DNA of 64,000 bases, taken from assembly GCA_025449115.1 (NCBI GenBank), contig JAHLKC010000048.1:184126-248125 (forward strand), given 5' to 3'. The notes beneath the pieces are model-generated. The model was given only the letters and a program-made list of their open reading frames with translations, ran no database searches and was not told where the DNA came from. The translations under genes and the position numbers were made by a program. The DNA is from Chytridium lagenaria. Lineage: Eukaryota > Chytridiomycota > Chytridiomycetes > Chytridiales > Chytridiaceae. Positions 1 through 64,000 of this stretch are shown in pieces; the stretch's first letter is position 1, and every line of letters begins with the position of its first letter.

Positions 1-3000
1 GTGGACATGTGGTGCAGCTTTGGACGTGTAGTAATTACTATTGGTATTTGAATCATGAAGTGTCATGTGAAAAGAGTCGAGTGACGTCTTTTGTGTGGGA
101 TACGGAAGATGCGTTCAAGATTTACGTCTCATTTGAACGTAAGCGCAATAATGCTCCTTTTTCCTAACTTGCCGTAGATGGACTCACGCGCGTGATAACT
201 CTTTTCGGGGATGTGTATGTGCCTTTTCGAATGGGGAGACGTGTCCCAAGACTGTTGCTGTTGTAGATGGGACGAGAGTGTGTTTGACACCGTTTCGGGT
301 GGCGAATGTGCCGCCGCCTATGTGCGCCGCGGAGATTAAGGATTTGCCCGGGACGGTCCAGGGCGTTGCACTTCGCAATGGGGAGAAAGGAGACGATGTG
401 GGTGTTTTAATGGGGCGCGGGGACGTGAAGCTTTTTAGGGGGTCTGCAGGCTTTGACGTGCCAAAAGAGTTTAAAGCTTTAGGTAAGAGCAGGTTCTCGC
501 GCTTGTTATCCATACTGACGGGAGTCACTTTAAGGATTGAATTGGACTCTGGAGTGTTTGTGAGACAGATGGTGTGGAGTAGTGAGGAGAGGATATATTT
601 GGTTGCGTCTTATGAGGGTGTGGATGATTATCTGCTGAGGGTGGATGTTGAGACGGAGAGTGGCGGTGTGGTTGTACCGAAAAAGGTTGTGGTGCCTGGA
701 GCTGACCTTGGAGTGAAGAGGTTGTCTTGTTTACCGGATGAGGGGATTGTGCTTGTTGAAACTGTGGATGGAGGCGTTAACAGAGGTGAGGGCTTCTTCT
801 TCGCGATGGTTTTCATTCGAAATGGGGATGTGCGCCTGAACTGCTTATTAGTTGATGATGACAGCGTTGAATTCGTTACGCTGTTTCCAGAACCCTGCAC
901 CTGGATCTCGGGTTATATGTTTAACGAAGAGGTGAGATTCTCCTATTTTAATATTTACTTAAACCCGTTCAGCCAGCAGTCATCGGCCTGTCAGACCGCA
1001 ACCGTCTTTTTTTCAACGAAAAACTAATTGCCTCCGACGCCACCTCCTTCACCATCCATAACAGCTACCTTATTTTCACAACACTGACACATGTTGTCCG
1101 TTTGTTTCGTTAAATGTGGCCTCATCAGGTTTAGTGACATAAGCTTTGATGGCGTTGTTAAATCGACGTTTTAGGGGAAGTGGCTGTAAGCCCGCCTTCA
1201 AGTTCTGCGTTTGATGAGAGTTTTAGGAGAGTTGAAAGGGGTGCAAAGATTGTGGTATCTGTGCCTTTTGATACGAAGCTGGTGTTGCAGGTTTTGGAAT
1301 GGTGCTTTCAATGATTTATTTTTTATAGATGCCGCGTGGGAATCTTGAGACTGTGCATCCTCGTGCTCTTGTGCTGTCCGTAGTAAGAGCGCACCTTGAA
1401 AGGTTGGAGTACATTCCATTATCATCGTACTTAAACACTTATATCTTCTCAGGAAAGACTTTCTTAACGCGTTCCTCCTTTGCCGCAAACATCGAATTGA
1501 TCTAAATATCTTGGTGGATCATCGACCTGACATTTTTTATGAGAATGTGGATGATCTTGTAAAACAAATTGGAAACCCGGATTATTTGAACTTGTTTATC
1601 TCGAGTTTAAAGTAATTTTTACAATTTTTTTCTGAGAGTTAATGTGACTTTTAGAGAGGATGATGTTTGCGTGACTTTGTACTCGAATAAGGAGGTTGTG
1701 AAGAAGGACGAGGACGGGGAAAAGTAAGCACATTGCTTCTTTAAGGCATAAGCATGCTGGTTCTAATATTTGTTTCAAAATGATTTTTCTCAGAGTTTCC
1801 AAGATCAACTCTGTCTGTGAAGCACTTCAAAAATCTCTTATTTCTAGCGACGAACGCAAATACATGACGTCGATTCTCTCTACAGATGCAAAGAAGTCGC
1901 CCCCAGATTTGGAAAGTGCCATGTTGAGGATTAAGGCTTTGAAAGGTAATTTTTTTCGTTTAAACGTTGCGAAAGCAGGATGATTAACCCTTTAATACAC
2001 CTAAAGCTTCATCTGCCGCTGACGCCGAGAAAGCTCTCAAATACCTTATCTTCATCGCCGACGTTGACCGTCTTTACAACGTCGCACTCGGCATGTACGA
2101 TTTCTCTCTAGTTCTTCTTGTCGCCCAATTCTCCCAAAAAGATCCAAGGGAATACCTTCCATTTCTATCTGAGCTCCGTGAATTGTCCATGTACAAGCAA
2201 CGGTTCCGGATTGACGATCACCTTGAGAGGTGGGAGAAGGCTCTGCAGAATTTGGTCGCGTTGTTGAGGGAAGGGAAGGAGGATGAGGAGAAGTTGTTTG
2301 GTGAGGTGCTGATGTATTGCGGAAAACATGATTTGTTTCCGAGTGCTGTCAAGTTGTTTAAAGAGGATAAGGAGAAGTTGCCGGTTTGTTCTCTTTTTCC
2401 TGTTCTTTTTGCCATGAAATACTTTAACGGGTGATGTTGACTAAATATCTTGTTATCTTTTAGGCTGTACTCAGCGCTTATGGGGACAATCTTAAGGGCA
2501 AGGCCAAGTTTGAGGAAGCTGGTTTGGGTGGGTTATTGTGTTTTTCAAAGAGTTCCAGTCGCACTTTTCTGATATCTTCTACGTAGTCTATTATATGGGC
2601 AACGAAAAGGCAAAGGCCATTGAATCTTACACTTTGTCCTTGGTATGGGTGGAAGCACTTAGCATTGCTCAGGAGATTCCGTATACTTCAAGTGAAATTG
2701 AGGAGTTGGCAAGGGATCTTTCCAGTGAGTGGCTTTCTTTATTGAACTTGAATTCTCGAATTATTCTTAATATCAATTAGGCCAATTGGATGAGGTGCAT
2801 AGATATAAAGAGGCTGCTACCGTTCTTATTGATTATGGGTCGGATATCTATGGAGGTGTAAAAAGTCTCTTGAAAGGGTCAGAGTGGATGGAGGCATGGC
2901 GGATCGTAAGTTTATTTTAAATGGTTACTGATTAGATTTTAACTTAATTTAGTGCCTCTCACATCAACGTAACGAACTTATTGAGGAGGTCGTGAAGCCT

Positions 3001-3928
3001 GGTATCCTTGAAGGTAAGCATTAGCAGATAGAAATTTATTAACAGATAATTTAGGCTTTGAGGCATTAAAGGAGGACATCACTACAATGAGAGACACTTT
3101 TGTGAAGCAAGCAGCCCGTCTTAAAGATGTACGTGAAGAAATCGCACGTAAAAAGGCTTTGGCTGAGTCAGGGAACACGACCCTACACTTGACGCCATTG
3201 AAATGATGTCGGACACATCGTCGATGGCTACGTCGCGGCTAACAGGACAGACGGGTGCCGGATCAAGGTTCACCGGGTTATCGTCACGAACTGGAAGCAC
3301 TTATACGAGTAACCGGTCCAAGACGAGGAGGAAGCACGAGAGACGTAGGAATGCAGGGGCGAAGGGGGGATTTATGAAGAGGAGTTTTTGGTTAACACTT
3401 TGAATGCTGCGGTAGAGAAGTCGAATGGTTTAAGACGTGAGTTCGTTCAGTTTCTGTTTCTCTTCAAAGCCGGTATAGCGGGCATCAATTAACATCCCTT
3501 TGTTTTTAAACTAGTGGATGTGAAGAACCTTGTAAAGGCATTAATGCATTTCAGCTACATGGATGAAGCTATTGAGATCCAGTCATTGTTCTCTTCAACA
3601 CTCGACGTGCTAAAAAAATCCATGAAGGGTGTCTTTGATAACCTACCTAAGGTTTGAAGTTTTTATTCTTCTTATTCCTGTAGCCTCATATTGATAATAT
3701 TTTTTCTTGCCGCAGCTGGTGAACTCACTGGAAGAAGAAAAGATTAGACTCATGTCAGAGGCTGGCTCTCTTCCCAAGCCTGCCCAAGCTAACGCGTGGC
3801 CGTCGAAACACCCTCAATCGTCACTGGATGAACAGCAGAATGCTGAGGGATCCAAGTGGGCCGTCAAGTTTGCGACTCCAGTGGCGTTTTCCGATGCATC
3901 GTTTGGATTTGATTTCCTTCAAAGATGA
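1..3928 (+). CDS. ELP1: Elongator complex subunit 1 (ELP1/IKI3), 5' end outside window
   Basis: Scaffold subunit of Elongator, which modifies wobble uridines of cytosolic tRNAs. The window opens inside the N-terminal WD40 region: the first exon reads VVQLWTCSNYYWYLNHE in the frame used by the ELP1 family, then VAVVDGTR and VPPPMCA follow. The C-terminal helical/TPR half is spread over about ten short exons, including DVDRLYNVALGMYDFSLVLL and GSEWMEAWRI. The basic tRNA-binding patch SKTRRKHERRRNAG lies near 3317-3360. The protein ends at 3926-3928 after DASFGFDFLQR. Two one-base breaks are visible, at about 3170 (GGG where GGGG restores frame) and about 3366 (a run of six G). Both sit in conserved text and probably reflect sequence error. 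About the first 400 residues are missing to the left. Identification is firm; exon edges are approximate. Confidence 0.93.
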
Positions 3929-4156
3929 AGTTTGCGCACTTAATAAATGAAAGAAAGGGTTTAATCGCACTTTTTGCAGCCAGTTGCACAATAAAAATAC
4001 AAATCAACCTTGGACGTCTCCCTGTTGACTCCCCCAAAAAATGATGGAGAGCGACCGATATGATCTTTCATCACTGCTCGCCCAGTTCCCGGCGCCACCT
4101 TTCCATATCCCTCCAACGGACATGACACACAGATCCCTCCGCATTTTCGTCAAAAG

Positions 4157-6799
4157 ATGACCTGGGCGGCGAATAAGACCAACCCTCTGCATGACCTTTC
4201 ATCGGATCCCAACTATCGTGACGACGATGAAAGACATTACGACGATAACAACTCTTACGACCCTCAGGGGGGTAATCAAGCTGGTGGCGATCAAGGCTGG
4301 AATGCCAACCCTGACTACAATGATCAACGTCAAATCAAACCCACATTAGGGTCCGGAAACCTTCTCCAACTCCCGCAAATGAGCGACAGCAACTGGAGGA
4401 TCAGTGTCAGTTCCTCTATCATGGGCGATGGTAGTGGTGGAAACGAAAACCTCTATCCTTCAAAGGAAGTCGTCAATCGCCTCGCAAGAGCCTCTATCAT
4501 GTCATTTGGTCACGCCAACGTAAACCGCGCATCTATCCTCATGCCAATTACTCCTCGCGCCCTCCTCGGTCGTGACGCCCCTCCACTCCCCACAAACCGT
4601 TCCCCACAACCCCGCATCCTTCCAGACCCCAAACCCGAGGCAGAAATCAACGACCCCCGTTTCTCAACCGCATCATCCGTCTCCACCTCATCTCAAGTCT
4701 ACGGTCGTCCTCCGCAGGGTGGACCGATGCAGCGAATGCATGTTGCACCACCTCGTTCACAGTTTCCTAGGGACGCAGGGAGGGTGCCGGCTGGGTTGCA
4801 ACAGTTTCGGCAGGAGAAGGAGGAGGAGGAGCAACGTCAGATTCATAGGATGAGCGCGCAGATGGCTGGGAGTATGAATTTAGGAGGTATTGAGGAGGAG
4901 CAGGCTGGGAATGGGGGATGGGCGGCGAAGAAAGATTTGGAAGGACCGACTGGATTTGAATTGTTGAGGAGGTATGGGTTGGGGGTTCTTTGTTCTGGTT
5001 ATTTACTGTTTTTTGTGTTTAGAGCAATCCTGAGTCCGGGTGCGCAGATAAATCAGGCAAGTCTGTTTCAGTACATTAAAAGCCTTTCATCTGTGGAGCT
5101 TGGGAAATTTCAACGAAAAATTCATGCTGGCGCTTTGCGTAAGTTTTCATGGTATCTTTATAATCGTTAACGTTGAGCTGGCACAAATTTAGAAATTAGA
5201 AACAACGTAACATACGCGGCGATTGAGGTAAGATTTATCAAGAGAGTGTCCTTGTCATGGGCTCACGTTTTGTAGGTTGACAGATACATCCTTGATTTTA
5301 AAAGACACCCGCAAAGATTGGGGTATCAGTGTCGGATACGTTGACTTTGGTCTCAAAATGTGCGATATTTTCAGTACTTTATCTCTGCTAATGTGATTTG
5401 CCAGCCAACGAAGCGAGGTTTCGCTTCATAACAGAGCCTGCCGATTCAAGATTTCAAATTACAGTTGACCCGCCTTCTGGAGTTTTAAACGTGAGTAACA
5501 CGTTTCACTTTATTTTTTTGCGCATAGTGTATTCATCAGTTCTATGTTGAAACAGATGCAAGGATTGATGCTAGAGTACGTTACTGTCACGATTACAATG
5601 AAAGCACCAGTTGATATCAACACGGTCGTGATTTTAGAAATCGATGGTGAGCCTTTGAATTATTTTGGTGTCCTAATCTATAATTTACCATGCAGGGGGC
5701 TACCGTCACTACCTCCTTGTCCGCCCTGTCACCGACGTCACCCAATCCACTGCAAGCCCTCGTCTCCAAAAACTCCCAGACCCTCAACCCACGTCTCAAC
5801 CCATCGTTCCCCAACAACAACCCGCATCCTACGATTCAACACCCAACACATCACCCTACACCAACACCTCCCCTGCGACACCCTCTGTCGTATCGCCTCC
5901 TGTCACCAAGTTCAGGGAACCGCCGCAAAGGAGCAGGTCGCAGCCTAATCTGAATGCGATGGAAGTGGATCTTGTAGAAGATATGATTATTTCGGGATTC
6001 CCGCATCGTGTGCCGAGGGAGTTGGCGTTGCTGAGAGGAGCTTTGATGGCGCGAGAAGGGTAAGACTTTCGGTTTTTCCTTTTTAATTTTTTTTTTTTTT
6101 TTTATTTTTTTTTTTTTAGAATTGCCGCTGAAGGTGTCTTTGAGGATCAAGGGGATCCTAATGAGGTCGAAGCCATACGGAACCGTCTGAAGCAGGGTCA
6201 ACCGGTTGGCAGCACAGATCCATACGCCATTTCTACATGTATAAAGGTAAATATTTTTATTGACATCTGTTTCTTATAACGTTAGATGTTTTTCAAAGAA
6301 TCCCAGCATCCTTTGCTTGCTGAAGTTCCGAGTTACTTGATACTTGGTGCGTATGATGAGGAGAGTGCCTGGGAGGCGTTAGGAGAGGCATCGCAGAGGA
6401 CGTTTGAGTGAGTCAACTGATTTTTGTACTTAGAGCCAAATCTGATGATTTTCGTAGCGTTATTACGTGGGTGCTTGATCTGTTGGCGGATGTTGTGTAC
6501 TATGAGGCTCAAAATGGAATGGGGGCGAGAAATATATGTATGTTTTTGGTTCTCTTTTTATTCTCCTTTTACTGCATTGACGGTGAGTTGGTGTGAATGC
6601 ATAGCTAACTCTCCATATTTTTTTGTGTTTCCTTTCTCTTCCATTTATTTTCATAGGTAATGCGTGGGCACCTGTGTTGTACTGCAATGTAGGTCCTCAG
6701 AAAGTCGACCAGATGGGGTTTATGCAAGTTTCCATGCAGTTACCCCCGTTTCTGGGGATGCTGCTAGCACGGCGTATGATGGAGCTTGATGAGTTTTAA
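4157..6799 (+). CDS. ASH (MSP-like) domain plus RhoGAP-like domain protein
   Basis: About 700 residues. The N-terminal 270 residues are hydrophilic and Pro/Asn/Gln-rich. A beta-sandwich region follows (YVDFGLKM, FRFITEPADSRFQITVDP, LEYVTVTITMKAPVDI, GYRHYLLVRP), resembling the ASH/MSP-type domain found before RhoGAP in OCRL/INPP5B-like proteins. The C-terminus (about 5990-6799) has the RhoGAP pattern: FPHRVPRELALL, IKMFFKESQHPLLAEVPSYL, ARNICNAWAPVL. The catalytic loop reads EGVFEDQGD and lacks the arginine finger expected there, so GAP activity is doubtful. Introns are short; one at about 6062-6120 is mostly poly(T). Translation may begin upstream at 4041: that frame gives a natural 38-residue leader and joins this one if one A is missing in the AAAA run at about 4152. 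Domain assignment is by eye; a targeting or scaffold role at membranes is inference. Confidence 0.62.
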
Positions 6800-7954
6800 A
6801 TGGTTCACTATTAAAAAAAGATTGATGCGCATGAATGTCAATGATAAGATGTTTGGGATGTGTCTTTATCTTGTGTATGTTGATTTATGGATGATTTTGG
6901 ATCGCTTTGGGGGGCACTGGTGAAATAAACGCGTGTTTGTTTTTAAAAATGTTTACGTTTTGCAGGTTCCTCATTTACTGTCTTGATGTATGGGAACGGG
7001 GCTTGTGGTTTTTTCTTCCCGCTATACTATACAGTACCTTTAAACCAGAATTGAATATGGGGGGTCGCATTTTGACTTTTTGGAGAGTAAAAACCTCAAT
7101 AGACGCTATTCCGCAATCCAATAGTTCGTTGTTGGAAACCATGGGCTCCTTTAGATGAGCGAACGTGAAAAAGTCAAAAAGTCCATGATGGCGACGTGCA
7201 TTATGAACTAAGACGTGTGTTCACGTCACATACAACTTGAATTTTTGATGATAAAAGAATATTGTGCATACAAAGCTTACTTAACATCAACGTCCAGTCT
7301 GGGTTTTCCCAAAAAAACAATGAGGATATGATGGGGTCTGATGAATGGGTTACGTAGGAGACGTTGGCGGTGTGGAAGAAGGGCTACACGCGTTCTCGAG
7401 TCCGAGAAAAGAAAGGTACATGCCAAACTCGACCAAAAAAATAATAACGCCAAATATAAATATAGAAAACGCGCGTATTGACGGATGCGATGTAAAAATG
7501 CTTTTGTTTTATTACAAGTGAGGGAGGACGGTGACGCGGCTGATGGACGAGTTTGCAAAAAGAGGTAAAAGGGAAAAGCGGGGGGGGGGGAACAAATGAA
7601 ACAACAAACACGAAATCACAAAGGCAGAATCCATCATGCAAAAACAGCAACAACAACAGGTACAAAAAAACTATAATATAATGGTACGAATATAAAAACT
7701 GGCAAAAGCCCCCAAAAAAAACAGCAGAATAAGAGTGCGTGGAGTGGGGGGGGGGAACGATGAACAAAGGTGTGTAGTAGCTGGCTTTTTGTGAATAGTG
7801 TCAGATGGGTATGTTTTGTTTTTTTTTTGTGCGGTTACGTGTTTTTGACTGCTTTTTGATTAGTGTTCGCCCTTAACGTCAGAGTTGCATTTGAACTCGT
7901 TAAACTGAAAGCAAAGAAATGTTATAATGTGTTTATGCAGACGAAAAAGTAGAT
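6800..7954. other. Intergenic region, no supported gene
   Basis: Convergent 3' flanks of the RhoGAP-like gene and the bZIP gene. AT-rich with several G or T runs (for example 7578-7590 and 7745-7757). Open frames here are short, low-complexity and without recognisable domains. Confidence 0.6.
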
Positions 7955-9070
7955 TTATAGGATATGTAATAGATTGTTTACCTGAGGGGAGGCTATAAAC
8001 GATTGTATCATGTTACAGCGGCATTGACGATGAAGCAAAAGTTGATTTTTAAGCAGCAGCACTTCATCCTTTAATTGTCCGACAGTGATATGGAGTTCCT
8101 TATTACGCTCAGAAAGTTCCGTAGACTTTTGCTCCAATTCTTGCATCCAAAGCTTCTTTTTTTGTCGACACTTTGAAGCTAATGCATTTACAGTTAGCGT
8201 GGAAAGCCAAAAATAATACAAAGGAAATAGTTTTTCATCCAACTCCCCCCACAAAAAAAAAACATTTAAAAAAATAAGCTCACCTGCGACACGGTTACGC
8301 TCAAGAAACTTTTTTCTCTTATCATCCTCTCCCTCCTCCTCTCTCCCAGCCCTTTTCCGCTTCCCCAACGCCTTTCCGTCCGAACCCGAAGCATCGTCTC
8401 CATCCTGTGATCCATCCGATGAAGGCGTCGGTGTTCCAAAAGACTGAGACCGGCCCCTCGAGCTCAGTGCCGAGGGTTGAGAAGGGGTTTTAGCTGGGGG
8501 TGTGAGTGATGCTGGTGATTCGGAGAGTCGTTGATTTTGGCTCGGTTCTCGTTTGTGGAGTGTCACGGAGGTGGCTGAGAGCGGAAGCGGCGGGGGAGCC
8601 GTTGGAGATGCCACCTGGGATGGTTATGTGGTTGGGTTGGGAGGATGCGTTGTTGCCGTTGCTGTTGTGGTTGTTGGTTTGAGGGTAAGGTTGGTACGAG
8701 TAGTCCTTTTGTTGCATGGAGTGAGAGTCATTGGAAATGGGCTGAGATGCAAAGCTTGCTTCAAAAGGGTTGACATCTCCATTTACCAGCCGTGTGAGAG
8801 GACCTTTAGAAGACGAAAAACGAAATGGTAAGAAAAGATAAAGGATACAAGGTGATGGTATGCAAATGCAGAAACGATTTCTCTACCTGGGGCAAACTTG
8901 ACATTGGACACCTCCATGAGCAGTCTGTTTGAAGAAGGCAGTGGGTCTGCATTGGCATGACCTAATAAAGTGTTTGATTTATTAGCATTCATTAAAGAGT
9001 GGTAGGAGTGATGTTACAAACAGAGGTGGCTGTTGGTAAAAGGAAACATACCATGTGTTGACGCTTGCAT
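7955..9070 (-). CDS. ATF/CREB-type bZIP transcription factor
   Basis: Sequence-specific nuclear transcription factor. The basic region KRKKFLERNRVAASKCRQKK is split by an intron after the NRVA segment (about 8170-8283). The leucine zipper follows with heptad leucines (WMQELEQKSTELSERN, QLKDEVLLLKNQLLLHRQC). This is close to the ATF2/Atf1 pattern, including the ending LLLHRQC. The N-terminal exons encode a DVNPFEASFA motif like the NPFE motif of fungal Atf1 proteins, then an Asn/Gln/Ser-rich activation-like segment. Start is placed at 9068-9070 (MQASTHG, donor directly after). Between the NPFE part and the bZIP part the frame changes once near 8500-8600, next to a CCCCC run, so one base is probably wrong. 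By family such factors act in stress or cAMP-linked responses; the target here is unknown. Confidence 0.85.
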
Positions 9071-9119
9071 GGTGGTGATTCCACCACCACCACTTCCTCT
9101 CCTCCTCCCATTAACATCC

Positions 9120-9960
9120 TTTTTGCAATGACTGTATTAGTTTAACAGTCCGGTACTATTAAGAAGGGAGAGAGAGAGTGTGTGTGTGCCAATGATGGTT
9201 GAGAGCGCTGCAAGTGGGATGAATGATGTGATTGTGATGTAGTGCAGGGTGTATGTGGTAAACAAATGTAGTCTAGTCGTAGAGGTGGTTGGTAGAATGA
9301 AACTGGTTATGTCCTTTGAATGATGTATGAGACTAGGTGGTGTTGCCGCAACGTTCCTGATGCTTTTTTGATATATCTCTTTACTTTTTTGTCACTTGTC
9401 GTGTGGGGTAGGGGTGTGTGTGTGTGTGTGTGCGAGTGTGTGAGTGTGTGAGATGTTGATGACTGATGACGTTGACGACGATGATGATGACGATGATGAT
9501 GACGACGTTGTGTGAATGGACAAAAAGGAAATTGGGGGTTGGGATACAGTGTGGGTGGATGGGTGTGTGGGGGTAATATTGTTATAATTAGTGAATTTAA
9601 TTAATAATATATTATTTATTTTCCTCATCAAGCAAAAAAAGCGATGACGAAATCTTTATTATATTTAAATAAATATTTATTTATTTATTTATTTATTTAT
9701 TGATGAAAATAAAAAAGAAAAAAGAAAAAGATTTCAAACATGTGACTATTTTATATTTATTATATAATTCATTTAATAATTATTCATATTAATGGATTGA
9801 CATGGATGTGATACAACCCACCTGCCTGCCGTTACTAGAGCTTTATTACTTACGTCACGTTATACTATTTAGTGTGACATTATATTATATTATACTAATT
9901 CTTTTATTTTAATAGTAATGAGTATATTCACAATGCATATAGATTATAGAGAGTATAGAG
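9120..9960. repeat. Microsatellite-rich, AT-rich intergenic DNA
   Basis: Holds a (TG)n tract at about 9413-9432, GATGAC/GACGATGAT repeats at about 9470-9505, and an (ATTT)n tract at about 9670-9702. It lies between the bZIP start and the end of TMEM138. No gene is seen. Confidence 0.8.
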
Positions 9961-9961
9961 T

Positions 9962-10794
9962 CTATGATGAGGATGATTGATGCATCTTTGCTCTCAACCA
10001 TGGACTGTCCTTGTAGTATCTAATTAATGATATTATTAATATATATATATGTATAAATAAGGTATATCAATATATATATGATGATGATGACTTACTTTGG
10101 ATCACACAACCTTGTAATGGCTCTTTTGAATGCATAATACTGAGGTATCGATGCTAATCCATTGTATAATTATAATTATATAGAGTGGGGGTTATAATGA
10201 GTTAGAAATCAATTAATTAATAAAAATAATAACAGTAACAATAACAATAACAATAATAACAATAATAATAATTACCAAATCTGAATATGGTATACGCTGT
10301 TTGGTAATGGCTTGTCCATGGATCACATTTATCATTGTTGCATCTCAATATCTCTGGCTAGCATCACATATTAGTATTCATTAAAATAGAAAGAACAATA
10401 TAAAAGAGAAAAATTATTTATATACATACCACGCCTACTCCTCGGCATCCAAGCAGTAACATGTGGTATGCTCCAATAGCCAGCAAATGCCCTCGAAACT
10501 CTTTAAACATGATCTTGACCATCCCCGCTCTGAACGGATACGTGTGTGTGAAGCGGACAAAGAGGATGATGGTGTTTGATGCTAGGAGAATGTATTGGAC
10601 TCTTAATGTACCAAACAACCCAACCATAAAGAGGGTTTAGAAGAAGAAGAAGAAGAAGAGAAAGGCGAATGTAATTGTACTTACAGGTAGGATGATATGA
10701 CATTCACATTCACATGCCTCAGGCTGTCTGCAAACAATGTCAAAAAGAGGTCTGCACTGAGTAATAGGAACTGGATGATGACCATCCGATGCAT
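9962..10794 (-). CDS. TMEM138: TMEM138, ciliary transition-zone membrane protein
   Basis: Predicted 159-residue polytopic membrane protein; the animal protein is 162. Five exons join cleanly: 10685-10794, 10430-10601, 10276-10357, 10096-10153 and 9962-10019, all with GT-AG introns and matching phases. Segments line up with animal TMEM138: MVIIQFLLLSADLFLTLFAD, NTIILFVRFTHTYPFRAGMV (NIIIIF and FQAG region), MFKEFRGHLLAIGAYHMLLL, YYAFKRAITRLCDPKYYKDS and WLRAKMH. Hydrophobic stretches support about four membrane segments. In animals it acts at the ciliary transition zone and is linked to ciliopathy. Its presence points to a flagellated zoospore stage. The start codon at 10792-10794 opens the first hydrophobic segment. 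No frameshift is needed, which is unusual for this window. Confidence 0.9.
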
Positions 10795-10893
10795 GGGGGC
10801 TGCATATCTGTACATGGATTTCTATTTATTGTTTTGACCTTTCCAAAACATCTCTCAACTTGTCAGCCATTCCTGTTATACGTCTGTGTAACA

Positions 10894-11996
10894 TTATCCT
10901 TTTTGACATGCTCCAACTCCTCTCCGAATGTATTCTCGAGAAATAAAGTCTGCTGAACGGATGGGCTCAGGTGTCCTGAATTTGCTTACAGCAAACGTCA
11001 ATTTTACTGCAGTCTCTACCGATATTCGATGGCCTTGTATGTTTATGTTTGGTTTTTTGCGGGGGGTTTGGATAAAAAAAGTTGGTGAGTTTGAGCGAGA
11101 AAGCATCCATTTAGTGGCATAAAGCAAGTACCTTGAGAGACAAAAATAGGATTGGCGCTGTCCTTCGTAGTTCTGACAGCCTACCAACAAAAAAGAAAAA
11201 GTGTCAGTCCAAAAACTTATTTCAACAATGGTTTTAATTTAGCTTACCGCTCCATACACAAACCCGGACTTTCCAACAAGCGGAAACCAAGAACGCGCTC
11301 CCGTTAATTTATTCTTGGATTCCAATTTAACCCCATCCATATTCAATCCATCATCCGCAATCGTCAAAAAATTCTTGCCAATACCAATTGCAGGGATCCC
11401 ACTAACCAACCCAACATGGCATCCTAATCCAAATCGTCTCGGATGAAGAGCACCATTCCCGTCAATAAACAGCACCTTTACAGAAATTAGTGTCTGCCCG
11501 CGTTAATCAGCGAGAATGCAAAACAAAAAACAAAAACACCCCACTTGCGGCTTGAGATCAGGTCGACTTGAATCCAGTAGTTCAAGAAGTCGTAATAGAA
11601 CCTTGAGTTCTCGGAATGCGAGGAAACCAGGGATGTAAGGTTCTTCGAGCACCACTTCCTCACATTCTTGGTGGATCAACTTGATTAATTAGGGTGAGTC
11701 ATGGACCGGTATTCAAGTTTACCGTGAGTTCCGGAAAACTGAGAATAGAGAGACATCCAACAGCCTTCATTGTCCCTTCCACAAACGATACATCCATTCC
11801 AGCAATCAAATTAAGACCTTCCCATTTCCCAGAGACTTCATCGGGGACCCCAAAGTCAAGATCATCCGTAAAAACCACTCTATCTCTAAGCTCATCTTGG
11901 ATACTAGTAAAAAGGAAATGAGGATATGAGCATCTACACGCAGCGGGAGAGATTATCTTACCTTATCCATTCCATTCTCTTTGCTTCCTCCTCCAT
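10894..11996 (-). CDS. Endonuclease V (inosine-specific nuclease)
   Basis: Cleaves one phosphodiester beyond inosine in RNA or deaminated bases in DNA. All hallmark blocks are present in order: LIAGMDVSF (first catalytic Asp), SFPEL, EEPYIPGFLAFRE (catalytic Glu and the PYIPGFL strand-separating wedge), VLFIDGNGALHPRRFGLGCH (second catalytic Asp), IPAIGIGKNFL, GHRISVETAV and the C-terminal EPIRSADFISREY. Six exons; the first is short, 11962-11996, coding MEEEAKRMEWI. Start chosen at 11994-11996 because it keeps the frame into the second exon (SIQDELRDRVVFTDDLDFG). Length is close to the eukaryotic family. It faces ZW10 on the opposite strand across about 250 bp. Confidence 0.92.
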
Positions 11997-12239
11997 CGCT
12001 CACTGATTTCTTCAGAAATGGTTTAAATTCTTTGGCAAAGGTCGTCTGTCTCTTAATGTTGCTTGACATCATCAAAAATCAAGTGTTGCAAAAGGTTCGA
12101 GAGTCCGGACAAAGATGCAGTTGCCATTTGAAGACCGACTCGAGACGGTTGAGGTTTGGAATCCATCCACCTTTTCACATGATGTGTACACTGAAAAGCT
12201 AAAATCATCCTAGACTAAGGTTCATTTGATTGTCAAGAG

Positions 12240-15144
12240 GTGAGCTTAATGTTGTATGGGACGTCCACCTTGAGTTTTAAACACGATCACCCAAGTATTG
12301 ACCAACATTCTCACAGCTTTTACATCCATCATATCGGCGACAAACTCCACGACTGCACTATCGATGAAGACCTCACAACTATCAAAGACCAATTTCTTAA
12401 ATACAAGAAGGTTTTTCCCCCTCCTCACTTCACAAAAAAGCCCAACTATCCCATAGCTCCACAATACGCCTGAATTCAGAACAAAGATTAAACGTCATGA
12501 CGCTCTAATCCATATGCTTTTACTAATCGTAAAAGTAAGTATCCATGAAAGTTTATTGGATAACCTGACGACCTATCTACAAAGATTCACCGTGAACTCC
12601 AATCTCTCGACACTTTTCTCCTTAACGAGGATTTCTCAAAAGCAGCCACATCCGTCGCAGATGCAGTTAAGCCGGCTCTTATTGTGTAATCTAAAACATC
12701 ACAGAACGCCATGCTTGAAGAACTAATGAGTTTCGACGACTATCCATGTCCCCCAGACCTTTACCTGTCATTAAGAGTAAAATATTTCCAAAACCACGTC
12801 ACTCACTGAACATCTCACCAGCACGATTTTCTCTCCAAAAAAGCCCTCTTCAAGCACCGTTGTCATGAACTCTTCCGCTCCTTTTTCACCTTCTCCAAAT
12901 CCTCCGACTCTACAGATCTCGCCATCTCTCATCACATATCAGGTTCTTTCCTCCACCCTTCTTTTCCCTAACCCTCACCGCTTACAGGTTCATTCGGTCT
13001 CTCCCTCCTCTCTCAACCACTCCATCTCAACGAGTTTCTCGATATTTTGATGGCGGCTGGGACGTTGACAAAGTTTTTGGATACGTTTTGCTTTGAGGTG
13101 ATGGAATATTTGATTGTGCCGATTAAGCGGCAGTTGGGGGCAACTGTGCAGATGAAGATGGGGAAGGCGGGGACAATGGTCAAGATTGTGAGACAGCATG
13201 GGAGTGTAGCGACACGGAATTCATATGAAGGTATGAGAATATTTTGGTTGTTTTTTTTTCGTTTTTGTTTTATTTTTTGGTCCAGTTTATTCGTTTTGTT
13301 AAAAAGTGGTTGATTGCACATCCGTATTCTCCTTTCATTTCAAGTATTTCGCCCTACCTTCTAACATATTTTCTCCCTCTCTTCCTCCACATCCACCAAA
13401 CTCACAATACAAAACCACTTCCAGACGTCACCTCCACCCTCGAAAACGCTCTCACCATCTCCAAACACATTTTCAACACCTTTTTCACCAACGTCAAAAC
13501 CCCCTCCATTCGCGACTCCCTCATTGACCTCTTTCAACCCCACTTTGTCCCCTTTATCATGACCCAAGTCCTCCAACAATCCCTCCCATCCGACGCCATC
13601 CAGATGGAGAATTTCCAAACCCTCATCTCAACCGTTCTTGATTTTGATCGAACCTTGAAAGCAGAAGGTATTAAAAAAGAGAATGTCGCTTTTTTTTACC
13701 GCGACATTTCTTTTAACATCAATCCTTTTTTTTTTTTTTGTAGGTTGCTTGAGACGCGAATGTAGCGATTTTACGGAATTTGCGGCAAACGCACACGTTC
13801 TTTACGCGAAAACCAAACGAAACGGGTTGGCGAAACGCGTTCGAGAAATTGTGGAGGACGTGAGCACTAATACGGTGGAAGCCGTGTCTGCTGGTAACAT
13901 CCCCTCCTCCCTTTTTCCTACAAACAATCAAAAGTTTTTAATATGTTAAAAAGATGCCGTTGGGAAAAAGGGGATGAGTCACGGGAAATCTAATGGAAAA
14001 GGGGGTTCAAGCCATGACGTGAAATTCCCCTCCTGCCATATCAGCATCCAAGCCAGTGCCATCATGGACATAGTTAAAGAACTCCTTCACGAAGGCATGC
14101 AAAGCGATAAAGAAACGTAACGCCCCCCGCGCTCTTGTTCCATTTCAATTTATTTAACCAACTGCTGTTTTTTTTTTTAGAGCCCTAGAGTTGTTCTACT
14201 GCGCTAGAGACGCGCTTGACATGTACCGAGCGCTCTGGCCTGAAGTCCACGCTGAGAGCATCCGAGCGGATCCAGCGCGAGCCATGATATTGTGCAATGA
14301 TTGTGATTATTTCTGTTGGCAGATGACGGGATTGGGGTATAGTTATAAATTGGGGGCGACGGTGGAGAGGATTGGAACGTTTGGGGATTTGGTGCCGAGT
14401 TTTAGAAAGTTGGGGGAAACGTATTTGAGGCATCAGATGGTAATGTTTTTTTTTTTTGGGGGGGGAGGGGTTGATGTCGTATTTTTTTTTAAAACCTTTT
14501 TTTACTTTTTTTTAACCTTTTTTTAACCTTTTTTTTTTGGTGGTTTTTTTTTTTTGTAGAGGAAGCAAAGGGATCTTGTGAAGGGGATGTTGGGGAGGGA
14601 CTGGGAGGGATGGTTGGGGAGATCAAGTATGATGCGATTGAGTATGCGATTGAAAGTTGTGTAGGTCATTTACTCCATTTGAGTAAAATATGGAGAGTGA
14701 GTCCATGATTCCCCCATTATCCCCCATTTTGTCTCTTACCAACCTTTTTTTATTATTGCGCGGTGGCGTTGGGTGTTAATTTTTAGCCAATCTCTCAACC
14801 CGAACTCTACCTCTCTGCTATGGGACTTCTTGTGGATCATTTCTTGAAAACGTTGGTGGATGACGTGATTCCGACATCTGGGGAGTCGAGACAGGCTGTG
14901 CATCATTTTAGATTTCTTGTGGGGTTGGTGCTTAAACTTGAGACGGTGTTTGTGAAGAAGGGTGGAGCTGGAGGGTGGGAGAAGGTAGAATTATTTCTTT
15001 CTTTTTTTTTTTTTTTTTTTTTTTTTTTTGAAGAAAGGTTGGCTCATTGCATTACTATTTTTTATTTTTTTTTAGGTGCCTGTGCAGCAGTTTGTGAAAC
15101 AGTGGCCGAGTTTGTTGGAGACGTTGACAAAGGTGGCGACGTGA
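12240..15144 (+). CDS. ZW10: ZW10/Dsl1-family protein
   Basis: Subunit of the RZZ kinetochore complex and/or the NRZ/Dsl1 tethering complex at the ER. Best evidence is in the C-terminal half: ELFYCARDALDMYRALWPEV, ILCNDCDYFCWQM, GTFGDLVPSFRKLGETYLRH (family: TTTFVDLVPGFRRLGTE) and YLSAMGLLVDHFLKTLVDDV. Upstream exons include RELQSLDTFLLNEDFSKAA and the block LLSQPLHLNEFLDILMAAGT. At least nine exons; the introns carry long T runs (for example 14500-14560 and 15002-15028). Stop at 15142-15144. The 5' end is not resolved: coding text is plausible from about 12240, but first-exon choice is uncertain. The protein is somewhat shorter at the C-terminus than animal ZW10. Confidence 0.8.
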
Positions 15145-15661
15145 TGTTGGAGATGTCTGTCAAGATATGAATATATTGAAATTGAATTTCTTTGTTTCTT
15201 TGGAAAAGATACTATGAATAAGGTTTACGCTCATATCTACACCTAAAGTATAATTTTCCTCCAATAAAATCTCCCATTGTAAATGGATCAGTAAACTTTA
15301 ACATAACTTTTGTTTTGATTTCCATTCTTCAATGGCATATATATTTACAAATAACGACAATACCATAACCTTCCCCGTCGATAATTTCATCCCCAAACAT
15401 ACAAAAAAAAAAGGGAATACCCAAACCCATCAAACACTCTGCGCCTCATTCCACGCCAAAAACCCATCCAAAAAACACTCGGTCTCCCCTCCACCGCCCC
15501 CATCTCCTCCACCAAAAAAGTCCCCGTATCCAAATCCGTCCCACTCTCCACCAACTCACTCACCTCCTCAACCTGCCCCACCGCAACAACAGGTACAAGA
15601 CTCCCACCACTTTGAACATCAAACACAGAACTCGGGTCTGGATGGCCCGCAGGTACCTCCA
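15145..15661. other. Convergent 3' flanks of ZW10 and HAUS6
   Basis: No gene supported. A Pro-rich open frame on the + strand at 15332-15814 is the reverse of low-complexity DNA and of the HAUS6 3' end; it has no domain. Confidence 0.5.
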
Positions 15662-18600
15662 TCACTCGCTCTTGGCGATGGCGGAATCCTGATGCTCCCA
15701 GAAATCTGGACCCTGAACGCTATCAAACGACAAAGACGGGTTGGTGACGAGAAAGCCGGTATCTTTTTCCTTCCATTAGATTCCAGCAGAACTCATCTTT
15801 ATCATTACCTCTAAAATCAATCGACCCTTGTATCGTGTCAAGACCAGCCACACTATGCTGCTGCACTCCAGCCCAGTCTCCATACAGATCCAACAACTCG
15901 TCATTACCGTTACCGGGTCCCACACGCTCCGTTATCCAATCCGTATCGTCATTGTCGTCAAAGAGTGACGGTCCTTTCTCTGCAAACAATTCCTGGCTTT
16001 GATAATCATCCGGCCCATCTTGCACCAAAAAATTGGGCACGTCCTCGCCTAATTCAAACGCATTAGATACAATGGCGGAACAGACAAAATGAACGCAAAC
16101 AGAACACAGGAATGCCTGTACCTAGCAAATCATCTTCTCTGAAACTATCTCTCCCGAATACGTCCTCATAGAATATACTCTTCTCATCTAACCCAAAGTT
16201 GAGCGCACCATCATTGTCCTCCTCCTCTTCTTCATCCCTCTGCAAAGTAAACCGCGACGTCGCCCGTGGTGTGACATGTATATCCCTGCGTCCAGGCGTT
16301 TTTTTCGCAGTCGAATAAGACGGGGTTCCTTTCGGTTTCAATGGCGTCCTCCCAAGTTCAGCGCGAGGTTGGAAAGCTTGATTGCCTAAAGATAAAATAA
16401 GCCAAAGAGATATTTGAAAAACGACGCACCTAAAGCTGCTAAAGGGTTGGAGGCGGCATGTGATTTTTCATCAAAGCGCACCTTGATGCCCTTAGATATA
16501 GTTTTCGGTGTTTTGGCGATGTTTGAACTGCTTTCCGAGTAGATCGCATCGACAATCTTTTAAATAAATATTAAGAACATGTTAAAAATGTTCTGCATAC
16601 CTGGTCAGCGACAGATTTCACCGAGCTTTTCAAGGAATTGGATTTGCCTCCTAATTGGGAAAAAAGAAATGTTAACAGTTTCCCTTTTCCCAATCGGAAC
16701 AATTCCGAGGCTTTAAACACTCACTTTCAGTCTTGAGCTTTACATTACTTGACAGATTCTTTACTCCTGCGAAAACGATATAAATGAACAACACAAAGAA
16801 AAATAATATACCTGACTTCAGCTTGCTCGGTAACATCGTACTCCCAGCAATAGGTGTTGCTCTTCCTGCTCCCAAAGTCCGTTTTCCGCTTTCCTGAAGT
16901 CGATCAAAGACGTTTGGCTTCGGCTTCCTCGCTGGCGTCTTCATCTCGCTCAAAGAAAGGGCAACATGAAAGTCTGCAACTTTAGATTCCAGGTTTTGCT
17001 TGTTACGGATGTCTTTAGAGATTTTGGAGATCGCGGCAGGCGTTGCTAAACCTCGGTCTGAAATATAATTAAAACAATGATAGGTTAACAGGTGAACAGG
17101 CAATACCTTTAGATGGTGTTTTCCCCTTCTTGTCTTTTCTTACGCTCATCTCAATACCACCTTCCCTGCGCAAATGTCTATCTGCAGCCCCAAGTTTAAA
17201 CCGCGGCGTTTTCGGAACAATAGGTTTAGGTGGCTGAAGTCTTTAAAAAATAATGTCAATACACGAAAATAAACGCCGTAAAAAATTACAACTCACTCAA
17301 CGTCAACGGTCCGCATTTGCTCCTTTCTGAAAATAAAATAAAATAATTAATGGGTGAGAAAACACAAAAAAGAAAAATTAAACAATGCAATACCTGCTCA
17401 AACGCAGACTTGTTATTGCTTCTTGTAGCTCCATCAATTCGTCCCGTAATGCAGCCTCTTTGGCGCCCGCCTCATTTAAACGTCCACGACATGCACTAAC
17501 CTCCCCCAAAACCGTGTCTCCTATAAGAAATAATCAGCCACTGCAAATATACATATTGGACAAAACACGTACGAAGCGGTCCAAGATCAAGCGTCGCAAC
17601 CTTCTTGAGCTCTGCCGCAAGCCGTTTCGCAAGGACATGACTCAGTTGAAACACATTTGAAAAGTCTAGCTCTCCATCACTTGTATACATTCCAAAGTTC
17701 CCCTGCCGAAAAAAGGTCACGAAAAGAACAAGAAAAAAAAAATACCCACGTTTCTGAGCTCAACAAGTCGAACAAGCTCCTCGGGAACATCCATATGAAA
17801 AGCTGTCACGTCCACCGTTGTTGGTTCAGAATGAGCAGTGAGGATGTGCTTGATGTTATCTTATTTGCTACCGTTAGACTATGATATTAGAAAAATGTAT
17901 GTACCAAACGTATCACTATTCTCAAGAACCCAATCAATGGTAGCGTCCCAAAGTCGTTGTGATTTTTCGATTTCCTCCTCATGTTTGCGAGTAAGAGATT
18001 CAAGCGAAGTCGACCATAAAAGTTCATCCTCCTGGCGTAATATGTCTGCTCGTTCATTGAGCGCAGTCTAAAAAAAAAGTTGACAAATTAGCAACCGCAA
18101 ATTAAAAGGAAGATATCAACCTACCATATCACGCGTGACTTCTTCAAAAGCATGCGTAATCTCCTGTCCATACTTTATCCATTCCTGTTCAGTGCTATGC
18201 CGTAAATCCTGCAACGCACCAAATTCTTTCGAAAAAGCATCGAGTTTTTCCAAACACTGCAGCAAGACATGGTGGTCATGCTTTCTCGACAAATCCATAT
18301 GAAGAAAGGGATCTATTGGTGAATAGTTAGACTGACAAAGTAACCACCGACAAATCTCCAAACCATCTACTGATGACGAGTATTCTCGTGACATGACTGT
18401 ATTTAATACGTGCACAGCTAAAGAAAGTAATGTCTGCTCGTAACTATAATCGCATTAATAAACAAACCGCCGCTCGCAGTGAGATGCTTACCGCTCTCCT
18501 CTGAGATCATCAAAACAGGATCTTCGAATCAACAATGTCTGCGGCAAAACTCCATCCTTCTTCATCATTTCCAAAGCCTTTACAACCGTGTTCCTAAACT

Positions 18601-18965
18601 CCCTAGCCTGAGATCTATCGAATATCGGCCAGCAAGTCCTAAAAACCTAAAAACCCCATCAGCTCCTATATTATGTAAAGCTTTACATCTCTCGCTCTCT
18701 CCTTATCCAGCTTTGTAAAAAGAAAGTAGGTGACGGCTTCAAACACCTTAGGGTTTGCGGCAAAGGATTTTCCGGGGAACAGTTGAAGAACCATGTCCTC
18801 ACTTTCGGTGTTGGATGGTCCTGAGGGAAACCAGTCGGAGATGCGGAAGTCGAGAAGGGAAAGGGTGGATAGAATGGCAGAGCGGGCATTGTCATTGCGG
18901 GGAGTGATGTGCGTGAGTTTTGGGAGTGCGTGCTCGAGGGACGGAGGTTCGAGAGGTCCCAACAT
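15662..18965 (-). CDS. HAUS6: HAUS6-like augmin subunit
   Basis: Augmin recruits gamma-tubulin to pre-existing microtubules to branch spindle microtubules. The N-terminal 350 residues fit the HAUS6 N-domain: LSTLSLLDFRISDWFP, PKVFEAVTYFLFTKLDKE (family: HIISYFLFQVLD), TCWPIFDRSQAREFRNTVV (family: CWPPFDQKSDTEFRK), then SLAVHVLNTVM. Helical, coiled-coil-like exons follow (ILRQEDELLWSTSLESLTRK, KLDAFSKEFGALQDLRHST). The C-terminal half is disordered, basic then acidic, with repeated T-P sites (DRGLATPAAIS, KTPARKPKPNVFDRLQ, KKTPGRRDIHVTPRATSR), suggesting Cdk control. Exons join in phase into this tail, so I treat it as one gene. Stop is placed at 15662-15664 after EHQDSAIAKSE. Start at 18963-18965. 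The alternative is a separate mitotic phosphoprotein gene for the tail. Confidence 0.72.
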
Positions 18966-19346
18966 GGCTCTTTTGACTTGTCCGATTGTTCGAGGGACAA
19001 AAATTCAAGACATCAGTGGCCATGGCTGCAGAGTTAGTAGCAATATTTTATGCGCTGGATGTTGTTTAAACTATGAAAAGGCCGTTATGTCATCCATGGT
19101 TTTATTTCCCATTTGCTCTTGCTCGCGAATTAGAAGCACACCAAAAAGTTATTGCTGAAAGATAGCCTCATCATTAACTAGCTATATGTCTTTTGGCATC
19201 ACTTTGAACGCTATTGCTCACGCTTTTGTGAATGAGCACGGCCCGTTTAAAGGATGCACACTCTCACAATACCCATTTCTGATAGTCATTCAACGACCAA
19301 CGTTGCCTTTCACCTTTGTTTGAATTGTATTTTGAAATCAAAAAAA

Positions 19347-20000
19347 ATGTCGGCCTTTGCAAAGGATAGGAGTCTCATCTCGATCATTGGCGACGAGGCA
19401 AGCGCAGACATCTCCCCTCCCTTCTCTAATTGCCCATACCACATACTCCTTCGAACAGCACATTCATTTTTGCTAATCTCTGCTACCTTCAGGACACCGT
19501 CACTGGTTCTCCTCCTCGCCGGAACTGGCCACATTGACTCAAAACAAAAACCCAACTTCCTCGTCGTGGATTCCAGTTGAGTCCATCTCTTCCTCCTTTT
19601 AAAAAAACCTACAATCTGACCCCTGAGATGATCTTGCTTACTTTGGCGTCTCTAGAGACCCCGACTGCAAAAATCGAGGAGGCCTTTGAGGAGTTTACAA
19701 GGCGGAAGGACATTGGTATCATTCTCATCAACCAGCATGTGAGTGCATCGCGTTCGATTGGATTTATATGGATCGCTTACATCTTTGAATTGGGCATAGG
19801 TTGCAAATGATATTAGACCCCTTATCGACGATTACGAGGCTGCCTTCCCTACCATCCTCGAGATTCCATCAAAGGACCACCCCTACGACCCCTCAAAGGG
19901 TATGTTTCCTCGAATCTTTCGTTTTGCTTATTCTAATTCGTCGTTGCTAGACTCTGTTCTCAAGCGAGTCCAAAAGTTGTTTGGAGACGACATCAAGTAA
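19347..20000 (+). CDS. VMA7: V-type proton ATPase subunit F
   Basis: Small V1 stalk subunit of the vacuolar proton pump. Reads [17 protein letters not shown], then [65 protein letters not shown] and [20 protein letters not shown], ending QKLFGDDIK. Five exons. The first donor is GAG|GCAAGC, so this is a probable GC-AG intron (19398-19492). Directly after DTVTG, near 19507-19512, one extra base breaks the frame before LLLAGTG; both sides are family-conserved, so a sequence error is likely. Length matches the usual 115-125 residues. Confidence 0.93.
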
Positions 20001-20582
20001 AACCACTGCTTCAACACGCCTAAACCCATTCTCGATACATATTCCAACCACCCACGATTCTCCTTATCCGACCTTTGTTCATTCTTCCTCAACCGATATT
20101 ATCTTTCACCAAGCCTTATTTTACAATAAAAAGCTTCTCTATTTCAAACACCAAGTACCCCAATTAATCCACACCATACACCATCTAAACAAAAAGCCCC
20201 CTCTCCCTTCATGACATACTTCTATTACACACATACATCAAACTAAACGCCCCCTCAAGTTTCTTGTTGAACAGGTAAACCCAACGTATTGAAATGTGTC
20301 CTATCCCCAAACGCGATGGAGCTGAGACGATTGTCAATGTGCATCACGGTCTCGGGTTTTGTGACATTGACTATGCCGTCACGATACCTGAAGAAATTAT
20401 GGGTGGTCGTCTCGTAGGAGTGAGGGTGTGTACGGATGGGGAAGAGGAGGGTATTCGCGGCGGACTATGCATACGTAATAATGATCGTTAGAAAAATATT
20501 CAACGATAAACGGCAGATGAGATTGTATCAATTAAGAGGCATGAATATCGATATAGATATTTGTGGAAGGGCTTAAAAAGTT
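20001..20582. other. Intergenic region, no supported gene
   Basis: Between the VMA7 stop and the 3' end of the opposite-strand axonemal-like gene. Short open frames occur (for example 20294-20491), but none has a domain or convincing composition. Confidence 0.55.
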
Positions 20583-22191
20583 TTATACAGGAGGCCAAGT
20601 TATGAAAAGAAGGAAGAAAACTAAAACAAAACAACAAATAAACTCAACAATATTAATAAAGAGAGAAACTAACCTTTGGGCAATGGCCTGCACCCTCCCA
20701 TTTACAACAGGACATTTATAGAATTGCGCATTCGAGGTTATATTCCCCGCCATCGGATACTCCTCATTCACGGCTCCAATAAAGCTCTTCTCCACCTTTT
20801 CCCCTCACAGCCGGCTCTACCCTCCCATAATCCACAAAAGCCGCTTTAGCCGTCGACACCATCGGCGTCCACATCTCCTCCTCCTCATTCCCCAACGTGA
20901 AATCACTCCTCGTGATATTCGCCCCCGCCACAGGAAACGTGGGAAACTCGGCATCAGGGTATGCCTGGAAACTCGCACTGGTGGTGGTGGTGCTATTGCC
21001 TAAAGCGTAGCGACGAGGATCGCCGGTGACGATGGAGGAGCGGTACATGATGTCTGGACCGCGACGGTTAGCTACACGGGGGTCGAGAGAGTGTTGATGG
21101 ATGAGGTGGGAGAGTTCGGATTGGGTTTCGTCACGAGCGCGAAGACCTTTGGACGCTTCTTTGTGGGGACGGAGAGCACCGACTGAGCCGAGATTTAAAC
21201 CGTCACCAACGTAAGATGTGGGTTTACTGTCTGCAGCTTTTTTCCTCGCCTCCACATAGATATCCAATGGAAGATTTTTGAAATCACGTTGAGTGACCGT
21301 CAACCCTGTTGCTTTCCTCCCTTCATCCACTTGAATGCTCTCTCCAAACGCTATACTGCTTTTCCCGCGTTCTTTTGTCACACGACTCCGACTCTCTGCC
21401 AACACCTCCAACGAAACGAAGGTTGCCCATAACTCGACGTGTTGGTTGTCTGAAAACATGCCTCATACCTCTGATCCCCCTCCAACACAGCCCCAGCAGC
21501 GCGCCTCTCTTCTTCGTCAACCCATAACTCGACACGGATGTCGAACAAACGACGACGACGCCACGCTTTCATAATTCACCTGTTTCTCTCTATCCCCTTG
21601 CGGTATACTCGTGCCTCCTTTGGGACGGATGCTGATATCATTGGTCTGATGCGGATGGAGATGATAAGCTTCTTGATTCGTCGTCAAGAAGCTCCGAAAC
21701 TTTTTATCATCAATGGGAAGGTCTTCCCTTGTTTTCACACCAACATGAGCAGCCGCCATGATCAATTCCGTGCGTCCCTCCCATTTCCCCAACCGTCGAT
21801 GAAGTTTCCGAGGATGACGACAAAGACTGGATTGGGGTTCCTTCAAGGGATCCCTGTAACATTCCGACGTGACGCTCCGGAATCGATCATTCTGCATCGC
21901 ACGGTTATCACCAAACACAACATGGATTTCTGCGTTGTTGGAGATACCCAGGGATTTCCCGGCGGGCGTTTTGGTGTCTTCGTGGTGTTGTGAGTGGGCG
22001 CTGTGGGTGTGGTAGTCGACTTTCATGGTAGAGGTGAATTGGGTGGTGCCGCCAAAGACTTTGAGGTCGCCCATGACAATGTCGCTGGCATTGGTGGTGC
22101 GGGTGGAAGGGTCAAAGGGGGTGGCCGTGTCCCATGTTTTGTGAGAGGGGTCGCCTGTGATAGTGTTGGTGCGGGTGTGGTGATGAGGCAT
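20583..22191 (-). CDS. Putative axonemal/flagellar repeat protein with G-D-P motifs
   Basis: About 520 residues; family not firmly recognised. The protein repeats a short motif: TITGDPSHKTW, HVVFGDNRAMQNDRF, TSIPQGDREKVNYESVASS, KSSIAFGESIQ, TSYVGDGLNLGS and RSSIVTGDPRRYALG. Irregular [SI]xxxGD repeats followed by Ser/Tyr resemble those of flagellar microtubule-associated proteins (SAXO/TEX45 type). That comparison is from pattern only. An intron from about 21434 to 21504 (donor GTTGAC) joins the two long exons in frame, giving the junction RHPCRVMDNQHVELWATF. Near 20805 the frame shifts once at a GGGGAAAA run; removing one G gives VREKVEKSFIGAVNEEYPM. The 3' exon beyond about 20660 is uncertain. 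With TMEM138 it fits a zoosporic fungus. Confidence 0.5.
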
Positions 22192-23046
22192 GATGGGTGA
22201 GGGTGGTGGTTCTTCCCCCGGTTTTTTTGGATGGTGAAAGGTTGAGAGACCGCGTGCTCTGAAGGTTCGGATCGCCGACCAGAAAAGTTCGAGGAAATTT
22301 GGGCATGACAGGTTTCTAGACTGTAGGGATGATCTTCATCCAAAGTGCAATACCATTTAGATTTGGTATTGGGGCTGGCTGTTTTTAATAGGCGGTTTGA
22401 GCTGCACATCACTACTGGTGGAGGCCATCACCATTATTATAGAAACGTTGGCATCATGGCCAAAGTATCGACAGCACTTTAGTGACAATTCGCAAAATAA
22501 ACAAAACAGGATGCGTGTTCACAATAAAACTGAAACAAAGGTACCATCCCAACAACAAACCAAAAGAAAACGACACCCCAAAGCCAACAAACCATACAAT
22601 TCCGAGACATAGCCAAACCCAAACACTCTTAAAAAAAAAGGACAACAAGAATGCACGTAGAAACCCGAAATAAAAAAGAAAGGACAATAGGGATGCGAAA
22701 AAAAACAAAGTCAAACCAAAGCAAAAGTTTACCCAAAATATAGGTTTTCTTGACAAATAAACAAAAACAAACACAACGCAATAGACTTTGTTAACAAGGG
22801 TAAAACAAAACGTTGAGATAAAGGATGCGGATACAAAGAAAACCAAACAAAAACGGTGTGGGTTAAAGGACCAAGAAATAGAAAATGGTATTGTGGGTGT
22901 TAAATTCCATGAAAAGTGTGTGTGGATGGTGAAGAATGAGTGCTAAAGTTTCGTGTGAATAATGTTAAGCCGGAACCAAACAAAAAACAAAAAAAAAGAC
23001 ATATTGGTGGAGAGGGAGAAAAGGACAAATATCTCATGAAAAGCAT
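22192..23046. other. Intergenic region, AT-rich
   Basis: 5' flank of the axonemal-like gene and 3' flank of the hydrolase gene. Long A-rich stretches on the + strand (about 22480-23000) make hydrophobic Phe-rich frames on the - strand. These are composition artefacts; no gene is supported. Confidence 0.6.
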
Positions 23047-25308
23047 TCACTTGCGAAGCTTCCTCCTGCTGTTCTTCTTCATCAAGGTAAACGGTGAGGA
23101 CGGGGCCTTGACAACAGTGTCCGCGTTTTGAATGGTCTGGGTAATCTTCTGGACAACCTCGATCTCGACCTCAGGGCACGTCAAGAACTCAGCGTGGTCG
23201 AGCTCATAGGACGAGTGGTTGACCTTGTGCTCCTTGAGGTAGGAGACAACGGTATCGCCATCAATGAGCTGGTCCTTGCTGCTGACAACGACAAAGTGGT
23301 TCTTGGGGAGATCTTCGGGCCACATAACGTTTTGGTGCCAGCAGAAGTCTGCGAGGGAGGGGGTTAGACGATGTTCGTGGGAACATGTCAGAAGCAAGGG
23401 AGGTACTTACGCCTAGAGATGAAGTAAGAGATATAGAGCTCACGACCCACGAGCCAATGCATCAAGTACTCGTTGGAAAGGATTTTGGCAGTGTTTTTAC
23501 CAGGGTGACGGTAAACAAAGTCTGAAAACATGGACAATTAGTCAATGCTTGAGCACCAACAAAAACAAAGCGAAGAAAAGGGTCCCGGAATAAAGAAAAA
23601 CTCACTGTAAGCCAACGAAGGGTGGTAGGTCTTGAACACAATAGGGTCAAGGAGGGCAGATCCAGCAACAACCTTTGAGTTGTTCATCATCCAAGCGGTG
23701 ACAGCTGTTCCGAGAGAATGACCAATAAAGAAAGCCTGGGGGAAGCCGTGGTGGTGAAGCATATCTTCAACCTCATGCACGGTTTGCTGCATAGAAGGGA
23801 CATGGTCGACCAATCTCATCCTAGAAATTCTTTGTTAGAATACTATTTCAACAATTACTAAATATGGGTAAAACTTACGAAACATAGGGAAGCTCAACAA
23901 GGAAAATGGCACGGTTTCTGTTGGCAGAGAGGATGCGGTAGATGAAACCAATGTAGCTAAAAAGACCACCTCCGATACCGTGGAAAAAGACAATAGGGAG
24001 AGACTCCTTCTTCGCACCACGGTTCGCACCGGAAGGGGACGTGGGCACGGAGAACGGGTCCACCTCATCGAACATATGGACAAAAGCCTCCTCCCCAGAA
24101 ACGGCCTGGGCATGATGGTCACCCTCGGCAGAATGAGCATCAGGGAACCTCGCCCAGTAAGTGATGGAACGATCCTCCAAAGCCGACTTCTTGGACGTAA
24201 ATCTCTCTTCTTGCGAATTGTATTTGTCGAAACCGAGAACACGAAGGACGAGGCCACCAACGGACTCCAACACGTAGATGGTCGCGTAGAGGAAGAGAGG
24301 CTTATGATAAGCCTCGACCTTGTTAAAGTTGAGACGGACGGGACGGATTTGGGGTTACGGCCGGGCTGGAAACGGATGCGACGGGTCTGCTCAATGTCTT
24401 GAACAAACTGCTCCAATTCTTGGCTCATCTGGCGTCCGTTGGGTCCTTTGGCAACATCCTCTGCGGATCTTGAAGAGAAAAAGGCCCATGCAATCCTACG
24501 AAAGTGTAAAGGACATGTTTAGTGTGGATAAATATGAAATTTGTCAATCGGACGAAGATGTTATTCTCCGCTATTTGAGCGGAGAATAAAATGAGATGTA
24601 TGCATGGGCATGTCAAAACTTTCAAATGGGAATAACAAGATAGAGGAGCGCATCCGGTGAGAAAATCCGAATTAAAAAAAAGGTCCAAGGTAGCAACTTC
24701 GGCTTTAAATGTTAAGCAAGACCCAGCAGACTTTCTGGCCTTCGCCTTGATGTTCAAATCCAGCTTAAGCTACTATAATGAAACACTCACCAGTCTTTCA
24801 TGTCATTCCTGTAAATATCGTGAAATTCTGAGGCAAGCAACTGACTCTGGTTTGAAGTCCAGTAAAACCACCCGGCAAAGAACTTCCTAAACTCCCAGTC
24901 ATCGGGCAGCTCATCCATCATCCTAAAGAAAAACTTTGGCCGGTCATCCTGGGAGAGTAGAGGAACTGGCCTGTCCCTTTGTAATCTCGTCCTTTGAAGC
25001 AAGAAGAAAACGTAGAACGAGGCCTCGAGGAAGAGGTAAAAGGGCACAAGAGTGGTGATGAAAAAGGCTGAAGGGTCCGCGATGGCGTTCGAGATGATTT
25101 GGAATCCTTTGATGTGTTGTTTGTTGAGCTCAATGTCGTTGTAGAGGGAGGAGAAGAGAGGGAGGGAGGACGAAGTTGCGGAAGTTGTTTGGAGGTGAGT
25201 GTAGATGTAGTATGCAGAGTAGAGGATGGCGATGGGCGCGACAAGGTCCAAGGAAAAGAAAAAGGCTCTGAGGCCGCTAAGTTTGGCGGGAGAGTGACCG
25301 ATGGGCAT
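23047..25308 (-). CDS. Membrane-anchored alpha/beta hydrolase
   Basis: About 600 residues. Two hydrophobic helices near the N-terminus (FFFSLDLVAPIAILYSAYYI and FFITTLVPFYLFLEASFYVF) suggest ER or other endomembrane anchoring. The C-terminal half is a canonical alpha/beta hydrolase: oxyanion strand PIVFFHGIGGGLFSYIGFIY, nucleophile elbow FFIGHSLGTAVTAWM (Ser in GHSLG), acid in VVSSKDQLIDGDTV, and histidine in YELDHAEFL. At least five exons; start 25306-25308 (MPIGHSPAKLSGLRAF), stop 23047, C-terminal tail basic. Near 24348 one A appears to be missing (AAA for AAAA), which otherwise breaks GRNPK from IRPVRLNFNKVEAYHKPLFL. It resembles fungal lipase/esterase-like hydrolases of unknown substrate. 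The closest known function cannot be assigned from motifs. Confidence 0.82.
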
Positions 25309-27386
25309 TGTTGATGATTGTCTTGTGTTTGATCGAGGTGAAGGGTGTTTTCGAGTTGTTGGCGGTGGTCTGTTGACGGGGGGATATACGTTAAAGGATT
25401 GAAACGGACTTTTTGATATGATTAGGAGGCTAAGAGTGAAAGAGAGAGAGTCAAGGCTTTAATGAAATTCCTTATTAGCTCTTAATGTCTGTTCTGTCTC
25501 TCCCTCTCTCTCTCTCTCAAATCTATCCTTGTCCGTTGAAATGGATGGATGGATGAGTGAGTGAATGAATGAATGGATGATGGGATGATGGGGATGATGG
25601 GATGAAGGGATGACGGGGGTGATGATGGGATGATGGGATGATGATGGGGATGATTAGAATAGTAATAGTAATTAATTATATAGGTGAGATGGGGATATTA
25701 AAGATATTTAGAAGAAAAGAGAAGAACCACCCCTGTACTCTTCTTCGTCTCACTCCCTCCCTCCCTCGCTCTTCACAGTCTTATTTTATGCCGTGTGTAA
25801 CCCCAAGAGAAAATGAGTAAAAAATAAAATAAATAAATAAACAAATAAATAAATAAATAAATAATAAAGCCCTTCTCTTCACATGTCACGTCATCGTCCA
25901 TCCATCTTAATAATAATAATAATACTAATATTAGGCAGTGGTACCACCTTGACTGTTGTATGAATGTTCTCCATTCCCATGTGAAAAAAATTAAATTCTT
26001 TCAGAAAAAAAGAATAAAAATAAAAATTAAAATAAAATAAAAATAAAAGGGTGTATGTGTGTAATCCGGACAAAAAAACATTCGAGAACGGCTTGCCCCT
26101 CCCTACCGTTGTTTGTATGTACCCTTTGCTACCTAGGTATACTCAGGTAGTGTCCGAAAATGTCCTCAAAGGTAAAATACCTAGTCGTGTTTGGAGGCTG
26201 TCCCCTCATCCATCTATGTAGGTATCCATCCATCCATCCATGCATGCTCAAAAACCCCTTGCTTCCATCCAACTCTCACCACCCCCCCGTCCTTTATCCA
26301 TTGATCCGTCTTTGATAGAATAAATTAAGCAAATAAACAAACAAACAAACACAAACGAGGAGGGGTGCAGTGCGTGGTGGATGGCTAAAAAGGTGAGGGT
26401 TTTTTACAAACTACTAAAGACTACACAAAAGCCATGCATTCACTATCTATCAATTTACCTTTTAAAGTCTATTGTCTATGGGAGATCACACAGAGATGGA
26501 GACAGCAAGTAAGTAGTAAGAAAGGAAAAGGTTTGAGGGTTCGATTGCTTGCTTGTGAGAATGAGAATCACGCTTGGGCGAGTCGGTTTCAAATAAAGAT
26601 GTGATTGCCCTCCTTCTTTCTCCGTCAGAATAAAAGTCTATGAGAACAACAAGGATGGAAAGTCAATACTGATACTTTTATCACACCACCAGCATCACCA
26701 CCCCGTGATCAAAGCAACACTAGCTACGCAATATTGAACAATCTACTCACTTTTCAGATGTGAACAAGACAACAAGCACAGAGCGTCTCTCTTCCTCTAC
26801 TCAGTAAAGAGCGAAAGAAGAGTGATTGTTCAAGGGTATGATGCGATAGATGAGGGAAATAAAATACAAAACAAACGACGAAGATAGTAGAAATACTATA
26901 AAAAACTAAAAAAAGGCTGATAAACGCCCACTTTTTCTGGTGATAATAAACAACTGGATGTGGGTGTCAAAGAAACAAAACAATAAATAAAAGCCACAAT
27001 TTGAATACTATTATTTCAAAATGAAATGAGGCATTGGCTGCCTCTCTTCAATTATAAATAATTATAAATAATTAATTAATTATTTAATAAATATAATGTT
27101 TTGTAAAGATTTTAATTGCCAAAAATAGCTTCGACTGACTGACTGAATAAGTGCTCAATAAAAAGCAGAGGTATTTTAAGCCAATCACAATCATCCTTTC
27201 TATACATGCAGCGATGGGTTGATAAATAAGTAAATGAGCAAATAAACGGATAGGTGGATCTACGCGTCAAACAAGCAATGCTTAAGTCGCGCGAATCGCA
27301 AAGTCAGTGCCGTTCTGATAAGATTCCGCAACCAACACAGCAGATTCATTAACTTTGCCCTCCTTCCCTGGTATAATTAACAGCTA
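25309..27386. repeat. Long intergenic region with simple repeats
   Basis: Contains a CT tract (25495-25517), GGATG/GATGATGGG repeats (25535-25660), an (AAAT)n tract (25817-25865), TAA repeats (25908-25925), CATC repeats (26220-26240) and ACAA repeats (26335-26352). No exon with recognisable protein text was found; regulatory content is unknown. Confidence 0.6.
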
Positions 27387-27712
27387 TCATTGAGGAAGAC
27401 AGCGACACATATGGTAGTATGGTCGGGGTTTTAAAGGTGGACGCGTTAAGGTGTCATGAGAACGCGATGCGTTTGCGTTTTGCCGTCTTTCTGGGGCGGT
27501 AGGACGCATACGCTTCCGATCTTTGTTTTTAATAGCAGTAAAGTTGACTTTAAGACTTTTGAGATCTGAAGCGTTAATGAAAAGAGGTTGAACACTAATG
27601 GGGAATATTTTTTTACGCGGTAGTTAAAGGAATTCGTGCGCGCAGCTTTATCCACCGGAAGCGGATTATTGAGATAGAGCGCAGGATTACCAGTGAGGTG
27701 CTGTCTTGACAA
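27387..27712 (-). CDS. Possible 3' exon of an unrecognised gene
   Basis: Low-confidence coding segment. Frame begins NPALYLNNPLPVDKAA and, after a run of seven A near 27610, continues naturally only if one base is added: FPISVQPLFINASDLKSLKV, then a basic tail NKDRKRMRPTAPERRQN ending at a TGA at 27387-27389. No domain recognised and upstream exons not located. It may be chance. Confidence 0.25.
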
Positions 27713-30482
27713 GGTTCACGAATTCCGCGCAAGAAATAGCCAATGTACATTATCGCCGGTGTCAAAGGTCCTCATACCTTTGGTCCACCAAGGACCCACT
27801 TTTGTGCAGATACCTTCAAGAATATTGCATTGAATGTTTACTCTATCTCTTTCATCTCCCACTTACTCACTTCTCACCGTCACTGCCCTCACCAAGAGAC
27901 TGGTTTCTAGCACATATTCTGCTCTCGTCCGTGTGCGCGCCAAAATTTTCACTGTTTTATTTAAAGTAAAGTTAATTAAAGTAAGTGTTGGGCTCTGCAT
28001 TAGTAATCGAATCATTTACATACGACTTCAGCTTTTCACCGGTATACATCGACATGCTGGGTATTCACGTCCAAATACTGGAGGTAGACGAGAAAGCATT
28101 AACAAATTGGCACTATGTTTCAACGACAGAGATGTTAAATTGTGGTAAAGAATTCTGCAGGTTTATTTTTATGTCATGTTTAAGGGATTTGATAAATGAA
28201 TTCATTTGTTTTAGTTATTGGATCCTTTATGATTTTTGAATCAATACACCATAAACAGACGGATTATAGAGAGGTTTGAGACTCCCATCGTCGTTTCGTC
28301 GTAATTTTTGACGACACGAGGAAACGACGACAGACAAAACTCAAGGCAGCACAATAACAATAACAATATTCCGAGGTATGTCACAACGGTTTCGTGTCCT
28401 CCAGCTTTCAACTCCCATGCCAGATTCCCAATTTCAAACTACATCATGGAAGAGGTGATTATAACCTCAACTTGTATGAACGTTCGACCCCATCCAGTAG
28501 TAATCTTCCTAGATTCTGATCAACCGCTGTACCATCGTCGAGAGACCGGACCCTTCCCAACCTCTACCCCTACCTTCGAACGAAATACGATAGATTCTTA
28601 GAAAAGAGATGGATAGTCAAAACCAATTTCTCTCCGCTACCTCCCATCTTAAATCCAGTAATCCAGTGTGTCAGTACGAAATAAAAGACTGGCGAGGAGC
28701 AGGAAAGGAAAGGTCCTCCTCGCCCCTTCCCTGCACTTGATGTCCAGAAGCTGCAGTCGCAAGACCTCCTCCACCACCTCCGGGAATAGTTGAAAGTAAA
28801 GGACTCTCAAATGATGAATGTAGGATGCAATATTACCTGATGATGGTGTGATGAAGTGATTGTGATGGATGTGATATTAGTTGTGAATAGAAAAGCCATT
28901 GGGAGAAACAGCGGGGCCATGGGGGCTAATATATCAAAACCATATGGGTCTTAATCTCTGGACTTCTTACTTTGGTGCGTGCGCGTTTGTTGAAAGTCTA
29001 GCCTCCAAAAGATATGTCTCCTTAGAAGCTGCGGAGTTTGAGTTGCCATCTTTTGTTTGCTTATTATTTAAATAGGTATATACCAGGAAACTATTTTCTT
29101 GACAATTCTTGAAACTATTTTCTTGACAATTCTTGAATCAGTCGCTATCCTGCTGGCTTCTTGCAGGTTCCTCATGATCAAAGTGCGATTTGGATTTTAA
29201 GCTGGGAATCTGGCATGGGGATTGAAAAGCGGGAAGGATGCGTTGAACCTACGTGTTGTACCTCCCTCCGAATATCATGCTGCCTTGAAATTCTCTAGGG
29301 CGAACGACGACGGGGGAGTTCAATCCTCCCTCCAGTGCGCTAATTCATGGTGCATCGATTTAGATAACACAAAGCAACCAATATTGTTACCTCACGTTTA
29401 TACATATACCCATTCTTATTATCTGGAATAATTATTGAATATTTGACTCCCAATAAATAAATCAAACTGAAAACTACGTGTCAAAATAGTTATATCTAAA
29501 CAATTGTAAGAATCGTTGTTTAATTAGTGAACCAGATACAGATACAGTAGCCACAGAAAAAATGAAGGCGAACAATAGCCTGGTTTTCAATACCCAACCC
29601 CATATATGATGCCACCATCTGTTCCCGAACTCAAACCTCGTTTTAAGCCTCGGTTCATCAAGTGTCAAGCACCAAGCAGCTTCATCAGATTTTTAAATCC
29701 CATAAAAACACTTTCGGCGATACTTTTATCAACGAAGCTATGGAGTCCGATGCCAGTAATCGTCCCGCTCGAGGTAAAGATGTTCCACAGTATCCGTGTA
29801 CATCAAATACGCGTTGCATGCGATGATAGTTCGCGAGAGCCCTAAAATTAGCAGCCAAGGTTCCGCGAGAATTGCAGTAAAGTCAGTATCCGCTCTTCTC
29901 CTGAATATTCTACATTAATTAGGAAAATCCAACTTGTAAGTCAATTAGACGTTTTGAATTATCAGCGGATCACTAAAGACGGACCAGAGGTTTTTGACCT
30001 TACAGCCACGTTACCCTGCGAGTATTCCTAGATACCTAATAACTTTACGGAACCCACCACTCCAGCGCCTAATTACATGAGAGCCAAAGAAAATCAACCC
30101 AGAACCTGAAGTTAGGTTGAGAATTCTGACATTCACGTTTCAATAATTAAGGAATAGGAATTAATTGATGACGTGCCGGAAAATGACATCCGGAGCCAAA
30201 TTCCCAGGATCCCTGCCTTTGTAAAAGTTTTTAAGGACGTTCGTCATGCCAAGAGATACACGTACTCTAATTTTTCAGTTTTCAAGCTTGTTAAAATCAA
30301 CGTGCTGACCAAAGGTGAGGGCCTCTATATTTCACCTTGCGGCCCATCCTATATATAGAATAGAACCGATGAAACGCTCATATCCTGAAAGGAAGAAATA
30401 ACACGCAAACGGAAAAGGAAGACTTTTGAGGATACGAAAAGCTAAAAGCGCTTTATTGTCTACCCGTGACAACACCTGGCCT
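27713..30482. other. Long intergenic region, no firm gene
   Basis: Mostly AT-rich DNA with short open frames lacking domains. A 24-bp unit (AAACTATTTTCTTGACAATT plus CTTG) is tandemly duplicated at about 29090-29138. No RNA gene could be recognised by eye. Confidence 0.5.
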
Positions 30483-31771
30483 CTAACCTGTGGACGCTTC
30501 CGCCCTTTCTTCAAGCCCATCCCCCGCCGCCTCCTCCACCAACCCTTCATCCATGTCATCAACTTCACCCTCATCTTCCTTCCCCCCTTCCTGAGCGACA
30601 GCTTCATCCACCGCTTGCGCCGAAACCTCCTCATTCATAGGGATAGCCCCTAATTCGGGTTCAATCTGCTTTACACCATCATCCACCTCCTCCTTTTCAC
30701 CAATAATAAGAATAGGCGGCGCATGCACGCCCACCTTCTCCTTCTTACACACAATCAAGGTCGGGAACTCTACAATCGCCGTATTCCCCAACTGTTCCTT
30801 CAAAGTCTTCTCTAATTCAAACCGAAAATACATGGGATGGTTCGCCTAATTTTTTTTTAGGAGATTTGAAGGGATGGAAATGGTGTACCTTGGAATTTTC
30901 GTCACGCATGTAGATGTGGAAGGGGGGGACGTCAAGGTAGCTTTTGACTGTTGCGCGGGATGTGGGATTTTGCATATGTTTGGCTTTTAGTATCATGTCA
31001 AGTGCGGATGCGATGGTGAGGTTTTCGGAAACGCTATAAGAAAATTCATAAGGGGTTAGGGTTAAAAGTAAAGTCATAAATACGGCGCGTGAATGTTTAA
31101 AGAAAACTTACTTGTGAACGATGGTTCGGAATTGACTTTCCTCGAATAACCATTCAATCGTCCAACAGATATTCTGTTGTCTGTCCACTGGTAAGTCACA
31201 GAACTCCTGGGAGGGGGGATACTTACTTGTTCATGAACATGCTTTGGTTGCTCTTTGCTTTTGACATGCCTTTACTCAAAAAAACCATTTTGATCCCCCG
31301 CTTTACACAATTCTTCACCAGTTGTTGTTGTTTCACGCTCATACGTTTTTGAACGCCTCCCGCTTTTATTTTAACAGGGTTCCGCGCTGCATTGTCAGCT
31401 AGACGATGGACGTCTTCGAGGTAGCAATAATCTTAAAACATTAATGCAAAGAAGGTGGTTGTTGTTTGTACCGCTTATCATGTTGCTTTCGGTGTATTTA
31501 GAGAGAGGGACGAATGAGGTTTTATCTCTGATGCCGGTGCACTCTGTGATGCGTTTGTGGGTGTTGATGCAGGAAAGTGAGCAGGTTTTTGGAGACAGCG
31601 GGGGCATTTGTACTTTGGTTTGTGATTAGTCAAGTTTTATAGTTACAAGTTAAAACGTGATGATGAGAGGATCATATAACTTACTTTGAAAGGTTTCTCT
31701 AGACATATATCGCATAACTCTTTTTCTTCTGGGATGGCAGGTGTGTCGACATCTTGGTCAGTGTCGCTCAT
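30483..31771 (-). CDS. BCD1: Box C/D snoRNA assembly factor BCD1 (ZNHIT6)
   Basis: HIT zinc-finger protein needed for box C/D snoRNP assembly in the nucleolus. The first exon (start 31769-31771) has ELCDICLEKPFK. The next exon gives YKCPRC and, after a one-base frame change in the CTCCAAAAACC run near 31578, KTCSLSCINTHKRITECTG then RDKTSFVPLSKYTESNMISD; together these are a full zf-HIT. Then YCYLEDVHRLADNAARNP, LVKNCVKRGIKMVFLSKGMS, ICWTIEWLFEESQFRTIVHN and MYFRFELEKTLKEQLGNTAI match the BCD1 core in order. The C-terminus is acidic (PMNEEVSAQAVDEAVAQEG). Six exons. The missing base in the finger is probably a sequence error. It is divergent from RPB8 with under 200 bp between them. Confidence 0.88.
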
Positions 31772-31959
31772 GATGGAATTGTCAGAGCAAAAGGTGTCGT
31801 TTTGGTTGTTGCGAAAAAAAAAGTTTGAAACGGACAAATGCAGGTGAGGTTGGAGGGCTTTGGCCATTGGGTTTTTATGTCATGGATGGATAGCATGAGG
31901 GACATTGCTGATTACTGTTGGAACGGAATGCTGATGATGTGCCGGTTTTTGTTGCCTAG

Positions 31960-32739
31960 GCCGAGATCTTTACAGACATTTTCGAGGTCAACGATGTCGA
32001 TAAAGCCGGCAAGAAGTTTGACAGAGGTACCTATCCCCCCTTTTTCTTCAATTGCCAGATCCTCTCAATCCTAAGATTTTCGTTACTAGTCTCAAGGTTA
32101 AACGCAACCAGCGAAGCCTCTGACATGAACTTGATTCTCGACATCAATTCCGAGATCTACCCATTGAGGGTTGCCGACAAATTCACTTTGTTGTTGGCAA
32201 CGTCATTGATGCCGGATGGGTCTGGAATGGACGAAGGAAGGGAACCTTGGCGGGATTTTGGGAGTAAGAAGACTTTGGCGGATGAATACGATTATGTGAT
32301 GTTCGGAAAGGTGTTCAAGTTTGATGAGAATACGGGGAAAGATGAAGCGTAAGTTTTTACCTCCTTTTTTTGTTTTTAAGTAGAGGTACAGGGGAAGTTT
32401 TTCTTTCGCTCTTTCTCTATGTTGGGGGAGAAGGGGGAGGGGGCCGAGTTTTCGCCCTGTTTTTCATAGCTGATATTATTGGAATAGGCTTTTCAAGCTT
32501 TTCATTGAATTCCGTTGAATTATTTCATTCTCTTTTTATTTTATCTCCATCAAGTTCGTGTTAAAATGTCATCCGTTCTCATTAACTTTTTCCCAACTCT
32601 TTCTACCCACATTTTTATCTACAGTGCGTTTTACGCATCATTTGGTGGCCTTTTATTGTGCATGTCTGGAGACCCTAGTCAGATCCAGAAAGTTCAACTC
32701 GGTCAAGAACTCTACCTTCTCATGCGCAAGAGCTCTTAG
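31960..32739 (+). CDS. RPB8: RNA polymerase subunit RPB8 (RPABC3)
   Basis: Shared small subunit of RNA polymerases I, II and III. Text follows the family: AEIFTDIFEVNDVDKAGKKF, DMNLILDINSEIYPL, DKFTLLLATSLMPDGSGMD, YDYVMFGKVFKF, YASFGGLLLCMSGDPSQIQK and QLGQELYLLMRKSS, which is the OB-fold core with the usual C-terminus. Exon joins: 31960-32023 to SRLNATSEASD, then a large intron (about 32349-32625) before YASFGG. Coordinates start at the first certain exon, which follows a CCTAG acceptor. A short first exon with the start codon must lie between about 31780 and 31950 and was not resolved. Confidence 0.92.
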
Positions 32740-34070
32740 AATTATTTATTTCATTTTTCATGATTTTTTTAGATTTTTGCACCCTTTTCTTCTGTGAAAG
32801 AAAAGATTCACTGTGAGGGATTCTTTGCTTCTTTATTATACATACCCTGTGTTCGTACTGGCTTTGATGGTGTCTTTTTCTTTGCGTGGGTGGTCATCAT
32901 GGAGAGCTGACGGCTTTTGTGGATGGTTATTCGACAAAATGGTCAAAGGCCGCGTTCCAATATTGTGATTGCAAGACACGTACCTTTCCTTTTTAAAAAA
33001 AAAAACATTCACACTCTTGTTGCAGCATGATCTATTAACTATTTCAAAGTTCACACTCTTGTTGCAGCATGATCTATTAACTATTTCAAAGCGCAATTTT
33101 GTGGGAAAACTGGAGAGAGTAGATATATAAAAAAAGTTATGACGAAAAAAAGTCCAGTGGTCTTAGTATATATGCGTCGAACATGGTCTTTGCCCAATAC
33201 TGAGCATATACGTGACTGCACAAATTAAAAAAAAAACGATGAAATTTTCGCCCTTTCCTGGTACGCGCTCTAGCGCCAAGAGCATATTATTGGGGGTCTG
33301 AATTACCAGAACTTCTTAATATGGAATGTTAAAATATTAGATAGTCTAGTTGGGAGATGTTTGAGTCTTTTATGATGCTTACTACGCAATGCATTTACAT
33401 TTGGAATGCCTTTATGCTTCACCACGCGTAAAATACTATTTACTTTTTAGAAAACGGGTGAGGGTTTATCCAAAAACTTAATGCCCCATAAAATTCTTCG
33501 CAAGTAAATACAAAATTCAATTACAACTTATGATGTAGTTGAGATCTGTTGAAGATGTGCTGAAAATTGCATCACGTGTATATGCCACGAGGTAGAGAGT
33601 TGTTATGGATAGTAATTGGCAGCCTTAAGAACGGCCAACAAAGAGGAGACCGCTCTTGTGGAGTCTCGCTGCAAGTGGTGAACCCGTCAAAACAGACTAG
33701 GCATGGCTTTTGTACTCCTCGACGTCCACCTCAACACGTATTAGAAAATAATGATAACAAATATGAAATGAAAACAAAAAAACACGAGGAACTCATCTCG
33801 AGCTCCTCCATCCCCTTTGCGGATGAGCAACTGCAACCAAATCAGATGGATCAACGCGGGTGTCCATTGTTTGCAAGCAAAATTTTCTTTGCCAGGAAAA
33901 TCAACACTTTCAGCGAAACAACAATCACACACACACTTCGTTGTCTCTTTTACAAGCAACAACCCCCGTTTTTGCTCACCGCACTCCCACCGTCTTTCAA
34001 CCTACATCCTGCACCTGGTGTGCCGGATACATCCCGTCCCACTCCGTCCGCTTATACATCCTAGATCAAC
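32740..34070. other. Intergenic region with a 43-bp tandem duplication
   Basis: No gene supported. Two near-perfect copies of a roughly 43-bp unit (containing CACTCTTGTTGCAGCATGAT) lie at about 33008-33092. The 3' part is the presumed 5' flank of the G-gamma gene. Confidence 0.6.
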
Positions 34071-34758
34071 ATGTCTGAGCTTAAGTATCAGGTATGTTGT
34101 TTGTGTTGTTGGGTGGCACTGGAAGCTGACTTTGTTTTGTTGTAGAAACTCTTGCAATTCAATGAAAGGCTGAAGCAGGAGGATGAGCTTCCCCGTATCA
34201 AGGTCTCAGAGGCGAGCAAAGCGTGAGTGGAGTTTAACGTTTTGAGCCTTGTCAGTGATGGAGATCTGAGGGGTTTGACAGGGAGGGGCCGCGCACTGAG
34301 CACTGATGATGACGGGACTGGAAAGGACATAGAAAGAACGGATCGGTGTAAGATCTGATGGGGTGGTAAAAGGATTGAGGAAGATGGGTTTCGGTAGTCT
34401 CCTGCTGGCTGGCATTTGGAGATTCGTTCGCTTGAGGTCGAAAACGAAGCATCGCCAGCTTTTGAAGGATTGAAAATATCGAATGAATATCTTTGATATC
34501 TTTTTTAAGTAGAGCTTGCGCGTTTTTGTTTCTGATCATGATTTTTTCCCTTGTTTCGTTATACCTTTATGCACTTATCATCTAGGCTCTTGACCTTTGT
34601 GACGTCGACACCGGACCCCCTCACTCAGCCCACAAGACCCGAGTTTGCTGACAACCAGTTTACAAAGAAGCCAAAGTAAGAACTAATTCTAGCCTCATTC
34701 AATGTAGAGCTGCCATCACTGATCCATTACATTCAGATCTGGCTGCACGATTTTGTAG
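34071..34758 (+). CDS. Heterotrimeric G-protein gamma subunit
   Basis: Predicted 69 residues from four exons: 34071-34091, 34146-34222, 34586-34675 and 34737-34758. Phases all agree. The protein begins MSELKYQKLLQFNERLKQ; the GGL helix runs through ERLKQEDELPRIKVSEASKA, followed by DPLTQPTRPEF and NQFTKKPKSGCTIL. The C-terminal CaaX box is CTIL; a final Leu predicts geranylgeranylation. It binds G-beta and anchors it to membranes for receptor signalling. The second intron is 363 bp, far longer than typical here. No frame problem is seen. Confidence 0.88.
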
Positions 34759-35416
34759 AGACCGACGAACAAAAGACTACCCACCAAGAAAGAGACATGA
34801 TTCCCGACCCATCGGCCTTTATGAAAAGCGTGAAACTCTTTTACGACCACCCACTATAAAGAGAGTTGCATGCAATGTCCATTAACTTATTCCTTTAATA
34901 ACCCTTGTTCGCTAGTTGTTTCTTCTTTTTTCATCGCATCATACTTATTTTTTCTTGACGATTTGGAGTTTTGTAAGCGCGTGGGGATGGGGATGTGTGA
35001 AATGATAAATGGTTTTTTTTAAGTAGACGAGGGGGTTTATCAGCCAGACCCGGGCCTTATTTCTTTAACCCCGGATTTTTGACTTCCCTATGTTCTTCTT
35101 TTCTCCCTATTCTCTCCCCCAACATCGTCTGTTTTACTCTTCTTGTGTCGTTGACCAAAGACGGCTTTCTGCACGTCTGGAACAACTGCGATGTATTCTC
35201 CGTATGATTTTTTTTTTCTTTTATTGAATTACATCATTGGTTTGGTAGACGGCCTTCCCCCGATTAGCCCTCTTGTTTTCTTTACCTTGGTCTGTAATGT
35301 TATCGATTATGACGTGAAAGGGATATATATAGGAAACACTGAAAAACAACTGAGGTTTGAGACGACAATTTTTCCCAAAGTCTCCATTGCTTTTTTCGAG
35401 CATAGAGCATACAACC
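34759..35416. other. Spacer between G-gamma and NUP192
   Basis: 3' flank of the G-gamma gene and 5' flank of NUP192. Pyrimidine-rich stretches near 35080-35130 precede the NUP192 start. Short hydrophobic frames (35191-35445) are not convincing genes. Confidence 0.5.
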
Positions 35417-38400
35417 ATGTCTATAGAGGCCTGGAATACTTTTGAAGAGGTTAGAAGCAGCTCTCATCCAACACTAAGGCACATACGCGCACCCGGTTGA
35501 TTAGCTATTATTTGTGAAGCCTTTCCCAGTATCTAATTCTTGCATGGCATATTTCTGACTTCACATCTTCACTTTCCTTCTGTTCGGACATGCTATTATG
35601 TTGGCAGCTCGCGGGCCTCATCACAAAGGCACTTCAGACTACTGGAAATCCGGTGACAAAGCCTCTGGAGCTTAAACTTTCAAGGTTGAGGCCGAGGTTT
35701 AGGGCACTTCTGGAGGAAGAGCCAAAAAGTGATGTGAAGAGGAGGGAGATTCAGACTGGTGAGTTTTGCATCGGGGTCTTTGTGCGGGGCGGGGATGAGT
35801 TATGATTCATGAAGGTTCCCTGATGCTGCCATGTGTCCTTCATGTTGTTGATGGATTGTTGTGTGGTTTTTTGTTTTATTGTGTTTATTTTATAACTGCG
35901 GGTTATGTGATTACAAAATTAAGCTTAGCCCTTTCTAGGTCAATTCACGCTGAACGGCCGAACAGAGAATTGCAACGCAGAATTCATCCGGACAGCACTA
36001 CAGATTTCAGACCTACTAAATATCAACGAGCTCAAGGCCGCAAGTCTTCTCAAGCATGTGATGATGCGGCAAGATAACGATCGTGATAATCTGGAATGGG
36101 CGGTGCACGAGTATAATCGAGAACGTCATTTTTTCCTTGAATGCTTGGAACTTTTGATGAGGGGTCTCAACTCGCCGACTATGGCAGAAGGGTTGCGGAA
36201 TCTTTTTTCGCACCATCTTAAGGAGATCTTTTTGAATGAGGGAAGTGGACGGTCGAGTACTATAGCTGGGAAGGCTTTGGAGGGTTTGTTGGGATTACGG
36301 GGAGTGGTGATGGCGTTGAGGGAGGATACGGTTGTGCAGGGGTTGATGACAGGGTCGCAACTAAAGCAGGAGGGTATTGGGGAGAATCTGATTGCGTTAC
36401 ATGCGGAGAAAACGATCGTGACTAGATGGTACCTTGTTAGCATATATTTTAGTGCCATGCTTAAAGGGTTCTTTGGGAAAGCGGATGTTCTGGATCTTTT
36501 GGAGGTGTTGAGGGATTATGACACTACGGATAACGTGTGGATCGTATTACTTTTCTCTGTTCTTTCGGGGTTGAAACCGTTGGATCTCGAGGATCTACCC
36601 CTTAGGCAGGGTGGCGAGGAAGAGCACTTTGAGTTCCTGAAGAAAGTTGGGGTTATCGTGTATGGGTTGAACATACGGTGGACCTCCAAAGCATTCCAAG
36701 AGGTGATTGGGGTGCAATTCGCTGTACACGTCAAGCAATTAAAGTTGCACTATCAACAGATTGAGCAGGGACTAGGGCTTTCTGAGCCGTTAGATTCCAG
36801 GCTTGAGCATGGGCTTCAGAGTATGCCGTTTCAATTTGTTGCGGATAAGATGATCTCGAGGAATGCGCTTATTGATTTGACGCACGAGGCTAAGGAGGTT
36901 GATCTTGCATTCTTCCAACCTGGACTACTAGTTGTTCAGAATATGTTTGAGATGTTTCTTAAACGTGTGGGGAGGCTGGTGAGGGTGTTAAAGAATAAGT
37001 CTGAGGATACGGCTGCTAGTCGAAATGATCAAGTTTACCAAGGTGATCCTACTATGACGCCTTTTGAAAGTATCATGTATCTCGGTACTTCTCTTTACAA
37101 GGATCGCCCTGAATCCGCCTTGCAGTTCTGGGAGGACCCAGAACTCGTCAAGTTTCTCAAGTTCATGACCGATATTTACACAGGGGATCTTGTTCGAGCC
37201 TTCTTCGAGATGCTATCTTCACTTGCAACTGGTCGACAATGCGCGCAATACGCGGCAGAGTTTTTTAGTAGCGGTTATAAAGTGTCTTGGGAGAGACTGT
37301 TTCAAAGCTTCGATAATACCACCAAAAGTATCACTGCTGAACCTGATCGACAGATGAATCCCGTCGAAGTTGGTGTGATGAAAGCAGCGCTTCGATTCAT
37401 CAAACAAGTGGTCAAGTTTTCGAGCGTTGCTAGGACGAGTTTGGTTTATAATCCTCACCTCCAAGCCATGAACACGTTGTTTCAGCTGCTTTCAAAAAGA
37501 GTGACGACTGATCTCAAGGCAGCACTGTTTGAGACGATTGCGGCGTTCTGTATCCCGACAGATCGGAACGTTGCGTCCGATATTGCACCGACTGTATGGG
37601 GTCATCTGGAGGAGGCGGAGCTTGTGCAACGTCCGCAGGCGTTATCGTCATTTCAATATGGGGGGGCTGGTGGGGCAAAGAGACAGGCCTTGCGAGTAGA
37701 TGGGATACGGTTTGATATGGATCAAATTGAATCTCAGAGTCAGACCTATCCTGAAACGCTTGCCTTTTTGCAGCTTTTGAGCACGTTGCTCGTGTCGACA
37801 AAGTCTCTGGTGCCTGCTCCTCCTGGTGCAGATTCCTTAACGTTTAACTCTGTCACGCCGTTGACAACATCGCATTACATTGAGTTTGTTATTGATGACG
37901 TGTTTCTCAACATCAATAATAGACTGTTTGTGTCGATCGATGAGAGGTGGAGAATGATAGAGTTTTGTTTGCAGATTTTTGACGTCTGTATACGGAACTT
38001 TGATGTTACTTTCAAAGAGTCTATGGTTTTAGGGGGATGACTTGGATGGGAACCTGGTTGATGAGAAGGCTGCGCCTGACGTGTCGACGCTTAGTAATAT
38101 CTCTCTGCACCCGGCTTTCCCAATTCTAACCCGAATTCTTTCGGGATCACCACTTGTAAGACGAGTCTTTGATGTAGTTGCCAACGGTGTGAGCTCTGTC
38201 AATCAACATGGAAAACGTTACCCTTCCTTTACGGCCTCCGTAAGGCTCGCTTTGAGGATCATTTTGAGGGTTCTTCAAGTTCAAACGTACTTTTTGGATA
38301 TTATCGCGGTTGACCGAAACCGAGCACTCAATATCGCGATGGCGATGACGGGTTTGGACCAATTGCTGGCTTTTTATAAGGATGTGATTTGAAAATTGCT

Positions 38401-41400
38401 CTTTTTGTCAATTGCGAAATTGATGACGAGATTTGCCTGCTTGCTGTGAATATCTTGACGTTGCTTTCGGATTCCGCTACTTTTAATGCCACAGAGCCTG
38501 CTGCCGGTCCATACGGAAAGACAAACCGACTTGTTAGTTTGTTGAGCTCGCATGAGGATAGTAATAGTATCGTGGGGGGTTTCGTTAATAGGCTTGAGAT
38601 GGAGGAAGCGGAGGGATAGCTGATATTAATGTCAATTTGGGGTCTGAATCGCTTTCTCATGCTGGGTTGAATACGGATATCACGAGGGATACGGATTTAG
38701 CCAACCTGCTTTATGATAACCCGCCAACAGACGTGATGGAGGATTTGCCAGGTTTTGCAAACCTTATAAGGCTGGCTATTGTCGACCTGTTGATCACGAA
38801 TGTCCACGATGCTCGACCGTTCCCGACCATTGCCCATTATCTGCTTGGATATAATTTGCGTAAAGGGCCATTGGAGGTGGAGATTATAGACCCGAATACC
38901 CCGAATGGACGTAGGGCTTGTCTACACGTCATTCTCGATATTTTGAAAGTTGTAGGGCCTGGGATGGGATGGAAGAGGAGGTCAGCGTTCCGCTTTTCGA
39001 GGCTCATCCCAAGCTGGCGGAGAAGTGCTATGAGCTTATTTACCGGATATGTGCATCCCGCACCACCTCATCAACCACAATGAGGTATTTAAGGACTAGC
39101 GAGGATTTCTTCTTCAGGCAGCTCCTTTTATTCCCCGTTGAAAAAGTGGAGGGATTAGACGTTGAGGATGATTTGGCGGGATTCTCGGAATCGGCTTTGA
39201 GAAAGGTGGCTAGCTCTAAGCTTCATCAGAGAGCATGGTTATTAAAGCTCATTGCTTTGGAGTTGCACATCACGACGCTTGCAGGCCAGAGGTCCCAAGC
39301 ACAGCGGCTTCTTGATCTTCTCTATATCAGCCCAGTGTCTTCGGGAGATGGTGATCTCCAGGCTGCAGGATGGGGATTTCGGCTGCGCGTAGACCGGTGT
39401 TTACGGCAAAACGCTCAGACTCCGTCGCATGGATTTGAACAGCCTCTTACTAAGATGCTGGAGGTGCTTAACTCTGTAGATTTTACGAAGGGTGCTTATG
39501 CTTCGGGAAGAGCAACGACGAAGGTTGGGGCTTCATTCGTCAGTGATGTGGACATCAACAAGTGCCAGAGGCTTGATGAGTATGGGAAGCCTGTGTATGA
39601 TATTCGAGCCGCACATTCATTGCTCTTGTCGAGGCAACGGCTGCTTGAAAAGCAGGGAACCATGTCTGTCGTTCCTGATCGCGCGAGAATGCGCAACGAG
39701 ACCACAGGAATTCTTCACGAGCTACTTCGACGGAACATCCACATCGAAAGTCTTAATGCACGAATTCATTGCTTGAAGGGTTGGTGTCAGATTGTGAGGA
39801 CAACGTTTGGAAGCTCGTTTGAGCTTCTTCCAGCGGAGTCTAGAGAGGAAAAAATTTATGAGATACTTGACACCCTATTCCCCAAAATGAATGCTGCTGA
39901 TACGGCGAATGATTTCGTTGAACCTCTTTCGCATGTTACCCTTGCGCTTTTGTGGCGGTTACGTGAAGATAGGGTTTATCAGACTATTATTCAAAGCTCG
40001 ATGACCATGACGGACCCTTCAAGACAGAGTTTGAGGCTTCCTGTTGATTCATTGCAACAAGTTGTTCTCAAGGGAATCATTGAGGGTATTCTCAAGACTG
40101 GTTCGGGAAGCACGCTCAGGTCCAATCATTACGCCGCATTGATGCATTTCTTTGGGTATACGACTCCAGATGAACTTGAAGTTCGGGACCGCTCTCATGA
40201 AAACGCGGATGCCGACTCGTCCCTCGTCCATTCTCGTAAGGGACTTTCGAGCTTTTCACTTGGGGGGAGGGAACCTGGGACGAGCTTTACAACTTATCAA
40301 ACCAGTCTTGTGCTTGGTAATCTGAGGGTCGTGAATGCAGCTGGGGATAGATTTTTGGAGACTGTTTGTAAGGATGCTTCTGACGGGGGTGCTGGGTTAA
40401 AGACAATTGCATTTTCAGTGTTGGAGGGGCTTTGTGCTTTGTCGAGCCATGAGAAGCCAAATAGAGTTGTGGCGTTCATGGCGAGACGAAATTTCTTGGG
40501 AGACTTTGTGAGAGTGACAATGCAGAGAGAAGATGTGGGCATACAGGCATTGTTGAAAAACGAATATAGTAAGTTTGCACATCGTTTCACACTTTCATAG
40601 TTTTTTGTTCATTCTTTTACTTTTGGCCCCTCTTTTTTATTAACATATTGTTAATGTAGGTGTGCAACTGGGAAATCTCTTCTATGCATATACTTTCAAG
40701 ATGGATTTATTGCTCCGTATTGCGCAACAAAGAGAGGGTATTGAGAAGCTTCTTGAGGCTGGAATCGTCGATGCTTTTACCGAAAGCCGCTTTATCGAAC
40801 TGCGCCCAGAAATTGATTATGTGGACGCTCAAGGTAAGGGGTGTATTGCTTCTTTTAACCTGATGACTCCTGTCTACTCTATATTTTATTAATATTTATT
40901 ACAATTTTGTTGCTGCTAGCTATGGATACTGAAACTAGCACGAAATCCTACTACCACGATGCCATTATACCCATTCTTCGTCTCCTCTGCGTTATTGCGC
41001 AAAACTGGCGGGATAATGCTCAAGTTGTTGGCAAGGTTAGTTTTTATACGAATCCTTTGGTTGCTTCTGTGATTTAATACTAATTGTTTGCGACAGCTTT
41101 CGAATTTCATCCATAGGCATCAAGATGCTTTAATGGCTATTCTTCGAGAAAGGGATTGACTAAAGATACGATGATTATGGAACAACGCGAGCTGACCATT
41201 TCTCTGTTATCGAGTCTGGCGGGATGCAGAGCTCTATTGGAGTCTGAGGTATTATTTCCTTTGCTTATGATGGTTCCTATACCCCTTTTCCATTTCTACT
41301 GTCACTTGCTAACGATTTTATCACAGGTATCTGGACCCGGAAATAGATCTTTCACAATGTTTTACTCTCTCTGGGAAGAGAATACATTAAGCATTTGAAG

Positions 41401-42367
41401 TTTGAGAGCTTGGACTCTCCAGAGGGAGAAAATGGTAGCTTCAATTGTTTTTAAATTTAAATTCACTTTAGTTTTGTAACTAAATGTTATCTAGCTGCAA
41501 GACATGCCTTGAATGTTTGTCGCAGCATTTTATCGTATTGCGATCTTGTAACAAGCGGGGAATATGGTAGGGATCCGTAGAAGAAAAATAACAAAATATG
41601 CTAATGTTTGTAGTGGATACCCCGTCCGAGGAATCGTTGTATTTAATATTTCTATTTGGAAAAGATTTGAAGCAGGATATTGGTAGCGTCTGTTTTAGAG
41701 ATAAAGCCTGATATATTTAGAAACTCATCGCTTACCTCCGGGTATTATCTCAAAACTTTTAGCTAATTCGATAACGCGACTCTTTGCTTGCGGAGATGAG
41801 CAGAAAAGTCTTCGTCTGAAGATCAGTGACCTTCGCCGCTTGCCTGTTGACGAGATAAATGCTGTAAGAATACTTTTGCTTCAATAGGGAACTAATGATG
41901 TATAAGATTGCGCGTTCGTCAGAAAAATCATTTAGCAGCGAATTTACATCATCGCAACGCCAGCAATGGGCCGGACGCGAGCTTCGGCGAAATTTTAAAG
42001 TCAAAAACGATGAAATGCTTTCTCTATTATGTGAGTGAATAGGCTAACCAGTGACTATCTTCTAATATTCTTTTCAAGTCATTATCGAGCATTCTTTATT
42101 ACTATTATGGAGATATCTCCAATATATTCAAGGCCCTGCTGGCGTACATGAGAAAAAGTTATTAGACATGCCGCAGGATTCACCGCTGGAAAAACTTCGG
42201 ACTGAAGTACGCCTGAGTTTGACCAAACTTGGACCATTGCAACTGGTAACATCCTACGTCTTCTGTTCCTTCTAATACTTTCCCAGACTGCTGATATGGT
42301 TTCTAACGATGAAGCTCGTAATGCGTTCATCCAGATGTTGGTGCGAAAGCTCAAGGATATCGTTTGA
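35417..42367 (+). CDS. NUP192: Inner-ring nucleoporin NUP192/NUP205
   Basis: Giant alpha-solenoid scaffold of the nuclear pore inner ring, about 1,900 residues. First exon 35417-35449 codes MSIEAWNTFEE. The second starts LAGLITKALQTTGN, and the third enters the long solenoid exon at 35939. Typical text includes NRERHFFLECLELLMR, DPTMTPFESIMYLGTSLYKD, ELVKFLKFMTDIYTGDLVRA and LQRQ-like helices. Two long clean stretches (36058-38040 and 38918-40566) flank a damaged 0.9 kb with four one-base frame changes (about 38035, 38390, 38615 and 38965); a fifth lies at about 41154. Each sits in or beside a short homopolymer, and protein text is continuous across it. About eight more small exons follow to the stop at 42365-42367 (FIQMLVRKLKDIV). 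Exon structure between 41400 and 42300 is approximate. Confidence 0.85.
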
Positions 42368-42542
42368 TCTAAATAAATTCCCCATGATGAAAGAAAGCGA
42401 ATTCTTAGGAGCCTCAACATGCCCTCACAATTCCAACGTCGACTCGACGCAGAAAACAAATCATGGGTAAGAGGCTCGCAGGCCGAGGTAGACGAAAGAA
42501 TGAAGGCAAAGAGATTAATGTGGGTAATCAATGAATAAGGAT

Positions 42543-42993
42543 CTATTTCAAAGCAGCAAAGATCTTGGAAGGGGCGCAGTGGTTAACACATTCCTAAGAA
42601 TAAGTGTTAACAAAAATTAAAATAAACCGATGATATCCACCATAAGGTCAAAGAACTCTTCAACGCAGGTCTCCCTTCTCCCTCAGACTCAGCCACTCTC
42701 TCGCTGCACTTTGCCAGCTTATCGTTGAACGAGTGACAGTGGTGTCCCTCCGCGCACTCTACAAACCACAAGTGAAGGTCAGATAAGTAAATAGGAATGC
42801 TAACGCAATACGGAAAAATAGAGGTGGTGTGAAAGAGCAGAAGCAGGGAAGGAAGGAGGGCAGGGGCATGAAAAACAGCGGGGAAGACCAACTAACCGGC
42901 TTCGACTTGAGGTTTGATGTCCTCGACCGCAGACATTCCGAAGGTTTTGAAAAAATGGAAAATTTGTGCAACGAAAGAGACTCTGTCGCCCAT
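42543..42993 (-). CDS. QCR6: Cytochrome bc1 complex hinge protein (QCR6/UQCRH)
   Basis: Acidic hinge subunit of respiratory complex III in the mitochondrial intermembrane space. Starts MGDRVSFVAQIFHFFKTFGM at 42991-42993. After an intron come ECAEGHHCHSFNDKLAKCSE, RVAESEGEG, TCVEEFFDLM and a last exon 42543-42593, ECVNHCAPSKIFAALK. This restores the family cysteine pattern, C-x6-C, C, C and HC, and the ending KLFxxLK. One G seems missing near 42663 (GGG for GGGG), between EGEG and TCVEEFF. The last intron (about 42594-42640) uses donor ATG|GTGGAT. Length, about 90-95 residues, is normal. Confidence 0.86.
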
Positions 42994-43295
42994 CCCATTC
43001 TGAAAAAAGCTCTCATTCTTTCTCTCTCTTTTTTTCTCCTTTCCTTTCGGTTTTTTGTTGGGGGGGTTTCGATATCTTTTGTTCGTTACTTTTAAAGAGG
43101 TTCATTACGGAAGAGAAATGGCAAGTGGTCACTCCTACTGATTGCTGACCGCGCATAACCTGCATGCACGGTCGCCGTCCCTCTCTTTTTTATCTTTGAT
43201 TGTTGAGGAAGACTATCTCAGAAATCTTGACGGCATTATTGAACTATGAGATGGTGGAACCTCTGTTGTAACCATGAGTTTTTCATCAATTGCAG
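42994..43295. other. Divergent 5' flanks of QCR6 and the RRM gene
   Basis: Pyrimidine-rich tracts at about 43015-43050. The first exon of the RRM gene should lie here but could not be fixed. Confidence 0.4.
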
Positions 43296-45035
43296 GAGCA
43301 TCCACCTGGAACAACGGTCGATCAGATCCCTCAGCTGCAAGCACAGAGGCCTCCTGGCCCTGCGACCACTGCTGAGCGCAAGTTGGTATGCATGGCATGC
43401 ATAACTTAAATTTTGAATCAACGATGGATGCTAATGTCGCGATTAGTACGTGGGAAACCTTGATCCCAAGTCACCGAGGCACTTCTCTACCAGATCTTTA
43501 GTCTTGGGGCTTCTCCCGACATCATTCAGTCGGTTAAGATTCTTCATCAGCAGGATGGCCGTAACGTAGAGTATTCATAGCTCGCTCGGACTGACACATT
43601 GGAATGCTTTAGTTGGCCAGGGAGCCTTGAACTACGGATTTGTTGAATTCCGCGATCATCATCATGCGGAACAGGCTCTTCAAACTTTGAACGGGAAGAA
43701 GATATTTAGCTCTGTAATACTAAACATATGATGCTTGTACTAATGCCTGCCAAAGGATATCCGAGTCAACTGGGCGTTTAGCGGTACAGGAGGGGTCGCT
43801 GGATCCGCAGCTAAGGAGGATCTCAGCACCCACTTCCACATTTTTGTCGGTGATCTCAGTCCCGAAGTCAACGACCAAGTTCTTGCTAAGGCTTTTGGAG
43901 TTTTCGGATCTATGTCGTGCGTATCTTTGTTGTTTGAATGAATGGGCGCTGTGTTTTTTTGCTTTTGATGCTCTTACCAGGCTAATCTATCTCTCTTCTT
44001 CCTTAACTATTGCCTTTGATAAAAGGGATGCACGTGTTATGTGGGATCAGAACACTAATAAGTCTAGGGGATATGGGTTTGTTGCGTTCAGGGAGAAGAC
44101 CGTAAGCTGTTTTTGTGGTTCAGCCATTTTAATATGTCTTTCAGGATGCCGAGCAAGCAATCAACACGATGAACTCTGAATGGCTCGGTAGCCGTCCTAT
44201 TAGGGTTAACTGGGCCAACCAAAAAACTCAGGGATCAGCGCCCACTCGAGGTGAGGCAGTCCGCCCTACAGGTAGTGTTGCTATTGCTGCAGTAAGCTGA
44301 CGAGATAGCCGCCCCTCAGCGCCCTGGTGATCAAACTCAACGCTACGAGGCTGTATTTGGCCAGACACCTTCATACAACACCACGATTTACGTTGGAAAT
44401 ATAACTCCTACCACAACCCGTAGGTGTTTCTTCTTTATTTGTGGAATAACAGTCATTTTTTCTCTCTTCTCCTATGGTATTCATCTTCTACTGCGGTTCT
44501 TAGAAAATGACCTGATACCTTTGTTTTCCCAGTATGGATACATTGCGGAGACGAATTGATGCAGGCGGATAAGGGTTATGCTTTTGTCAAGTAAAACCAC
44601 GATATTCTCAATATTTTTTATGCTCATTTATCGTAGATTGGATACCATGAAAATGCATCACAGGCAATTGTTGCTTTGAACGGTTACAGCGTGCAGGGCC
44701 GTCAGCTCAGGGTATGATTCTTAACCGTTTATTCATATTTTGGTTTCCGTTTTTGATACTAATAATTTTTTCAGTGTTCTTGGGGCAAGGACAGGGCCCC
44801 TGACAATGTGCCTTTTGCCATGCAAGGATTCGGTTACCAACAGCAACCGATGCCGTGGTTCTATCCTGGTATTTCCTTTCATTTTAAGTATCAGTTTGTT
44901 TACGTATATAGGAGCTCCGGCGCCGCGGCTTCAGGCACCGCGAATCCTACTAATGCCCTTTACGATCCCTATGGTGGTGCACTTGCTCAGCAGCAGCAAT
45001 ACTGGAACCCAACCCAGCAGGGTTATTACCAATAA
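43296..45035 (+). CDS. Three-RRM RNA-binding protein, TIA1/PUB1 family
   Basis: Binds U-rich RNA; the family controls mRNA stability, stress granules and 5' splice-site choice. RRM1: YVGNLDPK, IFSLGASPDIIQSVKI, LNYGFVEFRDHHHAEQALQT. RRM2: FHIFVGDLSPEVNDQVLAKA, DARVMWDQNTNKSRGYGFVA, GSRPIRVNWANQK. RRM3: TTIYVGNITPTTTQNDLIPL, MQADKGYAFVKLDT, GYSVQGRQLRCSWGKD. The order, the short linkers and the Gln-rich tail (QQQQYWNPTQQGYYQ) are those of TIA1/PUB1. One-base breaks occur near 43471, 44558 and 44650, all within conserved RRM text and best read as errors. Coordinates start at the first certain exon; the initiator exon lies upstream. Stop 45033-45035. Confidence 0.88.
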
Positions 45036-45234
45036 TTACAGTAACATCATTTTGTGTGGAGGAAAATAATATGCACTTGCAAACGGTAGAGTGACATTGT
45101 TGCGTTTTGACTTGAGTCTGGTGTATAAAAAATTGGGAGGATTGACGAAAGCAGTGAATACCTAAAGGATAGAACGGTAATACGTTTGGACTCTCACAAA
45201 AGCCACTCATCAGAAAAAATTCCTACTGAGAGGA

Positions 45235-45810
45235 CTAGACCTGTCGGCCGCAACCGACCCGACCCGAAAAGCCGAACCGATTCGAGGCGGCTTCGGCTCG
45301 GCTGGAATCTCTGACCCGACCCGTACTTATCCGGCTTGTAGTTGTCTCAATTATTCGTTAAATTTTAATTAATATTACTTACGAAAAAAAGTTATTCTAA
45401 ACATTTATTGATCTAAAAGTCACGCTTGCGCCTACCCTTTGGATGCTGGCATTCATATTTTGTCGCATCCGTTGGGCAGTCAATAAATGATCGCATGCGA
45501 TGCTTTGCTTTCGCTTTTTGCCACCACCCTCTACAGATAAGCCCGGCTACCTGCATTGCTGACGCTATCATAGGAACCAATGCTGCTACTATCCATCAAT
45601 TTAAAAATATGTTTTATAATATGAATGCACTAAAAGTAGTAACAACTTCGGGTTATCCTACACACATCAAAACATCATCGATCGTGATGTTTTAATAGGT
45701 CTCGATTTTTTTACTATTTGGGCCGAAACCGACCCGAAACCGACCCGAAAGTCGGATCGGTTTCGGCTAGAGGATGAAACCGAACCCGGTGGACCGGCCG
45801 ACAGGCCTAG
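45235..45810. mobile_element. Non-autonomous TIR DNA transposon (MITE-like)
   Basis: 576-bp element. Ends are inverted: left CTAGACCTGTCGGCCG, and right reads CTAGGCCTGTCGGCCG on the opposite strand (one mismatch in 16). It is flanked by a perfect 6-bp repeat AGAGGA (45229-45234 and 45811-45816), a likely target-site duplication. Both subterminal regions hold arrays of CCGACCCGAAA-type motifs (45250-45325 and 45720-45790). An internal 89-codon frame shows no transposase. Terminal CCGACCC arrays recall hAT elements, but the 6-bp duplication does not fit their usual 8 bp. Confidence 0.75.
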
Positions 45811-46149
45811 AGAGGACACCTTCACGCTTCAATGGGCCCGTTTACATTCGACAACGATATTAATGTAAACCTCGTGTAATGTACATTTCATTGAGCTGTC
45901 GCCCCTGCTTTTACCATGTCATCGCGCATATTTCGTGCTGAAGTCACAGCATCCATAGTCTCGAATCCAGTACTCCTTGGCGGTCTCAAATAAAGATGTT
46001 TTACAACTCTGGTATTTGCCTCAAACTCTGATTTTCTGCGATATTTCTTGTATTCTACGAAATTCTGAAAATCTCTCTTTTTCTATATTTCTTGAATGTT
46101 ACACGATTCGAAATGCTCAAAATTGCGTTTTCAGTCGACCTCCTACGGA
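45811..46149. other. Spacer between the small TIR element and the large TIR element
   Basis: No gene seen. The 60 bp next to 46150 keep faint similarity to the DNA outside the right repeat (TTCTTGAATG and GCGTTTTC blocks), so the inverted repeat may once have extended outward. Confidence 0.4.
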
Positions 46150-46350
46150 GTCTGGGACGAGGTCAATTATAAAAAGTGCTCTCTAATTAAATCGACTTTT
46201 TCAATAACTCATCAACCAGGCATCCTACACTGGCTCCCGATACAGATCTGGAATCAGCGCACCTCAGCGTTCATATGGTATGCGTTTTAGCGATTTCTAT
46301 CGGGCCGTTTTTTTTTGATGCTTCGACGAGGATCTAACCATCACTGTTCA
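46150..46350 (+). repeat. Left 201-bp terminal inverted repeat
   Basis: Matches the complement of 52340-52540 with two single-base indels and one substitution (TTTTAG here, TTTCAG there). Starts GTCTGGGACGAGGTCAATTA. It contains the ATG at 46275-46277 and the donor GTATGC directly after it. Confidence 0.92.
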
Positions 46351-49300
46351 CCACTTAACGTAGCCTCCGAAGAAGAAAAAGAATCCTAAGGCGCTGGCAA
46401 ACTTATGGCAAGGTTCCAAAAGGGCTACATATGATGTAGCTGGAACTTCTGCTGGCGAGTGCATGGATGATGTGAGACCGAATGATGATAAGGTGATGGT
46501 GCTGCATCTTAATCACTTCTTATTTTTTTTATCTGGCAGGGCTCATCATCTGCTTCCAAAGTGGAGTCTATGACGCTGCTCAGCTCCGCCGCTTCTTCCT
46601 CTCTAGAGCTGGTCGTGCATCAAGAAGAAGTTCATCCAGATACCGATCAGTTTAAGTCACTGTTGGGGCAGACGGAGAGCTTGCAGTCTCTGGTAGAAAC
46701 GGATTCCGAAGATGAGGACCTCGAGGTCGTGAACGATCCCTGGAGCTGGTGTGATATGGACATGCAAAGCCCCTCTACAAGCCGTCACCTTACACCAACT
46801 GAAGTTGCACCACCTGAGGATGAAGTCAGGGCAGCAGCAGCCATACTTGATCTGTCTATGGCTCATAGAGATTTTATCTCACCTGGGAAGGTGGCAGCAG
46901 TTAAATTGCTTTTTCTTAAGGGTAATTAAAGCTCGTATTTCATAATCTAACGTTTATCTAGGTCATGACGTTGACATTGAGCCTACCTTCGGCGAAAAAT
47001 ACCCAGCAAAACGAACGACTTCTCGAAGCCAACGAACTAGGTCGCGGCAAGAGGAAGAGGATTCCGAGTGTTAAAGATGACCTGAATCCGTTCAACAACC
47101 CATCCAATTACGGGTCATTCCACGCTGGCGTTAAGATTTTCGGTTTGGACACGACGCCATCCCATACCTTGGACCGTGAGAAGGCCAGGAAATTGGAGCA
47201 AGGGAAGGGGGTTGAGCAGATTTTCGTTGAGGGTGCTTTGGGAGATATAAAGCAGATTCGGGAATTGTGGGGTGACTTGAAAGACATTCGAGCTAAAGCG
47301 CTGAGACGGATTGAAGTCTATGACGGGGATGGTGAATGCTACGCCACTGCTTTGGAAAATTTAAAGGAGTTGGTTAAAGATATGTATTGGGAAATGTGGA
47401 AGGAGATGGATTTTTTAAAAGACAACGAAAAGGTGGATCTTGCTACGAAAGGATACTTTAAATATGTCAACATGCAAACTATTTCTGATGACGCAGTTAA
47501 TATTGTCATTAAAAGTGTTGAGAAGGAAGAAAAAACTTCAACCCCCTTGCGGCTAAGGGAACAGAGATGGCAAAGAAGGTTGAAGGACGGCTTATGTTGC
47601 GGGAAGAAGAGAAAGTCAACGACAACACGACCGACGTGACATTTTTTCGCCTGAAATCTTACCTTGAGCATTTACAACATGCAGAACATCGTCACCAATA
47701 GAATACCTGCTGCTTTCGAATGCAACCGATTTATTATTGTGTATGATAACATAGAACTTTCAACAAAACACTTTGAACAAACAGGGAAACCTGGACAGAA
47801 TGCAACAACCGTTACCAGCCAAACTCTTTGTGGTTTTTATCCTGTAACTTATGTTAATGAACAGTTGAGCGCGGAGAATCCCAAGATTCCTTTCACACTA
47901 TTGAGACCTTCAGATATTCTCCCGTCAGCTGAAGAGTTACGGTTTCAGTGGCTCTTTTGGAGACGCGATTTTCACATTCCTCTCTCAATTCTTGCCGGAT
48001 GTTTTGCGACCACCAAAATGGCTGTTTAAGCACCCTACACGCTGCCATCCCAGCGTGGAAATGGTTCCTCTTGGTCTCGAAGATGAGCGGGAGATGACTA
48101 TTGAGGGATGCATTAACGTCTTAACGAACTTAGCCAACAAGTTTAACCTTGTTGACGCATCGAAGCAGCGACTGCTATTTTTGGGTGATTGTGGCACTCT
48201 GATGACGGCTAGGAGAGCAATGCGGCAAAGAAGTTATGACTATGGCTCTCCGTATGACCGACTGAGATTCGTTCGACTTGTACCTGGTGAATTCCATTAT
48301 CGGATGCAAGTTGTTGACATATTATGTAATATGTTTTGGGGAGAAGGGTGTGAAAGTTTTGTGGCCGGTAGTTTGCGCAATTATGCTCGGAAGTTCAAGA
48401 AGCTTAAAACGCTTCCAGAAAAGGAGTTTCATTTGAAGGAGAATCTTCTCCTTGAAGCCTGGGACTGTTTTGTCATAGCCTTCTATAGAAAACTTTGTGC
48501 AGACTACCATACCGGCACCACAGTGAATGAACTTCAAACCATCACGCCTGAAACAGTGCGTGTCATTTCACAACGCATTATGAGGGCTGTAGTAGATTCA
48601 CACCAAACCATTCGCATGGAAACTCAACGAATCAAAGATGAAATTGCATTTATTAAGAAAAACGCACTCAGCAAGGCGGCAGCAACAGTTACGCTGGAAG
48701 CAAGAAAGGCAGAATTGACACCAAAAACCGACTTAAAAACCTACATGTTGCAATTCATTTGGCACATACTTCATTATAAACGCTTTCTTTCAAGTATTCG
48801 CCATGGTGACGGAGACTCTGTCATATGCATGCATCGGTTATTCTTAAGTTACTTCAAGTTTGCAGGATCCATAATTATTTTAATGAAACGGTGCGAGAAC
48901 TTGTGGAGCTCTCGTCGGTATATGATGAGCAGTCTGCGTTTGTTTCCACACAAAATCGTTTTGTCAATCCAAAGGGTAAGTGTACTTCAGTTTTCTATCA
49001 ATTCTAATTCAAATACAAGGTGCAAAAGATTCATTTTACGAAGGCGATCTTGGAATGGAATATCAAGTACGTACTGTCAAAGCCCATCTTGACAGCGACG
49101 GGGTCAACCGGAATCCCAAGCACTCACACAAATTTCACAAACATGTTTTATCGCAACCGACATTGAAGAGCAACTTATTGAAGACTTTGGCATCGAAGGC
49201 AATAACGATTATCATAAGAAGGTTGATGTCTCCAAAGACATGATGGATTTCACGGAAGATGTCTTCAGAAGTATTTCTACGGATTCCTTAACACGTAACT

Positions 49301-49433
49301 TTCAGTGGACCTGGATGTAATGAACACCTATGTAGACCTACTTCACTCGGACAATATCTGCAAAATCATAGAAGACTATCTGCCTGGAAATTACTTTAAT
49401 AATGACTTCAACACTGATAATTTTACAGAATAA
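46275..49433 (+). CDS. DUF6589-like protein of the TIR element
   Basis: The start codon is an ATG-only coding exon inside the inverted repeat (46275-46277). An 86-nt intron (46278-46363) joins it to MPPKKKKNPKALANLWQGSK. The next intron is 46493-46539, then SSASKVESMTLLSSAAS. Middle text is acidic/basic and then helical. The core resembles fungal DUF6589: FIIVYDNIELSTKHFEQTGK, QNATTVTSQTL, RLLFLGDCGTLMTARRAM, VRLVPGEFHYRMQVVDILCN, then NLLLEAWDCFVIAFYRKLCA. It ends YLPGNYFNNDFNTDNFTE at 49431-49433, followed by AATAAAATATAT. Several frame changes occur (about 47070, 47533 in a run of six A, and 47943), so the reading frame is broken as given. These could be errors or decay. Family assignment is from remembered sequence style, not a search; function is unknown. 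Confidence 0.55.
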
Positions 49434-49452
49434 TAAAATATATCTTAATTAC

Positions 49453-50521
49453 TGTGATCTTGTCTTGACCCATCCCTTCCTACCTAGTTTTGACTCAGGA
49501 GTAGGGGAGAAGAGTAACGGAGCTGCTCCAGCAGAGGAAGTCCACAGAGCTCCTAGAGACAGGATGTACTCCTGCATCCACGTGATGTTGTTGTTTTAGC
49601 GATGGTGTCGGTGAGTGATCGCGAGATTCTGCTATATAAAGGGAGAAGGGAGCACCATGCGCGGCTGGCGGGTGGTTACGCGCTGGAATACGCGCGAGAT
49701 CCCCTGGGCTTTTGCGGTGATGCCCACGCGTTAAACATGCGCGCGCTCCGGGTAGGCGCCTTATCCCCCGCCTCTTTGCGGGGAGCGTGTTTAGTATCTT
49801 CTAAGTTGACTTACCTTGCTAATAAACTATTATGAGCACCAGATCGTCTCCTGGCGATCGGGGAGGGCTGAAAGCCTCCTTGCCTTCCTGCTATGGCACC
49901 TTTTGGAACGTGATGATCTCATTGCCTCACGAGCTAGCACAGGGTAACCTCACTCATCACCTGCCTGCAGCGTCGATCACCGGCTTGGGGATCATCAGAG
50001 GTGGAATGTAGTCGACCAAGCCTAATCTAAAGGACACTGACAATGAGGAGGACCTTTGGGCTCCCATCGCAGCCTTCTACTTCAAACAGCTGGATTGCGG
50101 CTTCACCAGGTGGCAGGGGGTAGAGGGGTGGGCTGCTGTCCAAGTAGGAATGAAGGGAGATCAAGGCGCGAGGCCACGCGCGAGGCCACGCGGGAGGCCA
50201 TGCGCGTGGAATAGAGGCTTCACCATGTGGCAGGGGGTAGAGGTGTGGGCTGCCGTCAAAGAAGGAATGAAGGGAGATCAAGGTGCGAGGCCACGCGCCA
50301 GGCCACGCGCGTGGGATAGAGGATGGGGGATTAACTCAATATCAACTATTTGGTTCAACAGGCCACCTCCTTTAGTAATAACCCGATAAACGTGGGACTC
50401 TATAGTACAGATTCCATATAATACGAAAATACACGTCGACATGGGATATAACAGAACTCAACGGACTTAGACAAAATGTCCCTATGAGCCATTGGCCATG
50501 TGAATAATGTAATTCTTCACA
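49453..50521 (+). mobile_element. LTR-like repeat, copy 1 (between the two convergent genes)
   Basis: Starts TGTGATCTTGTCTTGACCCA and ends AATTCTTCACA: TG...CA with TGTG/CACA ends. It shares long blocks with 55891-56610 in the same orientation, for example GAGCACCAGATC, GCTATGGCACCTTTTGGAAC and GATATAACAGAACTCAACGG. It has TATA-like CTATATAAAGG at 49632 and AATAAA at about 49821. It begins 20 bp after one gene's stop and ends 16 bp before the other's. No flanking duplication was found. Confidence 0.65.
50099..50325. repeat. GC-rich tandem duplication inside LTR-like copy 1
   Basis: Two copies of a unit of about 117 bp beginning GGCTTCACCA (50099 and 50216). Within each, an 11-12 bp motif AGGCCACGCGC is repeated two to three times. 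It is absent from copy 2 apart from one short remnant. Confidence 0.8.
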
Positions 50522-50536
50522 AAAAAAATATATATT

Positions 50537-52415
50537 TTATTTGTCGACTATCCCATGAAGCGTATAATATTCGTCCAAAAAGTAGGTTTTGATAAATTGG
50601 TAAAATCCAACGTCAACAGCCCCTGGGAGAATGTAGTAGGTTCGGTAGGAATTTGCAACTATAGAGGTCATCGCGGTTTTGGTGCATATGAAATCAGGTG
50701 TCCACGGATGCGTTGATGATAAAGTCATAAAGAGGTATGCGTACCGCTCCCGGATAGCTAGTAATTCTGTGATCAGTTTGGTGTCAAAATCCTGCAGCTC
50801 CCGCGGTTTTCGAACCCTTGGCCCCTTGGGTTTTCGGCGACCTGTTTCTGCTATACATGGACGGTCGCAGACATCACAACTTAAACTAATTAGAGAACAA
50901 AGAAGGCAAAAAGCTTAGTGCTTACCATTTATACTGTACATCTGTTACATCTTGGTCTGTTGAGGAAGCTTGTGTGTGAACCAAAACATCCTCATTGATT
51001 GTATTGCTCAACAAAAACCTACGGCGGCAGGTTTCCGAGGTAACATATGCGTTGATCAATGGATTGGCACCAGATTTCATGAAAGTGGAGCCAAAAAGAA
51101 ATATATGCTTAGCTGGCTTTCCATCACGACCTCCTCTCCCAGCCTCTTGGATGAAGTCCGAGAATATGCTGGGGGCCTTGTAATGAACCACGGTTCGTAT
51201 TCCCTTTGCGTTAACTCCAATTCCCAGCGCAGACGTTGAAACTACAACGTACAAATCTTCAGATCGTAATATAGACATAATCTTCTTCTTGTGCGCTTCA
51301 GATACTGATGTAAACATGGGATGAACTCCAAGCTTGAGAGACCCGTCGTGAGTCCCCGCGTGCTTTCTCAAATGGTCCACTATATCCAAAAGGGTTTGCC
51401 GGTCATTGCAAAAAATGATGGCGGGAAGTACAGCCGTATCCTTGGTTTGCAATGCAGTCACCATGAAATCCAATGTGTCCTACTACCGTAAGAAAGTAAC
51501 ACATAATTAAACTTTACCTCCATTGATTTCTTTTTTTTAACCACCATGTAGAACAGTTCTCTCCGATTCACATCTCCAACAAGTCTGTTCACGTTGGCAT
51601 CTTTCAATCCCAGCAAACTGAACATCTCCTTCACACCAGCTGGAGTAATTGTTGCTGTGCACATGCACATAGGAACGTTGGGATGCCATATTTTGATCTG
51701 GTCAGTGCTGAGGTATGATGGGCGGTATTCTAGTCCATGGTCAACTATGCAATGAGCCTCATCAATTACAACACATATAACGTGAGCGGCTCTTAAAGAG
51801 ATCCCACGCTGTTTCAAAAAGGTATTCGGGTGACATCCAGATGATGCTGAGCTCGTTATCCTTCCATGCCCTCAAACCGTCATTGCTGGCATCCAGCGAC
51901 CCCAGCGCAGCTCCACTTAGTTTGTGGATGCCATTGAATTTGCTAATTGGAAAGATGGATTCTTTAGGCGGTTTGAATAGTTTTATTTTAGCTTTATAAT
52001 CATATCAGTTGTGTTGGTGCCCATTAATACTTACCGTTGAAGTCAGAAACATGATCAGCCATTAAGCCTTACAGAGGAGACACCACAACCACCTCTTTCT
52101 TGTCGCTGATAACCAAACCGACAAGCAAAATTAGGGTGAAAGCCCATGTTTTACCCGACCCCGTTCCTTGAATGCACAGAGTATCGTGACCACTTAAAAC
52201 TGAGTAAACAACATTCTTTTGGAACTCCCGTGAAACACAACCCAGTATTTGAAGGCTAAACATATCACATAACATCCGTGAGTGCTCGAGACAAAGGGGA
52301 TTCCAGGTGGTATTCCAGGTGGTATTCAGGTCCTCCGACTGAACAGTGATGGTTAGATCCTCGTCGAAGCATCAAAAAAAAACGGCCCGATAGAAATCGC
52401 TGAAACGCATACCAT
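50537..52415 (-). CDS. RecQ-like DEAH helicase of the TIR element
   Basis: Superfamily 2 DNA helicase. The start codon (52413-52415) lies inside the right inverted repeat and is followed at once by donor GTATGC; a 74-nt intron (52339-52412) joins it to SEDLNTTWNTTWNPLCLEHS. Motifs in order: Walker A QGTGSGKTWAF, motif Ia VVVVSPL, MSPEYLF, DEAH box VVIDEAHCIVDHG with YRPSYLST, TATIT (motif III), AIIFCNDRQTLLDIV (motif IV), VVSTSALGIGVNAKGIRTVV (motif V), QEAGRGGRDGKPA (motif VI). The Zn-binding remnant is ETCRRRF with CDVCDRPC. It ends at 50537 with TLHGIVDK. There is a stop after VVVSPL (about 52085) and a frame change in a T run near 51830, so the copy may be broken. It resembles telomere-linked and element-borne fungal RecQ helicases. 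Confidence 0.82.
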
Positions 52416-52540
52416 ATGAACGCTGAGGTTGCGCTGATTCCAGATCTGTATCGGGAGCCAGTGTAGGATGCCTGGTTGATGAGTTATGAAAAAGTCGATT
52501 TAATTAGAGAGCACTTTTTATAATTGACCTCGTCCCAGAC
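52340..52540 (-). repeat. Right 201-bp terminal inverted repeat
   Basis: Complement of 46150-46350. Its inner end (52339-52340) is exactly the splice-acceptor AG of the helicase gene's first intron; unique sequence begins with the second exon at 52338. Confidence 0.92.
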
Positions 52541-53990
52541 CCTCTACGAGGAAAACCGAATTGGGAAATTCAGGAATTTTGCTGATCGTTAACATCAGAA
52601 AACAAAAGATCATAGATATTCACAAGATCGGTTTATTGAAAAATTCAAGTACCTCAGTGGGGATCTGGATCCGAGACTACAGCATCCACCTTTACTTCTT
52701 CCGGTTGACAAGCTTTCATGTTTGGTGGCTTGTTGACCAGGAGGAAACTTCGAATGGAAAGAAAAAAACAGTAGCGGAGAAAGAAATGAGAGAAAGCTTA
52801 TAAAAGAGGAACTCTCCTTTATCGGCCTTTCCTCAGCTTCTTCCACACTCACTCCCCAGTTTGTTTGTTTTTAATTATATGAAAATTAGAATTGAAAAAG
52901 AAATAACGCAATTTAAAAAAATCCACGAGCATTCCCCTCTGTTTTTTACAGTTTGCTCTGTTCCCAGCCATTCCCTCCATGTTACCCTTATTCCAGCTCC
53001 AATGCTAATCAGCATTTCCACACCCACATTCATCCTACCGTCTTTTTCCCCCCCTGTTTCTTTCACAAATCCTCTTTAAAAGAAACCCTTCCTACTGAAC
53101 GATGGTTTGGATATCTACGGCTCAAGCATGCCTTGGGCTGGTGCGTTTCTTGTCGCGCTTTTTTCAAATAGCAAGCCTGGCTCCGTGGACAAAGAAAAGT
53201 TAAATACTGTATGATTTTATATAATTTTGACAATGGTTCTTCCCTGGATCGTTATGGCATTGACGGTGTCCTGATGAGATTTTTTACAGGACTCATCAAG
53301 CAATCTTCAATATCAATAGAAAACCTGCATCTCCTAACGTTAAGCAGCTGACTGCCATTGAGAGACGCCCAAATTGCTGACTCTCATTTTATAGATGACA
53401 AATTTGGATTGCCTCAAGACTGCATGTATCAAGTGACTGCTATCAACGCAACGTCTGGTGAAAGAATACATGTGAGATCCTGTCGCGCGCTCCTTGAGCT
53501 TTGTGTCCAAAGTAGCTAATCATAAGCTGTAAATATGACATGTCTAGAAAAGGCTAGCAATAATCAGTTGGAGCTATTACAGTCAATATTAATCGTATGA
53601 ATTTAAGGTGTGAAGATTGTTGCTGTGTTCTACATTTCAGTACTCCTGGGCTCCCCTTATCTTCTTGTATGCCTGCAGGATTTAGGATGGTGGTGGTGGG
53701 GATTCTGGTTCCTCTTTTGCAACAAGTTGTTCTTTAAGATATCTTTGAGAAATTTAAAGATAACCTCACCAAGAGGTATTCATGCGTTGCTTATATAGAC
53801 CTTGTTCTGTTGTTGTTATGTGCTTGTTTGCGTTCCACTCTTTTCCCTCTTGGGGTTTTCATAGTTTTTCCTCATATACAGTAGAGGTTTTTATAAAGAA
53901 AGGGCGGTCAATGTGGTATTCCAACTTATGACATGCTTACACGTTGGTGAAGATGCTTGTTGTTGTTGTTTGAATCCATTTTTTTTAAAA
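52541..53990. other. Repeat-rich flank, no supported gene
   Basis: AT-rich DNA with short frames lacking domains. It is outside the large TIR element, and no coding exon was recognised. Confidence 0.5.
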
Positions 53991-53994
53991 ACTA

Positions 53995-54970
53995 TACTTC
54001 ATTAATTTTAGAAAGTTAAATAGATTTATATTCACCCTCTGAAGGCCCGGACTAACCCATTGCCTACCTCCAGGCATGGTTGCCTGCGGGCTATGCTTTC
54101 TTCTTTCTTCATTTATGTTCATTATAGTAGTGTTGAGCTGTACTAGCGTGCTCTGGTTAGCACGTTGCCAGGGAAGACTGCAGTTGGAACCAAGACATTG
54201 TCTAAGAAGGTATGAGCCAGGCAAAGACGACTCAAGGACATGATTCCTTCAAAGGCTTGGTCACCATATCTACCTCTGTTTTATTCTCGATGGCTATGAC
54301 AGGCGATCTAGTTGCCTTTGAGTGGGAGAGCAGCATGAGCAGGGCTCTAGGTAGATGAGATTGAGAAAGGACATGCTAAAGTGGCGTATTGTGGCAAAAA
54401 TGTCCATTCTCGTAGAACCTTTCCCCTAGTCATTTTGGAGCTAGTTACTAGGCACTTTCTCTTCTTTATTCCCTTTATTTTTAGCACTGTAGAAGAATTT
54501 GAAACTACAGCAACGTAAATCCCTGCTGTCACTAAAGGCAGACTAGGGCGTGACTATTGATCTAGGAGTACATCCTGAACTCTAGTCTTGTCACCTAATA
54601 TGTGGTTCCCTACCTCTGTATGCTGGGCGAGGCTGCGCACAGGAGGCCACTAGAGAGAACTTTGCATTGCTTACTCGTAGAGACTCCACTTGACAGAGAT
54701 TAGAGGGAGAGCAGAGGTCTGTTTAAGTCTGCGTGGATTCTGCCTCTGCATTTGCAGAACAGAGAGTATAAATTGGTCTTGGAGTAGTTTCATGTAACAG
54801 TGCGCTTACCCAAGCACTGGCAAGTACAATTAAACAACACCACAGCGTGGAAAGGAAGAAAGAAGAAAGTACTACCCACAGGCGGCTATGCCTGGAGGTG
54901 TGCAATGGGCTACCCAGGTCTTCAGAAGGTGAACAAATCTTTTCAACTTTTTCTAAATAACAAAACAATA
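53995..54970. mobile_element. Fold-back element with long diverged inverted repeats
   Basis: The segments at about 53995-54175 and 54790-54970 are inverted copies, roughly 70 percent alike by eye. Shared blocks include TTTAGAAA, TTCACCxTCTGAAG, ACCTCCAGGCAT and CTTTCTTCTTTCTTC. The 600-bp centre has no transposase frame. No clean target duplication was found. Confidence 0.6.
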
Positions 54971-55890
54971 CACGAAGGGTGTAAAAAAAACAACAGCAGG
55001 CATCTCGACCAGCGTGTAGAATGACATTAGTAGGCCTACCACAGTAATTGCCCTTCCTTTAGTAAAAATCTCCTCTGTATCTATGGGGAAAAGAGTTTGT
55101 CTGTCTAGTGGGACCCAACCACTGGATATGTATTGGATTAATTTCCTTTTCTCAAACATGTCTATTATATTGTTATTTTGGCTTTAATATTCATTGTCAC
55201 TTTATGTCTAATGAGTTTTGTCAAACGGGTTGTGCTAGACAATACCATCTACTGGATGACAACTGTTCCAATAGGTTTTAATTAGATATCTAACAGACCT
55301 AACACTTGCATTGCTCAGAAGTGTCACAATATATTTTTTTACCTGTGTGGCGCAAGAGGGTTTCTTATGAGGAGTGAGTGAATCCTTCAATTATACTATG
55401 TATCTTTCTTTTTTTCTCTTGAACAACTTGTCACTAATACCTCCTTCACTCTCACCATCCATCCATTCATCCATCCCATCCTACTCACTCAACCCATCCA
55501 TCATACCATCACCATCACCAACACCGCTCCCTGCAGGACTACTACCACCACCACATCATTGATCACCTTCACTAACATCCTGCAGGCTTCATTAATACCC
55601 ATATTACATTTGTTGCAGGATTTTTCTGCCACCCTGGACTGTCATTCTTTACAGCCACTATTTTTAATCGCTCTGATGAAGTTCAATTCTTCTGCAGAGT
55701 ATGTCCATTTCCGATAGGGGTATGTACATCGAGATGAGGCCTCACTTTGAAAGCTGTGACTGAGATTAGTCCTGAAGGATTAGGCCCCCTTCTGCTACCA
55801 GCACCCCATTCATCTGCTGAGTGTGTGTTAAGTCAATGAAGTAGTTGCAGTTTTCAATGTTCTGCATACTACCTTTTACTCATAGATAGT
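54971..55890. other. Intergenic repeat-rich DNA
   Basis: CATC/CACCA-rich simple tract at about 55450-55560. No gene seen. Confidence 0.45.
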
Positions 55891-56610
55891 TGTGGTCTTC
55901 TCTTGACCCATCCCTCCCTACCTAGCTTTGACTAGGGGGAGGGGAGAAGAGTAAAGGAGTTGCTCCAGCAGAGAGTCCACAGAGCACCTAGGGACAAGAT
56001 GTCTCACGTGTTAGTATTTTCTATGTTAATTTACCTTGCTAATAAACAAATATGAGCACCAGATCATTTCTTGGAAATTGCTATGGCACCTTTTGGAACG
56101 TGATGATTGCGTTGCCTCACAAGCTAGCACAGGGTAACCTCACTCATCACCTGCCTACAGCGTCGATCACCAGCTCGGGAATCATCAGAGGTGGACTGTA
56201 GCCAACCAAGCCTAAGCAATTGGGCTGCCATCCAAGAAGGAGTGAAGGGAGACCACTGCAAGGCCACGTGCGTGAGATAGAGGATGGGATCAACTCCATA
56301 TTAACTACGTAATTAAACAGGTGCAAATTAAATCAAGAAATCTCTCATATTAAAGTAATACACAAAATGTAAATAAACAATAGACACAACACATGCACAC
56401 ACATAAACAGCACATATGCGCGCCACTTCCTTCAATAAAAATCCTTTAAATGTGGGGAAAAGGCATTTTTAAAAATTCCAGAGGGAAAAGAAGGGAGGAT
56501 TCAATATGACACATAAATATACGCGTTGACGCAGGATATAACAGAACTCAACGGACTTAGATAAATGTACTTTTGAGCTATAGGCCATGTGAATAATGCA
56601 ATTCTTCACA
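55891..56610 (+). mobile_element. Solo LTR-like repeat, copy 2
   Basis: Starts TGTGGTCTTCTCTTGACCCA and ends ATTCTTCACA, matching copy 1 at 49453-50521 with about 350 bp of internal deletion. It is flanked by TAGT on both sides (55887-55890 and 56611-56614), a short target-site duplication as expected for a solo LTR. Confidence 0.7.
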
Positions 56611-57365
56611 TAGTGTTGTGTTACTAAGGGAAAAAAGGGTATATGATTTGAGGGCTTGAAATTTGGGCTTTCTTGCATGCTGCATTAGGACTTCGGCCTA
56701 AGATAAACCTTGCCTATCTCTGTTATTATGGAAGACACTCTTCTGGACTGGTCTATGCTGCTCAACATGTTCTTGACCCATCTGCACTGCTACGTTATTA
56801 GTGGGTTTGGATGAGGATTGTGGAGTGGATGTGGTGATTGTGATAGGGGCTGTAGTGATAGTGATGGTTGTGGTGGTGTCAGAGGTTATGATGGAGACTG
56901 GTGTATTGGTGTAGGATGCCAGGGTGGAGTGTGTTGTAGGAGAAGGGTACAGTGATTGAGATAGCGTTTTCTCACAATTGCTACCATGAGGACAAGTATT
57001 CTGTCGCAAGCTTTCTTGGGCTGAACATGCTTTGGTGAGTTTTCTTTCAAGTCCTTCTGCATCTTTGGATCCATATAAATAATTGTTTGTTACAATGGAT
57101 TACCTTTGTCTAACTAACACAAATGGTCATAGCTTAGGTATTCTTGCAGATTGAAGCCGTCACAGTTGGGGGGTTTAGGGGACGCCCTAGATGTCTTTAC
57201 AATTGACGGGTGGGTTCAACAGTCCAACTTACTCACTGGTCTCTTAAGGTTTGCTTTCAATCCTAACTCTATGATTTCAATTAGTTAAATATTTTAATTT
57301 ATAATATGCAGCTTGTTTTAGCTGCAATATTTGGATTGTCCTCCTACCCTATATCAATTCCAGAT
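56611..57365. other. Spacer between two retroelement fragments
   Basis: Contains a Thr-rich low-complexity frame on the - strand (56698-57009), made by GTGGTGATTGTGATAG-type repeats; no domain. Confidence 0.4.
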
Positions 57366-57934
57366 TGTTGAGACTGTGCGCCATTGAGTGGGACCTGATT
57401 CTTGGACGACTACCGGACAACTCAGTATAGGTGCTCAGCATAGGTACTCAGTATAGATGCAATGCACCGCTGTTGGACAACTTACTATGGGTCTATTACA
57501 CCTGTAATAGGCTAGATCAATGATACATTAGATTGTTGGGTTTATTCATCTTTCTGTTTTGTTTTACTCACCCACATTTGTTATGTTGTCTAACTTATTT
57601 TTCCCTGAACTTTATTTATTTACGCGTTATTTTAAGTTTTGATTTGATCAGTTTTATTGAGCTCCTCATTACATTTGAGGATACGCTAATCCCTTAACTT
57701 TATTATTTTATGTTTAATTATGATACGTAATTTGGAGGGATTTACGGATCATGAGTTCTGATGTAAATCCCACTTTCTACATGTATTGCAAAAAGTAGTT
57801 GGAATCAATATATGGAAGTTTCATCGTAATTACCTCCCTGTCACCGCTGGAGACTCCATCACCATTCTTTATAGTTTAATTCACTTTATTTATATATTAT
57901 ATTTTAATTACAATTGAGCCCCGTAACCCCTACA
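57366..57934 (+). mobile_element. 5' LTR of a copia-type retrotransposon
   Basis: Runs from TGTTGAGACTGTGCG to CCCCTACA. Two bases later comes TGGTGGCACTTCACC, positioned like a tRNA primer-binding site, then gag begins 117 bp downstream. Internally it has a short repeated block (CTCAGTATAGG / CTCAGCATAGG). No 3' LTR in the window. Confidence 0.5.
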
Positions 57935-58050
57935 AGTGGTGGCACTTCACCTGGTTGGAAGGAGGAGTGAATCAATCCATTTGAGGGCCAAAGAGTAAAA
58001 GAGAAAGAGCGATCATCCCAAGAAAGAAAGAAAGCTGTCAATACGAGAAG

Positions 58051-58425
58051 ATGACAAAAGAGAACGACGACAAACCTGTGATGTTTGATGGGACACAGTT
58101 CCACATCTGGAAGTACCGCATGATCGGGTACTTGAAAGGCAAAGGCCTTTGGAAGATTGTCGAGAAGGGCTGGACGCCCTACGCAGTCGTTGACACGCCT
58201 ACAAATGCCGAAAAGAAGACCAGGTTAGAAGAAGAAGACCTGGACATGAAAGCAAAAGTAAGAATCGAATCAAGAGTTCACGACATCATCCTACCGTTGA
58301 TACAGGATGAATCCACGGCAAAGGCGACTTGGGATAAAATCATCGAGACCTATGAGAGAAAGGGTTTATATCCCATAGTACAAAACCGACGACAACTAAA
58401 AAAATTTCGTCGAATTTGGATATAG
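58051..58425 (+). pseudogene. Truncated copia-type Gag
   Basis: Starts MTKENDDKPVMFDGTQFHIW, then YRMIGYLKGKGLWKIVEKG and TAKATWDKIIETYERKG. This is the N-terminal Gag pattern of Ty1/copia elements (FxGxNFxxWKxRMxxYL, then TAxxxWDxL). The Gag-like text stops at about 58368; later residues are unrelated, and no zinc knuckle, protease, integrase or reverse transcriptase follows. The element is therefore cut off by deletion or by insertion of the DNA to its right. Confidence 0.75.
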
Positions 58426-59287
58426 TTTGCCGTAAATCGGCGTATGCTGCCGCTTTTGCACCAAATCAATTCGTTGGTCACACAATATTCGCCACTTATT
58501 AAATGCGGCAGAATACCGCCAAATACGTAAATTTTTTCATCATACGGGGAGCTGAATTTTCGGTCACGCAATGGAAATTTCTTTATTTTACAGAATTCAG
58601 ACAGTACCACAGGATTTGCATCGAACTATACTATAGCGCCGTAAACGGCCATCTACGGGAGTCTTCTGTTTCTCCACCATAAGGACTTTACCTAACCTAA
58701 AGCTTTTAATCTGAATATATATTCATTACAGTCGTACTTAAAAATTATTAGGACTCATAAGCCACGTGTGCATAAAGAAAACGTTCTTCCTATTTAGCCC
58801 ACATACACAGTGTTCAGTACAAACATTGACGTCAGACCGCAATACTCTTTTCCACAAAGGTATTTTTACCTTTTTTGCTTTTGTCAAACTATACTGAATT
58901 TGTGGTCATATTCTTTGTGTATACGCTGACTGTCGCAGAATGTTGACACTGCCAATGCAGGTATAATACGTTTTGTCGCGTGTACGTACGCTTACGTGCG
59001 TACACGTGCGTTTCTGTACGCGTGCGTACGTGTGCGTACATTTGCGCACGTAAATGTAAGACGCGTGCACAAGTGTACGTAAACGTACGCAAACGTGCAT
59101 GTACGTACGTATAGTGGAATCAATGCATACTTCGTGAACGTTCCTATACATACTCTTGTATTTTATTTTTGAAGATGTTCACGATTTTTTCTCTCTAAAC
59201 TCCAAAAATAAATACATTCTGCACAAAATTGGGACTTTGATAAAATATATTAACGTAATTTTGACATCAACGTACAGCACCATTAGT
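58426..59287. repeat. Repeat DNA with an alternating purine-pyrimidine tract
   Basis: About 58976-59115 is dominated by CGTACG, TGCGTACG and ACGTAAACGTACG words, nearly all alternating purine and pyrimidine. Before it, palindromic GCCGTAAATCGGC (58428) and GCCGTAAACGGCC (58637) motifs occur. Frames here are composition artefacts. Confidence 0.7.
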
Positions 59288-61369
59288 TCAACGTCTATAA
59301 TTCCTGGCGTTGTACCTGCGAGCTTTGTTAGGAGATATGTCGCTATCCGAAGAGGTGTAACTCAAGTTTGTACGCGAACGGTCGCGTAAACGAGATGTTG
59401 ATCCCCTCAAACTACCACGTGACAGGCTTCTAGCTCTTCCCTTGTCAGGAGAAAAGCTAGCTGAATTTCGAATACGCTGAGACCGGCGAGGTGGTGACGG
59501 GGGCAGTTCCTCAGATAAGATTCGTCGAGACCTGCGAGGTGGGGACTCTGAAAATCGTGGCAATGGTCTTACTCCTGGTCGGCGCACGCGGTTATTGGCT
59601 ACAGCAACGTCATGCTCAAAGAAGCTGAGGAGACTCTTCGTTGTGCTTTGTCATGAAAACTAATTACTAAAGTGCTTGAAGCAAGAAAAACTTACAGTTG
59701 GCTGCTGTTGTTAAGGCATCCACAGATCCCTAATAGTTTCAAGTTTTTCGTCGAAGTTGTCAAGTCTTTCCTTCAACGCCAAAAGAGAGGATTCAAAACT
59801 TTTCTGCATATTGTCTTGCGCTTGACGTAGATAAGAGAAGTTAGATGCAAGCGTTCTCTGAGTCAAGTTGTTTTCGTGTATAAGAAGGACGAGACTGTCT
59901 TGTTGTGCAGCAGCAGTCTGCAAATTCTTGCCGCCAACGCTAACAATGAAACAGTCGTTCAGCCTTTTGAGCTCGTTAACACCGAACCCTAAATCAAAAA
60001 TAAGTTAATTTTAATATTTTAATTGTCAGCCAAAACATCAAATAAATGCACAGTATACAACAGTATACTACCGCACACTACATTATACTGCCGCACACTA
60101 CAGTGTACTGCCGCATACTACAGTATACAAACGCACACTACAGTATACAACCGTATGTAGCCGTACATCATTGTATGCGGCAGTTTACCACCGTTACCAG
60201 CCGTACAATGACTATACACCACAATATACCTTGAATCCTTACCTGGAACATGCTTTTGAAAGCCTGGTGACATGTATGCTTTTGCAGCCAAAGCCTCAGG
60301 GTACGTAGCTAATAAGACAATGCCAGCGTCAATCTTTCTACTCATGTTATCAGCCTGTTTTTTATATTAGTTTCTAAAAATGTTCAAACCGATGGCAATG
60401 GGACTGACCGTCTGAACAAGATGCTCCCAATGTCGACGGAAAAAGGAGTTGATGTTAGAGCTTGTCGAGTTAGCATTTGAAAATGCATTCCTTCTGTTGT
60501 TTGACTGCTTCACACTCTCTATAAAAGTAGGGTGTTAGCAAACTTGTTAGATCTTTCCCACCAGTATACCATCATGCATCACTTGACCACTCCGAATCTT
60601 ATATGCTCCTTCAATGGGGACAGGAAGAGAAGGAGCCGGTGGAGCACGTATTCTTGATTCCTCGTTAGCGGCATCAACCGCCATCATGCCTGCAGTAACA
60701 GTTTCGTTGTCGTCTTCGCTGTAAGTTGGCTCCGAGTGGCTTCTGGACCCTGCAGCTTTATTGGATAAATAGTTAATTTACCGTGTCAGTGAAGATGATC
60801 TGGATTTGAGTATGTTACAGAGTTCTCACCAAGGTTGTATTGGAACCCCCTTCCCCCATGTTCATCATCATGTCCACCAAGGCTCATCGGTATGTTGATA
60901 TGTCTGCACAAGTCAAAAAGCTCTGTTGTCAAACCATCGTATGCCTTTAAAATTTTCTTCCAACACCGTATGATGCTGTCATATAAAAAAAGTTGACAAC
61001 CGTACATAAGCGCACGTTACCGCAAACAACCATAGAATAACGCATTAAACCATATATTGCCATAAATAAACGCAAACGGCCGTATACCACAGCCGTTAAG
61101 GTGATTAATGAAATATTTCAATATCTTGAGTCCATCGAATCGTAAACTTTTAAAACAGGTTTGTGGTCTGGTACGTAGGTATACGTATACAGCTAGCTGC
61201 TGCGGTAAGCTAAGATAGGTTTATTTTATCACATCAACTTCAAACATTTGCCTTTTGGCCATAGACTCTAAAATATTATAACTTCATGTGGCGCTTCTAT
61301 ATTTGATTGTCTTGTACAAAAGACGATGGAATACTTGCGTACCCCACCGCCTTCGTATGAATCACTCAT
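59288..61369 (-). CDS. Unrecognised multi-exon protein with coiled coil and RS/SP-rich tail
   Basis: Family unknown. Probable start 61367-61369 (MSDSYEGGG). Exons then read IRCWKKILKAYDGLTTELFD / PMSLGGHDDEHGGRGFQYNL (about 60830-60985), SRSHSEPTYSEDDNETV (about 60560-60755), NSTSSNINSFFRRHWEHLVQ (about 60410-60520), KIDAGIVLLATYPEALAAKA (about 60243-60350), NELKRLNDCFIVSVGGKNLQ plus a helical region LTQRTLASNFSYLRQAQDNM / ALKERLDNFDEKLETIRDLW (59715-59990), and a C-terminal Arg/Ser/Pro tail PPRRSRRILSEELPPSPPRR (59288-59600). It shares a 133-bp start-to-start spacer with the + strand gene at 61503. The tail suggests nucleic-acid or nuclear binding; that is inference. Exon edges are approximate. 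Confidence 0.5.
60045..60232. repeat. Intronic degenerate tandem repeat
   Basis: Units of about 20-30 bp built from CAGTATAC, CCGCACACTACA and CCGTA words, lying in an intron of the - strand gene. Confidence 0.7.
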
Positions 61370-61502
61370 TTGGTTGTCTCATTTGGTTGTATACACGGTC
61401 ACAGACGGTTTAGTCAGTAAAAGAATAACCATCGTGAAAGTCAAAGTTACGTCTGATAGTGCGACATTAGTATTACGTACGTAAAAAAATTCGACGAAGA
61501 AA

Positions 61503-64000
61503 ATGTACTGTCCATGCTGTGCTGAAGACGTCCCCTCCGTCACGTCTAGAAAGATGCTTGAGAACCACATTAGAGATGACCATGCTTCCAGTGGTGCTCT
61601 CATAACCTTGCTTCTGAAGCTTGATAGTGAAGCGACCATTGAAAGAGTCTTGACTATGGTTATTGGCGGCGGTTCCCACGCCCAAGCGCAGCCCCCCCTA
61701 GCCCAGCAGACGCAACGACAGCCATCAACTATAGGCGAGTCTCGCTCAGCAAAAGGCACCTACCATATTGAAACCAGGATGGCGGAAAAAAAGTAAGATG
61801 GTGTTGCTTAAATCTCTCATTTCTTTAGTGTTTTGGGGGTTGCGAAGCAACTTTTTAAGTTGAGCACAGAGGAGAAGAAGGCCATAGATAGGATGACGGC
61901 GGAGCAGAAGACGTTATCCGGAGCAATTCGAATGATTCCGCATTTGATTGAAGATGCAGCCGTAGCTGAAGCATTACGTACGAAGATTACCGAGGTAGGC
62001 AAAGCTCTGTTGTTTTAGTGATATTGAAGTTGTTAGGCCAAAGAGAAGTATCTTGCCGCTTACCGTGCTGGGTACACTCAACAAAATCCGAACGTTGCAA
62101 GCTATCAAGTCACCGATAACAATCAAGTTCGCATTGTTTGGAAGACAGGAAAAGAATTCGAGGAGGTACTGCTTTTTTCTTCCATACATTAATCTTACTT
62201 CGAGGGCGAGGAGCAACGCAGACCTAGCTCTCCAAAGCTTAGAGTCGGTAGCAGTAAAGCCATCTACGTAGAAGATGACAGTGACAACGACGAGGTCCAC
62301 GCGCAATACAAGCCTGCCTTGGGACAGTACATTGAAGGTTTGACGACAATTTTATTTAAACTAATGGGTATAGAACCTAAGATTGCCTCAAAAGGTCATC
62401 CACTTGCATTGCGGGTCGACGTGAGCAAAATTCGGAAGAAACAAGAAGAGGAGGAGGCTGAAAGCCGACCACGAACGCCATCGGAAGAATACGAGGATCG
62501 ACCCGTTAGAAAAGGTGCGTAATCTTCCGCCCTCCCCTGCTTTTATTTACTGACAGATGGGGTTTTTTCAACCGTTTACCGCCGCTTACTCCTTTTTTCA
62601 CCGCATTTTTTGTTTATTTTTATTTTGCGCTTACTGAATTTGTTTAGGAAAAGCTCCAGCGGCAACTTTACAGCAGAGAAGGAAGGGTAGGCTTTAACTT
62701 TTTACTCAGCTTTGCTCACCACGCTAAAAGAGGAAATCGAAGGAGGACCGCCATCCGAGGAGTATGAGGAGGAGCCGCCCGTTGGAAAAGGTGTTTTAAA
62801 ACGTTACATATATATATATAACCGGAACGTTTCAATGTGATTTTATATAGGTAAGGCTCCGAAGGTCGTGTTGCCGCGGACAAAGAGAAAGGGTAAGATT
62901 TATTACTTTATTTTTAAAAAACGCTTGCTAAACCAAAGGGCAGAAACTGTTGAAGAAGAGTTCCGTCGAATTCATGAGGAAGCGGCAGCAGCTGGTGGGT
63001 TAGATTTATTTAGCAATAAGCCGTTTATTAAACTTACCGATTATATGGAAGCACCGCCAGAAGTGAGAAAGGTACTTAAATCTCCGAAAAGCCCCAAATC
63101 TCCGAAAAGCCCCAAAATAGGTGCGTAAATTTATTATATTCCTCGAAAACCAAAATAAAAACATGTGTGGTGGCGGGCTTGCCGACTTTAACCATGTTTA
63201 CTTTTTCCCGGTGTCTACTCCAGTTTTAGCTTCTCTAATTTTCAAACAATTTTAGCCAAGGAACAGCACGAAGAGGTACCGATTTCTCCGGCAAAGTCAA
63301 AAGCGGGTAAGTACTTTTATTGTTTTACTTTCGTGCCCTTTTTTCTTTTGTTCATGTCGTAATTGATATCATTCTATTTTTAGTCCATGAGACGGTGCCG
63401 ACGTCGCCTAAAGCTGTGAAATCATGTAAGTGTTTTATATTTTTTTTGTTATCACGAACTGGCCATCTTTATGGCTCTTTTTCCTTCACAGCCGTTTGCG
63501 TTTCCTTTTCGGTCGTTTGCGCTTTAATCTGGTTACTTACCCCCGTTAACGGCCATCTCCTCTATTCTACTACTTTTTCTGACTTTATATTACTCAGCCA
63601 AAGGTTTGCCCGTTTCAACTAAAGGCAAAGGGAAGGGTAATTATTTATGAGGTTTATTAGAAATTAACCGTTTACTTGCTATTGTTTCAGGGCCAGAGAT
63701 TCCTTCGGGAGAAGGTGAGTATTCAAAAAATAATTTTTCTGAAGTACCCTAATTATTTGTAAGGTGTCGCCAGCTCTTCAAAGGAGCTGCCGACGTCAAA
63801 GGGAAAACAGGTCGCAACCGAAAGTGAAGGTGAGGCGGTTGCTGTCCACCTGATGTACATTTTCGCTAATGTTTGGACAAAAATTTATTCTTATTTCCAA
63901 TTTTTTTTTTTAAAAAACCAGAATCGCGAACTGCTACCCCCGAAACCGAAGGAACCGCGGAAACCGTCATCGTCAAACGTGGAGCACCCAAACGCAAACA
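61503..64000 (+). CDS. Unrecognised zinc-finger protein with many symmetric mini-exons, 3' end outside window
   Basis: Exon 1 (61503-61792) begins MYCPCCAEDVPSVTSRKMLE and NHIRDDHASS: Cys-x2-Cys then His-x4-His, a C2H2-like finger. Exon 2 (61829-61994) is helical: VAKQLFKLSTEEKKAIDRMT. Exon 3 (62037-62165) has EKYLAAYRAGYTQQNPNVAS and VRIVWKTGKEFEE. Exon 4 (62205-62337) is acidic, IYVEDDSDNDEV. From exon 5 on, most exons start and end in phase 1: 62374-62514, 62648-62686, 62731-62790, 62851-62892, one at about 62940-63120, 63256-63306, 63384-63425, 63598-63636, 63691-63714, 63764-63829, and the last from 63923 to the edge. They encode disordered Lys/Pro/Ser/Glu pieces (KAPAATLQQRRKG, SPKSPKSPKSP, VPTSPKAVKS). 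No family recognised. Confidence 0.6.
62374..63829 (+). other. Mini-exon array (phase 1-1 exons of 24-141 nt)
   Basis: Eight exons with resolved edges between 62648 and 63829 are 39, 60, 42, 51, 42, 39, 24 and 66 nt, and the preceding one is 141 nt. All are divisible by three and have phase-1 introns on both sides. One exon near 62940-63120 has an unclear left edge. Any of the resolved exons could be skipped without breaking frame. Confidence 0.7.

Follow-up and report, generated by a model that had tools for sequence, protein, structure and literature searches.

Chytridium lagenaria carries, within a 64,000-bp stretch of contig JAHLKC010000048.1 (hereafter the window), a DUF6589-like gene and a RecQ-type helicase gene enclosed by two long inverted repeats. 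The locus raises the question of whether these components form a mobile element, where its ends lie and whether its layout is new. The sequence-only reading took 201-bp repeats for the ends of an undescribed element with no recognisable transposase.

Extent and copies of the element

Homology between copies in the C. lagenaria assembly delimits an element of 6.72 kb (45956–52679) and breaks off at both of these positions, directly at a 9-bp target duplication (Table 1). Because the limits of copy homology, like the duplications, are found outside the 201-bp repeats, by 183 bp on the left and 128 bp on the right, these repeats are subterminal and were rejected as the ends of the element. The family-1 termini are 15 bp long, TAGTCTCG(A/G)ATCCAG, with one base differing between the left and the right end. 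This 15-mer, with its single A/G site, occurs 19 times in the assembly, versus 0.14 occurrences expected from the window composition and none for the reversed control.

All six family-1 copies found with both ends (window, C86, C9, C30, C194 and C45) are flanked by exact 9-bp duplications that differ from copy to copy; the chance of an exact duplication is about 4e-6 per copy. The terminus at the left end of C86 contains one extra base. The short copies C9 and C30 have one common internal deletion junction and different duplications, which means that the deleted form has moved. Two more of the six are MITE-sized (314 and 243 bp). These are not claimed to demonstrate that the arms of the inverted repeat are dispensable, because each junction is represented by a single observation and the deletions may have arisen in place. 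Both genes are uninterrupted in none of the three long copies examined in the assembly (window, C86 and the second-family copy C78). The repeat and the gene pair co-occur elsewhere in the assembly, and the supposition of mobility is borne out by the common ends and exact duplications. What had been a puzzling repeat is now a transposon with defined ends and target duplications, for which both non-autonomous copies and a sister family are known.

Table 1. Features of the family-1 element in the window.
Feature	Position	Strand	Basis and remarks
Target site duplication, left copy, CAGCATCCA	45947–45955	.	Identical to 52680–52688
Left terminus, TAGTCTCGAATCCAG	45956–45970	+	Homology between copies begins at 45956
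Left outer subterminal region	45971–46138	+	Mostly retained in MITE-sized copies
Left arm of inverted repeat, TATAAAAA at 46168	46139–46350	+	Gapped alignment with 52551–52340; putative promoter/5′ region of the transposase gene
Broken DUF6589-like gene for a putative transposase	46513–49440 (outer limits approximate)	+	PF20231 match; open stretch of C86
Dispersed repeat between both genes	49451–50521	.	At least 135 matches, with several in each copy; of 249 candidates, 40 were scored
RecQ-type SF2 helicase gene with several exons and an interrupted frame	50537–52371	-	DEAD and Helicase_C; limits are those of open frames
Right arm of inverted repeat	52340–52551	-	Alignment; putative promoter/5′ region of the helicase gene
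Right outer subterminal region	52552–52664	+	Homology between copies
Right terminus, TAGTCTCGGATCCAG on the minus strand	52665–52679	-	Homology between copies; terminus 15-mer
Target site duplication, right copy, CAGCATCCA	52680–52688	.	Identical to 45947–45955

Gene content

The two genes are convergent, as originally described, with the DUF6589 gene on the plus strand and the RecQ-like DEAD/Helicase_C gene on the minus strand. A profile search of the window ORFs matched PF20231 (DUF6589) at 48001–48867 with E 4e-25. The window gene is broken: compared with the C86 copy, about 240 bp are absent near 47676, and the frame changes. The C86 copy contains an open stretch of 700 aa, followed by frames with weak C-terminal pieces of the PF20231 profile. 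The frame is lost near one common place in both long family-1 copies, which may reflect an intron or an inherited lesion. The scoring of 7999 candidates yielded no protein related to the 700-aa stretch at E ≤ 0.001, and the sole match of the window frame at E ≤ 1 among 2355 candidates was an annotated protein of the same contig. A search for DUF6589 relatives in viral contigs gave three pattern matches, none of which was confirmed. The single-sequence AlphaFold model of the DUF6589 protein has a pLDDT of 37.6.

In the ORFs of the window and C86 that were scanned, DUF6589 was the sole transposase-candidate family above the Pfam cut-off; no nuclease family exceeded the cut-off in the 8 of 15 window ORFs and 8 of 41 C86 ORFs scanned. 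The DUF6589 protein is most likely the transposase, where none had been recognised before, and the earlier proposal of this protein as the mobilising enzyme is probably right, as it is the best candidate. A transposition role is thereby indicated for a Pfam family listed as of unknown function.

The helicase matches RecQ, WRN and BLM structures in PDB and, piecewise, the TIGR00614 (recQ_fam) and TIGR01389 models, with scores under the whole-protein cut-offs. A search with the helicase protein returned 21 proteins, of which two are from C. lagenaria and the other 19 are distant (three of these RecQ-named), and was of no help in placing the element. A tyrosine recombinase considered in two frames of L031, a contig with a helicase at its end, was rejected owing to the lack of Pfam support.

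Second family

A second, diverged family is represented by C78:91169-102344. Its ends carry the family-1 terminus, with 18 bp identical between the two ends, and this copy is flanked by a 9-bp target duplication, CTGATCTCC (1/1). Paralogous empty sites were found for this sister family; they are 86–91% identical, uninterrupted across the junction and contain a single 9-mer with one base different. The element encodes a distant DUF6589-like gene and a convergent RecQ gene and has its own subterminal inverted repeat. The transposase-like proteins of the two families are about 30–38% identical, and the RecQ-type helicases are 47% identical. One of the four pieces scanned matches the DUF6589 profile weakly (15.6 bits, with a cut-off of 27), and C78 was not among the matches of the whole-genome PF20231 search. 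The motifs YDN(I/V)E and GDCGT, common to the DUF6589-like proteins of both families, are candidates for catalytic residues.

Subterminal inverted repeat

The inverted repeats are real and form a single gapped alignment of 212 bp with 96.7% identity. Identity is 99% in the inner arm segments (46261–46350/52340–52429) and 97% in the middle ones (46198–46261/52430–52493), while the outer extension of the arms (46111–46203/52487–52579) is weaker, with 82%. The arms recur at other loci in the 41.9-Mb assembly and are therefore not due to chance. The oddest trait of the element is the position of these long inverted repeats just inside the ends, where they appear to give both genes one starting region; most likely, the subterminal repeat does not serve as the end of the element but provides both convergent genes with a common promoter and 5′ region.

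In a tree of the family-1 arms, the four left arms cluster with a support of 0.94. The left and right arms have fixed differences at four outer sites, although a few inner sites are common to both arms. Full homogenisation of the family-1 arms is not upheld, given the clustering and the fixed differences. The arms are about 210–225 bp long and similarly positioned in both families, with a within-family identity of 97% (family 1) and 87% (family 2), and the repeats of the two families are without significant DNA similarity to each other. The retention of dissimilar repeats by two families, each alike within the family, would require within-element homogenisation or repeated re-duplication. One tentative and rather doubtful interpretation is that the repeat is a conserved working part, namely a module of promoter and N-terminal coding sequence, present in duplicate and serving both the transposase and the helicase. 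If true, such a module could couple the expression of the two proteins or give them one N-terminal docking segment; a 5′ module common to both arms poses a testable question about the co-regulation of proteins in two-gene transposons.

Proposed mechanism

The DUF6589 protein would act as a DDD/E transposase, recognising the short termini and the outer subterminal sequence. It would excise the element and then join it to a staggered cut, the gap repair of which would produce the 9-bp duplication. The convergently encoded RecQ helicase may assist in this, either unwinding or processing the intermediates of transposition or repair.

Classification and comparison with known transposons

The element, which belongs to the first of two families found in C. 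lagenaria, is very probably an AcademH-type cut-and-paste DNA transposon of the Academ superfamily, an assignment made from descriptions in citing papers. AcademH was reportedly defined by Kojima in 2020. Academ elements are described as encoding a DDD/E transposase (PMC9587614), AcademH as generating target duplications of 9–10 bp (PMC10045372) and fungal Academ copies as having DEAD and recQ_fam helicase domains (PMC6416283); DEAD/Helicase_C is assigned to AcademH in PMC10799480, which reports hosts from Basidiomycota, Ascomycota and Mucoromycota. The chytrid element likewise encodes an SF2 RecQ-type helicase and has exact 9-bp duplications in 6/6 family-1 copies and 1/1 family-2 copies. Terminal inverted repeats (TIRs) are present in family 1 (15 bp) and family 2 (18 bp), as generally expected of DDD/E cut-and-paste transposons. 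The DUF6589 gene, the RecQ helicase, the TIRs and the 9-bp duplications fit AcademH, and hence the layout is not new, contrary to the first impression: by the published descriptions, a DDD/E transposase is already combined with a RecQ-type helicase in AcademH and in some Kolobok elements. Possibly new are an AcademH element in a chytrid, the link between DUF6589 and a transposase, and subterminal repeats seemingly holding 5′ parts of both genes.

It is unlikely that the element represents a new superfamily, in which a DUF6589 transposase unrelated to Academ would have acquired its RecQ helicase and its 9-bp stagger independently. The Pfam entry is still of unknown function, DUF6589 was not met in the literature searched, and the likeness to Academ is one of descriptions; however, the type of helicase, the length of the duplications, the TIRs and the fungal host all match what is described for AcademH and fungal Academ.

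A Kolobok-type (KolobokH) transposon with a RecQ helicase is still less probable. The Kolobok target duplication is TTAA, whereas the duplications observed here are 9 bp long, with TTAA in none of the seven; DUF6589 is the sole transposase-candidate family above the cut-off, and the Pfam scans made gave no sign of a Kolobok transposase. As described in PMC9587614, KolobokH encodes a RecQ helicase and occurs in fungi only, the RecQ gene of Kolobok-1_CCri is on the complementary strand, and these elements resemble the chytrid one in combining a transposase (DDD/E in Kolobok) with a RecQ helicase.

The weakest explanation, two separately anchored host genes (RecQ and DUF6589) enclosed by an inverted repeat of chance or segmental origin, or else a RecQ repeat of the subtelomeric kind, is scarcely credible, given that the copies have common ends and 9-bp duplications, that deletion derivatives and empty sites exist and that the gene pair recurs in the second family. 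The chytrid telomere repeat is assumed to be of the TTAGGGTTAGGG/CCCTAACCCTAA type, and neither occurs in the first 10 kb of L030 and L031, the contigs with a helicase at the end; tandem TTAGGG was not found in these contigs. Fungi have subtelomeric RecQ families (PMC4522978), and two helicase copies in C. lagenaria begin at contig ends, but the copies with 9-bp duplications sit within contigs, unlike telomere-linked RecQ helicase repeats.

Within the Academ superfamily, AcademX is described as having 3–4 bp duplications and a nuclease replacing the helicase (PMC10045372). The chytrid element shows neither, and the 9-bp duplications, together with the absence of a nuclease family above the cut-off in the ORFs scanned, argue against its identity with AcademX. 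With AcademH, as described, the element shares the DEAD/Helicase_C helicase, 9-bp duplications, few copies, a fungal host, TIRs and a transposase, the last being a candidate in the chytrid element. It differs from the AcademH elements reported in its host, and, judged against the literature descriptions, AcademH-type elements are extended to Chytridiomycota. It further differs from those descriptions in a transposase candidate detected as Pfam DUF6589 and in subterminal inverted repeats within which both genes seem to have their 5′ parts.

Termini and target duplications

The genome searched, that of the Chytridium lagenaria assembly (taxonomically Chytridiomycota), comprises 41.9 Mb in 356 contigs. 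The inverted repeats noticed in the sequence-only reading are real (212 bp, 96.7% identity), and a weaker outward extension flanks both arms. They are not the element ends for which they had been taken: in the alignment of fetched copies, homology extends beyond the arms to common points on either side. The termini of the window copy are TAGTCTCGAATCC... (left) and TAGTCTCGGATCC... (right, inverted), flanked by an exact 9-bp duplication. Aligned complete copies also yielded the target duplications that the same reading had proposed to look for; these are exact, 9 bp long and mutually different in all six two-ended copies of this family (family 1) found. The chance of such a duplication, calculated from window composition, is about 4e-6 per site. 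Searched for as an exact string, the 15-mer terminus (A/G at one place) has 19 occurrences in the assembly, against 0 for its reversed control; the left end of the C86 copy is absent from this count because of one extra base.

Features of the transposon families (bare positions refer to the window; C numbers are assembly contigs, L numbers stretches fetched from them)
Feature	Position	9-bp target duplication	Right terminus
Window copy, family 1, 6.72 kb	45956-52679	CAGCATCCA	
Left arm	46139-46350		
TATAAAAA in left arm	46168		
Right arm	52340-52551		
High-copy dispersed repeat	49451-50521; ~55891-56610		
Long copy, family 1	C86	GTTGATATC	
1.48-kb form	C9	CTAGAGAGT	
1.48-kb form	C30	AGAGTAGAC	
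314-bp copy	C194	GAAAACCAT	
243-bp copy	C45	CCCCAATTC	
One-ended or fragment pieces, family 1	C33:140571; C8; C33:299774 (L051); C20 (C20:147301, L052)		present
One-ended or fragment pieces, family 1	C78:12086; C14; C112		absent
Stretch with insert in C30 copy	C30:14601-21200 (L033)		
Two-ended copy, family 2	C78:91169-102344	CTGATCTCC	
Family-2 arms	112-333 from left end; 123-347 from right end		
Second RecQ-helicase family	C240:1-10000 (L030); C273:1-10000 (L031); C78:97001-106000 (L032)		
Two overlapping frames	L031 6725-9102 (-)		

Genes of the window copy

Two convergent genes, one DUF6589 and one RecQ-type, do lie between the arms, as Pfam, NCBIfam and PDB matches confirm. The + strand gene carries the DUF6589 domain (PF20231, E 4e-25), and the annotated protein BC829DRAFT_216011 underlies its frame; about 240 bp of C86 sequence are missing from it, with a frame change. 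The predicted structure of the DUF6589 protein is of too low confidence (pLDDT 37.6) to give a fold. The - strand gene carries DEAD and Helicase_C domains. Its pieces match TIGR00614 and TIGR01389 best in NCBIfam, below whole-protein cut-offs, and among PDB sequences RecQ and WRN come top, followed by other RecQ-family and DEAD-box helicases; by these sequence matches its product is RecQ-like.

One interval of the dispersed repeat is located inside the transposon, between its genes. The repeat begins with TGTGA, ends with TCACA and has at least 135 matches, several per copy; it is perhaps a solo LTR or another non-autonomous repeat.

Copies and derivatives of family 1

The left arm with its neighbourhood gave 12 matches in the whole assembly. 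The repeat and gene pair recur beyond the window in one other long copy, that on C86, whose main segments are 96.6-99.0% identical to the window copy. An open 700-aa stretch is retained in its DUF6589 gene, followed in other frames by weak further profile pieces (16.9 and 18.1 bits), and its helicase matches are interrupted by stops. A whole-assembly search by PF20231 alone returned two family-1 loci and nothing further.

The C9 and C30 forms share an internal junction and have different target sites; therefore, the deleted form moved after the deletion. The C194 and C45 copies consist of outer end sequence only, with both arms absent; they may have moved in this short form or been shortened in place. 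A 6.4-kb insert in turn splits the C30 copy; its direct repeats (590 bp, 99.5% identical) and 5-bp duplication are what an LTR retroelement would show. The right-end fragments L051 and L052 have nearly identical outer-side flanks, which suggests that they were copied together within another repeat.

A diverged sister family

A terminus search of the assembly found the motif at both ends of the C78 element, facing inwards, with a 9-bp duplication. When its flanks were joined, junction-spanning matches to other dispersed-repeat copies were obtained (L048, 91%; L047, 91% and 86%; L015, 89%), in alignments of 247-312 bases with a single 9-mer differing by one base. By paralogy these are empty sites; the empty sites sought following the sequence-only reading were found in this paralogous form, 86-91% identical, for family 2.

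The DUF6589-like gene inside shares ~30-38% identity with the DUF6589 protein of C86, and its own match to the DUF6589 profile is weak (15.6 bits, one of four pieces). The convergent RecQ-type helicase is 47% identical to the window helicase over the matched piece, and related helicases (46% and 52% identical) stand at the starts of contigs C240 and C273, the former accompanied by an exact terminus. The three copies of this second RecQ-helicase family are 98-99% identical over 1.85 kb; two begin at contig ends, and that on C78 is part of the two-ended transposon. Near the helicase end in L031 are two long frames that overlap each other (464 and 363 aa). They looked at first like a tyrosine-recombinase-type gene, a reading that Pfam did not bear out, with no family above cut-off.

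Subterminal arms

In family 1, an arm lies at the 5' end of each gene. The family-2 arms are 86.7% alike; the helicase frame reads through the right one, and the left one has the same peptide start before the frame breaks. No significant DNA similarity was detected between the arms of the two families (best E 0.46), and no uninterrupted N-terminal peptide common to both genes was demonstrated in family 1. The arms probably represent a promoter or 5' module shared by both genes, the part most worth following. Left arms of family 1 cluster with left arms, with a few sites common across arms; homogenisation of the arms is possible.

Relation to known transposons

Helicase-bearing TIR transposons are an already known kind, and the new layout envisaged earlier does not hold. 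In the open-licence literature searched, where a lack of matches is not proof of absence, no paper naming DUF6589 was found; PF20231 gave an unrelated match only, "Chytridium lagenaria" together with "transposable elements" gave none, and the available passages joining Academ, Chytridiomycota and transposons report no chytrid Academ. Kolobok transposons have TTAA as the target duplication. The RecQ helicase would also suit a Kolobok-type transposon, as KolobokH carries one according to passages of PMC9587614; the 9-bp duplications of the C. lagenaria element speak against this assignment.

The element is best filed as probably AcademH-type, by its likeness to published descriptions in duplication length, TIRs, type of helicase and host. 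In the passages available, Academ is one superfamily among those with a DDD/E transposase (PMC9587614), annotation often takes its fungal copies, which bear DEAD and recQ_fam helicase domains, for host genes (PMC6416283), and AcademH is described as low-copy in Basidiomycota, Ascomycota and Mucoromycota (PMC10799480). The 9-bp duplications of the C. lagenaria element fall within the 9 or 10 bp described for AcademH, in contrast to the 3-4 bp of AcademX (both from passages of PMC10045372).
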